Positions 1 through 64,000 of a stretch of DNA of 64,000 nt are shown one piece after another; position 1 is the stretch's first letter; each line of letters opens with the position of its first letter. The position numbers were made by a program, and so were the translations under genes. Origin of the DNA: Agromyces agglutinans (GTDB taxonomy: Bacteria > Actinomycetota > Actinomycetes > Actinomycetales > Microbacteriaceae); assembly GCF_009647605.1 (NCBI RefSeq), contig NZ_WJIF01000005.1, positions 124,001-188,000 on the forward strand, read 5' to 3'. The notes beneath the pieces are model-generated. The model saw only the letters and a list, made by a program, of their open reading frames with translations. It ran no database searches and was not told where the DNA came from.

Positions 1-1137
1 GCGCTCGCCCTGCTGGAACAGCGCCGGGTATCCGACCGAGCCCGTGCCGTTGGCCGCCGAGGCGGTGGTCGTCATCCACTCGGCTTCGTAGTTCACGGCG
101 TAGGAACGCTGCATCCACGCGCTGCCGTCGGCGGGAAGCACCCAGGAACCGGACTCGTCGTCGACGCGGTGTTCGCCATCACCCTCGATGAGGTAGCGGT
201 AGGCGACGCCGTCGTCGGCGAGCCGCACGGCGATCGCGAAGCGCCCGCCGTCGGCGTTCTCGAACTCGAAGATCGACTCGGCGTGCGTGTACTCGCGCTG
301 CTCCTCCTTGCCGGTCGTCATGGTGTAGCGGTCCTTCACGCGCTCGTCGACGCGGCCGACATACGAGAGGCCGGAGCGGAAGTCGCCATCGCTGCCGACG
401 AGGCCGAGGCGCTTCGCCGAGACGAGCGTGGTCTCGCCCTCGCGCACGTCGAGCGCGACCCGACCTGCGGAGTCGAGGGTGAGTTCGGCGTCGAGCGGCG
501 AGCCCTTCGGTCCGTCGATGCGCCAGTCCTCGACGACGACCGGCTCCTCGGGCTCCTCGTCGGCGCACGTGAGCTTCGCGTCGCCCCAGTCGGCATGGTC
601 GTAGTTCTTGCCGTTGGTCGCCTCGTGGGCGACGATCCGGAGCGTCTCGATCCCCGAGACGTCGGCGGTGAGCTCGAGCGGCGCATCGTTGCCCGTGAGC
701 ACCGCGGTCTGCGCGAGGAGCGTGCCGTCGCCGTACACCTCGAACCGGGCGGTGCCGACCCCGGTCGTCACCTCGTCGTCGAGCCCCACGAACGCGCTGA
801 AGGCCGTGCAGTTCGCGGCGAGTTCGACCGAGAGCGCACCGGTGGCGTGCATGCCGATGCCCTTCTCATAGGTGACGCCGCCGATCGTGATCGGCCGGCC
901 GTCGCCGGCGGCGGCCTCGCCGTTGGAGGCATCCCGTTCGATCGGTCCGTACCCGTTCGACTCGTTCAGCCAGGGCAGATCTGAGAGGTAGGCCTCGCCG
1001 GTCGGCGCGTCGGCGTTCGCGGGCGCCGCCGCGATCACCGAGAGCCCGGCTCCGATCAGTACCCCGGTGACGAGCGTGGCTGTGGCCGCCGACGCTCCCC
1101 GCGCGGTCGATGTCCGTCTTGGTGTGCGACGTTGCAC
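1..1137 (-). CDS. Secreted GH97-type glycoside hydrolase with NPCBM domain, N-terminal part
   Basis: The gene runs off the left edge; 379 codons are visible. I start it at a GTG at 1137 because AGGGAG lies six bases upstream and because this frame opens with an Arg-rich stretch, a hydrophobic core and an AxA-type cleavage region (AAAPANADAP), a convincing signal peptide. Next comes an NPCBM-like carbohydrate-binding domain (roughly residues 40-140; YLSDLPWL, KGIGMHATG), then the N-terminal beta-sandwich of family GH97 (from about residue 165, with SPLDAELTLDSAGRVALDV and YLIEGDGEHRV). GH97 enzymes are calcium-dependent exo-glucosidases or galactosidases. The catalytic barrel is outside the window, so substrate and catalytic type (inverting or retaining) cannot be told. 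The protein is predicted to be exported. A small inverted repeat GATCG-GTAT-CGATC at 1223-1236 lies in the upstream region. Confidence 0.8.
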   Translation of the reverse strand, partial: MQRRTPRRTSTARGASAATATLVTGVLIGAGLSVIAAAPANADAPTGEAYLSDLPWLNESNGYGPIERDASNGEAAAGDGRPITIGGVTYEKGIGMHATGALSVELAANCTAFSAFVGLDDEVTTGVGTARFEVYGDGTLLAQTAVLTGNDAPLELTADVSGIETLRIVAHEATNGKNYDHADWGDAKLTCADEEPEEPVVVEDWRIDGPKGSPLDAELTLDSAGRVALDVREGETTLVSAKRLGLVGSDGDFRSGLSYVGRVDERVKDRYTMTTGKEEQREYTHAESIFEFENADGGRFAIAVRLADDGVAYRYLIEGDGEHRVDDESGSWVLPADGSAWMQRSYAVNYEAEWMTTTASAANGTGSVGYPALFQQGER

Positions 1138-1256
1138 GTGGTCTCCCTCGACTCATGGCCCCCGGTTCGGAGGCCGCCCCGTCGACAGGCTAGGGAGGCG
1201 TGATCACGACCGGCAACGCTTCGATCGGTATCGATCACAAGGAGCCGCTGAACCGA

Positions 1257-2342
1257 TCAGCCGCGGTCGTCTTCGAACACCCGCAGCACCACGCTCCCCC
1301 GCTTGCGGCCGGTGTCCACGTACCGGTGGGCCTCGACGATCTCGTCGAGGTCATAGGTGCGATCGACGACCGGCCGAAGCGTGCCCGCCTCGGCGAGCGC
1401 CGCCAGGCGCGCCATGCCCTCGGCGCCCATGTCGCCGCCCTGATGGTCGACGACGAGCCCGGTTCGTCGCGCGTGCCACGCGGCGCCGAGCATGCCGGCG
1501 AGGTCGGCGACGACGAGCAGGAGCGCTCCTCCCGGGCGGAGGAGGTGCGCGACCCGGGCGAACGGGGCGTTGCCGACGGCGTCGACGATCACGTCGTAGC
1601 GGGCCCCGGCGTCGGCGGCGCCTCCGGCCCCGGCCTCGGCGGCGGCGTCGCCGGCCACGACCGCGAAGTCCTCGGCCGTGTAGTCGATGACGCGGTGGGC
1701 GCCGAGCGAGCGCACGAGCTCGGCGTTGCGCCCGCTCGTCACGGCGGTCACGTGCGCGCCGCGTGCGGCGGCGAGCTGCACGACGGCCGAGCCCACGGCG
1801 CCGGATGCCCCGTTCACGAGCACCTCCGTCGACGGTCCGATCTCGACCCGGTCGAGGAAGCGCACGGCGGTGTACCCGCCGAACACCACCGCCGCGGCAT
1901 CCTCGAACGAGAGGTTCGCGGGCTTGCGGGCGACCTCGCCGTCCGCGGCGACGGTGACGAACTCGGCGTGGCATCCGAACGCGCTGCCGCGCATGACGAT
2001 CACCTCGTCGCCGGGCGCGTACGCGGTGACGCCCTCGCCGACGGCCGCGACGACGCCGGCGGCCTCCATGCCGAGCACGCGGTGACGCGGTCGCACGAAG
2101 CCGATCGCGGGCCCGACGACGAGGCCGAGCCCCCGCGGCACCTCGCGGCTGCGCATGCGGTGGTCGGCGATGCTGACCGTCGAGGCGTGCACGCGCACGA
2201 GCAGTTCGCCCGCGGCCGGCTCGGGGCGCGGCATCCGGGCGACGTGCGCCACGTCGGGCGGGCCGAAGCGGTCGACGCGCGCGGCGCGCATCGTCGCGAC
2301 GTCGGCGATGGATGCCTCGGCTGCGGTGGGTCGTGCGTTCAT
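1257..2342 (-). CDS. MDR-family NAD(P)-dependent quinone oxidoreductase / alcohol dehydrogenase-like
   Basis: A 361-residue medium-chain dehydrogenase/reductase. The N-terminal GroES-like domain (about 20-150) lacks the cysteine cluster of zinc enzymes, and the Rossmann domain has the typical VNGASGAVGSAVVQLA motif near residue 170. This fits the quinone oxidoreductase/zeta-crystallin branch, which reduces quinones or enones with NADPH; the real substrate is unknown. It is divergent from the TetR gene at 2466, and the shared intergenic region holds three copies of one palindrome, so it is very probably repressed by that TetR protein. A Gly/Ala-rich insert (around AEAGAGGAADAGARYD) interrupts the Rossmann part and looks like a lineage-specific loop. 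Confidence 0.9.
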   Translation of the reverse strand: MNARPTAAEASIADVATMRAARVDRFGPPDVAHVARMPRPEPAAGELLVRVHASTVSIADHRMRSREVPRGLGLVVGPAIGFVRPRHRVLGMEAAGVVAAVGEGVTAYAPGDEVIVMRGSAFGCHAEFVTVAADGEVARKPANLSFEDAAAVVFGGYTAVRFLDRVEIGPSTEVLVNGASGAVGSAVVQLAAARGAHVTAVTSGRNAELVRSLGAHRVIDYTAEDFAVVAGDAAAEAGAGGAADAGARYDVIVDAVGNAPFARVAHLLRPGGALLLVVADLAGMLGAAWHARRTGLVVDHQGGDMGAEGMARLAALAEAGTLRPVVDRTYDLDEIVEAHRYVDTGRKRGSVVLRVFEDDRG

Positions 2343-2372
2343 GATCGTGCTCCGTTCTGGCTCGTGCGGGTC

Positions 2373-2399
2373 CTTACGTTGTAAGACTTACGGCGTAAG
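2373..2399. promoter_or_regulatory. Tandem TetR operators, sites 1 and 2
   Basis: Two 13-bp palindromes, CTTACGTTGTAAG (2373-2385) and CTTACGGCGTAAG (2387-2399), lie one base apart between the divergent oxidoreductase and TetR genes. Both have perfect 5-bp arms (CTTAC/GTAAG) and a 3-bp centre. A 14-bp repeat distance suits two repressor dimers binding side by side. They lie in the upstream region of the oxidoreductase, about 30-57 bases before its start. Binding by the adjacent TetR is inferred. Confidence 0.75.
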
Positions 2400-2443
2400 A
2401 TACGCCGAAGGGCGCGCGCTGTCCAGACCCCGCAGGACGGAAT

Positions 2444-2456
2444 CTCACGCTGTAAG
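2444..2456. promoter_or_regulatory. TetR operator, site 3, overlapping the tetR -10 box
   Basis: CTCACGCTGTAAG matches the other two sites except for one base in the left arm. It overlaps a good actinobacterial -10 box, TAAGGT (2453-2458), which ends seven bases before the TetR ATG. The transcript is therefore probably leaderless, and repressor bound here would block it: an autoregulatory site. Confidence 0.7.
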
Positions 2457-2465
2457 GTTGGCCGC

Positions 2466-3152
2466 ATGCCGTCAACCACGACCGCGGGCACCGCGAAGCG
2501 CACCCGGCTCAGCGGGGAGTCCGTGCTGCGCACGGCCGTCGCGCTCGCCGATCGCGACGGCCTCGACCGGCTCACGATGCGCGCCCTCGCCGACGAGCTC
2601 GGCGTCGAGGCGATGTCGATCTACCATCACCTGCCCAATAAGGACGCGATCCTCGACGGCGCGATCGAGATGGTCTTCGCCGAGATCGAAGACGAGGCCG
2701 GCGGCTTCGCCGTGCCCCCCTCGACGGATGCCTCGAGCTGGGTGCCGGCGCTGCGCGAACGCATCCTCGCCGCGAGGCGCGTGCTGCTGCGGCATCCGTG
2801 GGCGCCGTGGGTGATGAACGCGCGCGGCGCGCCCGGGCCCACCGCTGCACGACACGTCGACGGCATCGTCGGCATCATGCGCGCCGGCGGCCTCTCGTTC
2901 GACCTCATCCACCACGCGCTGCACGCCATCGGCAGTCGCGTCTACGGCTACGTGCAGGAGCTCAGCGACGACAAGGAGGCTCCTCCCCCGGTCGCCATCG
3001 CGCACCTCGCGACCTACGCGCCGAACCTGGCCGCGATGCTCACCGAGGTAGTCCACGACGACCCCGACTCGACACTCGGCTGGTGCGACGACCAGGCTGA
3101 GTTCGAGTTCGGGCTCGACCTGCTGCTCGAGGGGCTCGAGCGGAGGCGTTGA
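2466..3152 (+). CDS. TetR/AcrR-family repressor
   Basis: A 228-residue regulator. The helix-turn-helix is at about residues 20-65 (LTMRALADELGVEAMSIYHHLPNKDAILDGAIE), the classical TetR signature. The C-terminal domain resembles the TetR_C ligand-binding domains found in tetracycline-repressor-like proteins. It faces the oxidoreductase gene across three near-identical operators, so it probably controls both itself and the enzyme. It starts directly downstream of a -10 box without a Shine-Dalgarno, so it is likely leaderless. The inducer is unknown; a reactive quinone or xenobiotic handled by the neighbour is a reasonable guess. Confidence 0.9.
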   Translation: MPSTTTAGTAKRTRLSGESVLRTAVALADRDGLDRLTMRALADELGVEAMSIYHHLPNKDAILDGAIEMVFAEIEDEAGGFAVPPSTDASSWVPALRERILAARRVLLRHPWAPWVMNARGAPGPTAARHVDGIVGIMRAGGLSFDLIHHALHAIGSRVYGYVQELSDDKEAPPPVAIAHLATYAPNLAAMLTEVVHDDPDSTLGWCDDQAEFEFGLDLLLEGLERRR

Positions 3153-3193
3153 CCCTCGTCAACCGCTCGCGCAGGTCGGCGGACTGCGAGAGC

Positions 3194-4162
3194 ATGTCCC
3201 GTATGGACCAGCAGGTGGTGGACTGGCTGCTCGACTCCGATCCGGCGATCCGGTGGCAGGTGCGGCGAGACCTCCTCGACGAGCCGGCCGCCCGGGTCGC
3301 CGCCGAGCGGGCGCGGGTCGCCGACGAGGGCTGGGGCCGTGACATCCTCGCCCTGCAGGATGCGAACGGCTACTGGGGCGGTGATGTCTACGGCGATCGT
3401 CGCGAGCGCGACACCGTCATGTGGACCCTGCACGTACTGCTGCAGTTCGGCATCGACCCCGAGGCATCCGCCGTGCGCGAGGCGATCGCGAGGGTGCGCG
3501 ACCACGTGACCTGGCCCGACGGCGACGCCGGCGTGCCGTTCTTCGAGACCAGGTACGAGGAGTGCGTGACCGGCGGAGTCCTCTCCTACGCGGCGTACTT
3601 CGGCCTGCTCGACGGCGCCGCCGGCGGCGGCACCGACCGCAGGGTCGCGCGCCTGCTCGAGCAGCGACGCGACGACGGCGGATGGAACTGCGACCCCCCT
3701 GAGCAGTCGCCGCGCTCGTCGTTCGATTCGACGCTGTGCGTGATCGAGGGGTTGCGTGCGTACCAGCGCGCGACCGCGTCGACGGATGCCGCACTCGCCG
3801 ACGCCGTGCGCACGGGTGAGGAGTACCTGCTCGAGCGCAAGCTGTTCCGTCGCGCGTCGACGGGTGAAGTCGCGAATGAGCGCTACCTCGGCTTCGCGTT
3901 CCCGATGTACTGGTTCTACGACGTGCTGCGGGCGCTCGAGTACTTCCGGTCGAGCGGCGGTCGGCCCGATGCGCGACTGCAGCCGGCACTCGATCTCGTG
4001 CGTTCGCAGCGCGGCGAAGACGGTCGCTGGCCGGCCGGGCCGCAACGTCCGGCCCTGCGCGCGTACGTGCTCGAGGCGCCCGAGGGTCGCCCCAGCCGGT
4101 GGAACACGTTGCGGGCGCTGCGGGTGCTCCGCTGGGCGTCGAATGGCGAGGAGCCGTGGTGA
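3194..4162 (+). CDS. Squalene-cyclase/prenyltransferase-repeat protein
   Basis: About 322 residues with alpha-alpha barrel repeats of the prenyltransferase/squalene-oxidase type: ILALQDANGYWGG, LEQRRDDGGWNCDPP and SQRGEDGRWPAGP are recurrent QxxDGxW-like motifs. Comparable stand-alone proteins are common in actinobacteria and have no firm enzyme activity; I see no DXDD catalytic motif of true squalene-hopene cyclases. A TTG at 3149 overlaps the TetR stop, but the ATG at 3194 (or 3203) is the more natural start, because the residues before it look like non-domain sequence. It is followed with overlap by the F420-type reductase gene, so the two are probably translated together. Confidence 0.75.
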   Translation: MSRMDQQVVDWLLDSDPAIRWQVRRDLLDEPAARVAAERARVADEGWGRDILALQDANGYWGGDVYGDRRERDTVMWTLHVLLQFGIDPEASAVREAIARVRDHVTWPDGDAGVPFFETRYEECVTGGVLSYAAYFGLLDGAAGGGTDRRVARLLEQRRDDGGWNCDPPEQSPRSSFDSTLCVIEGLRAYQRATASTDAALADAVRTGEEYLLERKLFRRASTGEVANERYLGFAFPMYWFYDVLRALEYFRSSGGRPDARLQPALDLVRSQRGEDGRWPAGPQRPALRAYVLEAPEGRPSRWNTLRALRVLRWASNGEEPW

Positions 4163-4611
4163 CCGATCGGCGCGAACCGAGCAGGACGTACCGCCCGGGC
4201 GCGCGCGCCGGCTGGGTGAACCGGGTGACGGTGGCGATGGCCCGGCGGGGTCTGCTGCCCCGCGCGTCGGTGCTCACGACGCGCGGTCGACGCTCGGGGC
4301 AGCTGCGGGTGAATCCGGTGACGCCGATCGAGGTCGGTGGGCGTCACTGGCTCGTGTCGCCGTACGGCGAGGTCGGCTGGGTGCACAACGTTCGTGCGAA
4401 TCGTGACGTCACCCTGGCGCGTCGTCGCACGACCCGTCGATTCACTGTGCGCGAAGTCGGCGCCGAGGAGGCCGGGCCAGTGCTGAAGCGCTACGCCGAG
4501 GTCGTCTGGATCGTTCGCCCGTACTTCCTCGCCGACCACCGCGACCCGGTCTCGGCATTCGTCGCCGAGGCCGCTCGTCACCCGGTCTTCGAACTCGTGC
4601 CGGCGGACTGA
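4159..4611 (+). CDS. Deazaflavin (F420)-dependent nitroreductase-family protein
   Basis: About 150 residues of the Ddn-like split beta-barrel family, which uses F420H2 to reduce quinones or nitro compounds. Typical features are LTTRGRRSGQLRVNPVTPIEVGG and WVHNVRANRDVTL. I choose the GTG at 4159, which overlaps the preceding stop as GTGA and has AGGAG five bases upstream; an in-frame GTG at 4156 is too close to that ribosome site. Genes of F420 synthesis are not in the window. The protein may use F420 or only bind a flavin; the family is broad and the substrate is unknown. Confidence 0.8.
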   Translation: MTDRREPSRTYRPGARAGWVNRVTVAMARRGLLPRASVLTTRGRRSGQLRVNPVTPIEVGGRHWLVSPYGEVGWVHNVRANRDVTLARRRTTRRFTVREVGAEEAGPVLKRYAEVVWIVRPYFLADHRDPVSAFVAEAARHPVFELVPAD

Positions 4612-4669
4612 CGGGTTCGGCAGCCACCCGGCTCGCGCTCGCGAGCCACCTCCGTCGGCCGGCACCCGG

Positions 4670-4816
4670 CACCTCGCATCCGGCACCCTGGCATCCTGCA
4701 CCTCGCATCCGGCATCCGGCACCCTGGCATCCGGCACCTCGCATCCGGCACCCTGGCATCCGGCACTTCGGCATCAGGCACCTCGCATCCGGCACCCTGG
4801 CATCCGGCGCCTCGCA
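4670..4816. repeat. 29-bp tandem repeat between convergent genes
   Basis: About five imperfect copies of a unit reading CACCTCGCATCCGGCACCC followed by TGGCATCCGG. Copies differ by a 7-bp CATCCGG module and by one truncated unit near 4770. The heptamer GGCATCC occurs in almost every unit. The array fills the gap between two convergent genes (ends at 4611 and 4883). It has no spacers of unique sequence, so it is not a CRISPR. It looks like a minisatellite that grew by slippage; a role in transcription termination or as a protein-binding array is possible but not shown. Confidence 0.85.
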
Positions 4817-4882
4817 CTGGGTACGTGACAGGCCAGCACCTGCCACTCCAGCACAGAGCAACCGGCATCGGAACGCCACCGG

Positions 4883-6517
4883 TCAGGCCGCTGCGTGGTC
4901 TGCGGAATCGTGGGGTGCGGCGACCACAGGCTCTCGCCAACCCGCAGGTTCTGGCCCACCCGCAGGTTCTGGCGCGAACGTCGGCTCGCGGTCCAACGTC
5001 TGATGCGGGGCGGCGTTGCCGGCGCGCGGGTGCTGGTCGGGGTCGAGATGGGCGGGCGGGACGAACCAGGTGCGACCATCGCGGATGCGGATGACCCAGC
5101 CGTCGTCGTGCACCCGGTGATGGTGGTGGGCGCAGAGCATGATGCCGTTGCCGAGGTCGGTGGCGCCGTGATCTCGACCCCACCAGGCGATGTGGTGGGC
5201 CTGCGTGTGCGACGGTGGCCGGGTGCAGGCCGGCCAGGCGCAGCCACCGTCTCGATCGACGAGCGCGAGCTTCTGCGCGGGCGAGAACAGGCGCGCCGAG
5301 CGCCCGAGATCGAGCGGTTCGCCGCCGTGCCCGAGCAGGAGCGGCGCGATGCCGGCCGACATCGCCAGCTCGCGCGCGGTGGCCACCGAGACGGGCTGGT
5401 CGATGCCGTCGATCGTGGCGTGCCCCTGCCCACCGGCGAGCGCCTCGCCGGTGACGCGGGCGACCACCGTGACTCCGCGCAGCGCGGGCGGTGCATGCTT
5501 CGCCGTCAATGAAACCCTCGCGATATCGGCCAGCGCATCGGCGTTGAGCTGTTCGATGGTGCGGTCTTCGGTCAACAGCGCGTCTGTTGTTGATCCGCCC
5601 GGCCCCGTCGCCGCTCCGAGTTCGGCCGACGGCGCACTCCGAGCCGAACGGCCGAATCCCGGTCTCGCATCGCGCGCCCGGTGGAGTTCGGCGCCGACGA
5701 GCGTCTCGATCGCGAGCTTGATGGGTGCGCCGGTGGCCGGGTCGAACGCGCCGCGAAGGTTGATCATGCCGTGCCCGTCCTCCCAGATCTTCAGACCGCG
5801 GCGGGCGCGCAGCTCGGCCTCGCGCGGGCGAACCCCGTCGGGATCGAGTCGGGCCTCGAGCGCCTTGATCAAGCGGACCAGCCCATCGCTGCCCACCTCT
5901 GGCGCCCGCGCGACGAGGAACGCCTCGGCCTGCTCCGACTCCGCCCGATCGACCCTCGGCGCCACCTGGTCGAGGAACCTGCGGATGAGGTCGGCCGCAT
6001 CGACGCACACGGTTCCGGCGGCGAGGGCCGCCGCCAGCTGCGGGTGCCTCGGCGGCAGCACCTCGCCGGTGAACGACGCCCGCCCGGCGGTCGCCTCGCC
6101 GACGGCGACCAGACGCGCCGCATCGGAGTACCGGCGACCTGTGACCTGCGCCAACAGTCGTTCGGGCGATGAGTAGCCCTGCGCCCGCGCCAGGTCGGCG
6201 CCGTCGCCGCCCCGCGATCGCGACGCGAGCTCGGCCGCGCATCGCGCCTGCACCCCCTCGAGCACACGGGTGAGTCGCGCGCCCGCCTCGACCACACGCA
6301 CGAGTCCGGCATCGCTCATCGCACCGAGATCGGCACCGAGTTCGACACCGAGCCCAGCACCGAGCCCAGCACCGAGATCGACTCCGGCACCCGTGGCATC
6401 CGTTCGCTCGCGCGCCGACGAATCGCCCACCGAACGGATCAACGCACCCGCCCACTCGCTCACCAACTCGCGCCATGCCGCCGCCGCGAGGTGGAGCGCG
6501 GCGAGCGCTTCGGTCAT
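4883..6517 (-). CDS. DUF222 / 13E12-repeat HNH endonuclease-like protein
   Basis: A 544-residue protein with an N-terminal DUF222 domain and a C-terminal HNH nuclease motif: CAWPACTRPPSHTQAHH, then NGIMLCAHHHHRVHDDGW. This family is abundant in actinobacteria, often in many copies per genome; several M. tuberculosis 13E12 members are DNA-damage inducible. Residues about 50-75 form a Gly/Leu/Ala repeat (LGAGLGAGLGVELGADLGA) encoded by a tandem GCACCGAG-type repeat at about 6327-6386. A LexA-like box and a -10 box lie just upstream, so it is probably SOS-controlled and leaderless. Its biochemical function is not known. Confidence 0.85.
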   Translation of the reverse strand: MTEALAALHLAAAAWRELVSEWAGALIRSVGDSSARERTDATGAGVDLGAGLGAGLGVELGADLGAMSDAGLVRVVEAGARLTRVLEGVQARCAAELASRSRGGDGADLARAQGYSSPERLLAQVTGRRYSDAARLVAVGEATAGRASFTGEVLPPRHPQLAAALAAGTVCVDAADLIRRFLDQVAPRVDRAESEQAEAFLVARAPEVGSDGLVRLIKALEARLDPDGVRPREAELRARRGLKIWEDGHGMINLRGAFDPATGAPIKLAIETLVGAELHRARDARPGFGRSARSAPSAELGAATGPGGSTTDALLTEDRTIEQLNADALADIARVSLTAKHAPPALRGVTVVARVTGEALAGGQGHATIDGIDQPVSVATARELAMSAGIAPLLLGHGGEPLDLGRSARLFSPAQKLALVDRDGGCAWPACTRPPSHTQAHHIAWWGRDHGATDLGNGIMLCAHHHHRVHDDGWVIRIRDGRTWFVPPAHLDPDQHPRAGNAAPHQTLDREPTFAPEPAGGPEPAGWREPVVAAPHDSADHAAA

Positions 6518-6523
6518 ACCCCG

Positions 6524-6564
6524 ATCCTACCGCGTTTCGGGCAGAGTTTCGAACGTATGTTCGA
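6524..6564 (-). promoter_or_regulatory. LexA-type SOS box and -10 box of the DUF222 gene
   Basis: TCGAACGTATGTTCGA at 6549-6564 is a perfect match to the actinobacterial/Gram-positive SOS box TCGAAC-N4-GTTCGA, extended by one more base pair on each side. Reading leftward, a -10 box TAGGAT (6529-6524) follows about 19 bases later and ends six bases before the ATG at 6517. The box therefore covers the -35 region, the usual position for LexA repression. Confidence 0.85.
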
Positions 6565-6600
6565 ATGAATATCGCCCGGCTCGAAGAGAGCCCGAGCGGC

Positions 6601-7086
6601 TCAGCGAGCCGGCCGCACCCACCCCGCGACATCCGCATCCCGCGGCGCCACCGGCTCGGAGAGCACGATGCCGGTCGTCGTGTCGCCGAGTGCCGAGAGG
6701 CGCTCGATGATCTCCTCCAACTGCGGGGTATCCCGGACCGCGATCGTGAGCTCGTAGCAGTTCTCGCCCGTCACGTGCACGCACGAGAGCACGTGCCCGA
6801 TCGCCAGCAGCTGCTCGCGCATGCCGCGTGCAGTGCGGACCGATCGATGACGCGGCCGCAGCGAGACGTGCGCACGCAGCGCCAGCCCGAGCTTCGCGAG
6901 GTCGAGGTGGGCGCCGTAGCCCCGGATCACCTCGGATTCCTCGAGACGGCGAACCCGCTCCGCAACGGCCGGCCGGCTGAGTGCGACCCGTCGACTGAGC
7001 TCGGCGTAGCTGACGCGAGCATCGCGGGAGAGTTCACGGATGATCGCCAGGTCGACCGCATCGATGGCCGACGATTCTTCGTTCAT
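6601..7086 (-). CDS. Lrp/AsnC-family transcriptional regulator
   Basis: 161 residues. The N-terminal winged helix (AIDAVDLAIIRELSRDARVS, SRPAVAERVRRLEES) is followed by the RAM effector-binding domain (VHVTGENCYELTIAVRD, GDTTTGIVLSEPV). The start at 7086 is set by GGAGGGGG about nine bases upstream; the longer open frame upstream has no domain content. Such regulators bind amino acids or related small molecules and often control a divergent gene. Here the divergent position is occupied by the stump of a dehydrogenase gene, so the original target seems to have been lost. Confidence 0.9.
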   Translation of the reverse strand: MNEESSAIDAVDLAIIRELSRDARVSYAELSRRVALSRPAVAERVRRLEESEVIRGYGAHLDLAKLGLALRAHVSLRPRHRSVRTARGMREQLLAIGHVLSCVHVTGENCYELTIAVRDTPQLEEIIERLSALGDTTTGIVLSEPVAPRDADVAGWVRPAR

Positions 7087-7166
7087 CACAACCGACCCCC
7101 TCCACATCGACGGTGAATCGACTCGACGCCCGTCGAACTGGCACGTTCCGGCGAGCAGCCGGAGCC

Positions 7167-7243
7167 TAGCATGAACATCCATGAGAGCCACCGCGCTGGA
7201 GGAGTCGGGCCGCGTCCGCCTCGTCGACGTGCCCCTTTCGCGG
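7167..7243 (+). pseudogene. Promoter and first ~20 codons of a lost MDR dehydrogenase
   Basis: An ATG at 7181 opens MRATALEESGRVRLVDVPLS, which looks like the start of a zinc-type medium-chain dehydrogenase. After about 20 residues the similarity stops and the frame continues into low-complexity repeats. A -10 box TAGCAT (7167-7172) sits eight bases before the ATG, so the promoter of a leaderless gene appears intact. The stump is divergent from the Lrp regulator. I infer that the rest of the dehydrogenase was deleted and the GNAT gene now lies downstream of its promoter. Assignment rests on only 20 residues. Confidence 0.45.
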
Positions 7244-7289
7244 ACGGCACGTGCCGGTCGTGCCTGGACGGCGGCTTCCGGGGCGGCCA

Positions 7290-7370
7290 CGACGAACCAT
7301 CAGCCAGACGAACACCGACCCGACGAACCACCACCCGACGACACCGCCCCGACGAACCACCACCCGACGA
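7290..7370. repeat. 29-31-bp direct repeats in the leader of the GNAT gene
   Basis: CGACGAACCACCACCCGACG followed by A occurs exactly at 7321-7341 and 7350-7370, and a diverged copy starts at 7290. The repeats lie between the dehydrogenase stump and the GNAT start codon. They probably formed by slippage or at a deletion junction. Confidence 0.7.
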
Positions 7371-7383
7371 AGAAAGGCACCGC

Positions 7384-8370
7384 ATGCTGCACGAACCCCT
7401 CCTGATCGACGAACCGATCCACACCTCCCGCCTGGCGCTCCGCCCGCACCGCGAGGACGACCTGGACGACCTCCTCGCCTTCCACGGCGATCCCGAGGTC
7501 GTCCGCTTCCTCCCGTGGCCGGTGCGCGACCGGGAGGCGACCCGGGTCGCCCTCACCGCGAAGCTCGAGCAGGCGGTCCTGCCCGAGCCCGGCCGATGGC
7601 TGGTCCTCGCCGTCGAGCTGCGCGAGACGCAGACCGTGATCGGCGAGGTGCTCCTGAAGTGGTCGAGCGCCGAAGACCGGCAGGGCGAACTGGGCTTCGC
7701 CTTCGGGCGCGCCCACCACGGCCGCGGCTATGCCGCCGAGGCCGGCGCGGAGATGCTGCGCCTCGGGTTCGACCGTCTCGGCCTGCACCGCATCACGGCG
7801 GTGTGCCTCGAGGACAACCTCGCGTCGGCCCGCCTCCTCGGACGCCTCGGCTTCGCCCAGGAGGCGCGACTCGTCGACAACATCCGGTTCAAGGGCGACT
7901 GGTCGACGCAGCTCCTCTACGCGCTGACCGAGGATGCCTGGCGGTCGCCGACCGCCCAGGCGCCGACCGACCGGCGCGAGATCGAGGCACTGGTCGATGC
8001 CTTCTTCGCGGCCTTCACCTCCGGCCCGGACGTCGCCGCGCGCCTCGACGGCCTGCGCGACCTGATGCTGCCGGAGGCGGTCATCGTGCGCACGGGGGAC
8101 CTGACGCCCGCCGTGTCGGGGGTCGAGGCGTTCATCGCACCGCGGCAGGCGATCCTGACCGACGGCACGCTCGTGGACTTCCACGAGCGCGCGCAGCCCG
8201 GTCGACTCGAGGTGTCCGGCGACTTCGCCCAGTGGTTCGGGCGGTACGCCAAGGCGGGGGTGCTGCACGGCGAGCCGTTCGTCGGCGGAGGCGCGAAGTC
8301 GATGCAGTTCGTGCGCACCGGCGCCGGCTGGCGGATCAGCGCCGCCGTCTGGCAGGACGACGCAGCGTGA
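7384..8370 (+). CDS. GNAT acetyltransferase fused to a SnoaL-like domain
   Basis: 328 residues. The first half (about 5-185) is a RimJ/RimL-type GNAT domain: TSRLALRPHREDDLDDLLAF at the start, and GFAFGRAHHGRGYAAEAG, the acetyl-CoA loop. The second half (about 195-328) looks like a SnoaL/DUF4440 (NTF2-like) fold: REIEALVDAFFAAF, FAQWFGRYAKAG and AGWRISAAVWQ. The ATG at 7384 has AAAGG a few bases upstream; longer in-frame starts run through repeats and were rejected. The fusion suggests that the NTF2-like part binds or modifies the acetyl acceptor, but the substrate is unknown. Confidence 0.8.
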   Translation: MLHEPLLIDEPIHTSRLALRPHREDDLDDLLAFHGDPEVVRFLPWPVRDREATRVALTAKLEQAVLPEPGRWLVLAVELRETQTVIGEVLLKWSSAEDRQGELGFAFGRAHHGRGYAAEAGAEMLRLGFDRLGLHRITAVCLEDNLASARLLGRLGFAQEARLVDNIRFKGDWSTQLLYALTEDAWRSPTAQAPTDRREIEALVDAFFAAFTSGPDVAARLDGLRDLMLPEAVIVRTGDLTPAVSGVEAFIAPRQAILTDGTLVDFHERAQPGRLEVSGDFAQWFGRYAKAGVLHGEPFVGGGAKSMQFVRTGAGWRISAAVWQDDAA

Positions 8371-8420
8371 GGCACGGCCCGGGCGCGAGCGCCGAGCGCG
8401 CGGCGCCGAGCGCGCACCCC

Positions 8421-9056
8421 CTACGCCAGCAGCCCTCGCTGGAACCCCACCGCGACCGCCGCCGCGCGGTCGTTGACGCCGAGCTTCGCGTAGATGTGCA
8501 GCACGTGCGTCTTGACGGTGGCCTCGCTGATGAACAGGCGCGCCGCGGACTCGCGGTTCGTCGCGCCCGCCGCGATCAGCCGCAGGACCTCGAGTTCGCG
8601 GTCGCTGAGCGGCGGCGGCGACTCGGGCTCGCGCACGCGCCCCATGAGCCGCATGGCCACCGACGGCGCGAGCACCGCCTCGCCGCGCGACGCGGCGACG
8701 ACGGCGCGCATGAGCTCGTCGCTCGGGGCATCCTTCAGCAGGTAGCCGGTGGCGCCCGCCTCGATCGCCGGCAGCACCTCGCTCTCGGTGTCGAACGTCG
8801 TGAGCACGAGCACGCGAACCGCGGCGCCCTGCTCGGTGAGCCGCCGGATGGCGGTCACGCCGTCCATGCGGGGCATCCGCAGGTCCATGAGGATCACGTC
8901 GGGCGCGAGCGTGCGCGCGAGCGCCAGGGCCTCCTCGCCGTCGCCGGCCTCGCCGACGACCTCGAATCGGTCGTCGCCGGTGAACATGCCGCGAAGTCCG
9001 TCGCGCACGATCGGGTGGTCGTCGGCGATCAGCAGGCGGATGACGGGCTCAGGCAC
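8421..9056 (-). CDS. NarL/LuxR-family response regulator
   Basis: 211 residues. The receiver domain (about 5-120) has the acidic pair ADDHP, phospho-acceptor Asp at about 58 (VILMDLRMP) and conserved Lys (GYLLKD). The C-terminal LuxR helix-turn-helix (about 145-205) reads LSDREVEVL-like with TNRESAARLFISEATVKTH. The GTG at 9056 overlaps the kinase stop by eight bases, so translation is coupled. It should act with the sensor kinase and probably controls the adjacent ABC exporter genes, as in many actinobacterial kinase/regulator/ABC-2 clusters. Confidence 0.92.
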   Translation of the reverse strand: MPEPVIRLLIADDHPIVRDGLRGMFTGDDRFEVVGEAGDGEEALALARTLAPDVILMDLRMPRMDGVTAIRRLTEQGAAVRVLVLTTFDTESEVLPAIEAGATGYLLKDAPSDELMRAVVAASRGEAVLAPSVAMRLMGRVREPESPPPLSDRELEVLRLIAAGATNRESAARLFISEATVKTHVLHIYAKLGVNDRAAAVAVGFQRGLLA

Positions 9057-10308
9057 TCGGTTCCTTCCGACGCACGGCCGGGACGCCGGCGGCGATCGCC
9101 GTTCCGCCGCCCGGTTCGGACTCGACCTCGAACGTACCGCCGAGCCGCGTCGCGCGCTGCCGCATCGAGGTGAGGCCGAAGCCCCCGCCGGGCGATCCAC
9201 CCGCCACGTCGGCTGCGCCCGCCGCATCGAACCCGACCCCGTCGTCGCGCACGTCGAGCGTGACGACGTCGTCCATGTACGAGAGCGTGAGGCCGACGCG
9301 CGTCGCGTTCGCGTGCTTGGCGACGTTCGCGAGCGCCTCCTGCGCGATGCGCAGCAGGGTGACCTCGGTCTCCGGATGCATCGGCTCTGCGGTGCCGGTC
9401 GTCACGACCTCGACGGGCACGCCGGTGAGTTCGCTCCATTCGGCTGCGACCGTCGCGATCGCCTCGGGCAGATGGGCGGACTCGAGCTGGGTCGGCCCGA
9501 TGGCCTGGACCGAGCGGCGCGCCTCGGCGAGTCCGTCGCGTGCCAGCCGGGCCGCGTGGTCGACATGGCGGCGCCGGAGTTCCGCATCGCCCGCCTCGTC
9601 GGCACGCACCGCGGCCTGCAACTGCGTCACGATGCCCGTGAACCCCTGGGCGAGCGTGTCGTGGATCTCGCGCGCGAGCCGCTGGCGTTCGTCGGTCACG
9701 CCGGCCTCTCGAGCCTGCACGAGCAACTGGGCGTGCAGGCCCTCGTTCTCGCGGATGGTCTCCTCGAGCCGGGCCACCATGCGCGTGCGCTCGGTGCTGC
9801 GCTCGAGCGTCACGTCGCCGAGGAAGCTGAACACGCCGACGAGCGCGACCATCGCGACGATGAAGAGCACGTACGTCACGATCGCGTCGGGTCGCGGTTC
9901 GGGCAGCCCGCCCATGAACGCGGTGATGCTGATGGTCGCGGTCGCCGCGACGCCGACGAAGCGCCAGATCCCCGGCAGGTACCGCCACGAGTGGATGTAT
10001 CCGGTGAAGCCGAAGAAGCTCGCGAACCACGGGTCGCGAGCGCTCAGCACCCCGATGAGGACGATGAGGCCGACGACGTAGACGGACCCCGGCGTGCGGC
10101 GAGCGCTCATCGCCCACATCCACACCGCGGCGAGCGCGGCGATGCCCACGGTGACGAGCCGTTCGGGCCACGGCTGCTGGCCCGTCAGCAGGGCCAGCAG
10201 GGTCGAACAGCCGAGGAGGACGTACGGCACGAGGGCGAGCAGCCGCTCGAGCTGCTGCTCGCGTCGTTCGAGCGACGAACCGGATGCCTCGATCGCGATC
10301 ACTCCCAC
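9049..10308 (-). CDS. Membrane sensor histidine kinase (HisKA_3 type)
   Basis: 419 residues. About five to six membrane helices occupy residues 22-165, with almost no extracellular domain, suggesting sensing within the membrane. A coiled coil precedes the dimerisation/phosphoacceptor domain (ERQRLAREIHDTLAQGF, His at about 216). The ATPase domain has N-box LRIAQEALANVAKHANA and G-box DDGVGFD. The start is a GTG at 10308; another GTG at 10302 gives a 4-bp overlap with the permease stop and is a good alternative. It pairs with the response regulator downstream. This compact intramembrane kinase type often senses cell-envelope stress or antimicrobial peptides. Confidence 0.92.
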   Translation of the reverse strand: MGVIAIEASGSSLERREQQLERLLALVPYVLLGCSTLLALLTGQQPWPERLVTVGIAALAAVWMWAMSARRTPGSVYVVGLIVLIGVLSARDPWFASFFGFTGYIHSWRYLPGIWRFVGVAATATISITAFMGGLPEPRPDAIVTYVLFIVAMVALVGVFSFLGDVTLERSTERTRMVARLEETIRENEGLHAQLLVQAREAGVTDERQRLAREIHDTLAQGFTGIVTQLQAAVRADEAGDAELRRRHVDHAARLARDGLAEARRSVQAIGPTQLESAHLPEAIATVAAEWSELTGVPVEVVTTGTAEPMHPETEVTLLRIAQEALANVAKHANATRVGLTLSYMDDVVTLDVRDDGVGFDAAGAADVAGGSPGGGFGLTSMRQRATRLGGTFEVESEPGGGTAIAAGVPAVRRKEPSA

Positions 10309-11012
10309 CGGAAGAACCGTGCCGCGGCCAGGCTGACGAGGATCGCGTACGCGGCCATGACGCCCAGCAGCAGCGGGTCGGGGGCACCGCCCGTCCAGAC
10401 GTCGGCGAGGCTCTGGCGGAAGGCGCCCAGCGGGGTGAACTCCCCGATCCGCACCACGATAGCGGGCATCTGGCTCGCGGGCTGGATGAGGCCGGCGAGG
10501 AACGCCATCGGGAAGTAGAGCAGCACGCCGATGCCGTTCGCGGCGCGGCCGCTCGGCGCGAGGGCGGCGATCAGCAGGCCGATGGCGAACATCGACGCCG
10601 TGCCGAGGGTGAACACGAGCGCGAAGCTCAGCGGGTTCGCGGGCATCCGTGCGCCGAGGGCGGCACCCGCGACGGCCAGGAGCAGCCCGCAGCTGAGGAC
10701 CGCGAGCGCGAACTGCAGCACGAGCTGCACCGTCAGCAGGCTCACGGGCCGCACCGGCGTCGTCGAGAGCCGCCGCAGGATGCCCTTCTCGCGGTACGTG
10801 GCGAGCGCGGTCGGCATGAGGTACAGCGCCACCAGCCCGATCGCGATCGCGATCGTCATGGGCAGCAGGGTCGTGTCGCCGGGCCCGATCGAGCTGCCGA
10901 AGACGACGAGGATGAACAGCGGGATGAGGAAGGTGAACAGCGAGCCCGGCTCTCGGACGAGCAGCTTGGTCTCGACGGTCGTGAGCTTGGCGGTGGCGGT
11001 TGCGGCGGTCAT
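10299..11012 (-). CDS. ABC-2-type transporter permease
   Basis: 237 residues with six predicted membrane helices, in the DrrB-like ABC-2 family. There is a cytoplasmic N-terminus (VETKLLVREPGSLFTFLIPL), the motif YREKGILRRLSTTPVRP between helices 2 and 3, and PSGRAANGIGVLLYFPMAFLA near the end. AAAGGA lies upstream of the ATG at 11012. It forms an exporter with the ATPase encoded just before it (32 bases between genes) and overlaps the sensor kinase gene. Likely cargo is a drug, lipid or peptide. Confidence 0.9.
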   Translation of the reverse strand: MTAATATAKLTTVETKLLVREPGSLFTFLIPLFILVVFGSSIGPGDTTLLPMTIAIAIGLVALYLMPTALATYREKGILRRLSTTPVRPVSLLTVQLVLQFALAVLSCGLLLAVAGAALGARMPANPLSFALVFTLGTASMFAIGLLIAALAPSGRAANGIGVLLYFPMAFLAGLIQPASQMPAIVVRIGEFTPLGAFRQSLADVWTGGAPDPLLLGVMAAYAILVSLAAARFFRWE

Positions 11013-11044
11013 CGTCTGGGTCCTTTGCGTGCGGGGGTGCGTGG

Positions 11045-11962
11045 TCAGCGGTCGAAGCTGCGGCCGGTGAGGGCGACGAACGCGTCGTCGAGGGTGCGGG
11101 TGTCGATGCGGAGGTCGGAGACGAGCACGTGGTTGCGGGCGAGCACCGCAGTCACCGCCGTCGCGAAGTCGCCGCGGCCCGTGACGATCACCTGGGCACC
11201 CGAGCGCGTGACGGCCGAGACCCCGGGGAGGTCGCGGATGAGGTCGATCGCCGTGGCCGCGGCATCCGGTGCCGGCGTGAATCGCATCGCGTGCTCGGCG
11301 TCGACGGCGGCGATCAGGCCGGCCGGCGAGTCGATCGCGGCGATGCGGCCGTCGCTGAAGACGGCGACGCGGTCGCAGAGCTCCTCGACCTCGTCCATGA
11401 AGTGGCTGACCAGCACGACGGTCACGCCGGCGTCGCGGACCTGCTTGACGAGCTCCCAAGTGGCCCGGCGGGCCTGCGGGTCGAGGCCCGTCGTGAGCTC
11501 GTCGAGGAATGCGACCTGCGGGTTGCCGACGAGCGCCAGGGCGATGATCAGGCGCTGCTTCTGCCCGCCCGAGAGCTTCGCGAACCGCGTGTCGCGCCGG
11601 TCGGCGAGACCCCACTCGTCGAGGAGTTCGCGCCAGTCGCGCGGGTGCTCGTAGAACGACGCGTAGAGGTCGAGGGCCTCCCAGACCTTCAGGTTGTCGG
11701 GCAGCTGGGTGTGCTGGAGCTGCACCCCCACGACCTCGCGCAGCGCGGCGGCGTCGGCGATCGGGTCGAGGCCGAGCACGCGCACGGTGCCGCTGTCGGC
11801 TCGGCGCAGGCCCTCGATGATCTCGACCGTCGTCGTCTTGCCGGCGCCGTTCGGGCCGAGGATGCCGAAGATCTCGCCCGGCTCGACGGAGAAGGACACG
11901 TGGTCGAGCACGGTACGGCCGGAGTAGCTCTTGCAGAGGTCGGTGACGTCGATGACTGGCAT
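11045..11962 (-). CDS. ABC-2 transporter ATP-binding protein (DrrA-like)
   Basis: 305 residues. Walker A GPNGAGKTTT, signature LSGGQKQRL, Walker B VAFLDELTTGLDP and the switch His in VVLVSHFMDE are all present. A C-terminal extension of about 90 residues (RFTPAPDAAATAIDLIRDLP onward) is typical of DrrA-type exporters. I set the start at MPVIDVTDL (ATG 11962) rather than the upstream in-frame codons. Short palindromes (GACTC-GCG-GAGTC at 11970-11982) lie immediately before the start. It is the first gene of the ABC/two-component operon. Confidence 0.9.
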   Translation of the reverse strand: MPVIDVTDLCKSYSGRTVLDHVSFSVEPGEIFGILGPNGAGKTTTVEIIEGLRRADSGTVRVLGLDPIADAAALREVVGVQLQHTQLPDNLKVWEALDLYASFYEHPRDWRELLDEWGLADRRDTRFAKLSGGQKQRLIIALALVGNPQVAFLDELTTGLDPQARRATWELVKQVRDAGVTVVLVSHFMDEVEELCDRVAVFSDGRIAAIDSPAGLIAAVDAEHAMRFTPAPDAAATAIDLIRDLPGVSAVTRSGAQVIVTGRGDFATAVTAVLARNHVLVSDLRIDTRTLDDAFVALTGRSFDR

Positions 11963-11969
11963 GACTCGA

Positions 11970-12047
11970 GACTCGCGGAGTCGCGCGCGCGGCCCATCGA
12001 CTGCGCGGCCACCGTCGCGCGCGACGGGGTGGATTCGAGAATCCACC
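11970..12047. promoter_or_regulatory. Palindromes between the ferredoxin-like gene and the ABC operon
   Basis: GACTC-GCG-GAGTC at 11970-11982 is a 13-bp palindrome eight bases upstream of the ABC ATPase start and could be an operator. GGTGGATT-CGAG-AATCCACC at 12028-12047 is a perfect 8-bp stem with a 4-base loop, 21 bases downstream of the ferredoxin-like stop; it could be a terminator (no T tract follows) or a regulator site. Together they suggest that the ABC operon has its own promoter here. Confidence 0.5.
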
Positions 12048-12067
12048 GAACGGTTGATGCGCCGGGT

Positions 12068-12961
12068 TCACCCCTCGACGCGGATGCCTCGCAGGGCCCA
12101 CTGCCGCACGCGCACGAAGCGGGTCGCCGCGCACGTCGACCGGAGCGGCGGCGAGGACTCCGCGACGAGGTCGACCACGACGGAAGCGCCGCCGTCGAGC
12201 GCGAGCCGCACGATCCAGCCGTCGTCCGTCGCGATCTCGTCGACCGGCGGATATGCCGCGATCCGCTCGTCGCCGAACTCCCGGCGGGCGTAGTGCTGCG
12301 CGGCCTGCACGGGGTGGGTCAGCGAGCTGCGTCCGCGCAGCAGTTCGGGCACGACGCGCCCGCCCTCGTACGCCTCGGCGATGCGCACGGGATCCCCGTC
12401 GTCGGCATAGCCCGAGTACAGCCCCTCGGGGAGGACCACCATCGTGCCCGCGAACCGGTCGCCGCCGAGGTGGGAGCACTCCCACGTCTGCTCGGGGCGC
12501 GCGGCGGCGAGCGCGGTCGCGACGCGCCGGCCGCGCACGGCGCAGCAGCGGTCGTGCCGGCCGTGGGCGCAGACCGCGTAGACGGGCTCGTCCGAGGGCA
12601 CCCCGGTGGATCCGTCGAGCGGCACCTCGAGCAGGTCGGCGGCGTGCGCGACCTCGCCCCAGACGATGCGCTCAGCGCCCGGGCGCGAGTCGACGATCGC
12701 CCACCGCTGGGCCGGTGGCGCCGTGCGCCGGCCGGTGCGACGGATCGCGAGGATGCGCATCTCGGCCGCCTCGACCCGGCGCACGAGCGCCCGGCCGATC
12801 TCGCGGTCGAACGGTGCGTCGAGCAGCGCGTTCGGGCCCCACGCGGCCGGCACCTCGAGCAGGAACCAGCGCAGGCCGCGCGGCGCGGTGCCGGCGAGCG
12901 GGTCGCCGCGTTCGCGCGCGCCGTCGCTGCACGGCGTCCAGTGCTCGGGAGCGAGGGTCAC
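12068..12961 (-). CDS. Sucrase/ferredoxin-like protein
   Basis: 297 residues of the Suc_Fer-like family, whose C-terminal half is a thioredoxin-fold [2Fe-2S] ferredoxin-like domain. Candidate ligands and motifs are YAVCAHGRHDRCCAVRGRR, then WECSHLGGDRFAGTMVVLPEGLYSGY. The GTG start at 12961 overlaps the stop of the JmjC gene as GTGA, so the two proteins are made together. Given this coupling, an attractive role is electron supply to, or iron maintenance of, the oxygenase; this is inference. The N-terminal part (about 1-150) has no recognised function. Confidence 0.85.
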   Translation of the reverse strand: MTLAPEHWTPCSDGARERGDPLAGTAPRGLRWFLLEVPAAWGPNALLDAPFDREIGRALVRRVEAAEMRILAIRRTGRRTAPPAQRWAIVDSRPGAERIVWGEVAHAADLLEVPLDGSTGVPSDEPVYAVCAHGRHDRCCAVRGRRVATALAAARPEQTWECSHLGGDRFAGTMVVLPEGLYSGYADDGDPVRIAEAYEGGRVVPELLRGRSSLTHPVQAAQHYARREFGDERIAAYPPVDEIATDDGWIVRLALDGGASVVVDLVAESSPPLRSTCAATRFVRVRQWALRGIRVEG

Positions 12962-14232
12962 CCGGATGCCACCGCGAATCCCTCGCGGACCAGTCGGCGC
13001 GCGACGACGAGGGCGCTGTCGGCGTCGAGGCCCGGCAGGTCGCCGACCGCGACGGGCGAGCCTTCGGCGAGCCGGCGCACCGCGGGCTCGGCCTCGATCG
13101 GCAGCGAGAGCGACGTCGTGCGGCCCACGACGCGGACACGGTCGCCGTCGACCTCGATCCGCGATCGCAGCGCCTCGCGCCAGCGGACCGTGCTCGACGC
13201 GTCGAGCGTCGCCAGGGCCTCGAGCGTCGCGAGCGGCGCCAGCGGCTCGGGGCGGATGTCGCCCTCGAACCGCCGCGCGAGCGCGGCCGCGGCGTCCGAG
13301 GCATCCGATCGTTCGAGCAGTTCGGCGAGCGCGTCGACGGTCTCGCGGACGATGCCGGCGAACGCGTCGACGTCGTCGAAGTCGACGCCGAGCGGCAGCG
13401 ACGCGCGCAGCCGATCGCTCTCGCCGACGCGGGCGACGAGCGCCTGCACGACGTCTGCGCGCGTGTAGGCCGACATGCCGATCGTCAGGTGCACCGAGGT
13501 CGCGTCGCCGCCCGCGGTCGCGGAGTGGATCCAGCCGCGCGGCAGGTACAGCGCGTCGCCCGGGCGCAGCACGGCGTCGATCGCGGGCTCGTCGAGCGCC
13601 GCACGCGCGACGGCCTCGCGGTGCTGGCTCCACGGCTGCGACGCGAGCGGGTCGACGTGCACGGGTTCGTGGATGCGCCAGTGCTTCTCGCCCGAGATCT
13701 GCAGCACGAACACGTCGTGCGTGTCGTAGTGCGGGTCGAATCCCTGCGAGCCGGGCGGCGTGACGTACGCGTTCACCTGCACCGGATGCCCCAGCTCGCC
13801 GACGAGCGCGCGTGTGAAGTCGATGATGGGCGGCCAGAGGCGGTGGAGCCCCTGCAGCACGATCGTGGCGCCGTCCGCGAACCGCGCGAGCACGCGGTCG
13901 CTCGCGACCTGGTCGCCCACCTCGGCGCCGAAACCGCCCGAGCCGGTGTACGCGGAGGCCGGCAGCACCGAGCCCTCCTTCGCCATCCGGATGAACGGCG
14001 TTCGCACGCCGCGGCGGGTGACCAGCTCGTCGACCGCGTCGGCCGAGAAGAGGTCGGCGAAGCCGGCGGCGTCCGCCGAATCGCCCGCGCCGTCCGGGCC
14101 GTCGCCGAGTTCGCTCGCCCGCGACAGCAGCGCCTCGCGGCCCCAGTACCGGTCGGCGAACGTCTCCGTCGGCACCGCGATGCATCGCGAAAGCGCGGGC
14201 CGGAGCTCCGACCCGCGCTCACTCGCCGCCAC
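12958..14232 (-). CDS. JmjC/cupin-type 2-oxoglutarate-dependent protein hydroxylase
   Basis: 424 residues related to the ribosomal-oxygenase (YcfD/ROXA, MINA/NO66-like) cupin_4 family. The iron triad is visible: His168-x-Asp170 in GFDPHYDTHDVFVLQISGEKHW and His236 in GDALYLPRGWIHSA. The domain order (JmjC, helical dimerisation region, C-terminal winged-helix-like part) and length fit that family, which hydroxylates Arg, His, Asn or Asp in proteins. The GTG start at 14232 shares a base with the stop of the repeat-peptide gene, and its stop overlaps the ferredoxin-like gene. Substrate is unproven; the upstream Asp/Asn/His-rich peptide is the obvious candidate. Confidence 0.88.
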   Translation of the reverse strand: MAASERGSELRPALSRCIAVPTETFADRYWGREALLSRASELGDGPDGAGDSADAAGFADLFSADAVDELVTRRGVRTPFIRMAKEGSVLPASAYTGSGGFGAEVGDQVASDRVLARFADGATIVLQGLHRLWPPIIDFTRALVGELGHPVQVNAYVTPPGSQGFDPHYDTHDVFVLQISGEKHWRIHEPVHVDPLASQPWSQHREAVARAALDEPAIDAVLRPGDALYLPRGWIHSATAGGDATSVHLTIGMSAYTRADVVQALVARVGESDRLRASLPLGVDFDDVDAFAGIVRETVDALAELLERSDASDAAAALARRFEGDIRPEPLAPLATLEALATLDASSTVRWREALRSRIEVDGDRVRVVGRTTSLSLPIEAEPAVRRLAEGSPVAVGDLPGLDADSALVVARRLVREGFAVASG

Positions 14233-14489
14233 TACGCCGATCCGTCGGCGCCGCCGTCGTGGCCCTCCGGGTTCGCGCCGCCGTCGGCGGTGCCTTCGCC
14301 GCCGGCCGCCGATCCGTCGGCCCCGCCGTCGTGCCCACCCGGGTTCGCGCCGCCGTCGGCCGTGCCCTCGCCCGCGGCCGCCGAACCGTCGGCCCCGCCG
14401 TCGTGACCCGACGGGTTCGCCCCGCCGTCGGCCACGCCCTCGCCGCCGTCGCCCGGCTCGTTCGTGATGTCGTCGTCACCGATGGACAT
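14232..14489 (-). CDS. Asp/Asn/His/Gly repeat peptide, candidate substrate of the JmjC enzyme
   Basis: An 85-residue peptide starting MSIGDDDITNEP, then three near-identical copies of a 24-residue unit reading DGGANPxGHDGGADGSA plus a short Gly/Glu/Ala linker. At the DNA level this is a 72-bp tandem repeat with many synonymous or conservative differences, which argues for selection on the protein. There are no Cys, aromatic or hydrophobic residues, so it cannot fold as a normal globule. AAGGGGGA precedes the ATG. Each unit offers Asp, Asn and His residues that JmjC enzymes can hydroxylate. A metal-binding role is conceivable. I do not recognise a characterised homologue. Confidence 0.8.
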   Translation of the reverse strand: MSIGDDDITNEPGDGGEGVADGGANPSGHDGGADGSAAAGEGTADGGANPGGHDGGADGSAAGGEGTADGGANPEGHDGGADGSA

Positions 14490-14534
14490 GCGATTCCCCC
14501 TTCGCCATCGCCGCGACCCGGCGTCGCGGCACGT

Positions 14535-14548
14535 CTGGCGCCAGCGTA
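14535..14548 (-). promoter_or_regulatory. Promoter and palindrome before the repeat-peptide gene
   Basis: Reading leftward, a -10-like TACGCT (14548-14543) lies about 54 bases before the ATG and partly overlaps a perfect 10-bp palindrome CTGGCGCCAG (14535-14544). This would place an operator over the -10/start-site region. No good -35 is visible. It indicates that the cassette has its own promoter separate from the ArsR gene upstream. Confidence 0.4.
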
Positions 14549-14599
14549 GCCACCGGGCGGCTCGCGGGCCACGGGTTGACAGTGAACGTCGGGCGACGG

Positions 14600-14917
14600 C
14601 TAGAGGCCCTCCGCGATCTCCTTGATCGCGGCGAGCCGGCGGTCCCACTCGGCGCCGATCGCGTCGAGGCGGCGCGCAGTGGCGCTGAGCTCGGACCCGA
14701 TCACCCGGTACCGCACCTCGCGGCCGACCCGGATCGGCTCGACGACGCCGACCTCGGCGAGCACGGCGAGGTGCTTCGCGATGGCCTGGCGGGTGACGGG
14801 CAGGCGCCCGGCGAGGGCCGACGCCGACGCGTCGCCCTCGCCGAGCGCGGCCAGGATGCTCCACCTGGTCTCGTCCCCGAGTGCCGCGAACACCGGGACC
14901 AGCGCCTGCATCGTCAT
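14600..14917 (-). CDS. ArsR-family winged-helix regulator
   Basis: 105 residues: VFAALGDETRWSILAALGEGDASASALAGRLPVTRQAIAKHLAVLAEVGVV is the whole ArsR DNA-binding fold. The metal-binding ELCVC motif of ArsR/SmtB sensors is absent, so this is the non-metal branch usually paired with SRPBCC proteins. The ATG at 14917 overlaps the SRPBCC stop as ATGA. It probably regulates its own operon, including the SRPBCC gene and maybe the MFS pump upstream. Confidence 0.9.
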   Translation of the reverse strand: MTMQALVPVFAALGDETRWSILAALGEGDASASALAGRLPVTRQAIAKHLAVLAEVGVVEPIRVGREVRYRVIGSELSATARRLDAIGAEWDRRLAAIKEIAEGL

Positions 14918-15393
14918 GCGCCGCTCTCGAGCAGGGCGACGAGCTTGTCGAGCTCCTCGTCCCAGCCGCGGCGGTGGCTGTCGAGGTTGGCGCTGGGATC
15001 GGAGGTGCGCTCGAACCCGGTCTCCACGACCGTGAGCTGCGTGCCGTCGGCCACCGGCTCGAGCGTGAACGTGAAGACCGTCGAGTGCTCGTCGACCTCG
15101 GCCTTCGGCGCGCCGGCGGCGTCGTCGGCGCCCCAGCGGTACGAGATCGAGCGCGGTTCGTCGATCGCCTCGATCCGCATCGGGATGACGCCGAATCCTT
15201 CGACCGTGATGCTGCCGCGTGCGCCGACGCCGGCGCCGTCGAACGCGATGCGCCCGAACCACTTCGAGAAGTGCTCGGGATCGGTGATCGCCTGCCACAC
15301 CTTCTCGACGGATGCGGCGATGCGGATGGTGCGCCGGACGGAGAATCGGCTCTCGTCGATGACGGATGCCTCGTTGCGGGTCATGTCGACCAT
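14914..15393 (-). CDS. SRPBCC (AHSA1/START-like) domain protein
   Basis: 159 residues of the activator-of-Hsp90 / polyketide-cyclase-like hydrophobic-cavity fold: VEKVWQAITDPEHFSKWFG near the start and GWDEELDKLVALLES at the end. Members of this branch sit next to ArsR genes across actinobacteria; their ligands are mostly unknown. The gene overlaps ArsR by four bases. Nearby in-frame start alternatives (ATG codons of MVDM) are equivalent. Confidence 0.88.
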   Translation of the reverse strand: MVDMTRNEASVIDESRFSVRRTIRIAASVEKVWQAITDPEHFSKWFGRIAFDGAGVGARGSITVEGFGVIPMRIEAIDEPRSISYRWGADDAAGAPKAEVDEHSTVFTFTLEPVADGTQLTVVETGFERTSDPSANLDSHRRGWDEELDKLVALLESGA

Positions 15394-15462
15394 GATGGTT
15401 CCTTTCGTGGTGGTGGTGTCGTGGATGGCGCGCGTTGCGTGGTTCGGTGGTCGGATGCGCCA

Positions 15463-16716
15463 TCACCGGCTGACGACGGCGTCGGGTTCGGATGCCGCGG
15501 CGGGCGCCCGCAGCCGGCTCGTCGCCCAGGCGGCCGCGACGGCGAGCACGGCGATGCCGATGCCGACGGCGACCGCGGATGCCGCTCCCCCTCGGTCGAC
15601 CGCGAGGCCGCCGGCGAGGGAGCCGACCGCGATGCCGACGTTGACGGCCGAAGCGGGTAGCGAGGAGGCGAGCGGCGCGCCCGGCCCGGCGAGCGCGACG
15701 ACCCGGTGCTGGATCGACGGTCCGGTCGCCATGCCGAGCAGGCCGATGCCGAACACCGCGATCGCGGCGAGCGCCGCGTCGGCGCCGAACACGAGGAGCG
15801 CGACGAGCGAGACGGTGACGCCGATCGCGCCGACGATGAGCGAGCGCGCCGCATCGAGGTCGGCGAAGCGGCCGCCGCCGAAGGACCCGATCGCCGTGGC
15901 CACCCCATAGATGAGGAGGAAGCCCGAGACGACCGAACCGGTGACCCCGGTCACCTCGTCGAGGAACGGCACGAGGTAGGTGATCGCCGAGAGCATGGCC
16001 GCGAAGGTCAGCGTGCTCACGGCGAGCACCGCGAGCACCCTCGGGGCGAAGGCGTGCCGGGCCTGGCCGACCGCTCCCCCGCCGTCGCGGGTCGGCACCG
16101 AGGGCAGTACCGCGACGGCCAGCGCCAGGATGACCGCGCCGGCTACCACGACCGCGACGAACGCGCCGCGCCAGCCGACGGCCTGCCCGAGCAGCGTGCC
16201 GACGGGCAGCCCGATCGCGCTCGAGGTCGCGAAGCCCGAGATGACGACCGCCATCGCCCGGCCGGTCCGCTCGGGCGGCACCACCGAGGTTGCGGTGACC
16301 ATGGCGGCGGCGATGAAGAGTCCCTGCACGGCGCCGATCGCGACCCGCGCGACGACGAAGACCGGATAGTCGGCGCCGAGCACCGCCGGCAGCAGGTTGG
16401 CGCCGACGAAGACGGCCGTGGCCGCGATGAGCACGTGCCTGCGGTCGAAGCGCGTCGTGAGGAAGGTCAGCACCGGGCCGCCGATCGCGAGCCCCAGTGC
16501 GTTGGCGGTCACGAGCGCGCCGGCCGCCGGCACCGTCACGTCGAGGTCGACCGCGATCAGGTCGATCATGCCGACGACGAGCATCTCGGCACAGCCCATC
16601 ACGAACGCCCCGGCGAACAGCACCGCCAGGACCGCCCCCGGTCGCACCGCCCCGCGTCGAGCGCTCGTGCCGCGCACCGCCGAGCCGCCCACGGGCCCGC
16701 TTCCATCCGCCTTCAT
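15463..16716 (-). CDS. MFS transporter (Cmx/CmlA-like drug efflux)
   Basis: 417 residues, twelve predicted membrane helices, with the DHA1-type motif A (GLAIGGPVLTFLTTRFDRRH) after helix 2 and the antiporter motif C region GFATSSAIGLPVGTLLG in helix 5. GAGGAGG precedes the ATG at 16716. Proteins of this type export chloramphenicol-like or other small hydrophobic compounds by proton antiport. The gene is divergent from the amine oxidase; the intergenic region has two matching palindromes, so both may share a regulator. Confidence 0.9.
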   Translation of the reverse strand: MKADGSGPVGGSAVRGTSARRGAVRPGAVLAVLFAGAFVMGCAEMLVVGMIDLIAVDLDVTVPAAGALVTANALGLAIGGPVLTFLTTRFDRRHVLIAATAVFVGANLLPAVLGADYPVFVVARVAIGAVQGLFIAAAMVTATSVVPPERTGRAMAVVISGFATSSAIGLPVGTLLGQAVGWRGAFVAVVVAGAVILALAVAVLPSVPTRDGGGAVGQARHAFAPRVLAVLAVSTLTFAAMLSAITYLVPFLDEVTGVTGSVVSGFLLIYGVATAIGSFGGGRFADLDAARSLIVGAIGVTVSLVALLVFGADAALAAIAVFGIGLLGMATGPSIQHRVVALAGPGAPLASSLPASAVNVGIAVGSLAGGLAVDRGGAASAVAVGIGIAVLAVAAAWATSRLRAPAAASEPDAVVSR

Positions 16717-16733
16717 CGTGCCTCCTCGTTTTC

Positions 16734-16784
16734 TGCAACCCGATGCTTGCAGATCCGAGCCACCATTGCAACCCTTGAGTTGCA
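16734..16784. promoter_or_regulatory. Twin 18-bp operators between MFS and amine oxidase genes
   Basis: TGCAACCCTTGAGTTGCA (16767-16784) is a palindrome with perfect 6-bp arms. TGCAACCCGATGCTTGCA (16734-16751) has the same outer TGCAA/TTGCA arms, the same left half TGCAACCC and the same length. Their starts are 33 bp apart, about three helical turns, so dimers would sit on one face of the DNA. The regulator is not identified; the nearby ArsR protein is one candidate. Confidence 0.65.
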
Positions 16785-16837
16785 GATGATTCCGGCATCG
16801 CTCGCCGCCGTGGTATCCCGTCAGCGAGAATCGACGC

Positions 16838-18031
16838 ATGAACGCACGCACCGGAACCGACCGATTCGACGCCGATGTGGCCGTGATCGGCCTCGGCGCG
16901 GTCGGCGCGAACGCCGCCTGGCGAATCGCTGTGCGCGGGCTCTCGGTGCTGGGCTTCGAGCAGTTCGAGCCCGGCCATGCCTGGGGCGGGTCCACCGGGA
17001 AGACCCGCCTCTTCCGCGTGGCCTGCCTCGAGCACCCGGGCCTCACGCCGATCGCGCGCCGCGCTCGCGAACTCTGGCGCGAGCTCGAGGCTTCCGCCGG
17101 CGAACGCCTCTTCCTCGAGACCGGCGGCATCATGATCGGGCCGCCCGACTCGCACCTCATCGCGGGCACGCTCGCCGCCGCGGCCGAGCACGACCTGCCC
17201 GTCGAACGACTCGACGCCGACGGCATCGCACTCCGGTCCCCCGCCAACGCCCGGCTCGACCCGGGCGACGTCGGCGTGTGGGACCCCGAGGCCGGCATCC
17301 TCTTCCCCGAGGCGGCGATCATCGCGGCCGCCGACGCGGCGCGCGCCGCGGGCGCCGACCTGCACACGGGCGTGCGGGTGGTCTCCGTCGACCCCGATGC
17401 CGACGGCGTGACCGTGCGCACCGAGCGCAGCGACTACCGGGTACGCCGCGTCGCCGTGACCGCGGGGCCGTGGATCGGCCGGTTCCTGCCCGACCTGCCG
17501 CTCACGCCGCACCGCGTGGTGATGACCTGGTTCCGCCCGCGCGAGGGACACGCCGCCGCGCTCGACACGTTGCCCGTGTTCATCCGCAGCGTGCCGGGGC
17601 ACGACACCTGGATCTGGGGGCACGGCGCCATCCCCGCCTCGGCCGTCACCGAAGCCGGCGCGGGCACTCCGGGCTTCGACGCCAAGGTGGGTCCCGAGTT
17701 CGACGGCCCGTTCCCCGGCGACGATCCCGACGCGATCGACCGCGTCGTGCACCCCGGCGAGACCGACGGCATCCGGGACCTCGTCGCCGCGACGTTCCCC
17801 GACCTCGAGCCCGAGCCGTCGGCCGCGACGACCTGCATCATGGCGCACACGCCCGACGGGCAGTTCCTCATCGGCCCGACCGCCGACCCGCGCGTGTTCG
17901 TGGGCGGCGGCTGCTCGGGCCACTCGTTCAAGCACGCCTCGGCGCTCGGCGAACTGGTGGCGCAATCGGTCCTCGGCGAGCAGCCGTTCACGGATGCCTC
18001 GTTCCTCGACCCGCGCCGCTTCGCGAGCTGA
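16838..18031 (+). CDS. FAD-dependent N-methyl amino acid oxidase (SolA/sarcosine oxidase-like)
   Basis: 397 residues. The N-terminal ADP-binding motif is VAVIGLGAVGANAAWRIAVRG. Toward the C-terminus TTCIMAHTPDGQFLIGP contains a Cys at the place where monomeric sarcosine oxidase and N-methyltryptophan oxidase bind FAD covalently, followed by GGGCSGHSFKHASALGE. Length fits the family (about 370-400). It should oxidise a secondary amine such as an N-methyl amino acid, releasing H2O2; the exact substrate is unknown. It is monocistronic and only 15 bases from the convergent pectate lyase gene. Confidence 0.88.
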   Translation: MNARTGTDRFDADVAVIGLGAVGANAAWRIAVRGLSVLGFEQFEPGHAWGGSTGKTRLFRVACLEHPGLTPIARRARELWRELEASAGERLFLETGGIMIGPPDSHLIAGTLAAAAEHDLPVERLDADGIALRSPANARLDPGDVGVWDPEAGILFPEAAIIAAADAARAAGADLHTGVRVVSVDPDADGVTVRTERSDYRVRRVAVTAGPWIGRFLPDLPLTPHRVVMTWFRPREGHAAALDTLPVFIRSVPGHDTWIWGHGAIPASAVTEAGAGTPGFDAKVGPEFDGPFPGDDPDAIDRVVHPGETDGIRDLVAATFPDLEPEPSAATTCIMAHTPDGQFLIGPTADPRVFVGGGCSGHSFKHASALGELVAQSVLGEQPFTDASFLDPRRFAS

Positions 18032-18046
18032 CGGCGATACCCGAAC

Positions 18047-21000
18047 TCAGCGACCGCCGCCGAACAGCGCCCGCAGCAGGTCGAGGATCGACTGCAGGAC
18101 CTGAACGATGACTTGGCCGTGGGTCGGGCGGTCGACGGTCACGCCCGCCGACGTCGCCGTCACGGGCTCCTGCCCTTCGACCGTCGCGGTGACCTCGACC
18201 GACAGGACGTGTCCGACGTCGGCGCCCCGCGCGGTGTACGCCGGCTCGGCGCCCTTGCGGCCCTCGATCGCCTCGCCGTCGCGCAGCCACCGGTAGGTGA
18301 TCGTCGCGTCGTCGTGCGTCCACGTGCCGGGGTCGGCCGTCAGCGTGGAGCCCTTCACCGGGTCGCCCGAGATCGACGGCGCGGCGAGGTTCTCGAGCCG
18401 CACCGTGACCTCGGGGAAGACCTCGAGGTCGGTCGGCTCGGCGATCGGGCCGAGGCGCGCGCCGGTCACCGCGGGCGCGGCATCCGTCAGCTCGAGCAGA
18501 CCGTGCATCTCGACGGAGCCGTCGGCGGCGATCTCGGGGCGGATGCCGTCGAGCTCCACGGAGACGAACCAGTCGGCGGTCACGGGCGACGCGGCGCCCG
18601 TGTTCCACACGTTCGACGGGTCGGTCACGAGCGACGTGTCGGCCTGCTTCAGCGCGAGCACGTCGGCCTGCGGCGACTGCCACGAGAGCACGCCCGACGC
18701 GCGGTAGTCGGTCGCCGCGGCGTTCGTCTCGAGGCGCACGCCGCGATCGTTGCCGACCGACGTGACGCGCTCGACTCGGATGTCCGGGCCCGAGTTCGAG
18801 GTCACGCCCGTGGCGAGGTTGCCGTAGCTGACCGAGTTGCGCAGCAGGTGGTCGCCCGGCATCGACTCGCCGCCGAGCTTGAACCCGTTGCCCTCGCCGG
18901 TGCGCGCCGGGTCGGCCTCGAGCCAGCCGTTGTCGTACGCGACCGAGTCCTCGACGATCACCGTGCCGATCGGGCCCGTCGTCGACTTGGCGTAGAGGTC
19001 CCAGCCGTCGTCGATGTTGTGGTGGGCGATGTTCGAGCGGAAGACGTTGCCCTCGCCCACCGTGAGCTTCGCGGCGAAGCCGTCGGCGTCGTTGCCGCCG
19101 AGGTCGGCGTTGTTGTGCGAGACCGACGAGACGACGAGGTTGTCGCTCGGCCAGAGCGCCGGCGGCTCGGCCTCGAGACCCGAGATCTGGATGCCGGTGT
19201 CGCGGTTGTGGTGCGACTCGACCCGCTCGACGATGTTGTGGTCGCCCTGTACGAGCATCGGCTTCTGCTTGTCGGCCGAGCCGGTGATCTCGAGGTCGTA
19301 GACGTGCCACCAGTCGCCGCGGATGACGAGGCCGCCGTCGGGCGACTGCGACAGGTCGAGCACGGCGCGCGAGCCCGGCTCCGACATCAGCGTGATCGGC
19401 GCTTCGGCCGTGCCGTCGCGACCGCGTTCGGCCACGACCTTGCGCGTCGGCGTGTAGGTGCCTCCCTCGAGCACGATCTGCTGGCCCGGCTGCGCGAACG
19501 CGACCGCGGTGTGCAGGTCGAGCGGTGCCGCCGAAGTGCCGTTGCCGTCGGGGCGGCCGTCGGGGGCGACCCGGATCGACTGGCCGGGCTCGCCGAACGA
19601 GTCGACCGTCACCGTGAGCGGCACGTCGACCGGGTCGGTCGAGGCGACCCGCTCGTATTCACCCAGGTGCGGCTGCTCGGCGTCGGGCACGAGCCGCGCG
19701 GTGAGCTCGTTCGCACCCGGCTCGAGGCCGACCGGGACCAGCACCCGCTCGCCCGGGGCGAGCGCGAGGTCGTCGGCGACCACGGCGCCCGAGGCATCCA
19801 GGATCTGTCCAGTGCCGTACATGTTCGCGACCAGCGGCACGTCGAGCGCGAGGTGCGGCGTCGTCCGCGTGACGTCGACCGACAGGGTCGCCGGAACGAG
19901 CTCGATGGGCCGCTCCTGCCGCGGGTCGTCGTCGTCGGGGTGCACGGTCGTGAACTCCCAGTCGGTCACAGTCACCTGGATCTTGCGGGCGACCGCGAGG
20001 CCCACGTACGACGCGGCGGGGTTCTGCCGGTCGAGCATCTCAGGGTCGTACTGGATGACCTCGAGGTCCTGGCCGTCGCGGTGCCAGATCGCGTGGTAGC
20101 CCGTGTTCGACTTGCGCAGCGTGAGCTCGAACACGTCTCCCGTCGCGAACTTCGGGCCGGTCGCGTCGGGCCGCCAGTCGCGGTCGAACGCCTCGGAGTC
20201 GCTCATGTCGCGAGTACCCGCCGTGTTGTCCGTCGTCGCCCCCGTGTAGCCGTGCACGAACCGCGCGCCCGGCGTGCCGTCCTGCCACTCGCCGGCACCG
20301 GGTCCGTACGCGTACCGCGTCAGCAGCGCGCCGGCCGAGTTGAAGTACCGTGCGGCCGAGACGCCGGGCACGAGGTCGTCGACGGCGATCACGCCGAAGC
20401 CCGACTGGGCGTCCTTCGCGGCGGCGTCGTCGACGCGGAACGTGGCCCGCAGCGTGAAGTTCTCGGTGGCCGGGTCGACCTGCGTGTAGAAGTACTGGAA
20501 TCCGTCCTCGCTGTTCGCGAGCTTCGTCGAACTGGCGCGGGCGTCGAACGTGATCGAGCCGTCGGGGTGCTCGACGACGGTGCCGCCGGATCCCGCGTTG
20601 GAGCCGACGTCGGCGACCTGCCAGCGCTCGACCTCGGCGGCGACGTCGACGTCGTAGGCGGCGCCCGTGGCGGTCTCGCCGCCGCGGTGCGCGACGACGC
20701 GGACCTGGTACGCCGCACCCGGGGTGAATCCGGGCACGTCGGCGGTCGTGCCGGTGACCCCGGCGAGCGCGGTCGTGAACGGCGCGCCGCCGGTGCTCGT
20801 CTCGACGGAGTACGACTCGGCCTCGGCCGACGCCGACCAGCTGACGGTCACCGTCGCGACGCCGCCCGAGATGGCGCTCGTGAGCGCGCCGGTCACGGTG
20901 GGCCCGGCGAGCGGCAGCGAGAAGTCGGCGACCGCGGCGCGGGCCGACGCGATGGCGGATGCCTCGCCCGCGCGGGTGAGGCGAACCTCGACCTCGTAGG

Positions 21001-21784
21001 AACCCGATGCGGGAGGCGTGAGCGTCAACCGGCCGCCCGCGCCCTCGGTCGCCGTGAGCGACTGGTCGAGCACCGCCCCGTCGGCGCCGTACAGCGTGGC
21101 GTAGGCGACGTCGCCGCCGTCGGCGCCGAGCACCCCGTCGTAGGCGATGACGAGGTTCGCGGGGTTCGCGGGATCGGGTGCGACCGACGTCACGACGGGC
21201 GCGGCCACGGCGCCCCATGCGGCGCGCTGCTCGGGGTCGAACGCTCCGAGCTGGGCGGCGTACACGTTCACGCCCGCACTCGGCGAGGCCAGCCAGTACT
21301 CGCCCGGCTCGGTGATCGCGAGGCGTTCGGTCGACACGGCCAGGCTGTCGACATCGGCGGGCGCGGGCACCCGGCCGACCTCGCCGGCCGCGTTGTAGAG
21401 GGCGACGGCGCGGTCGGCGGTGCCGCTGCCGCTGCGGGCGGCGACATGGACCTCGGTGGGCACGTCGCCCTCGGCGACGGTGAAGTGCAGCGAACGGGAT
21501 GCCTCGGTGCCCGAGCCGTTGAGCTTGATGCGCTTGGTGAACACCTCGCCGCGGTCGGAGATCCGGTCGTGCGCGTCGACCGTGACGTTCTTGCCTGCGG
21601 CGGCGTGGATCGTGAAGTCCGAGCCGGTGTCGGTGATCTCGACGTAGTCGCCGATCGCGAGATCGTTCGCGTTCAGGGCCGTGGCGGGTCCGAACGCCGC
21701 CGCGGCGAGGGAGCCCGTCAAGGTGAGCGCCGCGGCGGTCAGGACCGCCAGCGAGGTTCGGAGGGCGCGCGTCATCTGGGGCAT
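18047..21784 (-). CDS. Secreted family PL9-type pectate lyase, multidomain
   Basis: 1245 residues. An N-terminal signal peptide (about 1-36: MPQMTRALRTSLAVLTAAAL, cleavage near ATA-LNA) follows GAGGAG upstream of the ATG at 21784. Middle regions include a fibronectin-III-like domain (about 285-370) and a jelly-roll-like region (about 385-620). The right-handed beta-helix runs from about 745 to 1060; HNNADLGGNDADGFAAK and HHNIDDGWDLYAKS match the Asp cluster that binds Ca2+ and the catalytic Lys of Pel9A-type lyases. Near the C-terminus is a bacterial Ig-like domain (SGDPVKGSTLTADPGTW). It degrades pectate or a related polyuronate outside the cell, suggesting life with plants or soil litter. 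Confidence 0.88.
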   Translation of the reverse strand: MPQMTRALRTSLAVLTAAALTLTGSLAAAAFGPATALNANDLAIGDYVEITDTGSDFTIHAAAGKNVTVDAHDRISDRGEVFTKRIKLNGSGTEASRSLHFTVAEGDVPTEVHVAARSGSGTADRAVALYNAAGEVGRVPAPADVDSLAVSTERLAITEPGEYWLASPSAGVNVYAAQLGAFDPEQRAAWGAVAAPVVTSVAPDPANPANLVIAYDGVLGADGGDVAYATLYGADGAVLDQSLTATEGAGGRLTLTPPASGSYEVEVRLTRAGEASAIASARAAVADFSLPLAGPTVTGALTSAISGGVATVTVSWSASAEAESYSVETSTGGAPFTTALAGVTGTTADVPGFTPGAAYQVRVVAHRGGETATGAAYDVDVAAEVERWQVADVGSNAGSGGTVVEHPDGSITFDARASSTKLANSEDGFQYFYTQVDPATENFTLRATFRVDDAAAKDAQSGFGVIAVDDLVPGVSAARYFNSAGALLTRYAYGPGAGEWQDGTPGARFVHGYTGATTDNTAGTRDMSDSEAFDRDWRPDATGPKFATGDVFELTLRKSNTGYHAIWHRDGQDLEVIQYDPEMLDRQNPAASYVGLAVARKIQVTVTDWEFTTVHPDDDDPRQERPIELVPATLSVDVTRTTPHLALDVPLVANMYGTGQILDASGAVVADDLALAPGERVLVPVGLEPGANELTARLVPDAEQPHLGEYERVASTDPVDVPLTVTVDSFGEPGQSIRVAPDGRPDGNGTSAAPLDLHTAVAFAQPGQQIVLEGGTYTPTRKVVAERGRDGTAEAPITLMSEPGSRAVLDLSQSPDGGLVIRGDWWHVYDLEITGSADKQKPMLVQGDHNIVERVESHHNRDTGIQISGLEAEPPALWPSDNLVVSSVSHNNADLGGNDADGFAAKLTVGEGNVFRSNIAHHNIDDGWDLYAKSTTGPIGTVIVEDSVAYDNGWLEADPARTGEGNGFKLGGESMPGDHLLRNSVSYGNLATGVTSNSGPDIRVERVTSVGNDRGVRLETNAAATDYRASGVLSWQSPQADVLALKQADTSLVTDPSNVWNTGAASPVTADWFVSVELDGIRPEIAADGSVEMHGLLELTDAAPAVTGARLGPIAEPTDLEVFPEVTVRLENLAAPSISGDPVKGSTLTADPGTWTHDDATITYRWLRDGEAIEGRKGAEPAYTARGADVGHVLSVEVTATVEGQEPVTATSAGVTVDRPTHGQVIVQVLQSILDLLRALFGGGR

Positions 21785-21826
21785 GGGTCTCCTCGTCGAG
21801 ATCGTGTCGTTCCGCGTCGAACGGCC

Positions 21827-21842
21827 GAGAAAGCGCTTTCTC
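21827..21842. promoter_or_regulatory. LacI-family operator upstream of the pectate lyase
   Basis: GAGAAAGCGCTTTCTC is a perfect 16-bp palindrome with the central CG of LacI/GalR-family operators and resembles catabolite-responsive elements (TGAAAGCGCTTTCA-like). It lies 43 bases upstream of the pectate lyase ATG. No LacI-family gene is in the window, so a distant sugar-responsive repressor would have to act here. Confidence 0.75.
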
Positions 21843-21962
21843 AGGGGGTATGTCTCGTACGGTAACCGCATTCCCAGATGCCGTCAAGAGCCGCGTCGAC
21901 CCCGGCCCGCGGTCGGCAGCAGTCGGCGGCCGGCGGCCGCCGCCGCCGCAGCCGCGCGCGAC

Positions 21963-23105
21963 TCAGGATGCGTCGGGCGTCGCGGCGAAGTCCGCGATGA
22001 CCGCGGCGATGAGCCGCGCGCGCTCCACCATGCTGCGCGCCGAGACGTGCTCGGTCACGGCGTGCGCCCCGCCGCCTCGCGGTGCGAGCCCGTCGATCGT
22101 CGGATGCCCCGCAGCCCCGGCGGCGTTCGTGTCGGCCGCGCCCGCCGCGGGCCGGCCGCCGAGCGGTCCGCCGAGCGAGGCCGCGACGCGGTCGACCCGC
22201 GCGAGCAGGCGCGCGCCGTGCTCGCCCTCGCTCCAGGTCGGCCGGTGCGAGAGCTGCTCGACCTCGAGCACGGCCCCGTCGCGGATCGGCCGGAGCGCGC
22301 GGATGCCGCCGAGCACGGCGTGCTCGTCGTCGGTGCTGAGGAAGCGCAGGCCGACCTCGGCGCTCGCGCGGCCGGCAACGACGTTGGCCCGCCCGCCGCC
22401 CGAGATGATGCCGACGTTGCAGAGCACGGGCCGCCCGGAGACGATCTCGCGCAACCGGCCGAGCTGGTCGATGAGCTCGTCGATCGCCGAGACGCCGCGG
22501 TCGGGATCGGTGGCGGCGTGCGCCTCGCGGCCGTGCACGGTGAGCCGCACCCGGGTGCTGCCGCGCCGGGCCGTCTTCAGCGCGCCGTCGGGATGCGCCG
22601 GCTCGAGGCCGAGCACGGCACCGGCGGCCGCGGCCTCGGCCCGCACGTGCGGCGCCGAGGTGAGCGAGCCGTCCTCCTCGTCGGCGACCACGAGCACCCG
22701 CACCTCGGGGTGCGCGACGCCGGTCGCGACGAGCGAGCGCGCCGCGGCGAGCAGCGACACGATGCCCGACTTCGTGTCGAACACCCCCGGACCGCGCACG
22801 ACATCGCCGTCGACGCTCCAGGGCAGGTCCGCGATGCGCCCGACCGGCCAGACGGTGTCGTAGTGGCTGAGCAGCAGAACGGGCGCGCCGGCATCGTCGA
22901 CCGCGGGCAGCACCCAGCGCAGGTGGTCTCCGGAAGCCTCGGCGATGCGCTCGACCCGGAACCCGGCGGCCGCGGCATCCCGTTCGAGCACCTCGGCCAG
23001 CGCGTCCAGCGCGGCGGCGTCGCCCGTGGGGCTCTCGAGCCGCGTGTAGCGCTCGAGCGTCGCGAGCATCGCATCGAGGTCGAACGGATCGGGGTGCGCC
23101 GACAT
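21963..23105 (-). CDS. M20-family metallopeptidase (carboxypeptidase G2-like)
   Basis: 380 residues with the M20/ArgE/CPG2 zinc pattern: His in LLLSHYDTVWPVG, bridging Asp in GPGVFDTKSG, the Glu pair in VVADEEDGS, Asp/Glu in LGLEPAHPDG, and His in GGGAHAVTEH near the C-terminus. The dimerisation domain is in the middle (VRLTVHGREAHAATDPDRGVS). It should cleave a C-terminal glutamate or a similar residue from peptides or folate-like compounds. Reading leftward, TAACGT (23118-23113) ends seven bases before the ATG at 23105, so the mRNA is probably leaderless. Confidence 0.9.
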   Translation of the reverse strand: MSAHPDPFDLDAMLATLERYTRLESPTGDAAALDALAEVLERDAAAAGFRVERIAEASGDHLRWVLPAVDDAGAPVLLLSHYDTVWPVGRIADLPWSVDGDVVRGPGVFDTKSGIVSLLAAARSLVATGVAHPEVRVLVVADEEDGSLTSAPHVRAEAAAAGAVLGLEPAHPDGALKTARRGSTRVRLTVHGREAHAATDPDRGVSAIDELIDQLGRLREIVSGRPVLCNVGIISGGGRANVVAGRASAEVGLRFLSTDDEHAVLGGIRALRPIRDGAVLEVEQLSHRPTWSEGEHGARLLARVDRVAASLGGPLGGRPAAGAADTNAAGAAGHPTIDGLAPRGGGAHAVTEHVSARSMVERARLIAAVIADFAATPDAS

Positions 23106-23150
23106 GGGTCGCACGTTACCCCTGCCGTGGCATCCGTTCACGGGGGTTGC

Positions 23151-23216
23151 GTGCGAGTTGCTCGCGCGCGTGCGGCGTGTTCGTCGCACTGCGGCGAGGA
23201 ACTCGCACCGGTGCGA
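23151..23216. promoter_or_regulatory. Nested palindromes between M20 peptidase and ABC-F genes
   Basis: GTGCGAGTT (23151-23159) pairs with AACTCGCAC (23200-23208), and inside it CTCGC (23161-23165) pairs with GCGAG (23194-23198), giving a 14-bp stem with one mismatch. Overlapping it, TCGCACCGGTGCGA at 23203-23216 is a perfect 14-bp palindrome. The region follows the ABC-F stop in the direction of transcription and lies before the peptidase promoter. It may be a terminator or an operator. Confidence 0.55.
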
Positions 23217-23262
23217 AGCCTCCCGTCCGAAGGGGGCCGGAGGCACGCCGGGGGGCGGCGGC

Positions 23263-24855
<1,593 letters not shown>

Positions 24856-24972
24856 GGGGGTCCTCGCGTCGGGTGGGTGCGGCCGGGCCGCGCAGATCGG
24901 CGAGACGGATGCCTCGAGCCGGGCTTCAACACTACGGTGCGATCGCGCACCCGAAGCCGGACGTAGTGGCAT

Positions 24973-24994
24973 AATATTAGCTGAAACGTATATT
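24973..24994. promoter_or_regulatory. AT-rich promoter/inverted repeat before the HTH gene
   Basis: AATAT (24973-24977) and ATATT (24990-24994) form an inverted repeat just before the Shine-Dalgarno of the HTH gene, within one of the few AT-rich stretches of the window. The position fits autorepression by the encoded HTH protein. Arms are short, so this is suggestive only. Confidence 0.4.
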
Positions 24995-25005
24995 TGGAGA
25001 TGCTC

Positions 25006-25581
25006 ATGAACGCGGGAACGCTGATCCGTTCGGCCCGCAAGAGTCGACGACTGACTCAGCAGGCGCTCGGCCGACGAGCGCGGCTCTCTCAGCCGTACCT
25101 CTCCCTGATCGAGCGAGGTCTCCAGAATCCGTCGTTCGAGGCGGTCGAGCGCGCGCTGCTCGGCACCGGCCATCGTCTCGTCGCCGTTCCCACCGTGCGC
25201 GACGACGTCGTCACGATCGCCGCCGACATGCGACGCGCCCTGCTTGACGGACGAACCGATCGTGCGCTCCGACGGTTCCTGCAACTCAACGACAACCTGC
25301 GGGCCGAGCACGGCGCCGTGCGATTCGCTCTCGCGATCTCGGAACCCGAGTCCACCGGCAGCATGCAGTGGGACGCCGCACTCGCCGCGCTGGTGGCTCA
25401 CCACCTGGGCCGCGAAGGCCTTCCGTTGCCGGACTGGGCGGCGAATCCACGTCGATCGTTGAAGCAGCCGTGGGTTCTGGGCGAGGGCCCGTACACGCTT
25501 CCACCAGATACCGCACGGGTCCCGGCCGAGTTCGCCGAGCGCAACGTGCTCATCGACGAAGACACCCTGGTCAGCGCATGA
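25006..25581 (+). CDS. XRE-type HTH protein, antitoxin-like
   Basis: 191 residues from the ATG at 25006, which has GGAG six bases upstream; an ATG at 25000 is too close to it. Residues 1-60 are an XRE helix-turn-helix (IRSARKSRRLTQQALGRRARLSQPYLSLIERG). The C-terminal part (PWVLGEGPYTLPPDTARVPAEFAERNVLIDEDTL) resembles the tail of actinobacterial HTH proteins that precede AbiEii/nucleotidyltransferase-type toxins. A start codon overlapping its stop opens a reading frame that is soon broken, so this looks like an antitoxin that has lost its toxin. Confidence 0.75.
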   Translation: MNAGTLIRSARKSRRLTQQALGRRARLSQPYLSLIERGLQNPSFEAVERALLGTGHRLVAVPTVRDDVVTIAADMRRALLDGRTDRALRRFLQLNDNLRAEHGAVRFALAISEPESTGSMQWDAALAALVAHHLGREGLPLPDWAANPRRSLKQPWVLGEGPYTLPPDTARVPAEFAERNVLIDEDTLVSA

Positions 25582-25658
25582 TCCGTTTCGATCGCGAGGG
25601 GCTCCAGCACGGAATCCGGCTCCTCATCGGACGGCTCCAGGCACAGCCCGGCAGTTCG
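25578..25658 (+). pseudogene. Stump of a toxin-like gene after the HTH gene
   Basis: ATG at 25578 overlaps the HTH stop (ATGA) and encodes MIRFDREGLQHGIRLLIGRL followed by QAQPGSS. This resembles the first helix of AbiEii/nucleotidyltransferase-like toxins. The expected following motif (a Gly-Gly-Ala nucleotidyltransferase core) is missing: after about 27 codons the frame runs into the antisense of the glycosyltransferase. A deletion is inferred. The stump is short, so the family call is tentative. Confidence 0.4.
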
Positions 25659-25685
25659 ACTGACACGCCCAGCCGCCCTGGACGT

Positions 25686-26492
25686 TCACCGCCGCCGGCG
25701 CCCGAGATCGGCGCGCACCCGGCGCGCCCAGCGGAACCACGGCGCCTCGCGCGGCCAGTGCATGACGATCGAGTGGAAGCCTCGGCGGATGCGCAGCACT
25801 CCCCCGCCGCGCAGCGCTCTCGTCGCCATGCCCATGCGCAGCCGGCGGTCGAACGCGATGCGGCGCTCCGGGCCGAGGTGCACCGTGAGGTCCATGTCGT
25901 CGTGAACGAGGTCGTCGAAGCGGTGCACCGCCGTGCGGACCTCCGCCCACGCCGTGCGCCGGACCGCGTAGTTCGACCCGAACAGCGGCGACTGCCCGAG
26001 GGCGGGCGCGACCACGATGCGGTACGCGGCGAGGTAGGCCCCGGCGAGCGGGCGGCGCAGGGCCGGAGGCCCGTCGACGAAGACCGCGGTGCCGGTGAGG
26101 CCCGTGAGCCCGGGGTCGGCCGCGAAGCGCTCACCGATCCGGCGCACCCAATCGGCCGGGGCGACGCAGTCGGCGTCGAGTCTCGCGATCACCTCGCCCG
26201 TCGCAGCGTCGCACCCCGTCGCAGCCGCGGCCGGGATCCCGATGTGCTGCTCGTTCACGATGCGGGCGCCGAACTCGCGGGCGACCTCGGCCGAGGCATC
26301 CGTCGATCGGTCGTCGACGACGATCACCTCGTGCGGGGCGACCTGCTGCGCCGCGAGCGATGCGAGGCAGCGTCTCAGCAGCGCCGCGTCGTCGCGCACC
26401 GGGATCACCACCGACACGGATGCCGGCGGGCGCGCGGCGTGCGCCCGGGCGGGGTGCTCGTTCGCGGCAGGGCGAGCGGGTGACGAGGCCAT
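25686..26492 (-). CDS. Family 2 glycosyltransferase
   Basis: 268 residues with a GT-A fold: VSVVIPVRDDAALLRRCLASLAAQ, VIVVDDRSTD, then the metal-binding LDADCVAP (DxD-type). A later FGSNYAVRRTAW and DDLVHDDMDLTVHLG match the acceptor-site region of GT2 enzymes. No membrane anchor is evident. It could add a sugar to a cell-envelope glycan or lipid, but donor and acceptor are unknown. The start at 26492 lacks a strong ribosome site and is the least certain part. Confidence 0.87.
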   Translation of the reverse strand: MASSPARPAANEHPARAHAARPPASVSVVIPVRDDAALLRRCLASLAAQQVAPHEVIVVDDRSTDASAEVAREFGARIVNEQHIGIPAAAATGCDAATGEVIARLDADCVAPADWVRRIGERFAADPGLTGLTGTAVFVDGPPALRRPLAGAYLAAYRIVVAPALGQSPLFGSNYAVRRTAWAEVRTAVHRFDDLVHDDMDLTVHLGPERRIAFDRRLRMGMATRALRGGGVLRIRRGFHSIVMHWPREAPWFRWARRVRADLGRRRR

Positions 26493-26558
26493 GCCGGAGA
26501 CGGTAACCGGGCGCAGCCGACCGGGGCACGCCCTTGACATGCCCGCGACCCGGTGCGC

Positions 26559-27197
26559 TCAGTCGATGAACGCGACCGCCCGCACGGGTGCGCCGTCGGC
26601 GTCGATCGGCAGCGGGAACATGCCGACCCGGACCCGCTCGGGCAGCCCCTCGAGCTCGCGGAGGTTCTCGACGATCAGGCCGTCGGCGCCGAGCACGACC
26701 TCGTGCACCGGGAATGACTCGCCGCCCGTGGCATCCGGGCTCAGCGTGTCGACGCCGAGCACGTGCATGCCGCGCCGCATCAGCTCGGCCGCGGCATCCG
26801 CGGCGATCACGGGATGGTCGAGCGCGGCATCCGTGCCGAACCGCCTCGCCCAACCGGTGTCGACGATCACGATCGCCGGCACCCGCTCGGGCAGCTCGCC
26901 GCCGGCCAGCTCGGCTGCCAGGTCGGCGAGCCCGACCGTCGCGCCCGGGGCCAGCGGCCCGACGTGCACGACGAGCGCCTCGCCCGTGAGCTCGTCGAGG
27001 CCGATCGCCGCAGTCGTGCGCCCGCCCGCCACGGTGTGCGAGGGCGCGTCGAGGTGCGTCCCGCTGTGCGATCCGAGCTCGAGCGACGCCACGTCGACGC
27101 CGCCGCGCGCGAGCTCGAGCGCGGGCGCGATGCGCACGTGCGGGTCGCCCGGGTAGACCTGCATGCCGGTCGTGATGCGATGGCTCAGCTCTCGCAT
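26559..27197 (-). CDS. Cyclase-family (kynurenine formamidase-like) metal hydrolase
   Basis: 212 residues. GSHSGTHLDAPSH is the HxGTHxDxPxH metal motif of the cyclase/kynurenine formamidase fold (PF04199). The MRELSHRITTGMQVYPGDP start and GVDTLSPDATGGESFPVHEVVL segment are typical. It hydrolyses an amide or lactone using a divalent metal. Without kynurenine genes nearby the substrate stays open. GGAGG-like sequence precedes the ATG. Confidence 0.88.
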   Translation of the reverse strand: MRELSHRITTGMQVYPGDPHVRIAPALELARGGVDVASLELGSHSGTHLDAPSHTVAGGRTTAAIGLDELTGEALVVHVGPLAPGATVGLADLAAELAGGELPERVPAIVIVDTGWARRFGTDAALDHPVIAADAAAELMRRGMHVLGVDTLSPDATGGESFPVHEVVLGADGLIVENLRELEGLPERVRVGMFPLPIDADGAPVRAVAFID

Positions 27198-27265
27198 GAC
27201 TCCATCATCCTCCGGCTCGAGGAGCTGGGCACCGCCGCCGCGCGCCGCGCTGCGCGCGAGCCGCC

Positions 27266-27478
27266 TCAGTCGGCGAACTCGAGCCCGCGTTCGGCGATCG
27301 CCTCCTCGAGGATGCGGATCGCCTTCGGCCCGACGCCGTGCATCGCGAGGAGTTCGCGCCGGCCCATCGCGGCGACCGCGGCGAGGCTCGTGAGGCCCGC
27401 CGCGAGGAGGGCGCTGTTCGCCGGACGGCCGATGGGTGGGAGGTCGCCGACCTGCGCGGGCAGGTGTCGTGTACTCAT
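27266..27478 (-). CDS. Small helix-hairpin-helix DNA-binding-like protein
   Basis: 70 residues dominated by a helix-hairpin-helix: LGRPANSAL-like start, then LTSLAAVAAMGRRELLAMHGVGPKAIRILEEAIAERG. Similar short proteins are annotated as DNA-binding or RNA polymerase alpha-C-like. The preferred ATG at 27478 follows a -10 box TAGGGT (27492-27487, reading leftward) by eight bases, so the mRNA is probably leaderless. Function is unknown. Confidence 0.75.
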   Translation of the reverse strand: MSTRHLPAQVGDLPPIGRPANSALLAAGLTSLAAVAAMGRRELLAMHGVGPKAIRILEEAIAERGLEFAD

Positions 27479-27590
27479 GGCACCGAACCCTACGCCGCGA
27501 GCCATCCGCCGACGAGGCATCCCACCGACGAAGGCTCGCGCTGACGACGCCGCACCGCCGATGGGCGGCGACGTCACGTCGGCGTGCCGC

Positions 27591-28862
27591 TCACTGCCGA
27601 GACGCGCCGATCCCGCTGCGGTCGGAGCCGGCGGCCAGCGCCGCATCGCGCTCGTCGCCGTAGCTGCGCTCGATGGCGGCTCGCAGGAGGTCGCGCTGCT
27701 CCTCCAGCACCGGCCGGCGATCCTCGGGCGCGAAGGCGAGCAGGTCGTCGATCGCCGAGTTCAGACGCCGCGCGACCTGGGGCGAGCCGGCACCCGCCAG
27801 TCGGACCTCGGTGAACGCGAGGGTCACGTAGTCGTCCCAGCTCATCACCTTCTCGACGAGACGGAGCTCACCGCTCGCGTCGACGTGATGGCCGTCGGGG
27901 AACTCGCGCTGCGCGAGTTCCCGCAGGCAGTCGTGGATCCGGTCGATCGCCTGGACCGCGGTGGTGGGGTCCTGCCACGGGGCGTCGGCGAGCGCCCGGA
28001 TGGCCATGTCGACGAGCAGCCGCACGCCGTACGAGACATCCTGTTCGAGCGTGCGCTCGAAGCGGATGACGACCGACCGGTGCACGGCGCTGCGGTCGAG
28101 TCGTTCGGGGTTCCCCCGCACCTGGAACAGCCGACCGCCGGCCGGAATGAACTCGCCGAGGGCGGGGATGAGCTCGAGGGTGCAGTCGGCACGCTGCGCC
28201 GCCTCGACGAGCTTGTCGTACCGGATCAACGTCACGGCGCCCGACTCCTCCGCCAGGACGAAGCCCGGGTCGGCGTCGGCGGGCATGGGCGCCTCGTTCG
28301 GGTAGACCTCGTTCACCAGTTTGCGCGTGTTGTCTCCCGCGATCTCGACGAGCGCGGACACGCGGAGCGCCTGGCCGATGTGGTGGATGTAGACCACGAG
28401 CACGGCGATGCTGGCCAGGGAGAGCACGAACGTCGTCGCGATGGCGACGCCGGGCACGTGGCCGGGGTCGTCGGCGTCGCCGACGTCGACCTCGCGGATG
28501 GTGAGGAGCGTGTGCACGAACGTCGCCACGAACAGGCCGATCGCCAGCTGGCTCGGCCGGTCGCGCAGGAGCCGCTGCACGATGCGGGGCGAGAACTGGC
28601 CCATCGCCAACTGCACGACCACCAGCACGATCGTCAGCACCAGCACCGTGAGGTTCACCATCGAGGCGGCCACCGTGGTGAGGATCTCGAGCGCGGCCTC
28701 CGGCCCGCCGACGAGATCCTCGGGGAGTGCTCGGAAGCCCGTGGCGCGATCGATCGCGATCGTGGTGAACGAGATGCCGATGCCGAGCAGCACGCACAGC
28801 ACGGGCACGAGCCACAACGACGTCATGACGTTGCGGAACTGCTTGTAGACGCTGATCTCCAT
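27591..28862 (-). CDS. DUF2254 membrane protein
   Basis: 423 residues. Four predicted membrane helices occupy residues about 14-165 (for example LWLVPVLCVLLGIGISF, MVNLTVLVLTIVLVVVQLAM, IGLFVATFVHTLL, TTFVLSLASIAVLVVYI), with a motif QFSPRIVQRLLRDRPSQLA between them. The soluble C-terminal half contains DVSYGVRLLVDMAIRALAD. This matches the DUF2254 family, which has no known function. Codon and base use resemble the neighbours. Confidence 0.88.
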   Translation of the reverse strand: MEISVYKQFRNVMTSLWLVPVLCVLLGIGISFTTIAIDRATGFRALPEDLVGGPEAALEILTTVAASMVNLTVLVLTIVLVVVQLAMGQFSPRIVQRLLRDRPSQLAIGLFVATFVHTLLTIREVDVGDADDPGHVPGVAIATTFVLSLASIAVLVVYIHHIGQALRVSALVEIAGDNTRKLVNEVYPNEAPMPADADPGFVLAEESGAVTLIRYDKLVEAAQRADCTLELIPALGEFIPAGGRLFQVRGNPERLDRSAVHRSVVIRFERTLEQDVSYGVRLLVDMAIRALADAPWQDPTTAVQAIDRIHDCLRELAQREFPDGHHVDASGELRLVEKVMSWDDYVTLAFTEVRLAGAGSPQVARRLNSAIDDLLAFAPEDRRPVLEEQRDLLRAAIERSYGDERDAALAAGSDRSGIGASRQ

Positions 28863-29018
28863 GCCCGACCCCCTCGGCCGGCGCGGCCGCGGTCGGCCAC
28901 GCCGGGCTCGCGAGCGTACCGGCGCCGGCGGCATGCCGACAGGCGTTGCCCCGCGACGGCGGACGGGGTAGGACGACGCCCGCCCGAGCACGACGGTCGG
29001 CCGGGAGGCAGCCGCGAC

Positions 29019-29816
29019 TCAGTCGACGAGCGCCCCGGCGGTGAGGTTCGCGATGCCGCCGGTCATCGACGCGGCGCGATCGGATGCCGCGAAGGCGAGG
29101 TACTCGGCGACCTCGTCGAGCACGGGGAGGCGGCCCATGAGCGTCGATCCGGCGAGGCCCTCGAGCCACGCGTCCATGCCGATGCCGCCCGCGGCGGCGA
29201 TGCGTCCGAACATCTCCCCGGTGTACGACGAGTCGACGGCGTCGGAGAGCGCATGCGGCCGCACGCACACCACCCGCACGCCGGCCGGGCCGAGCTCGCC
29301 GGCGAGCGCGCGCGAGAAGCCCTCGAGCCCCGCGCTCTGCGCCGCGTTGCCGATGAGGCCGCGACCGGTGAGCCTCGCCCCAGGCGTCGAGATCGTGAGG
29401 ATGACACCGCTGCCCTGGGCGAGCATGACGCGCGACGCCGCCTTCGCGGTGACGAAGTTCGTGGTGAGGTAGCCGACGGTCGGATGCAGGTAGTCCTCGA
29501 GCGAGGTGTCGGCGATCGCGAGGCCCTGCACGTGGTCGAACCCGACGGCGTTCAGGGCGACGTCGACGGAGCCGGCGCGCATGGCGACGCCGTCGAGGTG
29601 CGTGTCGACGTCTGCCTGGTCCATCGCGTCGATGACGGCGATATCGACGTCGGATGCCCCCGCGTCCCGCGCCGCGGCCGCCGCGCGTTCGAGCCGCGGC
29701 AGGCTGCGCCCCGCGAGGAAGAGCCTCGCGCCCTCACGCGCGAAGACCCGCGCCGTCGCCGCCCCGATCGATCCCCCGCCGCCGTGGATGACGGCGACCT
29801 TCCCCGCGAGCAGCAT
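29019..29816 (-). CDS. Atypical SDR-family protein lacking the Tyr-Lys pair
   Basis: 265 residues of the short-chain dehydrogenase fold. The nucleotide loop is HGGGGSIGAATARVFAREG, still Gly-rich. At the place of the catalytic YxxxK the sequence reads NAAQS in RGLIGNAAQSAGLEGFSRAL, so both Tyr and Lys are missing. It probably binds NAD(P) but may not be a classical oxidoreductase. It is the third gene of an ArsR-SRPBCC-SDR operon, its ATG sharing a base with the SRPBCC stop. Confidence 0.85.
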   Translation of the reverse strand: MLLAGKVAVIHGGGGSIGAATARVFAREGARLFLAGRSLPRLERAAAAARDAGASDVDIAVIDAMDQADVDTHLDGVAMRAGSVDVALNAVGFDHVQGLAIADTSLEDYLHPTVGYLTTNFVTAKAASRVMLAQGSGVILTISTPGARLTGRGLIGNAAQSAGLEGFSRALAGELGPAGVRVVCVRPHALSDAVDSSYTGEMFGRIAAAGGIGMDAWLEGLAGSTLMGRLPVLDEVAEYLAFAASDRAASMTGGIANLTAGALVD

Positions 29817-30247
29817 CACGCCGCCTCCTCCCCGTACTCGTCGACGTAGCGGTCGAGGATCTCCGACCAGCCCGCCCGGTGCTTGCCGGCCGACGCCTCG
29901 TCGGGCAGCAGTTCGTGCCTGACGGCGACGACGGTCGCGTCGTCGTCGGGCGTGAACGTCACGTGCACGATCGAGTCGACGCCGACCGTGTGCTCCGACC
30001 GCCATGTGAACGACAGCGCTCGGGGGCGGTCGATCTCGACGTACTCGCCGACGTGCACCACGTGGCCCGTCGGGCCGTGCATCGTGATCGAGAAGCCGCC
30101 GCCCACGCGCGCGTCGGCGACCACGACCGGCGCGTCGTCGCCGGGCCTGCGCATCCACTGCGTGAGCGCCGCCGGGTCGAGCCAGGCGTCGAAGAGGCGC
30201 TCGGCCGACGCGCGGATGCGCCGGCTCACGCCGACCGCGGGCGTCAT
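29816..30247 (-). CDS. SRPBCC (AHSA1-like) domain protein
   Basis: 143 residues: AERLFDAWLDPAALTQWMR near the start, VEIDRPRALSFTWRSEH in the middle and HRAGWSEILDRYVDEYG at the end, the typical AHSA1/START-like ligand cavity fold. Its start overlaps the ArsR stop by four bases and its stop touches the SDR start, so all three are one operon. Ligand unknown. Confidence 0.88.
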   Translation of the reverse strand: MTPAVGVSRRIRASAERLFDAWLDPAALTQWMRRPGDDAPVVVADARVGGGFSITMHGPTGHVVHVGEYVEIDRPRALSFTWRSEHTVGVDSIVHVTFTPDDDATVVAVRHELLPDEASAGKHRAGWSEILDRYVDEYGEEAA

Positions 30248-30624
30248 CGTGCGATCCCGTCGGTGGACGCGTCGGAGCCGGCGTCCGCGTCGATATCGGC
30301 TTCGGGCTCCGCCTCGAGCACGAACGCCTCGAGCGCGGCGAGCCGTTCCTCCCAGAACTCGCGGTAGCGCTGCATCCAGGCGACGGCGTCGCCGAGCCCC
30401 TCGGCGCGCAGCGACAGCACGTGGTCGCGGCCGCGCACGTCGCGGCGCACGAGCTCGGCGCGCTCGAGCACCTTGATGTGCTTGCTCGTCGAGTTGAGGG
30501 AGATCGGGAAGGCGCTCGCGATCTCGGTCACCCTCGCGTCGGAGACGAGCAGGCGATCGAGGATCGCCCGCCTCGTGGGATCCGCGACCGCGCTCAGCAC
30601 GGTGTCGAGTTTATATTCACCCAT
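30244..30624 (-). CDS. ArsR-family regulator of the SRPBCC-SDR operon
   Basis: 126 residues; winged helix LSAVADPTRRAILDRLLVSD and SLNSTSKHIKVLERAELVRR, then RDHVLSLRAEGLGDAVAWMQRYREFWEERL, the common tail of SRPBCC-linked ArsR proteins. The C-terminus ends in an acidic tail. There are no metal-binding cysteines. The ATG at 30624 lies inside a 20-bp palindrome, so the protein very likely represses its own operon. Longer in-frame starts upstream were rejected for this reason. Confidence 0.88.
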   Translation of the reverse strand: MGEYKLDTVLSAVADPTRRAILDRLLVSDARVTEIASAFPISLNSTSKHIKVLERAELVRRDVRGRDHVLSLRAEGLGDAVAWMQRYREFWEERLAALEAFVLEAEPEADIDADAGSDASTDGIAR

Positions 30625-30634
30625 GCGGGTGAAT
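30615..30634. promoter_or_regulatory. Palindromic operator covering the ArsR start codon
   Basis: ATTCACCC-ATGC-GGGTGAAT is a perfect 8-bp inverted repeat with a 4-base centre, and similarity continues one or two bases outward. It includes the start codon of the ArsR gene. Bound repressor would stop transcription at its beginning; in RNA the same sequence could form a hairpin that hides the start codon. Confidence 0.75.
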
Positions 30635-30751
30635 GTACGCCGCCCATGTAACCGCGTCAATGCGCGCATCCGATGTTTCGTCCAGCATCGAAACAGTCAC
30701 GGCAACGGATGCCTCCGCGCGAACCTGTTCCCCGTGAGCGGCATCCGCTCA

Positions 30752-30790
30752 CCGAACCGACCGAACCGAACCGACCGACCGAACCGAACG
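30752..30790. repeat. CCGAA/CCGACC microrepeat in the leader of the cupin gene
   Basis: A short run of ACCGAACCG- and ACCGACCG-type units fills the region about 12-50 bases upstream of the cupin start. Copy number is likely to vary by slippage. It lies between the ArsR operator and the Shine-Dalgarno and could change leader length; no function is known. Confidence 0.6.
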
Positions 30791-30801
30791 GAGCGATTCC
30801 C

Positions 30802-31203
30802 ATGCCCAGCGCGACCTACTCCACCGAGATCACCCTCGCACCGGCCACGACGCCCGAGCTGCCCGAGATCGTCAGCGGCGAATCCCTGCGCCTCGGCACG
30901 AGCAACACCCGCCGGTTCGTCGGCCTCGAGCACGGGGCGAGCGTGTCGTACTTCCTCGTCGACAACCAGCCGGGCGAGGGGCCCGGCCTGCACTGGCATC
31001 CCTACGCCGAGACGTGGGTGCTGATCGACGGCACGGCGCGCATCATGATCGGCGACCGCACCTTCGTCGCGAACGCGGGCGACACCGCGACGGTGCCCGC
31101 GGGCGTCTGGCACGGGTTCACCAACGTCGGCGAGGGACGCCTGCGGGTGCTCTGCATCCACGCGTCGGCCGTGATCGTGCAGACCTGGGCCGACGAGGAC
31201 TGA
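30802..31203 (+). CDS. Cupin-domain protein
   Basis: 133 residues. Cupin motif 1 is GLHWHPYAETWVLIDG (two His and a Glu) and motif 2 is ATVPAGVWHGFTNVGEG (His), a complete metal site for a small beta-barrel. GGAG lies ten bases before the ATG. The gene is divergent from the ArsR operon, so it may be co-regulated. No catalytic role can be deduced; small cupins of this kind include sensors, isomerases and dioxygenases. Confidence 0.85.
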   Translation: MPSATYSTEITLAPATTPELPEIVSGESLRLGTSNTRRFVGLEHGASVSYFLVDNQPGEGPGLHWHPYAETWVLIDGTARIMIGDRTFVANAGDTATVPAGVWHGFTNVGEGRLRVLCIHASAVIVQTWADED

Positions 31204-31216
31204 GAGGCGGCGGAGT

Positions 31217-31594
31217 TCAGGCCTTCGGGCCGGTCGCGCCCGACTCATCGGAGGGCGGGCGGGCCTCGAGCTCGCGCCGGCGTTCCCACGCCTCGATCTC
31301 GCGGTCGAGATCGGCGATCTGCTCCTCGGTCGAGCGCGTGTCGACCGGGTACTGCCGCATCGGCGGGGCATCCGACCGGGGCGACGACCGCGGCTCGCGC
31401 CGCGGAAGGCGCACGCCGCCCTCCCACTCGCGCCCGAGCGTGAACCAGAGGATCGAGCCGATGAGCGGCAGGAAGACCACGAGGAGCACCCACGCGATCT
31501 TGGGCAGGTGCTTCACCTGCCACTCGCCGCGCGTGATGATGTCGATGAGGGCGACGATGACGACGACGAGGATCAGCAGCGACAGCAGCGGCAT
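31217..31594 (-). CDS. PLDc_N-domain membrane protein
   Basis: 125 residues. Two membrane helices (about 2-22 and 33-55) with KIAWVLLVVFLPLIGSILWFTLGRE, the PLD nuclease N-terminal (PLDc_N) signature also seen in bacteriocin-immunity-like membrane proteins. The cytoplasmic tail is charged and helical (STEEQIADLDREIEAWERRR). Reading leftward, TAGGCT (31606-31601) ends six bases before the ATG, so it is probably leaderless. Function unknown. Confidence 0.82.
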   Translation of the reverse strand: MPLLSLLILVVVIVALIDIITRGEWQVKHLPKIAWVLLVVFLPLIGSILWFTLGREWEGGVRLPRREPRSSPRSDAPPMRQYPVDTRSTEEQIADLDREIEAWERRRELEARPPSDESGATGPKA

Positions 31595-31651
31595 GGCCGA
31601 AGCCTAGCGGCGCGGTGGGCCCTGGTCGGCGGTCGGTGGCATCCTGTGGAC

Positions 31652-32227
31652 ATGGCCATCGAGGTGCGCCCGGCTTCCGTGTTCGACGACGTCGCCGCCG
31701 TCGTCGGGCCCAAGCGCCCCGACGCGAACGTGTGCTGGTGCCTGAGCTACCGGCTGACGTCCTCGAAAGAGAACCAGTCGCTGCGCGGTCCGGCGCGGGG
31801 CGATCGCGTTCGCGAGCTGTGCCGCGAGGACCCGCCGCCCGGCGTGCTCGCCTACGACGGCGACGAGGTCGTCGGCTGGGCGGGCGTGCACCCCCGCGCC
31901 GACACGAGCTTCGCGAAGAACCGTCGGATCCCCCACGTCGACGACCTCGACGTCTGGACGGTGTGGTGCATCCGCGTGCGCCCGGGCCACCGCGGCGAGG
32001 GCGTCTCGCACCACCTGCTCGCGGGCGCCGTGGAGTTCGCGCGCGATCACGGCGCTCCGGCGATCGAGGGGTACCCCGTCGACAATCGCGGCGAGAAGGT
32101 CGACCTCACGATGGCCTACGTCGGCACGCGCGCGCTCTTCGAGCGCGCGGGCTTCCGCAGGGCGGCCGACACCGAGTCCGTGCTGAACGGCTTCCCGCGC
32201 GTGCTCATGCGGCTCGACCTGCGCTGA
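31652..32227 (+). CDS. GNAT-family acetyltransferase
   Basis: 191 residues. The acetyl-CoA-binding core is VWTVWCIRVRPGHRGEGVSHHLLAGAVEFARDHGA, followed by ALFERAGFRRAADTESVLNGFPRVLMRLDL. The N-terminal DVAAVVGPKRPDANVCWCLSYR region is typical of a GNAT branch common in actinobacteria. No clear Shine-Dalgarno precedes the ATG at 31652; a GTG six bases earlier is possible. Acceptor substrate unknown. Confidence 0.85.
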   Translation: MAIEVRPASVFDDVAAVVGPKRPDANVCWCLSYRLTSSKENQSLRGPARGDRVRELCREDPPPGVLAYDGDEVVGWAGVHPRADTSFAKNRRIPHVDDLDVWTVWCIRVRPGHRGEGVSHHLLAGAVEFARDHGAPAIEGYPVDNRGEKVDLTMAYVGTRALFERAGFRRAADTESVLNGFPRVLMRLDLR

Positions 32228-32326
32228 CGCGCAGCCGCCCGGTCATCCCGACCACGTCTCGACGCTGTCGGTGGCGGCCGATACGTTGGGCGGCGTCGTC
32301 GATTCCGACCGAAAGGCATCCGTCAC

Positions 32327-33694
32327 ATGACCGCCGTACCGTTCGATCCCTCCGTCCTCGAGTCGCTGCGCACGTCGGTGCGCGGGCGCGTCGTCCTCCC
32401 CGACGACGCCGACTACGCCGCCGCCCGGCTGCCGTGGAACCTCGCGGTCGAGCAGTGGCCGGCCGCGATCGTCGAGCCCGCCGACGCCGCCGACGTGCAG
32501 GCCGTCCTCCGCATTGCGCGCGAGGCGGGCGCCGGCGTCACGACGCAGCCCAACGGGCACGGCGCGGGCGAGCCCCTCGAGGGGGTCGTCGTCATCCGTC
32601 CGTCCGCCTTCGACGAGATCGTCGTCGACGCCGAGGCGCGCCGGGTGCGCGTGGGCGCGGGGGTGAACTGGGGCCGCGTGCTCAGCGCGCTCGACGGCAC
32701 CGGCCTCATCGCCCTCGCAGGCTCCAACCCCGAGGTCAACGTCGTCGCCCTCGCCATCGGCGGCGGGCAGTCGATGTTCAGCCGCCGCTACGGCCTGACC
32801 GCGCGTTCGATCATCTCCGTCGACCTGATCGATGCCGCCGGCGAGCTCCGCACCGTCACCGACGCCGACGACCCCGAGCTGATGTGGGGGCTCCGCGGCG
32901 GCGGCGGGCTGTTCGGCGTGGTCACTGCGGTCGAACTGGCCCTGCACCCCGGCGAGCAGCTGTTCGGCGGCAGCCTGATGTTCCCGGCCGAAGCCGCCGA
33001 GGCGGTGCTCGAGGCCGGCATCGCGCTCGCGCGCGACGAGCCCGAGCTCGGCCTCGACCTCGGCCTGATGAGCTTCCCCGACGCGCCCGTGCTGCCACCG
33101 CACCTGCGCGGGGCGCGGCTCGCGACCGTCGCCCTCGTGCACGTCGGCGACGAGGCGACCGGTCGCGGCCACGCCGAGCGACTGCTGGCCGCGGCCGAAC
33201 CCGTCGCCGACACGCTCACGGCGTTCACCATCGGCGACCTGGCCGCCGTCGCCGCGGAGCCCGTCGCCCCCATGGCCGCGGCCGACTTCGGCGCCTCGCT
33301 CGACCTGTTCGCCGACGGCTTCGCGCGCGACTTCGTCGAGGCGTTCACCGCCGGCGCCGACGCCGGGCTCACGCGGGCGAGCGTGCGCGCGCTCGGCGGA
33401 GCGATCGCCGAGGAGCTCGGTGCCGACCAGTCGGTCGTCGGCGCCGTGACCGCGAGCGGGCTGCTCTCGAGCGGCGTCGTGCTCGCCGGGCCGCCCATCG
33501 ACGCCGACGCGGCCCTCGCCCCCCTGCGCGAGCTGGCCGAGCGCCACGGCGCGGGCGGCGCGATCCCGACCTTCCTGGGTGCCGGCGCCACCCTCGCCGA
33601 CGCCTACGACCGCGCCGCACTCGACCGGCTCGCCGCCGTCAAGCAGCGCGTCGACCCCGACGGCCTCATCCGCAGCAACCGCCCGCTCTCCTGA
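32327..33694 (+). CDS. FAD-binding oxidoreductase (PCMH/BBE-like)
   Basis: 455 residues. The PCMH-type FAD domain spans about 35-215: PAAIVEPADAADVQAVLRIA, then TTQPNGHGAGEP, where the His may bind FAD covalently, then LIALAGSNPEVNVVALAIGGG. The C-terminal end (VKQRVDPDGLIRSNRPL) is the berberine-bridge (BBE)-like flavin-contact segment. The second cysteine of bicovalent family members is not evident. Such enzymes oxidise sugars or secondary metabolites using O2. GAAAGG lies upstream; the gene appears monocistronic. Confidence 0.88.
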   Translation: MTAVPFDPSVLESLRTSVRGRVVLPDDADYAAARLPWNLAVEQWPAAIVEPADAADVQAVLRIAREAGAGVTTQPNGHGAGEPLEGVVVIRPSAFDEIVVDAEARRVRVGAGVNWGRVLSALDGTGLIALAGSNPEVNVVALAIGGGQSMFSRRYGLTARSIISVDLIDAAGELRTVTDADDPELMWGLRGGGGLFGVVTAVELALHPGEQLFGGSLMFPAEAAEAVLEAGIALARDEPELGLDLGLMSFPDAPVLPPHLRGARLATVALVHVGDEATGRGHAERLLAAAEPVADTLTAFTIGDLAAVAAEPVAPMAAADFGASLDLFADGFARDFVEAFTAGADAGLTRASVRALGGAIAEELGADQSVVGAVTASGLLSSGVVLAGPPIDADAALAPLRELAERHGAGGAIPTFLGAGATLADAYDRAALDRLAAVKQRVDPDGLIRSNRPLS

Positions 33695-33791
33695 ACGATC
33701 GGGCCGCTCACGGGCGGCGCTCGGCTGAACTGCGTCAGACTGGAGGATGCATCCCCCGCGCGAGCCCGCTCGGGGACGACCGGGAGGTACC

Positions 33792-35087
33792 GTGACGCTC
33801 GATCCCACCGCGACGCTCGGCGGCCGGCTGCCCGCGACCCTGCGCGACCAGTTCCCCTACCTCGCGCAGGAGCTCAACGGCCATCCGCTCGCCTACCTCG
33901 ACTCCGCGGCGACGGCCCAGCGCCCGACCGCGGTGCTCGATGCCGAGCGCGCCTACCTCGAACGGTCGAACGCCGCCGTGCACCGTGGCGCGAGCACGCT
34001 CGTGGGCACCTCGACGGGCGCGTTCGAGGAGGCGCGGGCGACCGTCGCGGCCTTCGTCGGCGCCGGCGACCGCGAGATCGTGTGGACCGAGAACGCGACC
34101 GATGCGATCAACCTCGTCGCGCTCGGCATGGCGGATGCCTCGGCCGGCCTCGGCGGCTCGGAGGCCGATGTGTTCGCCCTCCGGCCGGGCGACGAGATCG
34201 TGGTCACCGAGGCCGAGCACCACGCCAACCTCATCCCGTGGCAGCGCCTCGCGGCGAAGACGGGCGCGACCCTGCGCTGGATCCCGGTCGGCGACGACGG
34301 CACGTGGGGCATCGACGACGCGGCATCCGTCATCGGCGATCGCACACGCGTCGTCGCATTCGCGCACGTGTCGAACGTCACGGGCTTCGCCGCGCCCGTC
34401 GCCGACGTCGCCGAGATCGCGCACCGGCACGGCGCGCTCGTCGTGCTCGACGCGTGCCAGTCGGTGCCGCACCGGCCGATCGACTTCGGCGCGCTCGGCG
34501 TGGACTTCGCCGCGTTCTCGGCGCACAAGATGCTCGGGCCGACCGGCATCGGCGTGCTGTACGGCCGCGAGCAGCTGCTCGACGCGCTGCCGCCCGCACG
34601 CACGGGCGGCTCCACGATCACGACGGTGACCATGGAGCGCGCCGAGTTCCTGCCCTCGCCGCACCGGTTCGAAGCGGGCACGCAGCCCGTCTCGCAGGCC
34701 GTTGCCCTGGGCGAGGCCGTGCGCTTCCTCGACGGGCTCGGCATGGGCGGCGTGCACGCGCACGAGGCCGAACTCGCCGAGCTGCTCGTCGACGAGGTCG
34801 CCCGCATTCCCGGCATCCGGCTCGTCGGCCCCCCGCCCGGTGCGCCGCGCGCCGCGCTCGCGAGCGTCGACGTCCCGGGCGTGCACGCGCACGACGTCGG
34901 CCAGTTCCTCGACGCGCAGGGCATCGCGGTGCGCGTGGGCCACCACTGCGCGCAGCCGCTGCACCGCCGGCTGGGCCTACGGGCGACGACGCGCGCGAGC
35001 GCGTACGTCTACACGACGGCCGACGAGATCCGCCGGTACGGGGCCGCCCTCGCCGAGGTGCGCGGCTTCTTCGGGGCCGGCGCATGA
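33792..35087 (+). CDS. sufS: SufS-type cysteine desulfurase
   Basis: About 431 residues, a class II cysteine desulfurase. The PLP lysine is in FSAHKMLGPTGIGVLYG, and the catalytic Cys is in VRVGHHCAQPLHRRLG. I choose the GTG at 33792 because GGGAGG lies four bases upstream; an ATG at 33747 is the alternative. It removes sulfur from cysteine as a persulfide for Fe-S cluster assembly and overlaps sufU, its sulfur acceptor. The sufBCD scaffold genes are not in the window, which is unusual since sufS and sufU usually sit with them. Confidence 0.92.
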   Translation: MTLDPTATLGGRLPATLRDQFPYLAQELNGHPLAYLDSAATAQRPTAVLDAERAYLERSNAAVHRGASTLVGTSTGAFEEARATVAAFVGAGDREIVWTENATDAINLVALGMADASAGLGGSEADVFALRPGDEIVVTEAEHHANLIPWQRLAAKTGATLRWIPVGDDGTWGIDDAASVIGDRTRVVAFAHVSNVTGFAAPVADVAEIAHRHGALVVLDACQSVPHRPIDFGALGVDFAAFSAHKMLGPTGIGVLYGREQLLDALPPARTGGSTITTVTMERAEFLPSPHRFEAGTQPVSQAVALGEAVRFLDGLGMGGVHAHEAELAELLVDEVARIPGIRLVGPPPGAPRAALASVDVPGVHAHDVGQFLDAQGIAVRVGHHCAQPLHRRLGLRATTRASAYVYTTADEIRRYGAALAEVRGFFGAGA

Positions 35088-35536
35088 GCGACCTGTCGGG
35101 CCTCTACCAGGAGCTGATCCTCGACCACTCGCGCCGGCGCGTGGGCGACGGCGAGCTCGCCGACCCGCACGCGAGCCACCACGAGTTGAACCCGACCTGC
35201 GGCGACGAGATCACCCTCGCCATCCGCCTCGACGAGTCCGGATCCACGATCGAGCGCATCGGCTGGACCGGCGACGGATGCAGCATCTCGATGGCCTCCG
35301 CCTCGGCGCTGACCGAGCTCGCCACCGGCGCGGAGGTCGAGCAGGTTCGCCGCCTCGTCGACGCGTTCCGCACCATGATGCGCTCCAAGGGCGCCGGCGA
35401 GGCCGACGAAGAGTTGCTCGGTGACGCCGTCGCGTTCCACGGCGTCTCGAAGTACGTGATGCGCGTGAAATGCGCGATGCTCGCGTGGGTCGCGCTCGAG
35501 GCGTGCGTGGCATCCGCGACCGCGCGCGACGCCTAG
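35084..35536 (+). CDS. sufU: SufU-type zinc sulfurtransferase
   Basis: 150 residues. The three conserved cysteines are in NPTCGDE, GDGCSIS and VKCAMLAW, and the SufU-specific insertion between the second and third is present. Like B. subtilis SufU it should bind Zn2+ and take persulfide sulfur from SufS. ATGA overlap with sufS shows translational coupling. Confidence 0.92.
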   Translation: MSDLSGLYQELILDHSRRRVGDGELADPHASHHELNPTCGDEITLAIRLDESGSTIERIGWTGDGCSISMASASALTELATGAEVEQVRRLVDAFRTMMRSKGAGEADEELLGDAVAFHGVSKYVMRVKCAMLAWVALEACVASATARDA

Positions 35537-35580
35537 GCTCGAATCACCGCCCCCGTCCCCGCTTCCAGGAGGAGCCCGCC

Positions 35581-36855
35581 ATGAGCGATGCCACCGCACT
35601 CGACGTCTTCGACCGTCGCGAGTCCGAGGTCCGCGGATACGTCCGCGCGTTCCCCACCGTCTTCGACCGCGCGACGGGTTCGACGCTCGTCGACGCCGAC
35701 GGGCGCGAGTACCTCGACTTCTTCGCCGGTGCGGGCGTGCTGAACTACGGCCACAACAACCCGGTGTTCACCCGGGCGCTCGTCGAGTACCTCGAGCGCG
35801 ACGGCATCATCCACGGCCTCGACATGGCGACCAGCGCGAAGCGCGCGTTCATCGAGGCGTTCGAGCGCCTCGTGCTCGAGCCGCGCGGGCTCGACCACAA
35901 GCTGCAGTTCACGGGTCCGACCGGCGCCAACGCGGTCGAGGCCGCGCTCAAGGTCGCCCGTCAGGCGACGGGCCGCACGAGCGTGGTGGCGTTCACGAAC
36001 GCGTTCCACGGACTCAGCCTCGGCGCGCTCTCGGCGACCGGCAACAGCCACTACCGCGGCGCCGCGGGCGTGCCGCTCGGCGACGTCGCGCGCCTGCCCT
36101 ACGACGGGTACCTCGGTGAAGGGGTCGACACGCTCGACCTGTTCGAGAAGATGCTCGACGACTCGGGCTCAGGGCTCGACCTGCCGGCGGCGGTCATCGT
36201 CGAGGCGGTGCAGGGCGAGGGCGGCATCAACGTCGCGAGCGTGCCGTGGCTGCAGCGGCTGCGCGCGATCACCGAGCAGCGCGGCATCCTGCTGATCCTC
36301 GACGAGATCCAGTCGGGCATCGGCCGCACGGGTCACTTCTTCGCGTTCGAGGCCGCGGGCATCGTGCCCGACCTCGTGACCGTGTCGAAGTCGATCTCGG
36401 GCTCGGGGCTGCCGATGTCGCTCGTGCTGCTGCGCCCCGAGGTCGACGTGTGGGAGCCCGGTGCGCACACGGGCACCTTCCGCGGCAACAACCTCGCGTT
36501 CGTCTCGGCGCGCGCCGCACTCGAGACGTACTGGCGGGACTCGGCGCTCGTCGACGACGTCGCCCGCAAGTCGGCGCTACTGTTCGGCGAACTCGAGCAG
36601 ATCGCCGCGGCCCACCCCGGGCTCGGGTTCGTGGTGCGCGGCCGCGGCCTCATGGTCGGCCTCGCCTGCGACGCCGACCGCACGCTCGCCGGGCGGATCT
36701 CGAAGGCCGCGTTCGAGCGCGGGCTCGTCATCGAGACGTCGGGCGCGTTCGACGAGGTGCTGAAGTTCCTGCCCGCGCTGACGATCACCGACGAGGAGCT
36801 CACGCGCGGTCTCGCGATCGTGCGCGAGAGCCTCGACGCGGTGCTCGCCGGCTGA
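35581..36855 (+). CDS. EctB-like diaminobutyrate-2-oxoglutarate aminotransferase, orphan
   Basis: 424 residues, class III PLP aminotransferase. The start MSDATALDVFDRRESEVRGY and GVLNYGHNNPVFTRALVEYL closely resemble EctB. The PLP lysine is in LVTVSKSISGSGLPMSLVLL and the phosphate loop in LQFTGPTGANAVEAALKVAR. CCAGGAGGAG precedes the ATG at 35581. EctB makes L-2,4-diaminobutyrate from aspartate semialdehyde and glutamate. No ectA or ectC is nearby. Because many Microbacteriaceae have diaminobutyrate in their peptidoglycan, a cell-wall role is more likely than ectoine synthesis; that is inference. Confidence 0.88.
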   Translation: MSDATALDVFDRRESEVRGYVRAFPTVFDRATGSTLVDADGREYLDFFAGAGVLNYGHNNPVFTRALVEYLERDGIIHGLDMATSAKRAFIEAFERLVLEPRGLDHKLQFTGPTGANAVEAALKVARQATGRTSVVAFTNAFHGLSLGALSATGNSHYRGAAGVPLGDVARLPYDGYLGEGVDTLDLFEKMLDDSGSGLDLPAAVIVEAVQGEGGINVASVPWLQRLRAITEQRGILLILDEIQSGIGRTGHFFAFEAAGIVPDLVTVSKSISGSGLPMSLVLLRPEVDVWEPGAHTGTFRGNNLAFVSARAALETYWRDSALVDDVARKSALLFGELEQIAAAHPGLGFVVRGRGLMVGLACDADRTLAGRISKAAFERGLVIETSGAFDEVLKFLPALTITDEELTRGLAIVRESLDAVLAG

Positions 36856-36859
36856 GCAC

Positions 36860-37261
36860 ATGACCGGCGGCGCTCGCGAGGCCTCCCGTCCGCGGGTGCT
36901 CGGCCCGACGGTCGACGACCAGACCCGGTGCGTGCACTACCGCACCGAGCTCGACATCGTCGCGATCCGCTTCGCGTGCTGCGGCGAGTACTACCCGTGC
37001 CATCGCTGCCATGCCGCTGAGGCCGGCCATCCGGCTGCGCAATGGCCGCTCGACCGACGCGGCGAGCGCGCGGTGCTGTGCGGGGCGTGCGGCACCGAGC
37101 TCACGATCGACGAGTACCTCGCGACCGAGGTGTGCACGGCCTGCTCGGCACCGTTCAACCCCGGCTGCGCGCTGCACGCGCACCTCTACTTCGAGGTGGC
37201 GCCTACTCCCGCGCCAGCCGCCGCAGCAGGCTCGCGAGCGTCGCCTGCTCCTCGCGCGTGA
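36860..37261 (+). CDS. CHY-type zinc finger protein
   Basis: 133 residues. TRCVHYRTELDIVAIRFACCGEYYPCHRCH, then LCGACGTELTIDEYLATEVCTAC is the full CHY zinc-finger Cys/His pattern (compare yeast Hot13, which affects zinc in mitochondrial intermembrane proteins). The last 20 residues are Pro/Ala-rich and are encoded antisense to the end of the marR gene (59 bp overlap). It is four bases after the EctB-like gene, so probably co-transcribed with it. Role unknown. Confidence 0.82.
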   Translation: MTGGAREASRPRVLGPTVDDQTRCVHYRTELDIVAIRFACCGEYYPCHRCHAAEAGHPAAQWPLDRRGERAVLCGACGTELTIDEYLATEVCTACSAPFNPGCALHAHLYFEVAPTPAPAAAAGSRASPAPRA

Positions 37262-37703
37262 GCCCTCGCAGCTCCTCGGACTCGCGCTCGGCGAGGCTGC
37301 GCATCGCGTCGTCGACGCGGGTCGCCCCCTCGGCGGTGATGCGCACGAGCACGCTGCGCCCGTCGCGCGGGTTGGGCCGCCGTTCGACGAGCCCGCGCCG
37401 CACGAGGTTGTCGAGGCGGTTCGACATCGCGGCACTGCCGATCATGGTCGCCGAGATGAGCTGCGCGGGGCTGAGTTCGTGCGGGGGCTCCTCGCGCCGG
37501 AGCGCCGCGAGCACGTCGAACTCCCACGCGGCAAGGCCCGCGCCGCTGAACGCGCTCGCACGCAGACGCGCCAGCCGGTTCGCGGCGCGGCGCAGCCGCG
37601 ACATGACGTCGAGCGGCGTCAGGTCGACGTCGGGCAGCCGGCGCGACCACGCGTCGATGAGCAGGTCGACCTCGTCGTCGCGGCGGTCGGCCGCGGGCGA
37701 CAT
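37203..37703 (-). CDS. MarR-family regulator
   Basis: About 166 residues. The winged helix reads LAAWEFDVLAALRREEPPHELSPAQLISATMIGSAAMSNRLDNLVRRGLVERRPNPRDGR, a standard MarR domain. The start overlaps the hydrolase stop (TGATG); a GTG three bases earlier is equivalent. Transcribed with the upstream alpha/beta hydrolase, it may respond to the hydrolase substrate. Confidence 0.9.
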   Translation of the reverse strand: MSPAADRRDDEVDLLIDAWSRRLPDVDLTPLDVMSRLRRAANRLARLRASAFSGAGLAAWEFDVLAALRREEPPHELSPAQLISATMIGSAAMSNRLDNLVRRGLVERRPNPRDGRSVLVRITAEGATRVDDAMRSLAERESEELRGLTREEQATLASLLRRLARE

Positions 37704-38503
37704 CACTGCGTCTCCGCGAGGAACTCGAGCGCCGCGCGCCGAAAGTCCCGGGAGCCCGGCGCGTTGAAGTGGTGCCGGCCCGGCAGTTCCACGAATCGGC
37801 CGGCGGGGGTGGCCTCGGCCAGCACCCTCGACTGCGCCAGGATCGCGTCTTCACTTCCCGTCGCGAACAGCACGGGCTGGCGCGGGGGGTCGGCGGGATC
37901 GGGGTCGGCGTCGCCGAGCGCCATGCCCTCGGCGAGCGCGACGAGCGAGAGCAGGTCGTTGCCGCCCACCCGGCTCGCGAGGGTCAGGTAGTTCTGCGTG
38001 ACCCGGTCTTCGACCGGGGTGCCGTGCTCGGCGAAGGCGCGAACCTGGTCGAGTTGCAGGCGGGCGAGCGGCCGGCCGTCGGGGATGCCGCCGAGCACGG
38101 CCCGCGTGACCCGGTGCGGCGCCTGCACGGCGACCTGCCAGCCGACGCGCGCGCCCAGCGAGTAGCCGACGTACCGAACCTGGTCGACGAGGTAGGTGTC
38201 GAGCACGATGACGAGGTCCTCGACGAGCTGGTCCATCGCGTACTCGTCGGCGACGTGCGGCTTGTCGCTCGCGCCGTGTCCGAGCTGGTCGACGCCGAGC
38301 ACCCGGTAGCCGGCCCGCGTCAGGTCGCGGACCCACCCGGTGTTCACCCAGTTGTCGCGACAGCTCGAGGCGAACCCGTGCACGCACAGCACGGTCGGCG
38401 CGTCCTCGTCGCCCCACGAGTAGGTGGCGAGGCGCCGACCCTCGGCCGACATGACGTACTGCGGCGACGGCATCCGGGTCAGCGCGGGCAGCGAGGCATC
38501 CAT
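37703..38503 (-). CDS. Alpha/beta-fold hydrolase
   Basis: 266 residues. The oxyanion region is LCVHGFASSCRDNW, the nucleophile elbow VGYSLGARVGW (Ser), the acid is near ATGSEDAIL, and the final His is in LPGRHHFNAPG. The start is ATG 38503; ATG 38512 is also in frame but its ribosome site is too close. It forms an operon with the MarR gene. Family members include esterases, haloperoxidases and epoxide hydrolases; substrate unknown. Confidence 0.87.
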   Translation of the reverse strand: MDASLPALTRMPSPQYVMSAEGRRLATYSWGDEDAPTVLCVHGFASSCRDNWVNTGWVRDLTRAGYRVLGVDQLGHGASDKPHVADEYAMDQLVEDLVIVLDTYLVDQVRYVGYSLGARVGWQVAVQAPHRVTRAVLGGIPDGRPLARLQLDQVRAFAEHGTPVEDRVTQNYLTLASRVGGNDLLSLVALAEGMALGDADPDPADPPRQPVLFATGSEDAILAQSRVLAEATPAGRFVELPGRHHFNAPGSRDFRRAALEFLAETQ

Positions 38504-38670
38504 GCGCGCCATTCTTCCGCGTTCGGATGCCTCGCGCTCGACCCGCACGGATCGCGACCGGTCTGCGCGGGATCGGCAGGGGGTTGAAGTACGCATGCGC
38601 GTGGGGTTGGCTTGAGGCAGTGACGGCCTCCCGGCCGCATGGGTCGCCGGGGACACCGTCGAGGAGCATG

Positions 38671-39363
38671 ATGGGCGACGGCTTCGTGGAAGCCTTGGAA
38701 CAGCTGGAGCGTTCCGAGCGGAATGCGCAATTGAGCGGCCCGTTCCTCGAGATCCTCCCGGTGAGCGGTGCGGCGGTGTCGACGCTCGGCGATCTCCTCG
38801 GCAGCGAGACCCTCTCGGCGACGAACCCCGAGGCCGCCAAGCTCGACGAAGTGCAGTTCGACCTCGGCGAGGGGCCCTGCTGGGAAGCCCTCGCGACCGC
38901 GCGCCCCGTCGAGGAGCCCGACGTCCTGCGAAGCGTGCGATGGCCCGCATTCACCGAGGCCATCCGCGAGCTTCCGGTGCGATCGCTGTTCGCCTTCCCG
39001 TTGGTCGTGGGCTCGTTGCGGATCGGGGCGATCGACCTCTACTCGGCGACCCCGATGACGCTCGAGGAGATCGACGCGCGACGGGCCGTCGAGATGGCGA
39101 AGATCGTGAGCCGGCGTGTGCTGCAGCGCGCGCTGGCCGAGGTCGGCGGCGAGTACGCCGAGGATGCCGGGAACATCCACTCCCGCCGGGTCGTGCACCA
39201 GGCGACGGGCATCGTGGTCGCGCAACTGCGCGTGCCCCCCGAAGACGCCCGCCTCGTGATCCACGGCCACGCGTTCGCGACGTCGCGTTCGGTGAAGGAG
39301 GTGGCGACCGACCTCGTCGAGGGCCGGCTCGACTTCTCGGTTCAGGAGGCCGGCGATGCCTGA
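38671..39363 (+). CDS. GAF-ANTAR domain regulator 1
   Basis: About 230 residues. A GAF domain (about 20-160; FDLGEGPCWEALATARPV, LPVRSLFAFPLVVGSLRIGAIDLYS) is followed by an ANTAR RNA-binding domain (HSRRVVHQATGIVVAQLRVPPEDARLVIHGHAFATSRSVKEVATDLVEG). ANTAR proteins bind paired RNA hairpins to prevent termination. GAGGAG lies upstream of ATG 38668/38671; the second gives better spacing. A longer GTG start at 38620 is possible. Its end overlaps the second GAF-ANTAR gene by eight bases. Confidence 0.82.
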   Translation: MGDGFVEALEQLERSERNAQLSGPFLEILPVSGAAVSTLGDLLGSETLSATNPEAAKLDEVQFDLGEGPCWEALATARPVEEPDVLRSVRWPAFTEAIRELPVRSLFAFPLVVGSLRIGAIDLYSATPMTLEEIDARRAVEMAKIVSRRVLQRALAEVGGEYAEDAGNIHSRRVVHQATGIVVAQLRVPPEDARLVIHGHAFATSRSVKEVATDLVEGRLDFSVQEAGDA

Positions 39364-40069
39364 GACGATGCGCGACACCCGCGTGGTGCAGACCTTCGCC
39401 AAGCTCGCAGACACGCTCGTCGTGGGCTACGACGTCGTCGACCTGCTCCAGGTGCTCGTCGACTCGTGCCGCGACCTGCTCGACACCGACGCCGCGGGCA
39501 TCCTGCTCGCCGACGCGACGGGCGAGCTCGAGCTCGTGGCATCCACCAGCGAGGCGACGCGCATCGTCGAGATGATGCAGCTGGGCGCGGAGGCCGGCCC
39601 GTGCATCGAGTGCTACCGCAGCGGCCGCGCGGTCACGATGCCCGACATCTCGGCGTCTCCGGCCGGGTGGGCACGCTTCCGCGACGCCGCGCTCGAGCAG
39701 GGCTTCGCCTCGATGACCGCGATCCCCCTGCGCCTGCGCGAGACGACGATCGGCACGCTGAACCTGTTGCGCGCCGGCCTCGGCGAGCTCGGCCCGGACG
39801 ACCATGCGACCGCGCAGGCGTTCGCGGACGTCGCGACCATCGGCATCGTCCACGAGCGGGCGCTCCGCGAGAGCCTGGTCGTGCAGGAGCAACTGCAGGG
39901 TGCGCTCAACAGCCGGATCGTCATCGAGCAGGCGAAGGGCGTCGTCTCGTACACGAACCAGGTCGACATGGACGAGGCGTTCCGGATGATCCGCCACCGC
40001 TCGAAGGCGTCGCAGACGCCGATCACCGAGATCGCCCGGCAGATCGTCGAGCTTCGCCTGCAGCTCTGA
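39356..40069 (+). CDS. GAF-ANTAR domain regulator 2
   Basis: 237 residues. GAF domain about 20-165 (VDLLQVLVDSCRDLLDTDAAGILLAD, EAGPCIECYRSGRAVTMPDI, MTAIPLRLRETTIGTLNLLR), ANTAR domain about 180-235 (QLQGALNSRIVIEQAKGVVSYTNQVDMDEAFRMIRHRSKASQTPITEIARQIVE). It overlaps the preceding paralogue by eight bases. Both domains are intact, so the pair may form a heteromer or respond to two signals. Targets are unknown; no obvious paired hairpins precede nearby genes. Confidence 0.87.
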   Translation: MPETMRDTRVVQTFAKLADTLVVGYDVVDLLQVLVDSCRDLLDTDAAGILLADATGELELVASTSEATRIVEMMQLGAEAGPCIECYRSGRAVTMPDISASPAGWARFRDAALEQGFASMTAIPLRLRETTIGTLNLLRAGLGELGPDDHATAQAFADVATIGIVHERALRESLVVQEQLQGALNSRIVIEQAKGVVSYTNQVDMDEAFRMIRHRSKASQTPITEIARQIVELRLQL

Positions 40070-40155
40070 TCGGCGGATGCGAAACGGAGCACCACCAGCC
40101 GGTGAGTACGGCGCTCCACCCGTTGTCAACCCCGCGCACCGTCGGATGGCCTCGG

Positions 40156-40161
40156 TAGAAT
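40156..40161 (+). promoter_or_regulatory. -10 box before the small unknown gene
   Basis: TAGAAT in the context GGTAGAATCGACG lies about 60 bases upstream of the gene at 40224. The same 13-base context occurs on the opposite strand upstream of the HelR-like gene (around 58268-58256). No -35 at standard distance is clear. Confidence 0.45.
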
Positions 40162-40223
40162 CGACGTGTTGCCACAGACCCGGGTGACGCCGAATCCTGA
40201 ATCGTCGACCCTCGGTGTGTGCC

Positions 40224-40589
40224 ATGAAAGTCCTGACCAACGGAACCGGTTCCTTCGTGACCGGCACGGAGATCGCCGACGCGGTCATGAACTACGCGAT
40301 GGTGCTGCAGCGCCAGCAGGCGGTCGACCTGGTGAGCATCCCGGTCGTCGTCGCGAACGGCGAGGTGGAGCACGCCGACCTCCTCGTCGGCTGGCAGACC
40401 GGCACCGCGGCCGTCACGACGGCCGAGCGCGGCGACGGCGAACTGGTGGAGATCGACACCATCGTCGGCCTCTACGAGCGCGCGAGCCGCTCGGGCGTGG
40501 CGCGCGCGGTCCCGTTCACCGAGGAGGAACTCGCGGAGGGCGGCTGGTCGATGCTCGACGAGTACGGACAGGAGCCGCTCGGGCCGTAG
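40224..40589 (+). CDS. Small conserved-looking protein of unknown function
   Basis: 121 residues. It starts MKVLTNGTGSFVTGTEIADAVMNYAMVLQ, then a beta-rich middle (VVVANGEVEHADLLVGWQTGTAAVTTAE) and an acidic end (FTEEELAEGGWSMLDEYG). No signal peptide, membrane helix or known motif. I do not recognise it. It follows the GAF-ANTAR pair and precedes the DUF7882 gene; both small genes have their own upstream signals, so the three are not clearly one operon. Confidence 0.75.
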   Translation: MKVLTNGTGSFVTGTEIADAVMNYAMVLQRQQAVDLVSIPVVVANGEVEHADLLVGWQTGTAAVTTAERGDGELVEIDTIVGLYERASRSGVARAVPFTEEELAEGGWSMLDEYGQEPLGP

Positions 40590-40687
40590 GCGCGGGTCGG
40601 CCCTATAACCCGCACCGAAGGCGTCCACAACTCCCTTGCCGCGTCCCCACCCGTGCGGGAGCCTGAAGTGACCGAGGAGGTGGCGAG

Positions 40688-41116
40688 ATGGGAACGCTGC
40701 AGTACGACGGCGTGTTGATCGAGTTCGACGACCGGGTGCTCGCCCACCTGCAGCTCGTGATCGTGCAGAAGCTCCGCCGCAACGAGAGCTTCGTGATGTC
40801 GTGGCGTGACGCGCAGGAGACCGGCAACGGCCACAGCTCGGTCTGGGTGCATCCGGCGCAGAACCTGTACTTCAAGTTCTCCGGCGGGCGGCATCCGGCC
40901 ATCAACCGCGACTGGCTGGAGCAGTTGATGGAGTCGGCCAACAGCGCTCGGGGCCTGGTGATCACCGCTGAGCCCGACTCGGCCGCGTCGGGACCGGTGC
41001 GGCCGGCGACGTCGCCGGGTGCGTCGCGCCGGCCGGCCGTACCGCCGCAGGCCAAGGCGGATCTGAACGTGCGGCCGGGCGAGGATCCGCCGGTCGCCGA
41101 GTTCGGCGAGCACTGA
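40688..41116 (+). CDS. DUF7882-type small protein
   Basis: 142 residues. The core (about 5-90) reads VLIEFDDRVLAHLQLVIVQKLRRNESFVMSW, SVWVHPAQNLYFKFSGG and INRDWLEQLMESANSARGL, a pattern I associate with a Microbacteriaceae-specific family (DUF7882, sometimes mislabelled ATP-dependent DNA ligase). The remaining 50 residues are disordered Pro/Ala-rich sequence. GAGGAGGTGGCGAG precedes the ATG. Function unknown; no ligase motif is present. Confidence 0.8.
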   Translation: MGTLQYDGVLIEFDDRVLAHLQLVIVQKLRRNESFVMSWRDAQETGNGHSSVWVHPAQNLYFKFSGGRHPAINRDWLEQLMESANSARGLVITAEPDSAASGPVRPATSPGASRRPAVPPQAKADLNVRPGEDPPVAEFGEH

Positions 41117-41157
41117 GGCGAGGCCAGGCTCGGCCGGCTCAGCCGTCGCGGCACCGC

Positions 41158-41664
41158 TCAGCCCTGGAAGTCCTCGGGGTCGACCTCGTCGAGGAACCGC
41201 TTGAACTCGTCGAGCTCGGCGTCGTCGTCGCGCGCGTCCTCGTGCTCTTCGAGGAGTTCGGCCGCGATGCCGGCCGCCTCGAGCACCTCGTCCTCGACGA
41301 CGATCGGCGCCTCGGCGCGCAGCGCGAGCGCGATCGCGTCGGAGGGCCTCGCGTCGATCACCTGCGCGCCGGTGGGCGTCGCGATCGTGAGTTCGGCGTA
41401 GAAGGTGCCGCCGTCGATGCGGGTGACCGTGGCCTGCTCGACACGCGCGTCGACCACGTCGAAGAGGGTCGTGAGCAGGTCGTGGGAGAGCGGACGCGGC
41501 GCCTGCTCGCCCTGGATGGCGATCAGGATGGAGGTCGCCTCCTGCGCGCCGATCCAGATCGGCAGGATTCGGCCCTCGCCGCCGGGCTCGAGGAGGGGCT
41601 TGAGCAGCACCACGTGCTGCCTGGCGGCGTCGAGGGCGACGCCCAGCACCCTGACCTGGACCAT
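41158..41664 (-). CDS. Bifunctional nuclease-family (DUF151) protein
   Basis: 168 residues. VRVLGVALDAARQHVVLLKP, LPIWIGAQEATSILIAIQGE, RPLSHDLLTTLFDVVDARVE and IDARPSDAIALALRAEAPIVV are the DUF151/bifunctional-nuclease core. Members are widespread in actinobacteria, usually near MerR or FHA regulators of the garA/odhI group, which are absent here. The acidic C-terminal tail (ELLEEHEDARDDDAELDEF) is typical. Biochemical role is uncertain. Confidence 0.88.
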   Translation of the reverse strand: MVQVRVLGVALDAARQHVVLLKPLLEPGGEGRILPIWIGAQEATSILIAIQGEQAPRPLSHDLLTTLFDVVDARVEQATVTRIDGGTFYAELTIATPTGAQVIDARPSDAIALALRAEAPIVVEDEVLEAAGIAAELLEEHEDARDDDAELDEFKRFLDEVDPEDFQG

Positions 41665-41792
41665 GCCGGCTCCCGTCTGGCGTTCACGGCCGTCATCGCC
41701 ATGCTACGCCTCGGGTTCGGCCGGCTCACCGGAGCGCCGGCGAGCGCGTGAACACTCCGGCCCGGACCTAGCGCTCGCCCGTCCGACCTCGG

Positions 41793-41798
41793 TAGGGT
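41793..41798 (+). promoter_or_regulatory. -10 box of narG, leaderless
   Basis: TAGGGT ends seven bases before the narG ATG at 41806, the spacing of leaderless actinobacterial promoters. No Shine-Dalgarno is seen between it and the ATG. A clear FNR/CRP-type palindrome was not found upstream, so the oxygen or nitrate control is not visible. Confidence 0.5.
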
Positions 41799-41805
41799 CC
41801 GTGGC

Positions 41806-44800
41806 ATGGCCACGTCTTCGGGGGTTGACGGTCCGGCTTCCGACGCACTGCTTCGCGTCGGGAGGTTCTTCACGCGGTGGGACGAGACGCCCGACCACCG
41901 CGCGGCCTTCCTCAAGGGGGGCCGCCAGGGCGACGCGTTCTACCGCGACCGGTGGAGCCACGACAAGGTCGTCCGCTCGACGCACGGCGTGAACTGCACC
42001 GGCTCGTGTTCGTGGAAGGTGTACGTCAAGGACGGCATCATCACGTGGGAGGCGCAGCAGACCGACTATCCGAGCGTCGGCCCCGACCGCCCCGAATACG
42101 AGCCCCGCGGGTGCCCCCGCGGGGCTGCGTTCTCGTGGTACACCTACTCCCCCACGCGCGTGCGGTACCCCTACGTCCGGGGCGTGCTGCTCGACGCGTA
42201 CCGCGAGGCGAAGGCGCGCACGGGCGACCCGGTGCTCGCCTTCGGCGAGGTCTCGAAGAACCCCGAGACGCGCCGGCGCTACCAGCAGGCGCGCGGCAAG
42301 GGCGGCCTCGTGCGCGCGACCTGGGCCGAGGCCGTCGAGCTCGTGGCCGCCGGCTACGTGCACACCATCAAGGAGTACGGGCCCGACCGGGTCGCGGGCT
42401 TCTCGCCGATCCCGGCGATGTCGATGGTCTCGCACTGCATCGGCACCCGCTTCACGCAGCTGGTCGGCGGCGTCATGACGAGCTTCTACGACTGGTACGC
42501 CGACTTGCCCGTGGCGAGCCCGCAGGTGTTCGGCGACCAGACCGACGTGCCCGAGTCCGGTGACTGGTGGGATGCCACGTACCTGATGATGTGGGGCTCC
42601 AACGTGCCCGTGACGCGCACGCCCGACGCGCACTGGATGGCCGAGGTGCGCTACCGCGGCACCAAGGTCGTCACGGTGAGCCCGGACTACGCCGACAACA
42701 CCAAGTTCGCCGACGAGTGGCTGCCCTGCCAGGCCGGCACCGACGCGGCCCTCGCGATGGCGATGGGCCACGTCCTGCTGAAGGAGCACTACGTCGACCG
42801 CCGCGAGCCGTTCTTCGTCGACTTCTCCCGCAAGTACACCGACCTGCCGCACCTCGTGACCCTCGTCGAGCACTCCAACGGCGGGCTCGTGCCGGGCAAG
42901 TTCCTGACGAGCGCGGACCTGACCGGCGCAGACCTGGCGAGCGCGGACCTCGGCGCAGGAGCATCCGAAGACGCCTGGAAGACCGTCGTGCTCGAGGCCG
43001 CGACCGGCGAGCCGGTCGTACCGAACGGCTCGATGGGAATCCGCTACGCGGAATCGGGCGTGGGCCGCTGGAACCTCGACCTGGGCGAGACCCAGCCTGC
43101 GCTGTCGGTGCGCGACGCGAAGACCGCGGCCGAGGACGTCGAGGTGCTCCTGCCCCGCTTCGACTCGCCCGACGGCGAGGGCGCGGTGCTGCGCCGCGGC
43201 GTGCCGGCCGTTCGCGTAGCCGGGAAGCTCGTGACGACCGTCTACGACCTGCTGCTCGCGCAGTACGGCGTGGCGCGCGAGGGCCTGCCGGGCGAGTGGC
43301 CCGCCGGCTACGACGACGCGGAGAGCCCGTACACGCCCGCGTGGCAGGAGGACATCACGGGCGTCCCGGCCGAGGCGTGCATCCGCGTCGCGCGCGAGTT
43401 CTCGCAGAACGCCATCGACTCGGGCGGTCGCTCGATGATCATCATGGGCGCGGGCATCTGCCAGTGGTTCCACGGGGATGCCACGTACCGGTCGATCCTC
43501 TCGCTCCTGATCCTCACGGGGTCGATGGGCCGCAACGGCGGCGGCTGGGCGCACTACGTCGGGCAGGAGAAGTGCCGGCCCATCACCGGATGGCTCTCGC
43601 TCGCGAACGCGCTCGACTGGGTGCGACCGCCGCGCACGATGATCGGCACGGCGTACTGGTACATGCACACCGACCAGTGGCGCTTCGACGGCTACTCGGC
43701 CGACGCGCTCGCCTCGCCGCTGGCCGAGGGCAACCTCGACGGGATGCACACGGCCGACGCGATCGCGCAGTCGGCCCGCCTCGGCTGGATGCCGTTCTAT
43801 CCGCAGTTCGACCGCAACCCGCTCGACGTGGCCGATGCCGCCGAGGCCGCGGTCGCCGCGGGCGACGCCCCCGACGCGGCATCCTTCGTCGCGGGCCAGC
43901 TGCGCAGCGGCGACCTGCAACCGGCCATCGCCGACGTCGACGCGCCCGAGAACTGGCCCCGCCTGCTCACACTCTGGCGCTCGAACCTCATGGGGTCCTC
44001 GGCGAAGGGCAACGAGTACTTCCTGAAGTACCTGCTCGGCACGCACAGCAACGTGATGGCCACCGACGAGGCATCCGTTCGCCCGCGCGACGTCGCCTGG
44101 CACGACGAGATCCCCGAGGGCAAGCTCGACCTGCTCGTCTCGGCCGACTTCCGGATGACGTCGACGACGCTGCTCAGCGACGTCGTGTTCCCCGCGGCGA
44201 CCTGGTACGAGAAGCACGACCTGTCGTCGACCGACATGCACCCGTTCGTGCACGCCTTCACGCCCGCGATCGATCCGCCGTGGGAGGCGAAGAGCGACTT
44301 CGACCTGTTCCACGCGATCGCCCGCGAGCTGTCGCGGATGGCGAAGACGCACCTCGGCACGCGGAAGGACCTCGTGTCGGTGCCGATGCAGCACGACACC
44401 GCGGGCGAGACCTCGCAGCCCGGCGGCGTCGTGCGCGACTGGGCCCGCGGCGACGTCGCACCGCAGCCCGGGAGGACGATGCCGGTGTTCCAGGTCGTCG
44501 AGCGCGACTACACGGCGATCGCCGACCAGCTCGCCACCGTCGGGCCGCTGGCTGAGAAGCTCGGATTCACCATCAAGAACGTCACCTACGACGTGTCGCA
44601 CGAGGTCGACCGGCTCGCGAAGCAGCACGGGGTCCTGCCGAGCGGCCCGGCCGCGGGCCGGCCCGCGATCGACACCGACGTCAGGATGGCGGAGGCGATC
44701 CTCTCGTTCTCGGGGACGACCAACGGCGAGCTCGCGGTGCAGGGGTTCCGGACGCTCGAGAAGCGCGTCGGCAAGCCGCTCGCCGACCTCGCCGAGGGGT

Positions 44801-45537
44801 CCGAGGAGAGGCGCATCACGTTCGCGATGACGCAGGCCGCGCCCGTGCCCGTGATCACGAGCCCCGAGTGGTCGGGCTCGGAGACCGGCGGCCGCCGGTA
44901 CGCGCCCTTCACGGTGAACATCGAGCGCCTGAAGCCGTTCCACACGCTCACGGGCCGCATGCACTTCTACCTCGACCACGACTGGATGCGCGACCTCGGC
45001 GAGGCGATGCCGATCTACCGGCCGCCGCTCGACATGCACCGACTGTTCGGCGAGCCGAAGCTCGGCCCGAACGGCGAGCAGCAGGTCGTCGTGCGCTACC
45101 TCACGCCGCACTCGAAGTGGTCGATCCACTCCGAGTACCAGGACAACCTGTTCATGCTCTCGCTCTCGCGCGGCGGGCCGACGGTCTGGATGAGCCCCGC
45201 CGACGCGCAGGCGATCGGCGCCGCCGACAACGACTGGGTCGAGTGCGTGAACTCCAACGGCGTACTGGTCGCGCGCGCGATCGTCTCGCACCGGATGCCC
45301 GACGGCGTGGTCTACGTGCACCACGCGCAGGAACGCACGATCGACGTGCCGAAGTCCGAGGCGACCGGTCGGCGCGGCGGCATCCACAACTCGGTGACGC
45401 GCCTGCTCGTGAAGCCGACCCACCTCATCGGCGGGTACGCGCAGCTGTCGTACACGTTCAACTACCTCGGCCCGACCGGCAACCAGCGCGACATGGTGGC
45501 GACGATCCGCCGCCGGTCGCAGGACGTCACGTACTAG
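41806..45537 (+). CDS. narG: Respiratory nitrate reductase alpha subunit NarG
   Basis: 1243 residues, full family length. The FS0 [4Fe-4S] motif is at the N-terminus (His60-GVN-Cys64-TGS-Cys68, later Cys103 in EPRGCPRG). FYDWYADLPVASPQVFGDQT and DVPESGDWW form the molybdenum-ligand region, with bis-MGD contacts such as WGSNVPVTRTPDAHW. The C-terminal LTPHSKWSIHSEYQDN and YNYLGPTGNQRD-type end are typical. It reduces nitrate to nitrite at the cytoplasmic face of the membrane, receiving electrons from NarH. A short Ala/Asp/Leu repeat (SADLTGADLASADLG, about 370-385) is an unusual insertion. First gene of the narGHJIK operon. Confidence 0.97.
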   Translation: MATSSGVDGPASDALLRVGRFFTRWDETPDHRAAFLKGGRQGDAFYRDRWSHDKVVRSTHGVNCTGSCSWKVYVKDGIITWEAQQTDYPSVGPDRPEYEPRGCPRGAAFSWYTYSPTRVRYPYVRGVLLDAYREAKARTGDPVLAFGEVSKNPETRRRYQQARGKGGLVRATWAEAVELVAAGYVHTIKEYGPDRVAGFSPIPAMSMVSHCIGTRFTQLVGGVMTSFYDWYADLPVASPQVFGDQTDVPESGDWWDATYLMMWGSNVPVTRTPDAHWMAEVRYRGTKVVTVSPDYADNTKFADEWLPCQAGTDAALAMAMGHVLLKEHYVDRREPFFVDFSRKYTDLPHLVTLVEHSNGGLVPGKFLTSADLTGADLASADLGAGASEDAWKTVVLEAATGEPVVPNGSMGIRYAESGVGRWNLDLGETQPALSVRDAKTAAEDVEVLLPRFDSPDGEGAVLRRGVPAVRVAGKLVTTVYDLLLAQYGVAREGLPGEWPAGYDDAESPYTPAWQEDITGVPAEACIRVAREFSQNAIDSGGRSMIIMGAGICQWFHGDATYRSILSLLILTGSMGRNGGGWAHYVGQEKCRPITGWLSLANALDWVRPPRTMIGTAYWYMHTDQWRFDGYSADALASPLAEGNLDGMHTADAIAQSARLGWMPFYPQFDRNPLDVADAAEAAVAAGDAPDAASFVAGQLRSGDLQPAIADVDAPENWPRLLTLWRSNLMGSSAKGNEYFLKYLLGTHSNVMATDEASVRPRDVAWHDEIPEGKLDLLVSADFRMTSTTLLSDVVFPAATWYEKHDLSSTDMHPFVHAFTPAIDPPWEAKSDFDLFHAIARELSRMAKTHLGTRKDLVSVPMQHDTAGETSQPGGVVRDWARGDVAPQPGRTMPVFQVVERDYTAIADQLATVGPLAEKLGFTIKNVTYDVSHEVDRLAKQHGVLPSGPAAGRPAIDTDVRMAEAILSFSGTTNGELAVQGFRTLEKRVGKPLADLAEGSEERRITFAMTQAAPVPVITSPEWSGSETGGRRYAPFTVNIERLKPFHTLTGRMHFYLDHDWMRDLGEAMPIYRPPLDMHRLFGEPKLGPNGEQQVVVRYLTPHSKWSIHSEYQDNLFMLSLSRGGPTVWMSPADAQAIGAADNDWVECVNSNGVLVARAIVSHRMPDGVVYVHHAQERTIDVPKSEATGRRGGIHNSVTRLLVKPTHLIGGYAQLSYTFNYLGPTGNQRDMVATIRRRSQDVTY

Positions 45538-45553
45538 GAGAGGTGACCCGCTG

Positions 45554-47266
45554 ATGCGAGTGATGGCCCAGATGGGCATGGTGATGAACCTCGACAAGTG
45601 CATCGGGTGCCACACCTGCTCGGTGACGTGCAAGCAGGCGTGGACGAACCGCGCCGGCACCGAGTACGTCTGGTTCAACAACGTCGAGACGAGACCCGGG
45701 CAGGGGTATCCGCGACGCTACGAGGACCAGGAGAAGTGGCGCGGCGGGTGGGAGCTGAACGGCCGCGGTCGCCTGAAGCTCCGCACCGGCAGCCGGCTCA
45801 AGCGCCTGCTCACGATCTTCTCGTCGCCCGTGCAGCCCAAGCTCGAGGACTACTACGAGCCGTGGACCTACGACTACCAGACCCTGATCGACGCGCCGCT
45901 CGGCGACGACTTCCCGGTGGCGCGGCCGAAGTCGCTCATCACCGGCGAGGACACGAAGATCACGTGGTCGGCGAACTGGGACGACGACCTCGGCGGCGCG
46001 AGCGAGATGGGCCACCTCGACCCCGTCGTCGAGAAGGTCCGCCGCGAGTCGGAGGACGCGATCAAGTTCCAGTTCGAGCAGACGTTCATGTTCTACCTGC
46101 CGCGCATCTGCGAGCACTGCCTGAACCCGTCGTGCATGGCCTCGTGCCCCTCGGGCGCGATCTACAAGCGCGAGGAGGACGGCATCGTCCTCGTCGACCA
46201 GGACCGCTGCCGCGGGTGGCGGCAGTGCATCACCGGATGCCCCTACAAGAAGATCTACTTCAACCACCGCACCGGCAAGGCCGAGAAGTGCACGCTCTGC
46301 TACCCGCGGCTCGAGGTCGGCCTCCCGACGGTGTGCTCGGAGACGTGCGTCGGGCGGCTGCGCTACCTCGGCCTGTTCCTGTACGACGCCGACAAGGTCA
46401 CCGAGGCGGCCTCCACGCCCGACGAGCAGGACCTGTACGAGGCACAGCTCGACCTCATGCTCGACCCGGACGACCCCGAGGTGATCCGCGCGGCGCGCGA
46501 GCAGGACATCCCCGACGACTGGATGGACGCGGCCCGCCGCTCGCCCGTGTACGCGCTCGCGAAGAAGTACCGCGTGGCGCTGCCGCTGCATCCCGAGTAC
46601 CGCACGATGCCGATGGTCTGGTACATCCCGCCGCTGTCGCCGATCGTCGACCTGCTGCGCGACCAGGGCCACGACGCCGAGTCGGCGGGCACCCTGTTCG
46701 GCGCGATCGAGGCGCTGCGCATCCCCGTCGAGTACCTCGCCGAACTGTTCACGGCGGGCGACACCGACCTCGTCACGGGCGTGCTGCGCAAGCTCGCCGC
46801 GATGCGCGCCTACCTGCGCGACATCACCCTCGACCGCGAGCGCGACGAGTCGATCCCCGCCTCGGTCGGCATGAGCGGCGCGACCATGTACGAGATGTAC
46901 CGGCTGCTCGCGATCGCGAAGTACGAGGAGCGCTACGTCATCCCGACGGCGCACTACGAACGCGCGCACGAGCTGGAGGAGCTCGGCTGCTCGCTCGACT
47001 TCGACGGCGGGCCGTACGAGATCGGCGAGTCGGGGCCGTTCGGCGAGGCGAGCGGGCGCCCGGCACCCGTCGCCGTCGAGACCTACCAGGCGCTGCGCGA
47101 CCGGCAGACCGCCGGCGAAGCCGCGAGCAGCGAGTCGCTGCGAGGCCGGGTCAACCTGCTGAACTGGGACGGCAACGGCGCGCCGACGGGCCTGTTCCCG
47201 CCGCGCGGGGAACCGGATGCCCCGGCGGATGAGCCCGCGGGCGACGCGCCCGGAGGCCGCCGATGA
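45554..47266 (+). CDS. narH: Respiratory nitrate reductase beta subunit NarH
   Basis: 570 residues. Four cysteine groups are visible: CIGCHTCSVTCKQAW near the start; CEHCLNPSCMASCPSGA; DRCRGWRQCITGCPYKK, where Trp replaces a Cys as in other NarH proteins so this site holds a [3Fe-4S] cluster; and CTLCYPRLEVGLPTVCSETC. It passes electrons from NarI hemes to NarG. GGAGAGGTG precedes the ATG, 17 bases after narG. Confidence 0.97.
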   Translation: MRVMAQMGMVMNLDKCIGCHTCSVTCKQAWTNRAGTEYVWFNNVETRPGQGYPRRYEDQEKWRGGWELNGRGRLKLRTGSRLKRLLTIFSSPVQPKLEDYYEPWTYDYQTLIDAPLGDDFPVARPKSLITGEDTKITWSANWDDDLGGASEMGHLDPVVEKVRRESEDAIKFQFEQTFMFYLPRICEHCLNPSCMASCPSGAIYKREEDGIVLVDQDRCRGWRQCITGCPYKKIYFNHRTGKAEKCTLCYPRLEVGLPTVCSETCVGRLRYLGLFLYDADKVTEAASTPDEQDLYEAQLDLMLDPDDPEVIRAAREQDIPDDWMDAARRSPVYALAKKYRVALPLHPEYRTMPMVWYIPPLSPIVDLLRDQGHDAESAGTLFGAIEALRIPVEYLAELFTAGDTDLVTGVLRKLAAMRAYLRDITLDRERDESIPASVGMSGATMYEMYRLLAIAKYEERYVIPTAHYERAHELEELGCSLDFDGGPYEIGESGPFGEASGRPAPVAVETYQALRDRQTAGEAASSESLRGRVNLLNWDGNGAPTGLFPPRGEPDAPADEPAGDAPGGRR

Positions 47267-47886
47267 ACCGCGCGGTCGTGTACCAGGCGGCCTCAATCTG
47301 CCTCAGCTACCCCGACGATCGCGTGCTCGGCCTCGCCGACGTCGTCGGACGCGCGCTCGACGAGTCGGCGCCCGCGGCGGCGGCATCCTTCGCCCCGCTG
47401 CTGCGCTGGTGGGAGACGACGCCCGCGTCGGAGGTGCAGCGGAGCTACGTCGACGTGTTCGACCTGTCGAAGCGCCACGCGCTCTACCTCTCGTACTGGA
47501 CCGACGGCGACACGCGGCGCCGCGGCCAGGTGCTCGCCGACTTCAAGCAGCGCTTCCGCGACGCCGGGCTGGTGCTCGGCGACACGGGCGAGCTGCCCGA
47601 CCACCTGCCGCTCGTGCTGGAGTTCGCGAGGCACCGCCCCGACGAGGGCGCCGAACTGCTGCAGTCCTACCGCGCGAGCCTCGAGCTCATCCGCATCGCG
47701 CTCGCCGAGCGCGATTCGCCGTACGCCGGGGTCGTCGCGGCGGTGTGCGCGACCCTGCCCGGCCGGTCGCCCGAGGACCGCGCGCAGGCGATGGCACTGG
47801 CGGCGGCAGGCCCGCCCGCGGAATCGGTCGGGCTCGACCCGTACGACCCCCGCCTGCTGCCGCTCGAGCCCACGGGGGGTCGCTGA
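47263..47886 (+). CDS. narJ: Nitrate reductase assembly chaperone NarJ
   Basis: 207 residues of the TorD/DmsD-like chaperone family (YQAASICLSYPDDRVLGLADVVG, SYVDVFDLSKRHALYLSYW, DHLPLVLEFA). It helps insert the molybdenum cofactor and heme/Fe-S groups into NarGHI before membrane attachment and is not part of the final enzyme. ATGA overlap with narH; its stop overlaps the narI start. Confidence 0.94.
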   Translation: MNRAVVYQAASICLSYPDDRVLGLADVVGRALDESAPAAAASFAPLLRWWETTPASEVQRSYVDVFDLSKRHALYLSYWTDGDTRRRGQVLADFKQRFRDAGLVLGDTGELPDHLPLVLEFARHRPDEGAELLQSYRASLELIRIALAERDSPYAGVVAAVCATLPGRSPEDRAQAMALAAAGPPAESVGLDPYDPRLLPLEPTGGR

Positions 47887-48728
47887 TGTCGGTGCTGCTC
47901 TGGGGCATCCTGCCCTACGTGATGGTCGCCGTGTTCGTCGGCGGGCTGATCTGGCGATACCGCTACGACCAGTTCGGATGGACCACGCGCTCGTCGCAGC
48001 TCTACGAGTCGCGGCTGCTGCGCATCGGGTCGCCGCTGTTCCACTTCGGCATCCTCGTCGTGGTCATCGGGCACGTGGTCGGGCTGTTCATCCCGCAGGA
48101 GTGGACGGCGGCGGTCGGCGTCACTGAGGACCTCTACCATCTGTTGGCCCTGGGGCTCGGCACCGTCGCGGGCATCGCCACGCTCGTCGGCGTCGGCATC
48201 CTCGTCTACCGGCGCCGCACGACCGGGCCCGTGTTCATGGCCACCACGAAGAACGACAAGACCATGTACGTCGTGCTCGTCGCGGCGATCATCGCGGGCC
48301 TCGCGACGACCGTCATCAGCGTGTTCGGGCCCCACGAGGAGGTGACCTACCGCGACACGGTCTCGCCGTGGTTCCGGTCGCTGTTCATCCTCCAGCCCGA
48401 CATCCAGGCCATGTCGGAGGCCTCGTTCGCCTTCCAGCTGCACACCGTCGTCGGCATGCTGCTGTTCCTGATCTGGCCGTTCACGCGGCTCGTGCACGCG
48501 TTCACGGCGCCCGTGCACTACCTGTTCCGGCCGTACATCATCTACCGCTCGCGCGACGGGCGGCCGAGCGCGAGCCGGGGCATCCGCCGCGGCTGGACCG
48601 CGGTGGGCACGCCCGACCGCACGAGCGACCGGCGCGTGCCGGGGCCCGGGCCCAATGCCGTGCCCGGCCCGGGGAACCCCGGCGCGGGCGCACGCCGGAA
48701 GGACCGCACCGGAGGGGGAACGCGATGA
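47886..48728 (+). CDS. narI: Nitrate reductase gamma subunit NarI (cytochrome b)
   Basis: 280 residues. Five membrane helices; heme-ligand histidines in LFHFGILVVVIGHVVGLF (helix 2) and FQLHTVVGMLLFLIWPFTRLVHAF (helix 5). It takes electrons from the quinol pool and passes them to NarH. The last about 50 residues form a basic Pro/Gly-rich tail (RTSDRRVPGPGPNAVPGPG) longer than in enterobacterial NarI. ATG overlaps the narJ stop. Confidence 0.95.
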   Translation: MSVLLWGILPYVMVAVFVGGLIWRYRYDQFGWTTRSSQLYESRLLRIGSPLFHFGILVVVIGHVVGLFIPQEWTAAVGVTEDLYHLLALGLGTVAGIATLVGVGILVYRRRTTGPVFMATTKNDKTMYVVLVAAIIAGLATTVISVFGPHEEVTYRDTVSPWFRSLFILQPDIQAMSEASFAFQLHTVVGMLLFLIWPFTRLVHAFTAPVHYLFRPYIIYRSRDGRPSASRGIRRGWTAVGTPDRTSDRRVPGPGPNAVPGPGNPGAGARRKDRTGGGTR

Positions 48729-49942
48729 CCGAGACGAACACCCGCAGCGCGCCGACCGTGCTCGAGGGTCGTGGTCGCAACCTGGGGCTGGCGCTCCTGT
48801 CGTTCGCGATCACGTTCTGGGCGTGGAACCTGGTGGCGCCCATCGCGGTGCGCTACGCCGACGAGCTCGACCTGGATGCCACGCAGACCTCGATCCTCAT
48901 CGCGACGCCCGTCATCGTCGGCTCCGTCGGGCGCATCCTCACCGGCGCGCTGACCGACCGGTTCGGCGGCCGGATCATGTTCACCGTGCTCACGGCGATC
49001 TCGGCCGTGCCGGTGCTCCTCGTCATGTGGGCCGGGGAGCTCGGCTCCTACCCCCTGCTGATCGCCTTCGGGTTCCTGCTCGGCATCGCCGGCACGACGT
49101 TCGCCGTCGGCATCCCGTTCGTGAACGCGTGGTACGACCCGTCGAAGCGCGGGTTCGCGACCGGCGTCTTCGGCGCGGGCATGGGCGGCACGGCGCTCTC
49201 GTCGTTCTTCACGCCGCGCATGGTCGCGGCCTTCGGCTACGAGGCGACGCACGTGATCATCGCGATCGCCCTGCTCGTCGTCGCGGCGATCACCTGGTTC
49301 CTCATGCGCGACGCCCCGGTGTGGAAGCCCAACCACGACCGCGTGATGCCGCGGCTCGCGGCCGCCGGGCGGCTCGCCGTGACGTGGCAGATGGCGTTCC
49401 TGTACGCGGTCACGTTCGGCGGGTTCGTCGCCTTCTCCACCTACCTGCCGACCTATCTCAGCAACGTGTACGGGTACGACCTCACGGACGCCGGCGCACG
49501 CACGGCGGGCTTCGCGATCGCCGCGGTCATCGCGCGCCCGGTCGGCGGGTGGCTGTCCGACAAGATCGGGCCGGCGAAGGTGCTCATGATCTCGCTCGCG
49601 GGCGCCGCCGTGATGGCGATCGTGATCGCCCTGAAGCCCCCGGCCGAGCTGCTCGCCGGATCGAGCTTCGTGCTCATGGCCGTCTTCCTCGGCCTCGGCA
49701 CGGGGGCGGTGTTCACGTGGGTCGCCCAGCGTTCCCCGGCCGAGCGCGTCGGTTCGGTGACCGGCATCGTGGGCGCGATCGGCGGGCTGGGCGGGTTCTT
49801 CCCGCCGCTGGTCATGGGGGCGACGTACGACGCCGAGTCGCACAGCTACACGATCGGGCTCGTGCTGCTGTGCATCACGGCGCTCGTGGCGCTCGCGTTC
49901 ACGATCTTCCTCGCGCGGCGTCGGGGGCCTGCGGAAGAGTAG
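48725..49942 (+). CDS. narK: NarK-type nitrate/nitrite MFS transporter
   Basis: 405 residues, twelve membrane helices. Both nitrate-signature regions are present: GVFGAGMGGTALSSFFTPR in helix 5 and GIVGAIGGLGGFFPPLVMG in helix 11. RYADELDLDATQTSILIATPVIVGSVGRILTGALTDRFGGR is the substrate-site/motif A region. It imports nitrate (NarK1-like proton symport) and/or exchanges it for nitrite. It overlaps narI by four bases and completes the operon, an order common in actinobacteria, where narK may also come first. Confidence 0.95.
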   Translation: MTETNTRSAPTVLEGRGRNLGLALLSFAITFWAWNLVAPIAVRYADELDLDATQTSILIATPVIVGSVGRILTGALTDRFGGRIMFTVLTAISAVPVLLVMWAGELGSYPLLIAFGFLLGIAGTTFAVGIPFVNAWYDPSKRGFATGVFGAGMGGTALSSFFTPRMVAAFGYEATHVIIAIALLVVAAITWFLMRDAPVWKPNHDRVMPRLAAAGRLAVTWQMAFLYAVTFGGFVAFSTYLPTYLSNVYGYDLTDAGARTAGFAIAAVIARPVGGWLSDKIGPAKVLMISLAGAAVMAIVIALKPPAELLAGSSFVLMAVFLGLGTGAVFTWVAQRSPAERVGSVTGIVGAIGGLGGFFPPLVMGATYDAESHSYTIGLVLLCITALVALAFTIFLARRRGPAEE

Positions 49943-50809
<867 letters not shown>

Positions 50810-50846
50810 CCGGCGCCCGGCGCGACCTGCCGGCGGGCCGGGCGTG

Positions 50847-52256
50847 ATGGCCCAGTCGTCCATGTCGCGCGACCAGCGGCTCATCCTCACGATCGCGGTG
50901 CTCGCGTCGTTCGTGTCGTTCCTCGACGGCACCGTCGTCACCGTCGCGCTGCCGGCGATCATGGACGAACTCGGCGGCGGGCTCACGACCCAGCAGTGGG
51001 TCGTCGACGCCTACCTCATCACGCTCGGCTCCCTGATCCTCGTCGCGGGCTCGGTGAGCGACGTCTACGGGCGCATCCTCGTGCTGCGCATCGGTCTCGT
51101 CGGCTTCGGCCTCACCTCGATCGCGGTCGCCGCGGCGCCGTCACCCGAGTTCCTGATCGTCGCCCGCGCGCTGCAGGGCATCGCGGGCGCCCTGCTCGTG
51201 CCGAGCTCGCTCGCCCTGATCACGGCGAACTTCCGCGACGAGGCGCAGGCGCGCGCGATCGGCGTGTGGACGGCGTTCACGACCGCCGCTATGGTCGCCG
51301 GCCCGCTCATCGGCGGCCTCTTCGTCGACTTCGCGTCGTGGCGGTACGCCTTCCTCATCAACGTGCTGCCGATCGCGGTGACCCTGTGGCTGCTCGTGCG
51401 ACTCGGACAGCACGACGAACGCCGGGCGGGCGGCCGCATCGACTGGCTCGGCGCGACCCTGTGCACCGTGGGCCTCGGCGGCATGGTGTTCGCGCTGATC
51501 GAGCAGCCGAACCTCGGCTGGTCGTCGCCGCTGATCTGGATGCCGCTCGCGATCGGCGTGGCCTCCTTCGCGGGGTTCCTCGTCAGGCAGCGCTTCGCGG
51601 CGCAGCCCATGATGCCGCTGTCGCTGTTCCGGGTGCGCAACTTCTGGAGCGGCAACCTCGCGACGCTGTTCGTGTACGGGGCGCTCTCGCTGAACGGCTT
51701 CGTGCTGGGCGTGTACCTCCAGCAGGGCGCCGGCCTACCGGCGACCCTCGCCGGGCTCGCGACGCTGCCGACGACGGTGCTGATGATCCTGTTCAGCGCA
51801 CGCGTCGGCGCGCTCTCCGGAAGGTTCGGCCCGCGGCTGTTCATGACCGTCGGACCCCTCGTCATGGCCGCCGGCGCCCTGCTGCTGCTCACGGTGTCGA
51901 CCGAGTTCTCGTACTGGTGGCAGGTGCTCCCGAGCGTCCTCGTGTTCGGTGCGGGCCTGACGCTCACCGTGACGCCGCTGACCTCGGCCATCCTCGGCGC
52001 CATCGACCCCGCCCGCTCGGGCATCGCATCGGCCGTGAACAACGCCGTGTCGCGGGTCGCCGGGCTGCTCGTGATCGCCATGCTCGGCGCCATCGTGGGC
52101 GGGCAGCTCGACCTCGACGGCTTCCATCGGGCGGCGATCGTGACGGCCGCGCTGATGGCCGCGGGCGGCATCGTCTCGTGGATCTGGATCCGCAAGCCAG
52201 AGGAGGAGCCGGGCAGCGCCGCGTCGCTCGATGCGGAGGCCGGGGCCGACCAATAG
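50847..52256 (+). CDS. DHA2-family MFS multidrug transporter (EmrB/QacA-like)
   Basis: 469 residues, fourteen predicted helices. FLDGTVVTVALPAIMDELGGG and LQWVVDAYLITLGSLILVAG-type sequence are the DHA2 helix 1 and motif D1; GSVSDVYGRILVLRIG is motif A; LIGGLFVDFASWRYAFLIN is motif C plus the typical W-R-x-x-F-x-x-N. It exports drugs or other amphipathic compounds with protons. ATG 50847 is preceded by an overlapping GTG; either start is possible. Confidence 0.92.
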   Translation: MAQSSMSRDQRLILTIAVLASFVSFLDGTVVTVALPAIMDELGGGLTTQQWVVDAYLITLGSLILVAGSVSDVYGRILVLRIGLVGFGLTSIAVAAAPSPEFLIVARALQGIAGALLVPSSLALITANFRDEAQARAIGVWTAFTTAAMVAGPLIGGLFVDFASWRYAFLINVLPIAVTLWLLVRLGQHDERRAGGRIDWLGATLCTVGLGGMVFALIEQPNLGWSSPLIWMPLAIGVASFAGFLVRQRFAAQPMMPLSLFRVRNFWSGNLATLFVYGALSLNGFVLGVYLQQGAGLPATLAGLATLPTTVLMILFSARVGALSGRFGPRLFMTVGPLVMAAGALLLLTVSTEFSYWWQVLPSVLVFGAGLTLTVTPLTSAILGAIDPARSGIASAVNNAVSRVAGLLVIAMLGAIVGGQLDLDGFHRAAIVTAALMAAGGIVSWIWIRKPEEEPGSAASLDAEAGADQ

Positions 52257-52322
52257 CATGAGCCGACGCGCTGCGCGCCTGGATCGACGCAGTGGTCGCC
52301 GAACAGGTGGGGGGAACCATCG

Positions 52323-52973
52323 ATGGAACCGACTCCGGAGCAGCGCGGCCCAGCCGTCGTGACCGTGCCCATGCTGATCTGGGGCGGGGTCGCGATCGTG
52401 GTGCTGGCCTTCCTCGCGGCGTTCCTCGGCGCGTGGCTCGCGCCGACCGGCGCGGGAACCGCCGACCCCGAGCCGACCGCGACCGCCGAGGCGACGCCGA
52501 GCCCGACACCCGACGACGAGACCGATGCCGATGAGGAGGAGGCGACCGAGGCCGAGGTGCTGCCGGCCGGCTCCGACGTGCGCGCCGGCAGCGGCACGCC
52601 CCTCGACACCTACGGCACCGAGGGCGAGGTGTACCTCGACATCGAGTCGGCCAACGTGTACCTGCACCGCGACGGCGCGTGGGTCTCGGTCGGCAACATC
52701 CGCACGGCCGCGGTCGACCACCTGACGGGTGCGCAGGGCGAGCAGGGCGCGACGGGCGAACAGGGCGCGACCGGCGAACAGGGAGCGACGGGCGAGCAGG
52801 GTGCCGCGGGCGAGCAGGGCGCGGCCGGCGCCGACGGCACGCAGGTGCTGCTCGGCACTACCTCACCCGATCCGGGCGAGGCCTGCGCTCCCGACGGGAG
52901 CGTGTTCGTGAACACCACCACGACCGAGTTCTACGCCTGCACCGAGGGCGCCTGGCAGCGCTCGGGCGAGTAG
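52323..52973 (+). CDS. Membrane-anchored collagen-like surface protein
   Basis: 216 residues. A single membrane helix (about 16-40, MLIWGGVAIVVLAFLAAFLG) is followed by a Thr/Pro/Glu/Asp linker, a small beta module (GEVYLDIESANVYLHRDGAWVSVG) and a collagen-like stretch at 136-172 of twelve Gly-X-Y triplets, mainly GEQGAT and GEQGAA, encoded by an 18-bp DNA repeat. The end (GEACAPDGSVFVNTTTTEFYACTEGAW) has two Cys that could form a disulfide in a small head. The module order beta-collagen-beta resembles phage-tail and surface collagen proteins. Trimerisation outside the membrane is expected. Confidence 0.82.
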   Translation: MEPTPEQRGPAVVTVPMLIWGGVAIVVLAFLAAFLGAWLAPTGAGTADPEPTATAEATPSPTPDDETDADEEEATEAEVLPAGSDVRAGSGTPLDTYGTEGEVYLDIESANVYLHRDGAWVSVGNIRTAAVDHLTGAQGEQGATGEQGATGEQGATGEQGAAGEQGAAGADGTQVLLGTTSPDPGEACAPDGSVFVNTTTTEFYACTEGAWQRSGE

Positions 52974-52983
52974 CGCAGCAGGG

Positions 52984-53700
52984 TCACAGCAGCGCGACGA
53001 GCGCCTTCTGCAACTGCAGCACGCCGATCACGAGCATCAGCGCCGCGTTCAGCACGTTGGTATGCGAGGCGATCCACGTGCGGAGCCGACCGAGGAACGG
53101 TGCGGCCGCTGCGCCGCGAACGAAGACGAGCACCGTCGGAACCGCGATCGGCAGGATGCCCAGGACGACGAACCCGGTGCCGACGAGCACCGTCTGCGCC
53201 TCGGGCAGCGCCGCGAGGATCACGTCGAGCGAGGCGATCAGCGCGCACGTGAGGTCCACCGGATTCAGCGCGAAGATGCCGAACCCCAGCAGCACGGTGC
53301 GGAAGAACGTGAACGACTGCACCGCCCGCAGCCAGCCGGGCAGCTGCGGCGCCGCCCGTACGACCTCGCCGGGCGTCGTCGCCTTCGCCATGCTGTCGAC
53401 GTGCACCTGGCCGCTCCGGTAGACCCACACCGCGGCGGCCACGAGGAACAGCCCGAGCACCAGTCGCACGATGACGATCCACAGCGGAGGTTCCTCGAAC
53501 AGGTGCACCTCGATCACCTGGAACAGCCAGAGCCCGAGCGCGAAGACGACCAGGACCGCGAGTCCCCATCCGAGCAGGAAGGCGAACCCGTTGAGCCGCG
53601 CCCGCGGTGAGACGAGCACGGCGACGAGCGCCATGATCGCGAGCGGGCTGAACACGATCCCGAGCGCGAGCGGCAGGATCTCGGCGATCAACTGACCCAT
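52984..53700 (-). CDS. GAP/LysE-like membrane exporter
   Basis: 238 residues, six predicted membrane helices. LPLALGIVFSPLAIMALVAVLVSPRARLNGFAFLLGWGLAVL is the conserved first half of the GAP (Sap, sulfolipid-addressing-like) branch of the LysE superfamily, and GFGIFALNPVDLTCALIASLDVILA the pseudo-symmetric second half. In mycobacteria such proteins help move glycolipids to the surface. The gene ends 10 bases from the convergent collagen-like gene. Confidence 0.82.
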   Translation of the reverse strand: MGQLIAEILPLALGIVFSPLAIMALVAVLVSPRARLNGFAFLLGWGLAVLVVFALGLWLFQVIEVHLFEEPPLWIVIVRLVLGLFLVAAAVWVYRSGQVHVDSMAKATTPGEVVRAAPQLPGWLRAVQSFTFFRTVLLGFGIFALNPVDLTCALIASLDVILAALPEAQTVLVGTGFVVLGILPIAVPTVLVFVRGAAAAPFLGRLRTWIASHTNVLNAALMLVIGVLQLQKALVALL

Positions 53701-53826
53701 GTGCACCCTCGCATTCGGCCGACCTCCGCAGTAGCTGCGCCTCGCGGGGGCAGGCACTCGCCGCGCGTCCCCCTGGCGCGAACCTACCGCGTGGGCGAGG
53801 GATGCCGCACCTGCGAGGATGGTCCG

Positions 53827-54456
53827 ATGATCGAGGTGCGCGAGATCGGCGTGGTGGTCGACGACGTGATCCTGCTTGCCCCTATCTCGGTGAGCGCGCG
53901 GCGCGGTGAGGCGCTGATCGTCCGCGGCCGCAACGGCAGCGGGAAGTCCACGCTGCTGCGAGTGCTGGCCGGTGCCCGGAAGCCGTCGACGGGCGAGGCG
54001 CGTATCGCCGGCGCTTCCGTCCTCGAACGCGATCCCCGGTTCCGGCGTCGGGTCGCCGCGATGATCGGGCTCCCGCCGTTGGCCGCCGACCTCACGGTCG
54101 TCGATCACCTGATGCTGGTCGCGACGACGTGGGCCGACGATCGGCGCGCGGCCGCGACGCTCGCCCACGTCATCCTCGACGAGTTGGGGTTGACCGGCCT
54201 GGCGGAGCGCTTCCCGCACGAGCTGTCGTCCGGCCAGACCCAGCTGCTCGGCCTCGCGCTGGTGCTGGCACGGCCGTTCGAGGTGCTGATCCTCGACGAG
54301 CCGGAGCAGCGGCTCGACCCCGAGCACCTCGCGACCGTGATCCGCGTGCTGCGTGCCCGGCGAGATGCGGGCGCCACCCTCGTGGTCGCGACGCACAGCG
54401 CGGTGCTCGCCGATGAGCTCGGTGATCGCACGCTGCACCTGGGCGTGGCGGCATGA
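53827..54456 (+). CDS. ABC transporter ATP-binding protein
   Basis: 209 residues. Walker A GRNGSGKSTLLRVLAG, Walker B EVLILDEPEQRLDPEHL and His switch VVATHS. The signature is degenerate: HELSSGQTQLLGLAL instead of LSGGQ. AGGA precedes the ATG. The gene overlaps the following membrane protein gene by four bases, so they form one exporter. The divergent gene encodes the GAP-family protein. Confidence 0.9.
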   Translation: MIEVREIGVVVDDVILLAPISVSARRGEALIVRGRNGSGKSTLLRVLAGARKPSTGEARIAGASVLERDPRFRRRVAAMIGLPPLAADLTVVDHLMLVATTWADDRRAAATLAHVILDELGLTGLAERFPHELSSGQTQLLGLALVLARPFEVLILDEPEQRLDPEHLATVIRVLRARRDAGATLVVATHSAVLADELGDRTLHLGVAA

Positions 54457-55976
54457 GCGACGACCGGATCGCGGGCGCGCTCGCCATCTGGCACGCCCGG
54501 AACCTGCGCAGCGCCGGCGATCGCGCCTTCCTCGCGTACGCCGTCGTCATGGTGCTCCTCGTCGCGGTGGCCCCGGCCGGCCGACTCGTCTGGCTGGCCG
54601 TCACCACGCCCGAGGCGATCGCCGCCCTCACCTCGCCGTCGGCCCCGGAGGTGACGACGGTCGTGGTCGCCGCGCTCTGGGCCGGCGCACTGCTGTGGGG
54701 TCGTGACCGCGGACCGGCGTTGCTGGCCCCCTTCCCGACCTACGCGCTCGGCGCCGGCGGGTCACGCCGGTCGCGGGCGTTCCGAGGTGCCGTGCTTCGC
54801 GCCGGAGCCGTCGTGACGGCCGGTTCCGTGGCGGGTGCCGGCCTCATCGCGGGAAGCCTGATGAGCCACGGCGCGACCGGCGCGGTCGGCGTCGCGGTCT
54901 TCGCGACGGCCGGCGCGCTCGTCGGCATCATCGCGTCGATCGCCTGGCTCGCCGGCCAGGCCCTGCCGCGCGCCGCGGCGCCGATGGCCCTCGCCGTGCT
55001 CGTCCTCGGCGCCCTCAGCGCCGCCGTTCCCCTGTTGCAGCCGTTCACCCCGTGGGGCTGGGTGGCGATGGCCTACCCGGCCGATCCATCGCACGCCGGG
55101 CTCGCCCTCGCCGCGCCGCTGGCGCTGACGGCACTGGCCGCGTCGGCGGCCGCGCTCGTCGCCCTGGCGCCGCGGCTGATGGCGCGGCTCGCGCTCGAAC
55201 GGCTGATCGAGCAGGCCGTGCGGTGGGAGTCCGCCACGAACCACGCGACGATCATGGACTTCAGCGCGGCCGTGACCGCCTACCGGCGGGTTCCGCACAG
55301 AGGGCGACGCATCCGGGCGATCACGCCCGTTCGATTGCCCCTGGCCTTCCTGATCCGGGACGCGATCGGGGCCGCTCGCACGCCGGGCCGGCTCGTCGGC
55401 GGGGTCCTGGCGGTCGCCGTCGCCGGAGTGCTCATCACCCTCGCGGTCGCGCCGGATGGGACCGTCCCGGGCTGGGTCGTCGGCGCCGCTGCGGGCGTGC
55501 TGCTCTTCGGCGGCCTCGGTCCGCTCACCGACGGCGTGCGGCACGCGGTGAGCGTCGCCTCCGACCTCCCGCTCTACGGGATCGCGGACGAACGCCTGCT
55601 CGCGCTGCACGTGCTGTTCCCGCTCGCCGCGTCCGCGGTCGTCCTCGTCGCGGTGGTGGTCGCATGCTCGATCGTCGCGGGCGCGGCCGCCGGCCCACCG
55701 GCCCTCGTCGCCCTCGCGCTCGGGCTGCTCACGTCGGCCGTCCGGGTCGGAGCCGCGCTGAAGGGCGGATTGCCCCCGGCCCTGCTCGCGCCGATCCCCA
55801 CGCCGATGGGCGACTTCGGCGCGGCCGTGCGGATGGTGTGGGCGATCGACGGCGTGCTGCTCGCCGCGCTTGCCGGCGCCGGCGCGGCGCTCGCGTCCGC
55901 GTCGCCGGTACTGCTCGTCGCCGTCGCCGTCGTCGTCGTCGCGGTCGGGATCCGCCGCTGGCGGGCACGGGCGTAG
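54453..55976 (+). CDS. Large ABC transporter membrane subunit, unknown type
   Basis: 507 residues with about ten to twelve predicted membrane helices in two clusters separated by a cytoplasmic region (about 235-310, including LMARLALERLIEQAVRWESA). It is coupled by ATGA overlap with the ATP-binding protein and should be its membrane partner. I do not recognise the family by motif; the topology resembles ABC-2 proteins in which two halves are fused. Cargo unknown. Confidence 0.8.
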   Translation: MSDDRIAGALAIWHARNLRSAGDRAFLAYAVVMVLLVAVAPAGRLVWLAVTTPEAIAALTSPSAPEVTTVVVAALWAGALLWGRDRGPALLAPFPTYALGAGGSRRSRAFRGAVLRAGAVVTAGSVAGAGLIAGSLMSHGATGAVGVAVFATAGALVGIIASIAWLAGQALPRAAAPMALAVLVLGALSAAVPLLQPFTPWGWVAMAYPADPSHAGLALAAPLALTALAASAAALVALAPRLMARLALERLIEQAVRWESATNHATIMDFSAAVTAYRRVPHRGRRIRAITPVRLPLAFLIRDAIGAARTPGRLVGGVLAVAVAGVLITLAVAPDGTVPGWVVGAAAGVLLFGGLGPLTDGVRHAVSVASDLPLYGIADERLLALHVLFPLAASAVVLVAVVVACSIVAGAAAGPPALVALALGLLTSAVRVGAALKGGLPPALLAPIPTPMGDFGAAVRMVWAIDGVLLAALAGAGAALASASPVLLVAVAVVVVAVGIRRWRARA

Positions 55977-56000
55977 CCCGCCGCCGCGACCGCCCTGCGA

Positions 56001-58232
56001 TCAACCGATCGCGTCGACCGCCTCGACGACGGTGAGCCGCTGCGTCGGCCGGGTGAGGGCGACGTAGAGCCGCTTCCACGTCGCCTGCGACACCGCGTGG
56101 GGCGCGGGCAGCGGCGGAACCGCGACCACGACGGCGTCGAACTCGAGCCCCTTCGCCTCGTCGGGCGTGCCGACCCACAGCCGCTCCTCGACCCCCTCCG
56201 AGGCCGCGCGCGCGGCCTCGGAGGCACGCACCTCGCGGAGCGAGCCCAGCAGTGCGAGGGGAGCGATGACGCCCACGGTCCCGGCGGCCTCGGCGGTGTC
56301 GGCCAGCGCCTCGGTCGTCGCCCGCGCGGTCGCCTCGCCGAGTTCGGCGGGGGCGACGCGCACCACCTTCGGCTCGTGCTCGCCGTCGCGAGCCGACGCC
56401 GGCTCCGGCGCATCCGGTTCGACGCGACGCAGCACGCCCGTCGCGAGTCGCAGGATGCGGCCGGGCGTGCGGTAGTTGACCGTCAGATCCTCGCGGCGCC
56501 AGCGGGGCGCCTGCTCGTCGAGCAGTCCCGCCCACGTGAACGGGGCATCCGTCGACGTGTACTGGTGCTCGTCGCCGACGAGCGTCATCGACCGCGTCGG
56601 GCACCGGCGGATGAGCGCGCGCAGCAGCATCGGGCTCGTCTCCTGCGCCTCGTCGACGATGACGTGCCCGTAGACCCACTCGCGGTCGTGCATCGCCCGC
56701 TCGGCCGGGGTGCGGTCGTCGCCGAGCACCTGCCGGTCGGCGAGCACCTCGGCGGCGACGATCGAGACCGGCGCGGCCTCGTCGTCTTCATGCGCATCGA
56801 CGTCGCCCACCATGTCGAGCACGTGCTGGGCGTACGCGACATCCGTCAGCCGGTCGGCCTGCGCCCGCGCCCGCGACGCGGCGCTCGGGCGCGGGTCCTC
56901 GCCGACGAGCTCGGCGACCTCGTCGACGAGCGGCACGTCGGCGACCGTCAGCGGATGCTCCCGCGAGCGCAGCAGGTTCGCCCGCAGCGCCGGGTCGAGC
57001 CTCGGGAACGCGCGGTCGAGCCGCTGCGGATCGGCGAAGAGATCGCGCACCACCTCGACCGCGTCGAGGATCGGCCAGAGCTCGTCGAAGAGTTCCTGCA
57101 CCGCCGGGTCCTCGGCCCAGTCGGCGCGTCGCTCCCAGTCCTCCATCGAGGACTCGCCGTGCTCGGCATCCTCGAGGCGGAGGATCTCGGTGAGCAGCGC
57201 CTTCTCGAACTGCGGCCGCCCGCGGTTGTGCGCGACGCCGCCGGCGCGGCCTCGCGTGCGAACGCGCCGCAGCAGCGCCGCGTCGAGGGTCAGCGGCTTC
57301 ATGCCCGCCGGGTGCAGCACGCGCGCGCCCTCGCTCGGCACCTCGTAGGCACGCACGGCCTGCTTCAGCGCCGGGACGATGTCGAGCCGGCCCTTGAACT
57401 CGGCCGCGGCCGGTGCGTCCGTCGCGGTCGCCCGGATGCCGGGCACGAGCGTGCCCGGGGTGACGAGCACCGCCGAGTCCTCGCCGAGCGACGGGAGCAC
57501 CTGCGAGATGTAGTCGAGGAAGCGGGCATTCGGCCCGACGATGAGCACGACCGACTTCGCGAGCCGGTTGCGGTGCTCGTAGAGCAGGTACGCCGCCCGG
57601 TGCAGGGCGACGGCGGTCTTGCCGGTGCCGGGGCCGCCCTGCACGACGAGGGTGCCGGCGAGGGCGCCGCGGATGATCGCATCCTGCTCGCGCTGGATCG
57701 TGCCGACGATGTCGCCCATGTGCTGCGTGCGCGGCCGGTCGAGTGCGGCCATCAGCGCGCCGTCGCGGCTGTCGGCATCACCGAGTTCGTCGACGCGCAG
57801 CGCCTCGTCGTAGGCGGCCGTCACGGTGCGGTCGGTCGCGGTGATGCGCCGCCGCGCACGCAGGCCCTCGCGGTGCAGCGGGGTCGCGGTGTAGAACGCC
57901 CGGGCGACGGGCGCGCGCCAGTCGACGAGGAGCCGCTCGCCGTCTTCGGGGTCGCTGAGGCCGACGCGGCCGATGCGGAACCGCTCGCCCTCGTCGGTCT
58001 CGACGCCGCCGAACAGCAGCCCGTACTGCGCCGCCCGCAGCCCCTGCAGCCGCTGAGCGTGGTGCGCGACGAGCGCGTCGCGCTCGGTGAGGTCGAGGCC
58101 CTCGGTCGGCCGCCCGAGGGCCGCGGCGAGCTGGCTCTGCTCGTGTGCGAGCAGGTCGGCGACGACCTCGCGGATGCGGTCGAGCGCCGCCTGTTCCTCG
58201 GCGACGGGCGTGGTGGGAAGGATGCTGCTGAT
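56001..58232 (-). CDS. HelD/HelR-like UvrD-family ATPase with non-canonical start
   Basis: About 743 residues if read from an ATC at 58232. Walker A is VVQGGPGTGKTAVALHRAAYLLYEHR and motif II region VIVDEAQETSPMLLRALI; LVGDEHQYTSTDAPFTWAGLL and ENYRT-like VNYRTPGRILRLA follow. The N-terminal EEQAALDRIREVVADLLAHE and GRVGLSDPEDGERLLVDWRAPVARAFY are family hallmarks before the first ATPase motifs, yet this part has no ATG, GTG or TTG between an in-frame stop at 58269-58267 and a GTG at 57824. GAGGGGA lies six bases before the ATC. HelD/HelR proteins remove stalled or rifamycin-bound RNA polymerase from DNA. Confidence 0.82.
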   Translation of the reverse strand: MSSILPTTPVAEEQAALDRIREVVADLLAHEQSQLAAALGRPTEGLDLTERDALVAHHAQRLQGLRAAQYGLLFGGVETDEGERFRIGRVGLSDPEDGERLLVDWRAPVARAFYTATPLHREGLRARRRITATDRTVTAAYDEALRVDELGDADSRDGALMAALDRPRTQHMGDIVGTIQREQDAIIRGALAGTLVVQGGPGTGKTAVALHRAAYLLYEHRNRLAKSVVLIVGPNARFLDYISQVLPSLGEDSAVLVTPGTLVPGIRATATDAPAAAEFKGRLDIVPALKQAVRAYEVPSEGARVLHPAGMKPLTLDAALLRRVRTRGRAGGVAHNRGRPQFEKALLTEILRLEDAEHGESSMEDWERRADWAEDPAVQELFDELWPILDAVEVVRDLFADPQRLDRAFPRLDPALRANLLRSREHPLTVADVPLVDEVAELVGEDPRPSAASRARAQADRLTDVAYAQHVLDMVGDVDAHEDDEAAPVSIVAAEVLADRQVLGDDRTPAERAMHDREWVYGHVIVDEAQETSPMLLRALIRRCPTRSMTLVGDEHQYTSTDAPFTWAGLLDEQAPRWRREDLTVNYRTPGRILRLATGVLRRVEPDAPEPASARDGEHEPKVVRVAPAELGEATARATTEALADTAEAAGTVGVIAPLALLGSLREVRASEAARAASEGVEERLWVGTPDEAKGLEFDAVVVAVPPLPAPHAVSQATWKRLYVALTRPTQRLTVVEAVDAIG

Positions 58233-58262
58233 GACGGTTCCCCTCGTGCGGCAGGACCGTCG

Positions 58263-58268
58263 ATTCTA
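58263..58268 (-). promoter_or_regulatory. -10 box of the HelR-like gene
   Basis: TAGAAT reading leftward, in the context GGTAGAATCGACG, predicts a start of transcription near 58256, about 24 bases before the proposed ATC start. This leaves little room for a start codon further upstream. No rifamycin-associated palindrome of the kind known from some helR genes was seen. Confidence 0.5.
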
Positions 58269-58321
58269 CCCGCGCCGGATGCCCCGTGCGGTCGCGGCTG
58301 CGCCGGGGCAGCCGCCCGGAC

Positions 58322-60178
58322 TCACCCGAGCTCGATGGCCGCGTACTCCTCGAGCAGCCGCAGCGCGCGCTCGGCCTGCGGACCGCCGAGGTCGCGTTCG
58401 GTGCGCAACGCCTCGCGGAGCCCGTCGAGCAGTTCGGTGCCGGCGGCGGCGAGCGGGGGAAGCATGGGCATCGCCGGATCCGTGCGCAGCGCGAGCACGT
58501 ACGGCCGGTCGGCGGCGAGCGCGCGCCCCCAGGCCGCATCGAGCACGGCGGAGTCCTCGACCCGCTCGCCGTCGAGGCCCAGCGCGCGGGCGTACTCGGC
58601 GTACGGGAACTCCGGCAGCGACTGGCTCGCCGCGAATCGCGGCGCGCCCTCGATCTCGCGCTGCTCCCACGTGACCTCGGCGAGGTCGCGATTGTCGAAC
58701 ACGGCGATCACGAACCGCGGGTCGGTCCAGTCCTGCCAGCGCGACGCGACGGTCACCAGTTCGGCGAGGCCGCTCATCTGCATGCCGCCGTCGCCCGAGA
58801 GCACGATCACGGGATCGCCCGGCGCGAGCAGCTTCGCGGCGAGGCCGTACGGCACGCCGCCGCCCATGCTGGCGAGCGTCGACGAGACGTGCGGCACGAC
58901 GCCGGCCGGCAGACGCAGCTGCCTCGCATACCAGTAGACGACGCTGCCGACGTCGAGCGCGATGCGGGTATCGGCGGTCAGGTGCGGCTCGAGCGCGCGC
59001 ATCGCAGCCTCGGGGTTGATCGGCTCCGCGGCGACGTTCGCGCGCGCCTCGCGGATGCGGTTCCAGTCGTCGATGAACGTGCGCACGCGATCGGCCCAAG
59101 GGCCGGCGGGCGCGGTCCGGGCGCCTACGGCGCCGGGCGCGTCGGTGCCTCCCGTCGCGCCGAGCGCTCCGTTCAGCGCGCGCAGGGTGACGGATGCCTC
59201 GCCGACGAGCCCGATCTCGACGGGATACCGGTCGCCGATCCGGCGGGTGTCGATATCGATCTGCACGGCGCGCGCCTGCCCGGGCGCCGGATAGAACTCC
59301 GTCCACGGGTCGTTCGAGCCGACGATGAGCAGGGCGTCGCACTCGCCGAGCACGTGCGCACTCGCGGTCGTGCCGAGGTGGCCCATGGTGCCGGCCACGA
59401 GCGGATGCCGCTCGTCGACGTGCGGCTTGCCGAGCAGGCTCGTGACGATGCCGGCGCCGAGCCGTTCGGCGAGGGCGGCGAGCTCGCTCCACGTGCCGGC
59501 TGCTCCGCGGCCGGCGAGGATCGCCGGGCGCTCGGCCGAGCGGAGCAGGTCGGCGGCGGCGCGTACGTGCTCGGTCGGCGCGCTGACGATCGGCCCGGCG
59601 CCGAGGCCCGCCGAGGTCACGACGACGCCGTGCTCGTGCGCGTGGTCCGGGGCATCCGCCGATTGCACGTCGTGCGGAACGATGACGACCGTCGGCGACG
59701 AGGTCGCGAGCGCGACGCGGAACGCACGGTCGATCGCGAGCGGCACCTGCTCGGGCGACGAGACGAGCACCTTGTACTGCGCGGCGACGTCGGCGAACAG
59801 CACGGGCAGGTCGATCTCCTGCAGGTAACCCGAGCCGAGCACGCTGCGGTGCTGCTGTCCGACGATCGCCACGACGGGCACATGGTCGAGCTTCGCGTCG
59901 TAGAGGCCGTTCAGCAGGTGGACGGCACCCGGCCCCTGCGTCGAGAGCACGACGCCCGCTCCCCCGCCGTACTTCGCCTCGCCGACGGCCATGAAGGCGG
60001 CGCTCTCCTCGTGACGGGCCTGCACGAACGCGACCGCGCCGTCGGTGCGCCGGATCGCCTCGACGATGCCGTTCACGCCGTCGCCGCTGTACCCGTAGAT
60101 GCGCGCGACACCCCACTCCCGGAGGCGGTCGACGATCGCGTCGGCGACCGTGGCGGGCTTCGAGTCGTTCGCAGCCAT
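58322..60178 (-). CDS. ThDP-dependent pyruvate oxidase/dehydrogenase-like enzyme (PoxB-type)
   Basis: 618 residues. The activating Glu is in VQARHEESAAFMA; the ThDP motif is GDGGMQM ... VFDNRD (GDG-x26-N). The three-domain order (PYR, central FAD-like, PP) and VSSTLASMGGGVPYGLAAKLL match pyruvate oxidase/acetolactate-synthase-like enzymes; the C-terminal region could attach to membrane as in PoxB. Pyruvate would be decarboxylated to acetate with electrons to quinone. It lies seven bases after a small acidic gene. The open frame extends upstream into that gene in another frame, which I rejected. Confidence 0.87.
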   Translation of the reverse strand: MAANDSKPATVADAIVDRLREWGVARIYGYSGDGVNGIVEAIRRTDGAVAFVQARHEESAAFMAVGEAKYGGGAGVVLSTQGPGAVHLLNGLYDAKLDHVPVVAIVGQQHRSVLGSGYLQEIDLPVLFADVAAQYKVLVSSPEQVPLAIDRAFRVALATSSPTVVIVPHDVQSADAPDHAHEHGVVVTSAGLGAGPIVSAPTEHVRAAADLLRSAERPAILAGRGAAGTWSELAALAERLGAGIVTSLLGKPHVDERHPLVAGTMGHLGTTASAHVLGECDALLIVGSNDPWTEFYPAPGQARAVQIDIDTRRIGDRYPVEIGLVGEASVTLRALNGALGATGGTDAPGAVGARTAPAGPWADRVRTFIDDWNRIREARANVAAEPINPEAAMRALEPHLTADTRIALDVGSVVYWYARQLRLPAGVVPHVSSTLASMGGGVPYGLAAKLLAPGDPVIVLSGDGGMQMSGLAELVTVASRWQDWTDPRFVIAVFDNRDLAEVTWEQREIEGAPRFAASQSLPEFPYAEYARALGLDGERVEDSAVLDAAWGRALAADRPYVLALRTDPAMPMLPPLAAAGTELLDGLREALRTERDLGGPQAERALRLLEEYAAIELG

Positions 60179-60185
60179 ATCGCGA

Positions 60186-60377
60186 TCACGCCGGGTCGGG
60201 CGCGCCTCCGGAAGCGGTGTCGGCAACGACCGTCTCGCCGTCGACCTCTTTCTCCTCGGGGAGGTGGATGTCCTCGCCGCTCGGCCGGTCGCCGTCGCGT
60301 CCGTCCTGGTCGCGGTCGGCCTGCTCGTCGCGGGCCCACTCGTCGCGCACGTCGTCGGCATCACGCTGGTCGCTCAT
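60186..60377 (-). CDS. Small acidic protein upstream of the PoxB-like gene
   Basis: 63 residues, very hydrophilic: MSDQRDADDVRDEWARDEQA, then a Gly/Asp/Arg stretch and LPEEKEVDGETVVAD. GAGGAGGACGCG precedes the ATG, a strong ribosome site, and the next gene begins seven bases later. It is probably disordered. Role unknown; a partner or regulator of the ThDP enzyme is possible. Confidence 0.6.
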   Translation of the reverse strand: MSDQRDADDVRDEWARDEQADRDQDGRDGDRPSGEDIHLPEEKEVDGETVVADTASGGAPDPA

Positions 60378-60455
60378 CGCGTCCTCCTCGATCGTTCGGA
60401 TGCTCCGGCCGGACCTCGTGGCCCCGCCGCACGCGTCACGCTACGGAACCTGCGG

Positions 60456-60465
60456 CACGATCGTG
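60456..60465. promoter_or_regulatory. Palindrome and likely promoter before the acidic-protein gene
   Basis: CACGATCGTG is a perfect 10-bp palindrome. Reading leftward it is followed after about 16 bases by TAGCGT, a plausible -10 box. The palindrome would therefore sit at the -35 position of the acidic-protein/PoxB-like operon. Statistical support is modest. Confidence 0.35.
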
Positions 60466-60511
60466 AGGGCCTTGCGCGCGGCCGCTGACGGCGGTAGCAG
60501 TACCGAGGCGT

Positions 60512-60811
60512 TCATGCGCCGAGCGGCTCGAAGTCGAGTTCCTCGAACTCGGCGACCTCCACGGCCCACCGCTGCTCGACGAACGCGACGTGGTCGGGAT
60601 GCGCGTTGTACGCGTCGTACGCCGCCTGGTCGGCGAACGTCATCGCGAACTGGAAGCGGTAGTCGCTCTTCGGGCTCACCTGCCGCGACGCGGCGAAGTC
60701 GAGCACGCCCGGGATGCCGGTGAGGATGCGCTCGCCGTCGGCGAGGAACGCGTGCTCCGCGGCGGAGTCGGGATCGTGGCGCAGCGTGAAGGCGACGGTG
60801 TGACGGATCAT
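60512..60811 (-). CDS. Dabb (stress-responsive A/B barrel) domain protein
   Basis: 99 residues starting MIRHTVAFTLRHDPDSAAEH, with VLDFAASRQVSPKSDYRFQFAMTFADQAAYDAYNAHPDHVAFVEQRW: a complete ferredoxin-like dimeric alpha/beta barrel monomer. TGGAG precedes the ATG at 60811. A GTG at 60859 overlapping the AraC stop would add 16 non-conserved residues. Such proteins are often small isomerases or stress proteins of unknown activity. Confidence 0.85.
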   Translation of the reverse strand: MIRHTVAFTLRHDPDSAAEHAFLADGERILTGIPGVLDFAASRQVSPKSDYRFQFAMTFADQAAYDAYNAHPDHVAFVEQRWAVEVAEFEELDFEPLGA

Positions 60812-60855
60812 TCGGGGCTCCAGGGTTCGGTGATGGACGGGGTTCGGGGCGGCGA

Positions 60856-61917
60856 TCACGCGGGCACGGCCTGCGCCGAGGCGCCGACGCCGGCGCCGGC
60901 GCCGGCGCCGATGCCGATGCCGCGGAATGTCGTGCGATACGCCGAGGCGGTCGTGCCGACGACGCGCTCGAAGTTGCGGCGCAGCGACTCGTCGCTGCCG
61001 AGGCCGACCATCGCCGCGATCTCGGAGACCCGGTAGTCGGTGCGCTCGAGCAGTTCCTTCGCCCGGTTGACGCGCTCGCGTGTGATCCAGTCGAACACGC
61101 TCATGCCCGTGCTCTCGCGGAAGCGGCGCACGAGCGTGCGCTCCGAGACGTGCTCGTGCGCGGCGAGCTGCGCGAGCGTGAGCGGTTCGTCGAGGTGGTC
61201 GCGCAGCCAGCGCAGCAGCGACTCGACGGGCGGCTCGTCGTCGAGCCGGATCGAGGGCTTGATGAACTGCGACTGGCCGCCGGGCCGATGCGGTGCGCTG
61301 ACGAGGATGCGGCTCATGTCGTTGGCGTACGCCTGGCCGAGGTCGAGCGCGAGCAGGTGCAGCGCGAGGTCGGTCGCCGAGAAGATGCCGCCCGACGTGT
61401 GCACGCCCTCGTCGTCGACGTAGAGGTGCTCGGCCTGCAAGGTCGCGAGCGGGAACGCCTCGCGGAACTCCTTCGAGAGCACCCAGTGCGTCGTCGCCCG
61501 TTTGCGGTCGAGCACGCCGGCCTGCCCGAGGATGAAGGCGCCGCCGCAGAACGACACCATGCGGGCCCCGGCGTCGCGGGCGGCGCGGATGCTGCCGAGG
61601 AGTGCGTCGCTGCGCGGGGCGAGCGGCTCCTCGAGCCCGGGCACGAGCACCGTGTCGGCCTCGAGCATCGTGTCGAGCGGAGCGAGCTCGCCGGGGTCGA
61701 CCCCAGATGGCAGCACGACCCGCGGCTGCTCGCCGACGAGCACGACCTCGTACGGCGTCTCGATGTCGCCGGTGACCGCGGCGAGCGACGGCATGCGCCG
61801 CCCGAAGATCTGCTGCGCGACGGCGATCTCGAGTCCGACGGTGTCGGGCAGCACGACGAGGGCGATGACGTGCTCGTCGCGCCCGCGCGAGGTGGCCGGG
61901 AGTCTGGTCGGTCGCAT
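60856..61917 (-). CDS. GlxA-type AraC regulator with DJ-1/PfpI domain
   Basis: 353 residues. The N-terminal half is a class I amidotransferase-like DJ-1/PfpI domain (IALVVLPDTVGLEIAVAQQIFG, VSFCGGAFILGQAGVLDRKRATTHW), with the nucleophile-position Cys present. The C-terminal half is an AraC HTH pair (LTLAQLAAHEHVSERTLVRRFRESTGMS, VSEIAAMVGLGSDESLRRNFERVVGTTASAYRTTF). GAGGAG precedes ATG 61917; an upstream ATG at 61962 is less likely. The C-terminus ends in a short Gly-Ala repeat. It is divergent from the hydrolase at 62074, its probable target. Confidence 0.9.
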   Translation of the reverse strand: MRPTRLPATSRGRDEHVIALVVLPDTVGLEIAVAQQIFGRRMPSLAAVTGDIETPYEVVLVGEQPRVVLPSGVDPGELAPLDTMLEADTVLVPGLEEPLAPRSDALLGSIRAARDAGARMVSFCGGAFILGQAGVLDRKRATTHWVLSKEFREAFPLATLQAEHLYVDDEGVHTSGGIFSATDLALHLLALDLGQAYANDMSRILVSAPHRPGGQSQFIKPSIRLDDEPPVESLLRWLRDHLDEPLTLAQLAAHEHVSERTLVRRFRESTGMSVFDWITRERVNRAKELLERTDYRVSEIAAMVGLGSDESLRRNFERVVGTTASAYRTTFRGIGIGAGAGAGVGASAQAVPA

Positions 61918-62073
61918 GGCGGGCTCCTCACCGCCCGCCACGATGGCGGGATCCGTGGCCATTCTGGCCGGGCGCGTGGAGGGCGGACAAGCGCCGGAGA
62001 GGAATGTGGTGGTCAGGTCTTCACCGCATCGCAGCTCACCCGAACGAATCACACGAACGAAGGGAACGGAACC

Positions 62074-63015
62074 ATGAACACCACCGCCGCCACGACCACC
62101 GACATCGTCCTCACCGAGGCCGAGCTCGCCTTCATCGCCGACGCGAACGCGAAGCCGACGCCCGCCGTCGTCTTCGTGCACGGGCTCTGGTTGCACGCCT
62201 CGAGCTGGGAGCCGTGGGTCGCCCGGTTCCGCGGCCTCGGCCTCGCCGCGTTCGCCCCGGGCTGGCCCGGCGACGGCGCGACGGCCGCCGAGACCCGCGA
62301 GCACCCCGAGCGCGTCGCCGGCGTCGGCCTCGACGCGGTCGTCGCGCGGTACCGGGCGGTCATCGACCGGCTCGAGCGCCGCCCGATCCTCATCGGGCAC
62401 TCGTTCGGCGGGCTCATCGTGCAGCTGCTGCTCGGCCAGGGCTACGGCGCCGCGGCGATCGCGATCGACCCGGCGCAGGGCAAGGGCGTCTGGGCGCTGC
62501 CGCCGGTGCAGCTCTGGAACGCGCTGCCCGTGCTCGGCAACCCGACGCAGTTCCGCGGGGCCAACATGCCCTCGCAGGCGCGCTTCGCGCAGGCGTTCGG
62601 CAACCGCCTCAGCCGCGAGGAGTCCGACGCCCTCTACGCCGCGGTCGTGATCCCCTCGCCCGGCCGCCCGCTGTTCGAGGCCGGCGCGGCCAACCTCGCC
62701 CCGCACTCCCCCGCGGCCGTGGCCGTGGACGCCGACCGCGGGCCGCTGCTCGTCATCGGCGGCGGCAAGGACCGCACGGTGCCCGCCTCGACCGCGCGAC
62801 GCGTGTTCCGCACCTACCGCCACGCGACCACCGTGAACGAGTACAAGGAGTTCCCCGACCGCGGCCACTCGCTCGTGCTCGACTCGGGCTGGCGCGAGAT
62901 CGCCGACTACGCCGTCGAGTGGCTGCGCTTCGTCGGCGTCGTCGAGCCCGAGGCAGCGGGCGACGCGGCGAACGCGCCGGCCGCTGAGGCCGCACCGACC
63001 GAGGCGGTCGCCTGA
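62074..63015 (+). CDS. Alpha/beta hydrolase divergent from the GlxA-type regulator
   Basis: 313 residues. VVFVHGLWLHASSWEPW, nucleophile elbow LIGHSFGGLIVQLL (Ser), LLVIGGGKDRTVPAS (Asp) and FPDRGHSLVL (His) make a complete triad. A cap region around residues 125-195 contains ALPPVQLWNALPVLGNPTQF. The tail is Ala/Glu-rich. AAGGGAACGG lies upstream of the ATG. It probably degrades or detoxifies an ester; the neighbour regulator may sense the substrate. Confidence 0.88.
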   Translation: MNTTAATTTDIVLTEAELAFIADANAKPTPAVVFVHGLWLHASSWEPWVARFRGLGLAAFAPGWPGDGATAAETREHPERVAGVGLDAVVARYRAVIDRLERRPILIGHSFGGLIVQLLLGQGYGAAAIAIDPAQGKGVWALPPVQLWNALPVLGNPTQFRGANMPSQARFAQAFGNRLSREESDALYAAVVIPSPGRPLFEAGAANLAPHSPAAVAVDADRGPLLVIGGGKDRTVPASTARRVFRTYRHATTVNEYKEFPDRGHSLVLDSGWREIADYAVEWLRFVGVVEPEAAGDAANAPAAEAAPTEAVA

Positions 63016-63030
63016 CCGAGACGCACGATT

Positions 63031-63077
63031 CGACCGCGGCGCGGGGCATCCGATTCGGATGCCTCGCGCCGCGGTCG
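63031..63077. terminator. Bidirectional terminator-like hairpin
   Basis: Two 23-base arms (63031-63053 and 63055-63077) are complementary with a single mismatch (G-T in RNA), beginning CGACCGCGGCGCG and ending CGCGCCGCGGTCG. The apex contains GGCATCC/GGATGCC. It lies between two convergent genes and can terminate both, though no T tract follows. Confidence 0.8.
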
Positions 63078-63104
63078 TCGGTCGCGTGATCGGCGGCTGC
63101 GGCG

Positions 63105-63893
63105 TCAGCTGCGCGCGGCGCCGCCCTGCCCGATGCCGAGCCACCCCGAGCCGTCGGCGGTGCCCGCGGCGCCCGGGCCCGCGGCGCCGCCGGCACCCTT
63201 CAGCTCCTGCAGCTGCCGATCGATCTGCGCCTGCGCCGAGAGCGCCGCGAGCTGGCGCTCGATGTCGGCATCGGGCGCCGCGGTGAGGTCGGTCAGGGCC
63301 CCGCTGGCGAGCAGCTCATCGGTCGCGGCGGCGCGGGCCTGCATCTGCGCGACGCGGTCGCGGGCGCGGTCGAGGCTCGAGCCGACGTCCTCGATCGTGT
63401 TGCTGATGCCCGACACGGCCTCGTTGGCGCGCACCTGCGCCTCGGACGCGGTGTAGGTCGCCTTGATGGTCTCCTTCTCGATGCGGAAGGCGGCGACCTG
63501 GTCGGTGAGCCGGCGCTCGCGCTCCTGCAGCTGCGCGGTCTGGCGTTCGAGCGCGGTGTACTGCTTCTGGAGGCTCGCGACCTGGCCCTCGAGCATCGCG
63601 CGCCGTTCGAGCGCGGCCCGCGCCAGGTCTTCGCGCCCCTGGGCGAGCGCCTCGGAGGCCTGCGAACCGAGTCGCTGGTAGCGGGCGCCCATCTCTTCAC
63701 CCTGCAGTTCGATGCGCTTCTTCGCCGTCGCGACCTCGGCGACGGCCTGCCGAACCTGCTGGAGCAGTTTCACCTGCTGGTCGTAACTGTCGTCGAGGGT
63801 TTCGCGCGGGTCCTCGATCTTGTCGAGCGCCTTCGACGTCTTCGCCCGGAAGATCGTTCGCACCCGCGCGGAGTTGCTGTTGGCGTTGCTCAT
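63105..63893 (-). CDS. PspA/IM30 family membrane-stress protein
   Basis: 262 residues, almost all helical. MSNANSNSARVRTIFRAKTSKALDKIEDPRETLDDSYDQQ is the start of the PspA/Vipp1 family, followed by a long coiled coil (about 28-190). The C-terminal Gly/Ala-rich tail is longer than in E. coli PspA. It should polymerise on the inner face of stressed membranes. GAGGGGA precedes the ATG, which overlaps the stop of an upstream reading frame. Confidence 0.9.
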   Translation of the reverse strand: MSNANSNSARVRTIFRAKTSKALDKIEDPRETLDDSYDQQVKLLQQVRQAVAEVATAKKRIELQGEEMGARYQRLGSQASEALAQGREDLARAALERRAMLEGQVASLQKQYTALERQTAQLQERERRLTDQVAAFRIEKETIKATYTASEAQVRANEAVSGISNTIEDVGSSLDRARDRVAQMQARAAATDELLASGALTDLTAAPDADIERQLAALSAQAQIDRQLQELKGAGGAAGPGAAGTADGSGWLGIGQGGAARS

Positions 63894-64000
63894 GGTCGGT
63901 TCCCCTCATCTCGGACGGTGGAAGCAGTGGGCGGCGCGACGCGGCCGTCTCGGCGGTTCAGCGCCTGGAGCTCGTCGATGCCGGCGCGCAGCGCCGCGAC
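63890..64000 (-). CDS. C-terminus of a gene upstream of pspA, partial
   Basis: Reading leftward from the window edge, an open frame encodes VAALRAGIDELQALNRR and a hydrophilic tail, then a TGA that overlaps the PspA start codon (ATGA). The helical look and the overlap support a real gene in an operon with pspA. 36 residues are too few to name it. Confidence 0.5.
   Translation of the reverse strand, partial: VAALRAGIDELQALNRRDGRVAPPTASTVRDEGNRP

Follow-up and report, generated by a model that had tools for sequence, protein, structure and literature searches.

The ribosomal oxygenases NO66 (RIOX1) and MINA53 (RIOX2) and the bacterial enzyme YcfD share with the protein described here a JmjC_2 domain, the predicted full-length fold, the HxD...H site, the lysine of a GxK motif and a C-terminal winged helix. 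In NO66, substrate-contact roles have been assigned to Arg297, Tyr328 and Ser421 (accessible part of PMC6006756). JmjC proteins fused to a RiPP recognition element (RRE) have also been reported, and their nearest bacterial homologues were placed in RiPP-like contexts (Bregman et al., 2025; accessible part of PMC12710340).

Here we describe a compact three-gene set of many actinobacteria, in which an Asp-rich repeat peptide is encoded beside an iron oxygenase and a predicted iron-sulfur protein. It differs from the NO66, MINA53 and YcfD systems in that the JmjC protein is encoded together with a small repeat peptide and a sucrase/ferredoxin-like (Suc_Fer) protein. Coordinates refer to the window, the whole stretch of 64,000 nucleotides from Agromyces agglutinans that was analysed, and all features lie on its minus strand.

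Results

The first gene (14232..14489) encodes an 85-amino-acid precursor-like peptide made up of the leader MSIGDDDITNEPGDGGEG and three 24-residue Asp-rich repeats. The leader begins with the acidic motif MSIGDDDITN (14460..14489; family consensus L/I-x-D-D/E-D-I/M-x-T), and the core, residues 20–85 with the stop codon (14232..14432), consists of three repeats ADGGANPxGHDGGADGSA with linkers. The first-pass annotation had described three 24-residue units in a peptide free of hydrophobic residues; the units are confirmed, starting at residues 20, 44 and 68 with a period of 24, while a few hydrophobic residues (Met1, Ile3, Ile8 and Val19) do occur outside the repeats. The ATG start is closely preceded by AGGGGGA, and the cassette's promoter and ribosome site presumably lie in the intergenic region (14490..14602). 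The second gene (12958..14232, GTG start) encodes a 424-amino-acid JmjC (PF08007) Fe(II)/2-oxoglutarate (2OG) oxygenase of the NO66/MINA53 type, and the third (12068..12961) a Suc_Fer (PF06999) protein of 297 amino acids, predicted to be a [2Fe-2S] protein of thioredoxin fold. The three genes do touch or overlap as first described: the last base of the peptide's TAG stop is the first base of the JmjC GTG start, and the Suc_Fer GTG start (12961) overlaps the JmjC TGA stop (12960–12958) in a GTGA.

The peptide gene behaves as coding sequence, since most differences between relatives fall in third codon positions. Among 10 pairs of relatives such differences were in the majority for nine, the tenth being of unequal length and uncounted; they made up 23 of 29 between the window and L002 and 16 of 16 between L025 and L027. 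A chance or non-coding repeat is ruled out by this bias and by conservation across many genera. The C-terminal signature DGGADG[S/T]A-stop was found in 8 of 396 genomes of the phylum and 24 of 249 of the family, and by their coordinates all 8 and all 24 matches adjoin a JmjC match; the reversed control pattern had no match among the matches listed for both genome sets.

A peptide ORF lies just 5′ of the JmjC gene in 90 of 109 relatives, the window included (4 of the 90 were added manually), nearly all of these ORFs having an acidic leader, and their cores being Asp-rich. JmjC homologues that consistently lacked the repeat ORF would have spoken against the original proposal of a dedicated oxygenase substrate; the counts instead support it. 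A strict script rule, devised after the first examples had been inspected, is passed by 69 of the 109 loci and has no other match on the JmjC strand of 614,249 bases. Among the 96 loci with at least 33% identity (best segment), 89 belong to the peptide set; of the remaining seven, L014, L030 and L037 carry a cut or masked copy, L058 has no peptide ORF, and L085, L110 and L116 have an unreadable upstream end. With these last three excluded, the peptide is seen in 92 of 93 loci, and we consider it highly probable that it is the substrate of the oxygenase. The leader motif was matched by script in 84 of the 90 peptides; in L064 and L088, Gln variants of it (SEQDI, TDQDI) lie 5′ of the script-chosen start, and L007, L055, L056 and L057, which have the peptide and not the motif, count against leader docking.

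Suc_Fer follows the JmjC gene in 82 of the 90 peptide-linked loci, which supports the earlier view that it belongs to one system with the peptide and the oxygenase. It is absent from the other 8, among them L072 at a contig end, and was found 3′ of JmjC in none of 12 relatives without the peptide, for which 0.8–1.6 kb downstream was covered. Among ORFs of at least 110 aa at the 38 named loci, only JmjC (38/38) and Suc_Fer (37/38) recur across groups; further recurring ORFs appear antisense or clade-specific, and a wider cluster was rejected because no extra neighbour recurs across groups. Suc_Fer matches the PF06999 profile at 49.7 bits (cut-off 34.9). The Apd1/Aim32 proteins reportedly carry an HxGGH cluster-ligand motif, which is not found here: all 87 aligned Suc_Fer sequences have HxGG[D/C]R (Asp in 76, Cys in 11).

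The JmjC protein matches the JmjC_2 profile (PF08007) at 105.1 bits (cut-off 22; E 2.5e-30). Its AF2 model has a mean pLDDT of 93.2, and in Foldseek it gave full-length matches to NO66 and MINA53 (NO66 E 3.1e-27), so that the JmjC, helical and winged-helix architecture is present. FIH, to which the enzyme had been compared at first, was set aside, since Foldseek placed NO66 and MINA53 nearest instead. The iron triad His168, Asp170 and His236 (region 13525..13731), already read as intact, is invariant in 59 aligned sequences, window included. Together with Lys183, which we take to be the 2OG-binding lysine, it is also invariant in the aligned relatives without the peptide and in 90 aligned peptide-linked sequences (87 of the 90 loci plus L014, L030 and L037; window included). 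By our own reading of the structural alignment, the NO66 contacts Arg297, Tyr328 and Ser421 pair with Val125, Tyr156 and Gly252, so that one of three is retained (roles from the accessible part of PMC6006756).

For the C-terminal domain (residues 344–424; 12961..13203) the model, of mean pLDDT 95.5, shows three to four strands and then helices. On its own it aligns to NO66 with a TM score of 0.81 by query length, and its Foldseek matches run from NO66/MINA53 through ThcOx, TruD, TbiB1 with leader and McbB to the PbtF RRE. ThcOx and TruD are presumably RRE-containing. The matches to RRE structures are weak (E 0.016–0.4) and rank below the ribosomal oxygenase winged helix, for which we know of no leader-binding role; Pfam gave no RRE domain match in the JmjC protein. 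Four arginines of this domain are found mainly in the peptide-linked sequences (Arg352 in 87/90, Arg412 in 82/90, Arg413 in 87/90 and Arg416 in 69/90), each being present in 1 of 10 aligned relatives without the peptide, a correlation confounded by phylogeny because the peptide-less relatives are at most 32% identical. Leader-bearing members with a changed arginine exist as well: residue 416 is Thr in 14, and residue 412 is altered in L063, L084, L088, L097, L100 and L101. As modelled, the domain bears a weak resemblance to RiPP recognition elements.

Other contexts were examined and rejected. PADLOC gave no match for any of the three proteins at E 0.01, which does not point to a phage or defence system, and PHROGs matched the JmjC protein only, in four families of unknown function. 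A metal-starvation operon found no convincing support either: when the 300 bases 5′ of the 90 peptides were scanned, in a crude way, for IdeR, Fur and Zur boxes, agreement with the IdeR and Fur consensus did not exceed that of a single shuffle for each, and the one Zur-like site, at L029 (4 of 15 positions mismatched; 5 in the best shuffle), is unconvincing. For a plasmid-borne origin, tblastn of the JmjC protein against plasmids (152 records) gave, among the matches listed, identities below 60%, with one at 80% query coverage.

Discussion

The gene order and coding selection are established here, as are the tight co-occurrence of the genes across many actinobacteria, the intact iron site, the fold predicted to be of NO66 type and the changed substrate pocket. 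From sequences and models, we think it fairly likely that the three genes form one RiPP-like peptide-modification cassette, combining leader docking, repeated Asp hydroxylation and Suc_Fer as redox partner. The acidic leader would dock on the recognition-element-like C-terminal domain of the JmjC protein, whose arginines would complement the leader, as conservation and fold suggest. The tethered and presumably disordered repeat tail could then enter the Fe(II)/2-oxoglutarate site again and again, and Asp in small-residue contexts (D-G, D-A, D-S) would be hydroxylated at C-beta at several sites per peptide. More tentatively, the [2Fe-2S] protein might serve as redox partner, for example by keeping the iron reduced, and the product would be a polypeptide bearing many beta-hydroxy-aspartates. 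The leader motif and the recognition-like domain, neither of them pointed out in the first-pass annotation, are the chief mechanistic clues, and the conservation pattern suggests that the oxygenase grips the head of the peptide and chemically modifies its repeats. A short precursor gene adjoining that of the enzyme, its leader conserved and its core variable, is what one expects of an RRE-dependent RiPP pathway.

The cores (n = 90) contain Asp in 90, His in 60, Asn in 46 and Cys in none, and 25 have neither His nor Asn. Asp is thus more likely to be the target than either Asn or His, for which, as modified residues, the earlier proposal finds no general support, and we would put Asp at somewhat better than an even bet. 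Other targets are conceivable, since Gly occurs in all 90 cores, Thr in 88 and Ser in 86. The JmjC protein could instead be a histidine hydroxylase like NO66 and MINA53, the nearest solved structures, which hydroxylate His; in the window clade the His of each GHDGG would then be the target, at three sites per peptide. The His in each window repeat and the retained tyrosine (Tyr156 for Tyr328) fit this reading, but the 25 cores with neither residue and the replacement of Arg297 and Ser421 make it unlikely. We also find it improbable that the peptide is the substrate of other 2OG chemistry, such as C-alpha hydroxylation of Gly with cleavage of the backbone, a desaturation, or hydroxy-Asp being oxidised further. 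The ubiquity of Gly, the Asp-Gly step as the commonest Asp step in the cores (783 counted), and SmaO/SmaX, which beta-hydroxylate Asp and turn it into aminomalonic acid in a graspetide cluster (accessible part of PMC13097080), would agree with it, but the ROX relatives act on the side-chain C-3, the beta carbon (accessible part of PMC9994133), and a second oxygenase beside the cassette is not recurrent in the 38 named loci.

The peptide might instead stay unmodified and, as an acidic partner that binds metal or protein, regulate or stabilise an oxygenase whose substrate is a ribosomal or other protein; this would be in keeping with the polyanionic repeats, the ribosomal oxygenase fold and the lack of a conserved protease or exporter among ORFs of at least 110 aa near the cassette at the 38 named loci. 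RiPP clusters do not strictly require either of these genes. We regard this explanation as very unlikely, as the tandem repeats, the leader/core layout and cores that vary widely yet retain Asp in small-residue context fit a flexible substrate.

With repeated Asp hydroxylation as the preferred reading, the cassette, with its three small genes, offers a compact and expressible system in which to test how a JmjC enzyme might hydroxylate a protein iteratively, the enzyme's likely substrate being encoded alongside. Polypeptides rich in hydroxy-aspartate would become accessible genetically, and the human ribosomal oxygenases would be connected with peptide natural-product enzymes through their C-terminal domain. 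We further speculate, with more doubt than conviction, that this is a widespread actinobacterial peptide class in which an oxygenase of the NO66 type, equipped with its own leader-recognition domain and served by an iron-sulfur redox partner, moves along the repeat tail and converts Asp to beta-hydroxy-aspartate, yielding an encoded poly-hydroxyaspartate chelator of iron, calcium or another metal. If so, it would suggest a common origin of the eukaryotic ribosomal oxygenase winged helix and the RiPP recognition elements as substrate-docking domains. No NCBIfam family covers any of the three proteins, and the cassette and repeat peptide are undescribed among the matches listed in the open-access literature, a scope outside which most subscription papers fall. 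The cassette is probably a new RiPP-like pathway.

Among enzymes acting on ribosomal precursors, SmaO/SmaX and PesHI, the latter presumably an MNIO pair, invite comparison. As far as the accessible parts of these sources go, the graspetide enzymes SmaO/SmaX (PMC13097080) and nitrilobacillin PesHI (PMC13060819) likewise beta-hydroxylate Asp on a ribosomal precursor, as proposed here, without description of an Asp-repeat core; for PesHI a single Asp, Asp21, is reported, with no mention of JmjC or PF08007 in that part. Bregman et al. (PMC12710340) name fish and algal proteins; for bacterial ones, the accessible part gives neither a precursor sequence nor any leader motif, repeat core or Suc_Fer partner. 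In relation to NO66, the present enzyme keeps the counterpart of Tyr328 and differs at Arg297 and Ser421 (accessible part of PMC6006756). The large graspetide corallotide, with its five repeated motifs, parallels the present proposal in that a 2OG enzyme hydroxylates a repeat core; it differs in its PF13640 oxygenase, graspetide synthetase and Lys target, and is said to be restricted to Corallococcus (accessible part of PMC13097080).

Results

The cassette lies on the minus strand as three overlapping genes, just as the first-pass annotation had read it: a repeat peptide of 85 residues (14489-14232), a JmjC oxygenase of 424 residues (14232-12958) that overlaps both of the others, and a Suc_Fer protein of 297 residues (12961-12068). 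The peptide, whose repeat period is 24 residues, had been described as free of hydrophobic residues, but it has a few, Met1, Ile3, Ile8 and Val19, outside the repeats. In Pfam, the oxygenase (P0002) matches JmjC_2 (PF08007, E 2.5e-30) and the Suc_Fer protein (P0003) matches PF06999 (E 6.2e-13), while no family was matched by the peptide, and NCBIfam gave no match for any of the three proteins. From our reading of the ORFs, a putative ArsR-type regulator and an SRPBCC-type gene lie upstream, and downstream are genes for a putative ABC transporter (ATPase and permease) and a putative two-component pair.

When genome contigs were scanned, 38 JmjC relatives came up, from Subtercola, Leifsonia, Curtobacterium, Amnibacterium, Gordonia, Geodermatophilus, Blastococcus, one Mycobacterium and three bins with higher-rank names only. 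JmjC matches were present in 59 of 396 genomes of a phylum sample and 29 of 249 of a family sample; in Agromyces they were present in 6 of 25 genomes, the window's own counted, and the cassette is therefore patchy. Our JmjC set comprises 109 loci (L numbers) including that of the window, and its named and unnamed subsets may overlap in species.

The annotation had suggested looking in actinobacterial genomes for a repeat ORF and a Suc_Fer gene beside JmjC genes, and both recur. A strict rule (leader motif, at least 60% D/G/A/S/T/N, 12% Asp, end near the JmjC start), drawn up only after examples had been inspected, was passed at 69/109 loci and, across 614,249 bases of the same strand, by no ORF at any other place. 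A relaxed rule gave 94/109 loci and 3 matches elsewhere; of the 94, L058 and L115 were not counted as family, and contig starts truncate L030 and L037. The curated peptide set holds 90 of the 109 loci, namely the 69 strict ones, 17 from a looser rule applied by script and 4, without the leader motif, that were added manually. It includes 89 of the 96 loci with at least 33% identity (best segment) and one of the 13 below this (L097). Outside it, at or above 33%, a cut peptide is visible at L014 (masked stretch), L030 and L037, the upstream end is unreadable at L085, L110 and L116, and L058 is a true exception. L058 lies within the leader-less clade; its upstream ORF is acidic but of a different kind, without repeats or leader, and no Suc_Fer match was found there.

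The C-terminal signature DGGADG[S/T]A-stop, which detects one core style only, was found in 8/396 phylum and 24/249 family genomes (G000 and G004 belong to both samples), and in every case a JmjC match lay no more than about 190 bases away; a reversed control pattern had no match among those listed for either sample. Two family-sample genomes (G444, G485) have strong JmjC matches without the signature.

A script found the acidic leader motif, D/E-D/E-D/E-I/M, in 84 of the 90 peptides, usually with L or I two residues before it; L064 and L088 carry Gln variants (SEQDI, TDQDI) ahead of the script-chosen start, and the motif is absent from L007, L055 (which reads NDDDT), L056 and L057. With core boundaries as set by script, Asp and Gly occur in all 90 cores, Thr in 88, Ser in 86, Pro in 84, His in 60, Asn in 46, Arg in 27, Lys in 12 and Cys in none; 25 have neither His nor Asn. 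Three core styles roughly track the JmjC tree (FastTree, root placed on L115 by choice), the labels of the first two being partly mixed: HDGGADG units (the window, Leifsonia, Gordonia and others), (DGGA)n (Geodermatophilus), and TDADG/DGDA units (more distant relatives). One 94-tip group, of weak support (0.54), contains the peptide-bearing members and also L058, L085, L112 and L116; a 55-tip group (0.99) unites the first two styles and L058. Unit number varies among species, and the close relative L003 retains only two units after a longer non-repeat stretch. In Geodermatophilus ruber (L043, peptide upstream of 4001), a charged stretch, LIDKVRDKVRDVIGGDKG, breaks the (DGGA)n array. The core upstream of the JmjC gene at L096 (genome G150) is very different, with PTEDDENLDAPGEHSQDTGDE twice after the leader ITDNDITS, and no Suc_Fer match.

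Suc_Fer follows on the same strand at 87 of 109 JmjC loci and at 82 of the 90 with a peptide, the others being L010, L048, L050, L069, L070, L072 (contig end), L089 and L096; nor was it found in wider stretches around L048 and L050 (L119, L122). None of 12 peptide-less relatives (L091, L095, L098, L099, L105, L108, L111-L115, L117) has it within 0.8-1.6 kb downstream. Those numbered up to L115 are of 28-32% identity; several share one genome, and G387 has four JmjC matches. Among ORFs of at least 110 aa at 38 named loci, the families recurring across groups were JmjC (38) and Suc_Fer (37); the remaining repeated ORFs seem to be antisense shadows or neighbours confined to a clade. Cys11, Cys131, Cys139 and Cys140 are invariant in all 87 Suc_Fer proteins. 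Where we would expect HxGGH, which we take to be the PF06999 family motif, the 87 aligned proteins, the window's among them, have HxGG[D/C]R, the second His being replaced by Asp in 76 and Cys in 11, hinting at an unusual [2Fe-2S] coordination.

By sequence, the solved structures nearest to the oxygenase are NO66 and MINA53, then YcfD. Its fold is predicted by an AlphaFold2 model (59 sequences, mean pLDDT 93.2), for which Foldseek against the PDB returned NO66 (E 3.1e-27), MINA53 and YcfD. Residues 344-424, modelled alone (mean pLDDT 95.5), matched first the NO66/MINA53 winged helix (best E 8.6e-4) and next proteins containing RiPP recognition elements (RREs), namely ThcOx (E 0.016), TruD, TbiB1 with leader, McbB and PbtF (E 0.34); Pfam found no RRE domain in this segment. 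A set of 90 peptide-linked sequences (87 of the curated loci plus L014, L030 and L037) retains Arg352 in 87 cases, Arg412 in 82, Arg413 in 87 and Arg416 in 69, with Thr at 416 in 14. In 10 alignable peptide-less relatives, whose iron ligands (His168, Asp170, His236) and Lys183 are intact, each of the four arginines occurs once. This correlation of arginines with the peptide, as read from the alignment, is confounded by the low identity of the peptide-less group. In all four leader-less members one or more of residues 412, 413 and 416 are changed and Glu417 is missing; they form one clade, and thus count as at most one event. Leader-bearing members with a changed arginine also exist: Thr416 is found chiefly in Geodermatophilus, and residue 412 differs in L063, L084, L088, L097, L100 and L101.

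Discussion

The peptide, JmjC and Suc_Fer genes co-occur and the peptide gene shows coding selection, and the best reading of the cassette is a RiPP-like system. We infer its binding, reaction, target residue and purpose as follows: the acidic leader would dock on the recognition-like domain of the oxygenase, Asp of the repeat tail would be oxidised repeatedly, and the Suc_Fer protein would support the reaction as a redox protein.

Among the top-ranked papers of an open-access library we found no account of the cassette. Bregman et al. (2025; PMC12710340) report fish and algal PF08007 JmjC proteins that carry a fused RRE domain, and state that their nearest homologues in bacteria (about 30% identity) appeared in RiPP-like contexts; the part considered here describes no peptide of this kind. 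Because RRE-JmjC proteins have thus already been noticed, we do not call the cassette categorically new. Asp hydroxylation in other RiPP clusters appears in PMC13097080 and PMC13060819, and substrate contacts and selectivity of NO66/MINA53 in PMC9994133. The NO66 substrate contacts reported in PMC6006756, Arg297, Tyr328 and Ser421, correspond in our reading of the alignment to Val125, Tyr156 and Gly252 of the window enzyme. Val125 is kept in 89/90 and Gly252 in 90/90 peptide-linked sequences; as each is also kept in 7/10 peptide-less ones, the replacement does not set peptide-linked enzymes apart. The pocket is thus of the ribosomal oxygenase (ROX) type, with a remodelling that is consistent with another side chain.
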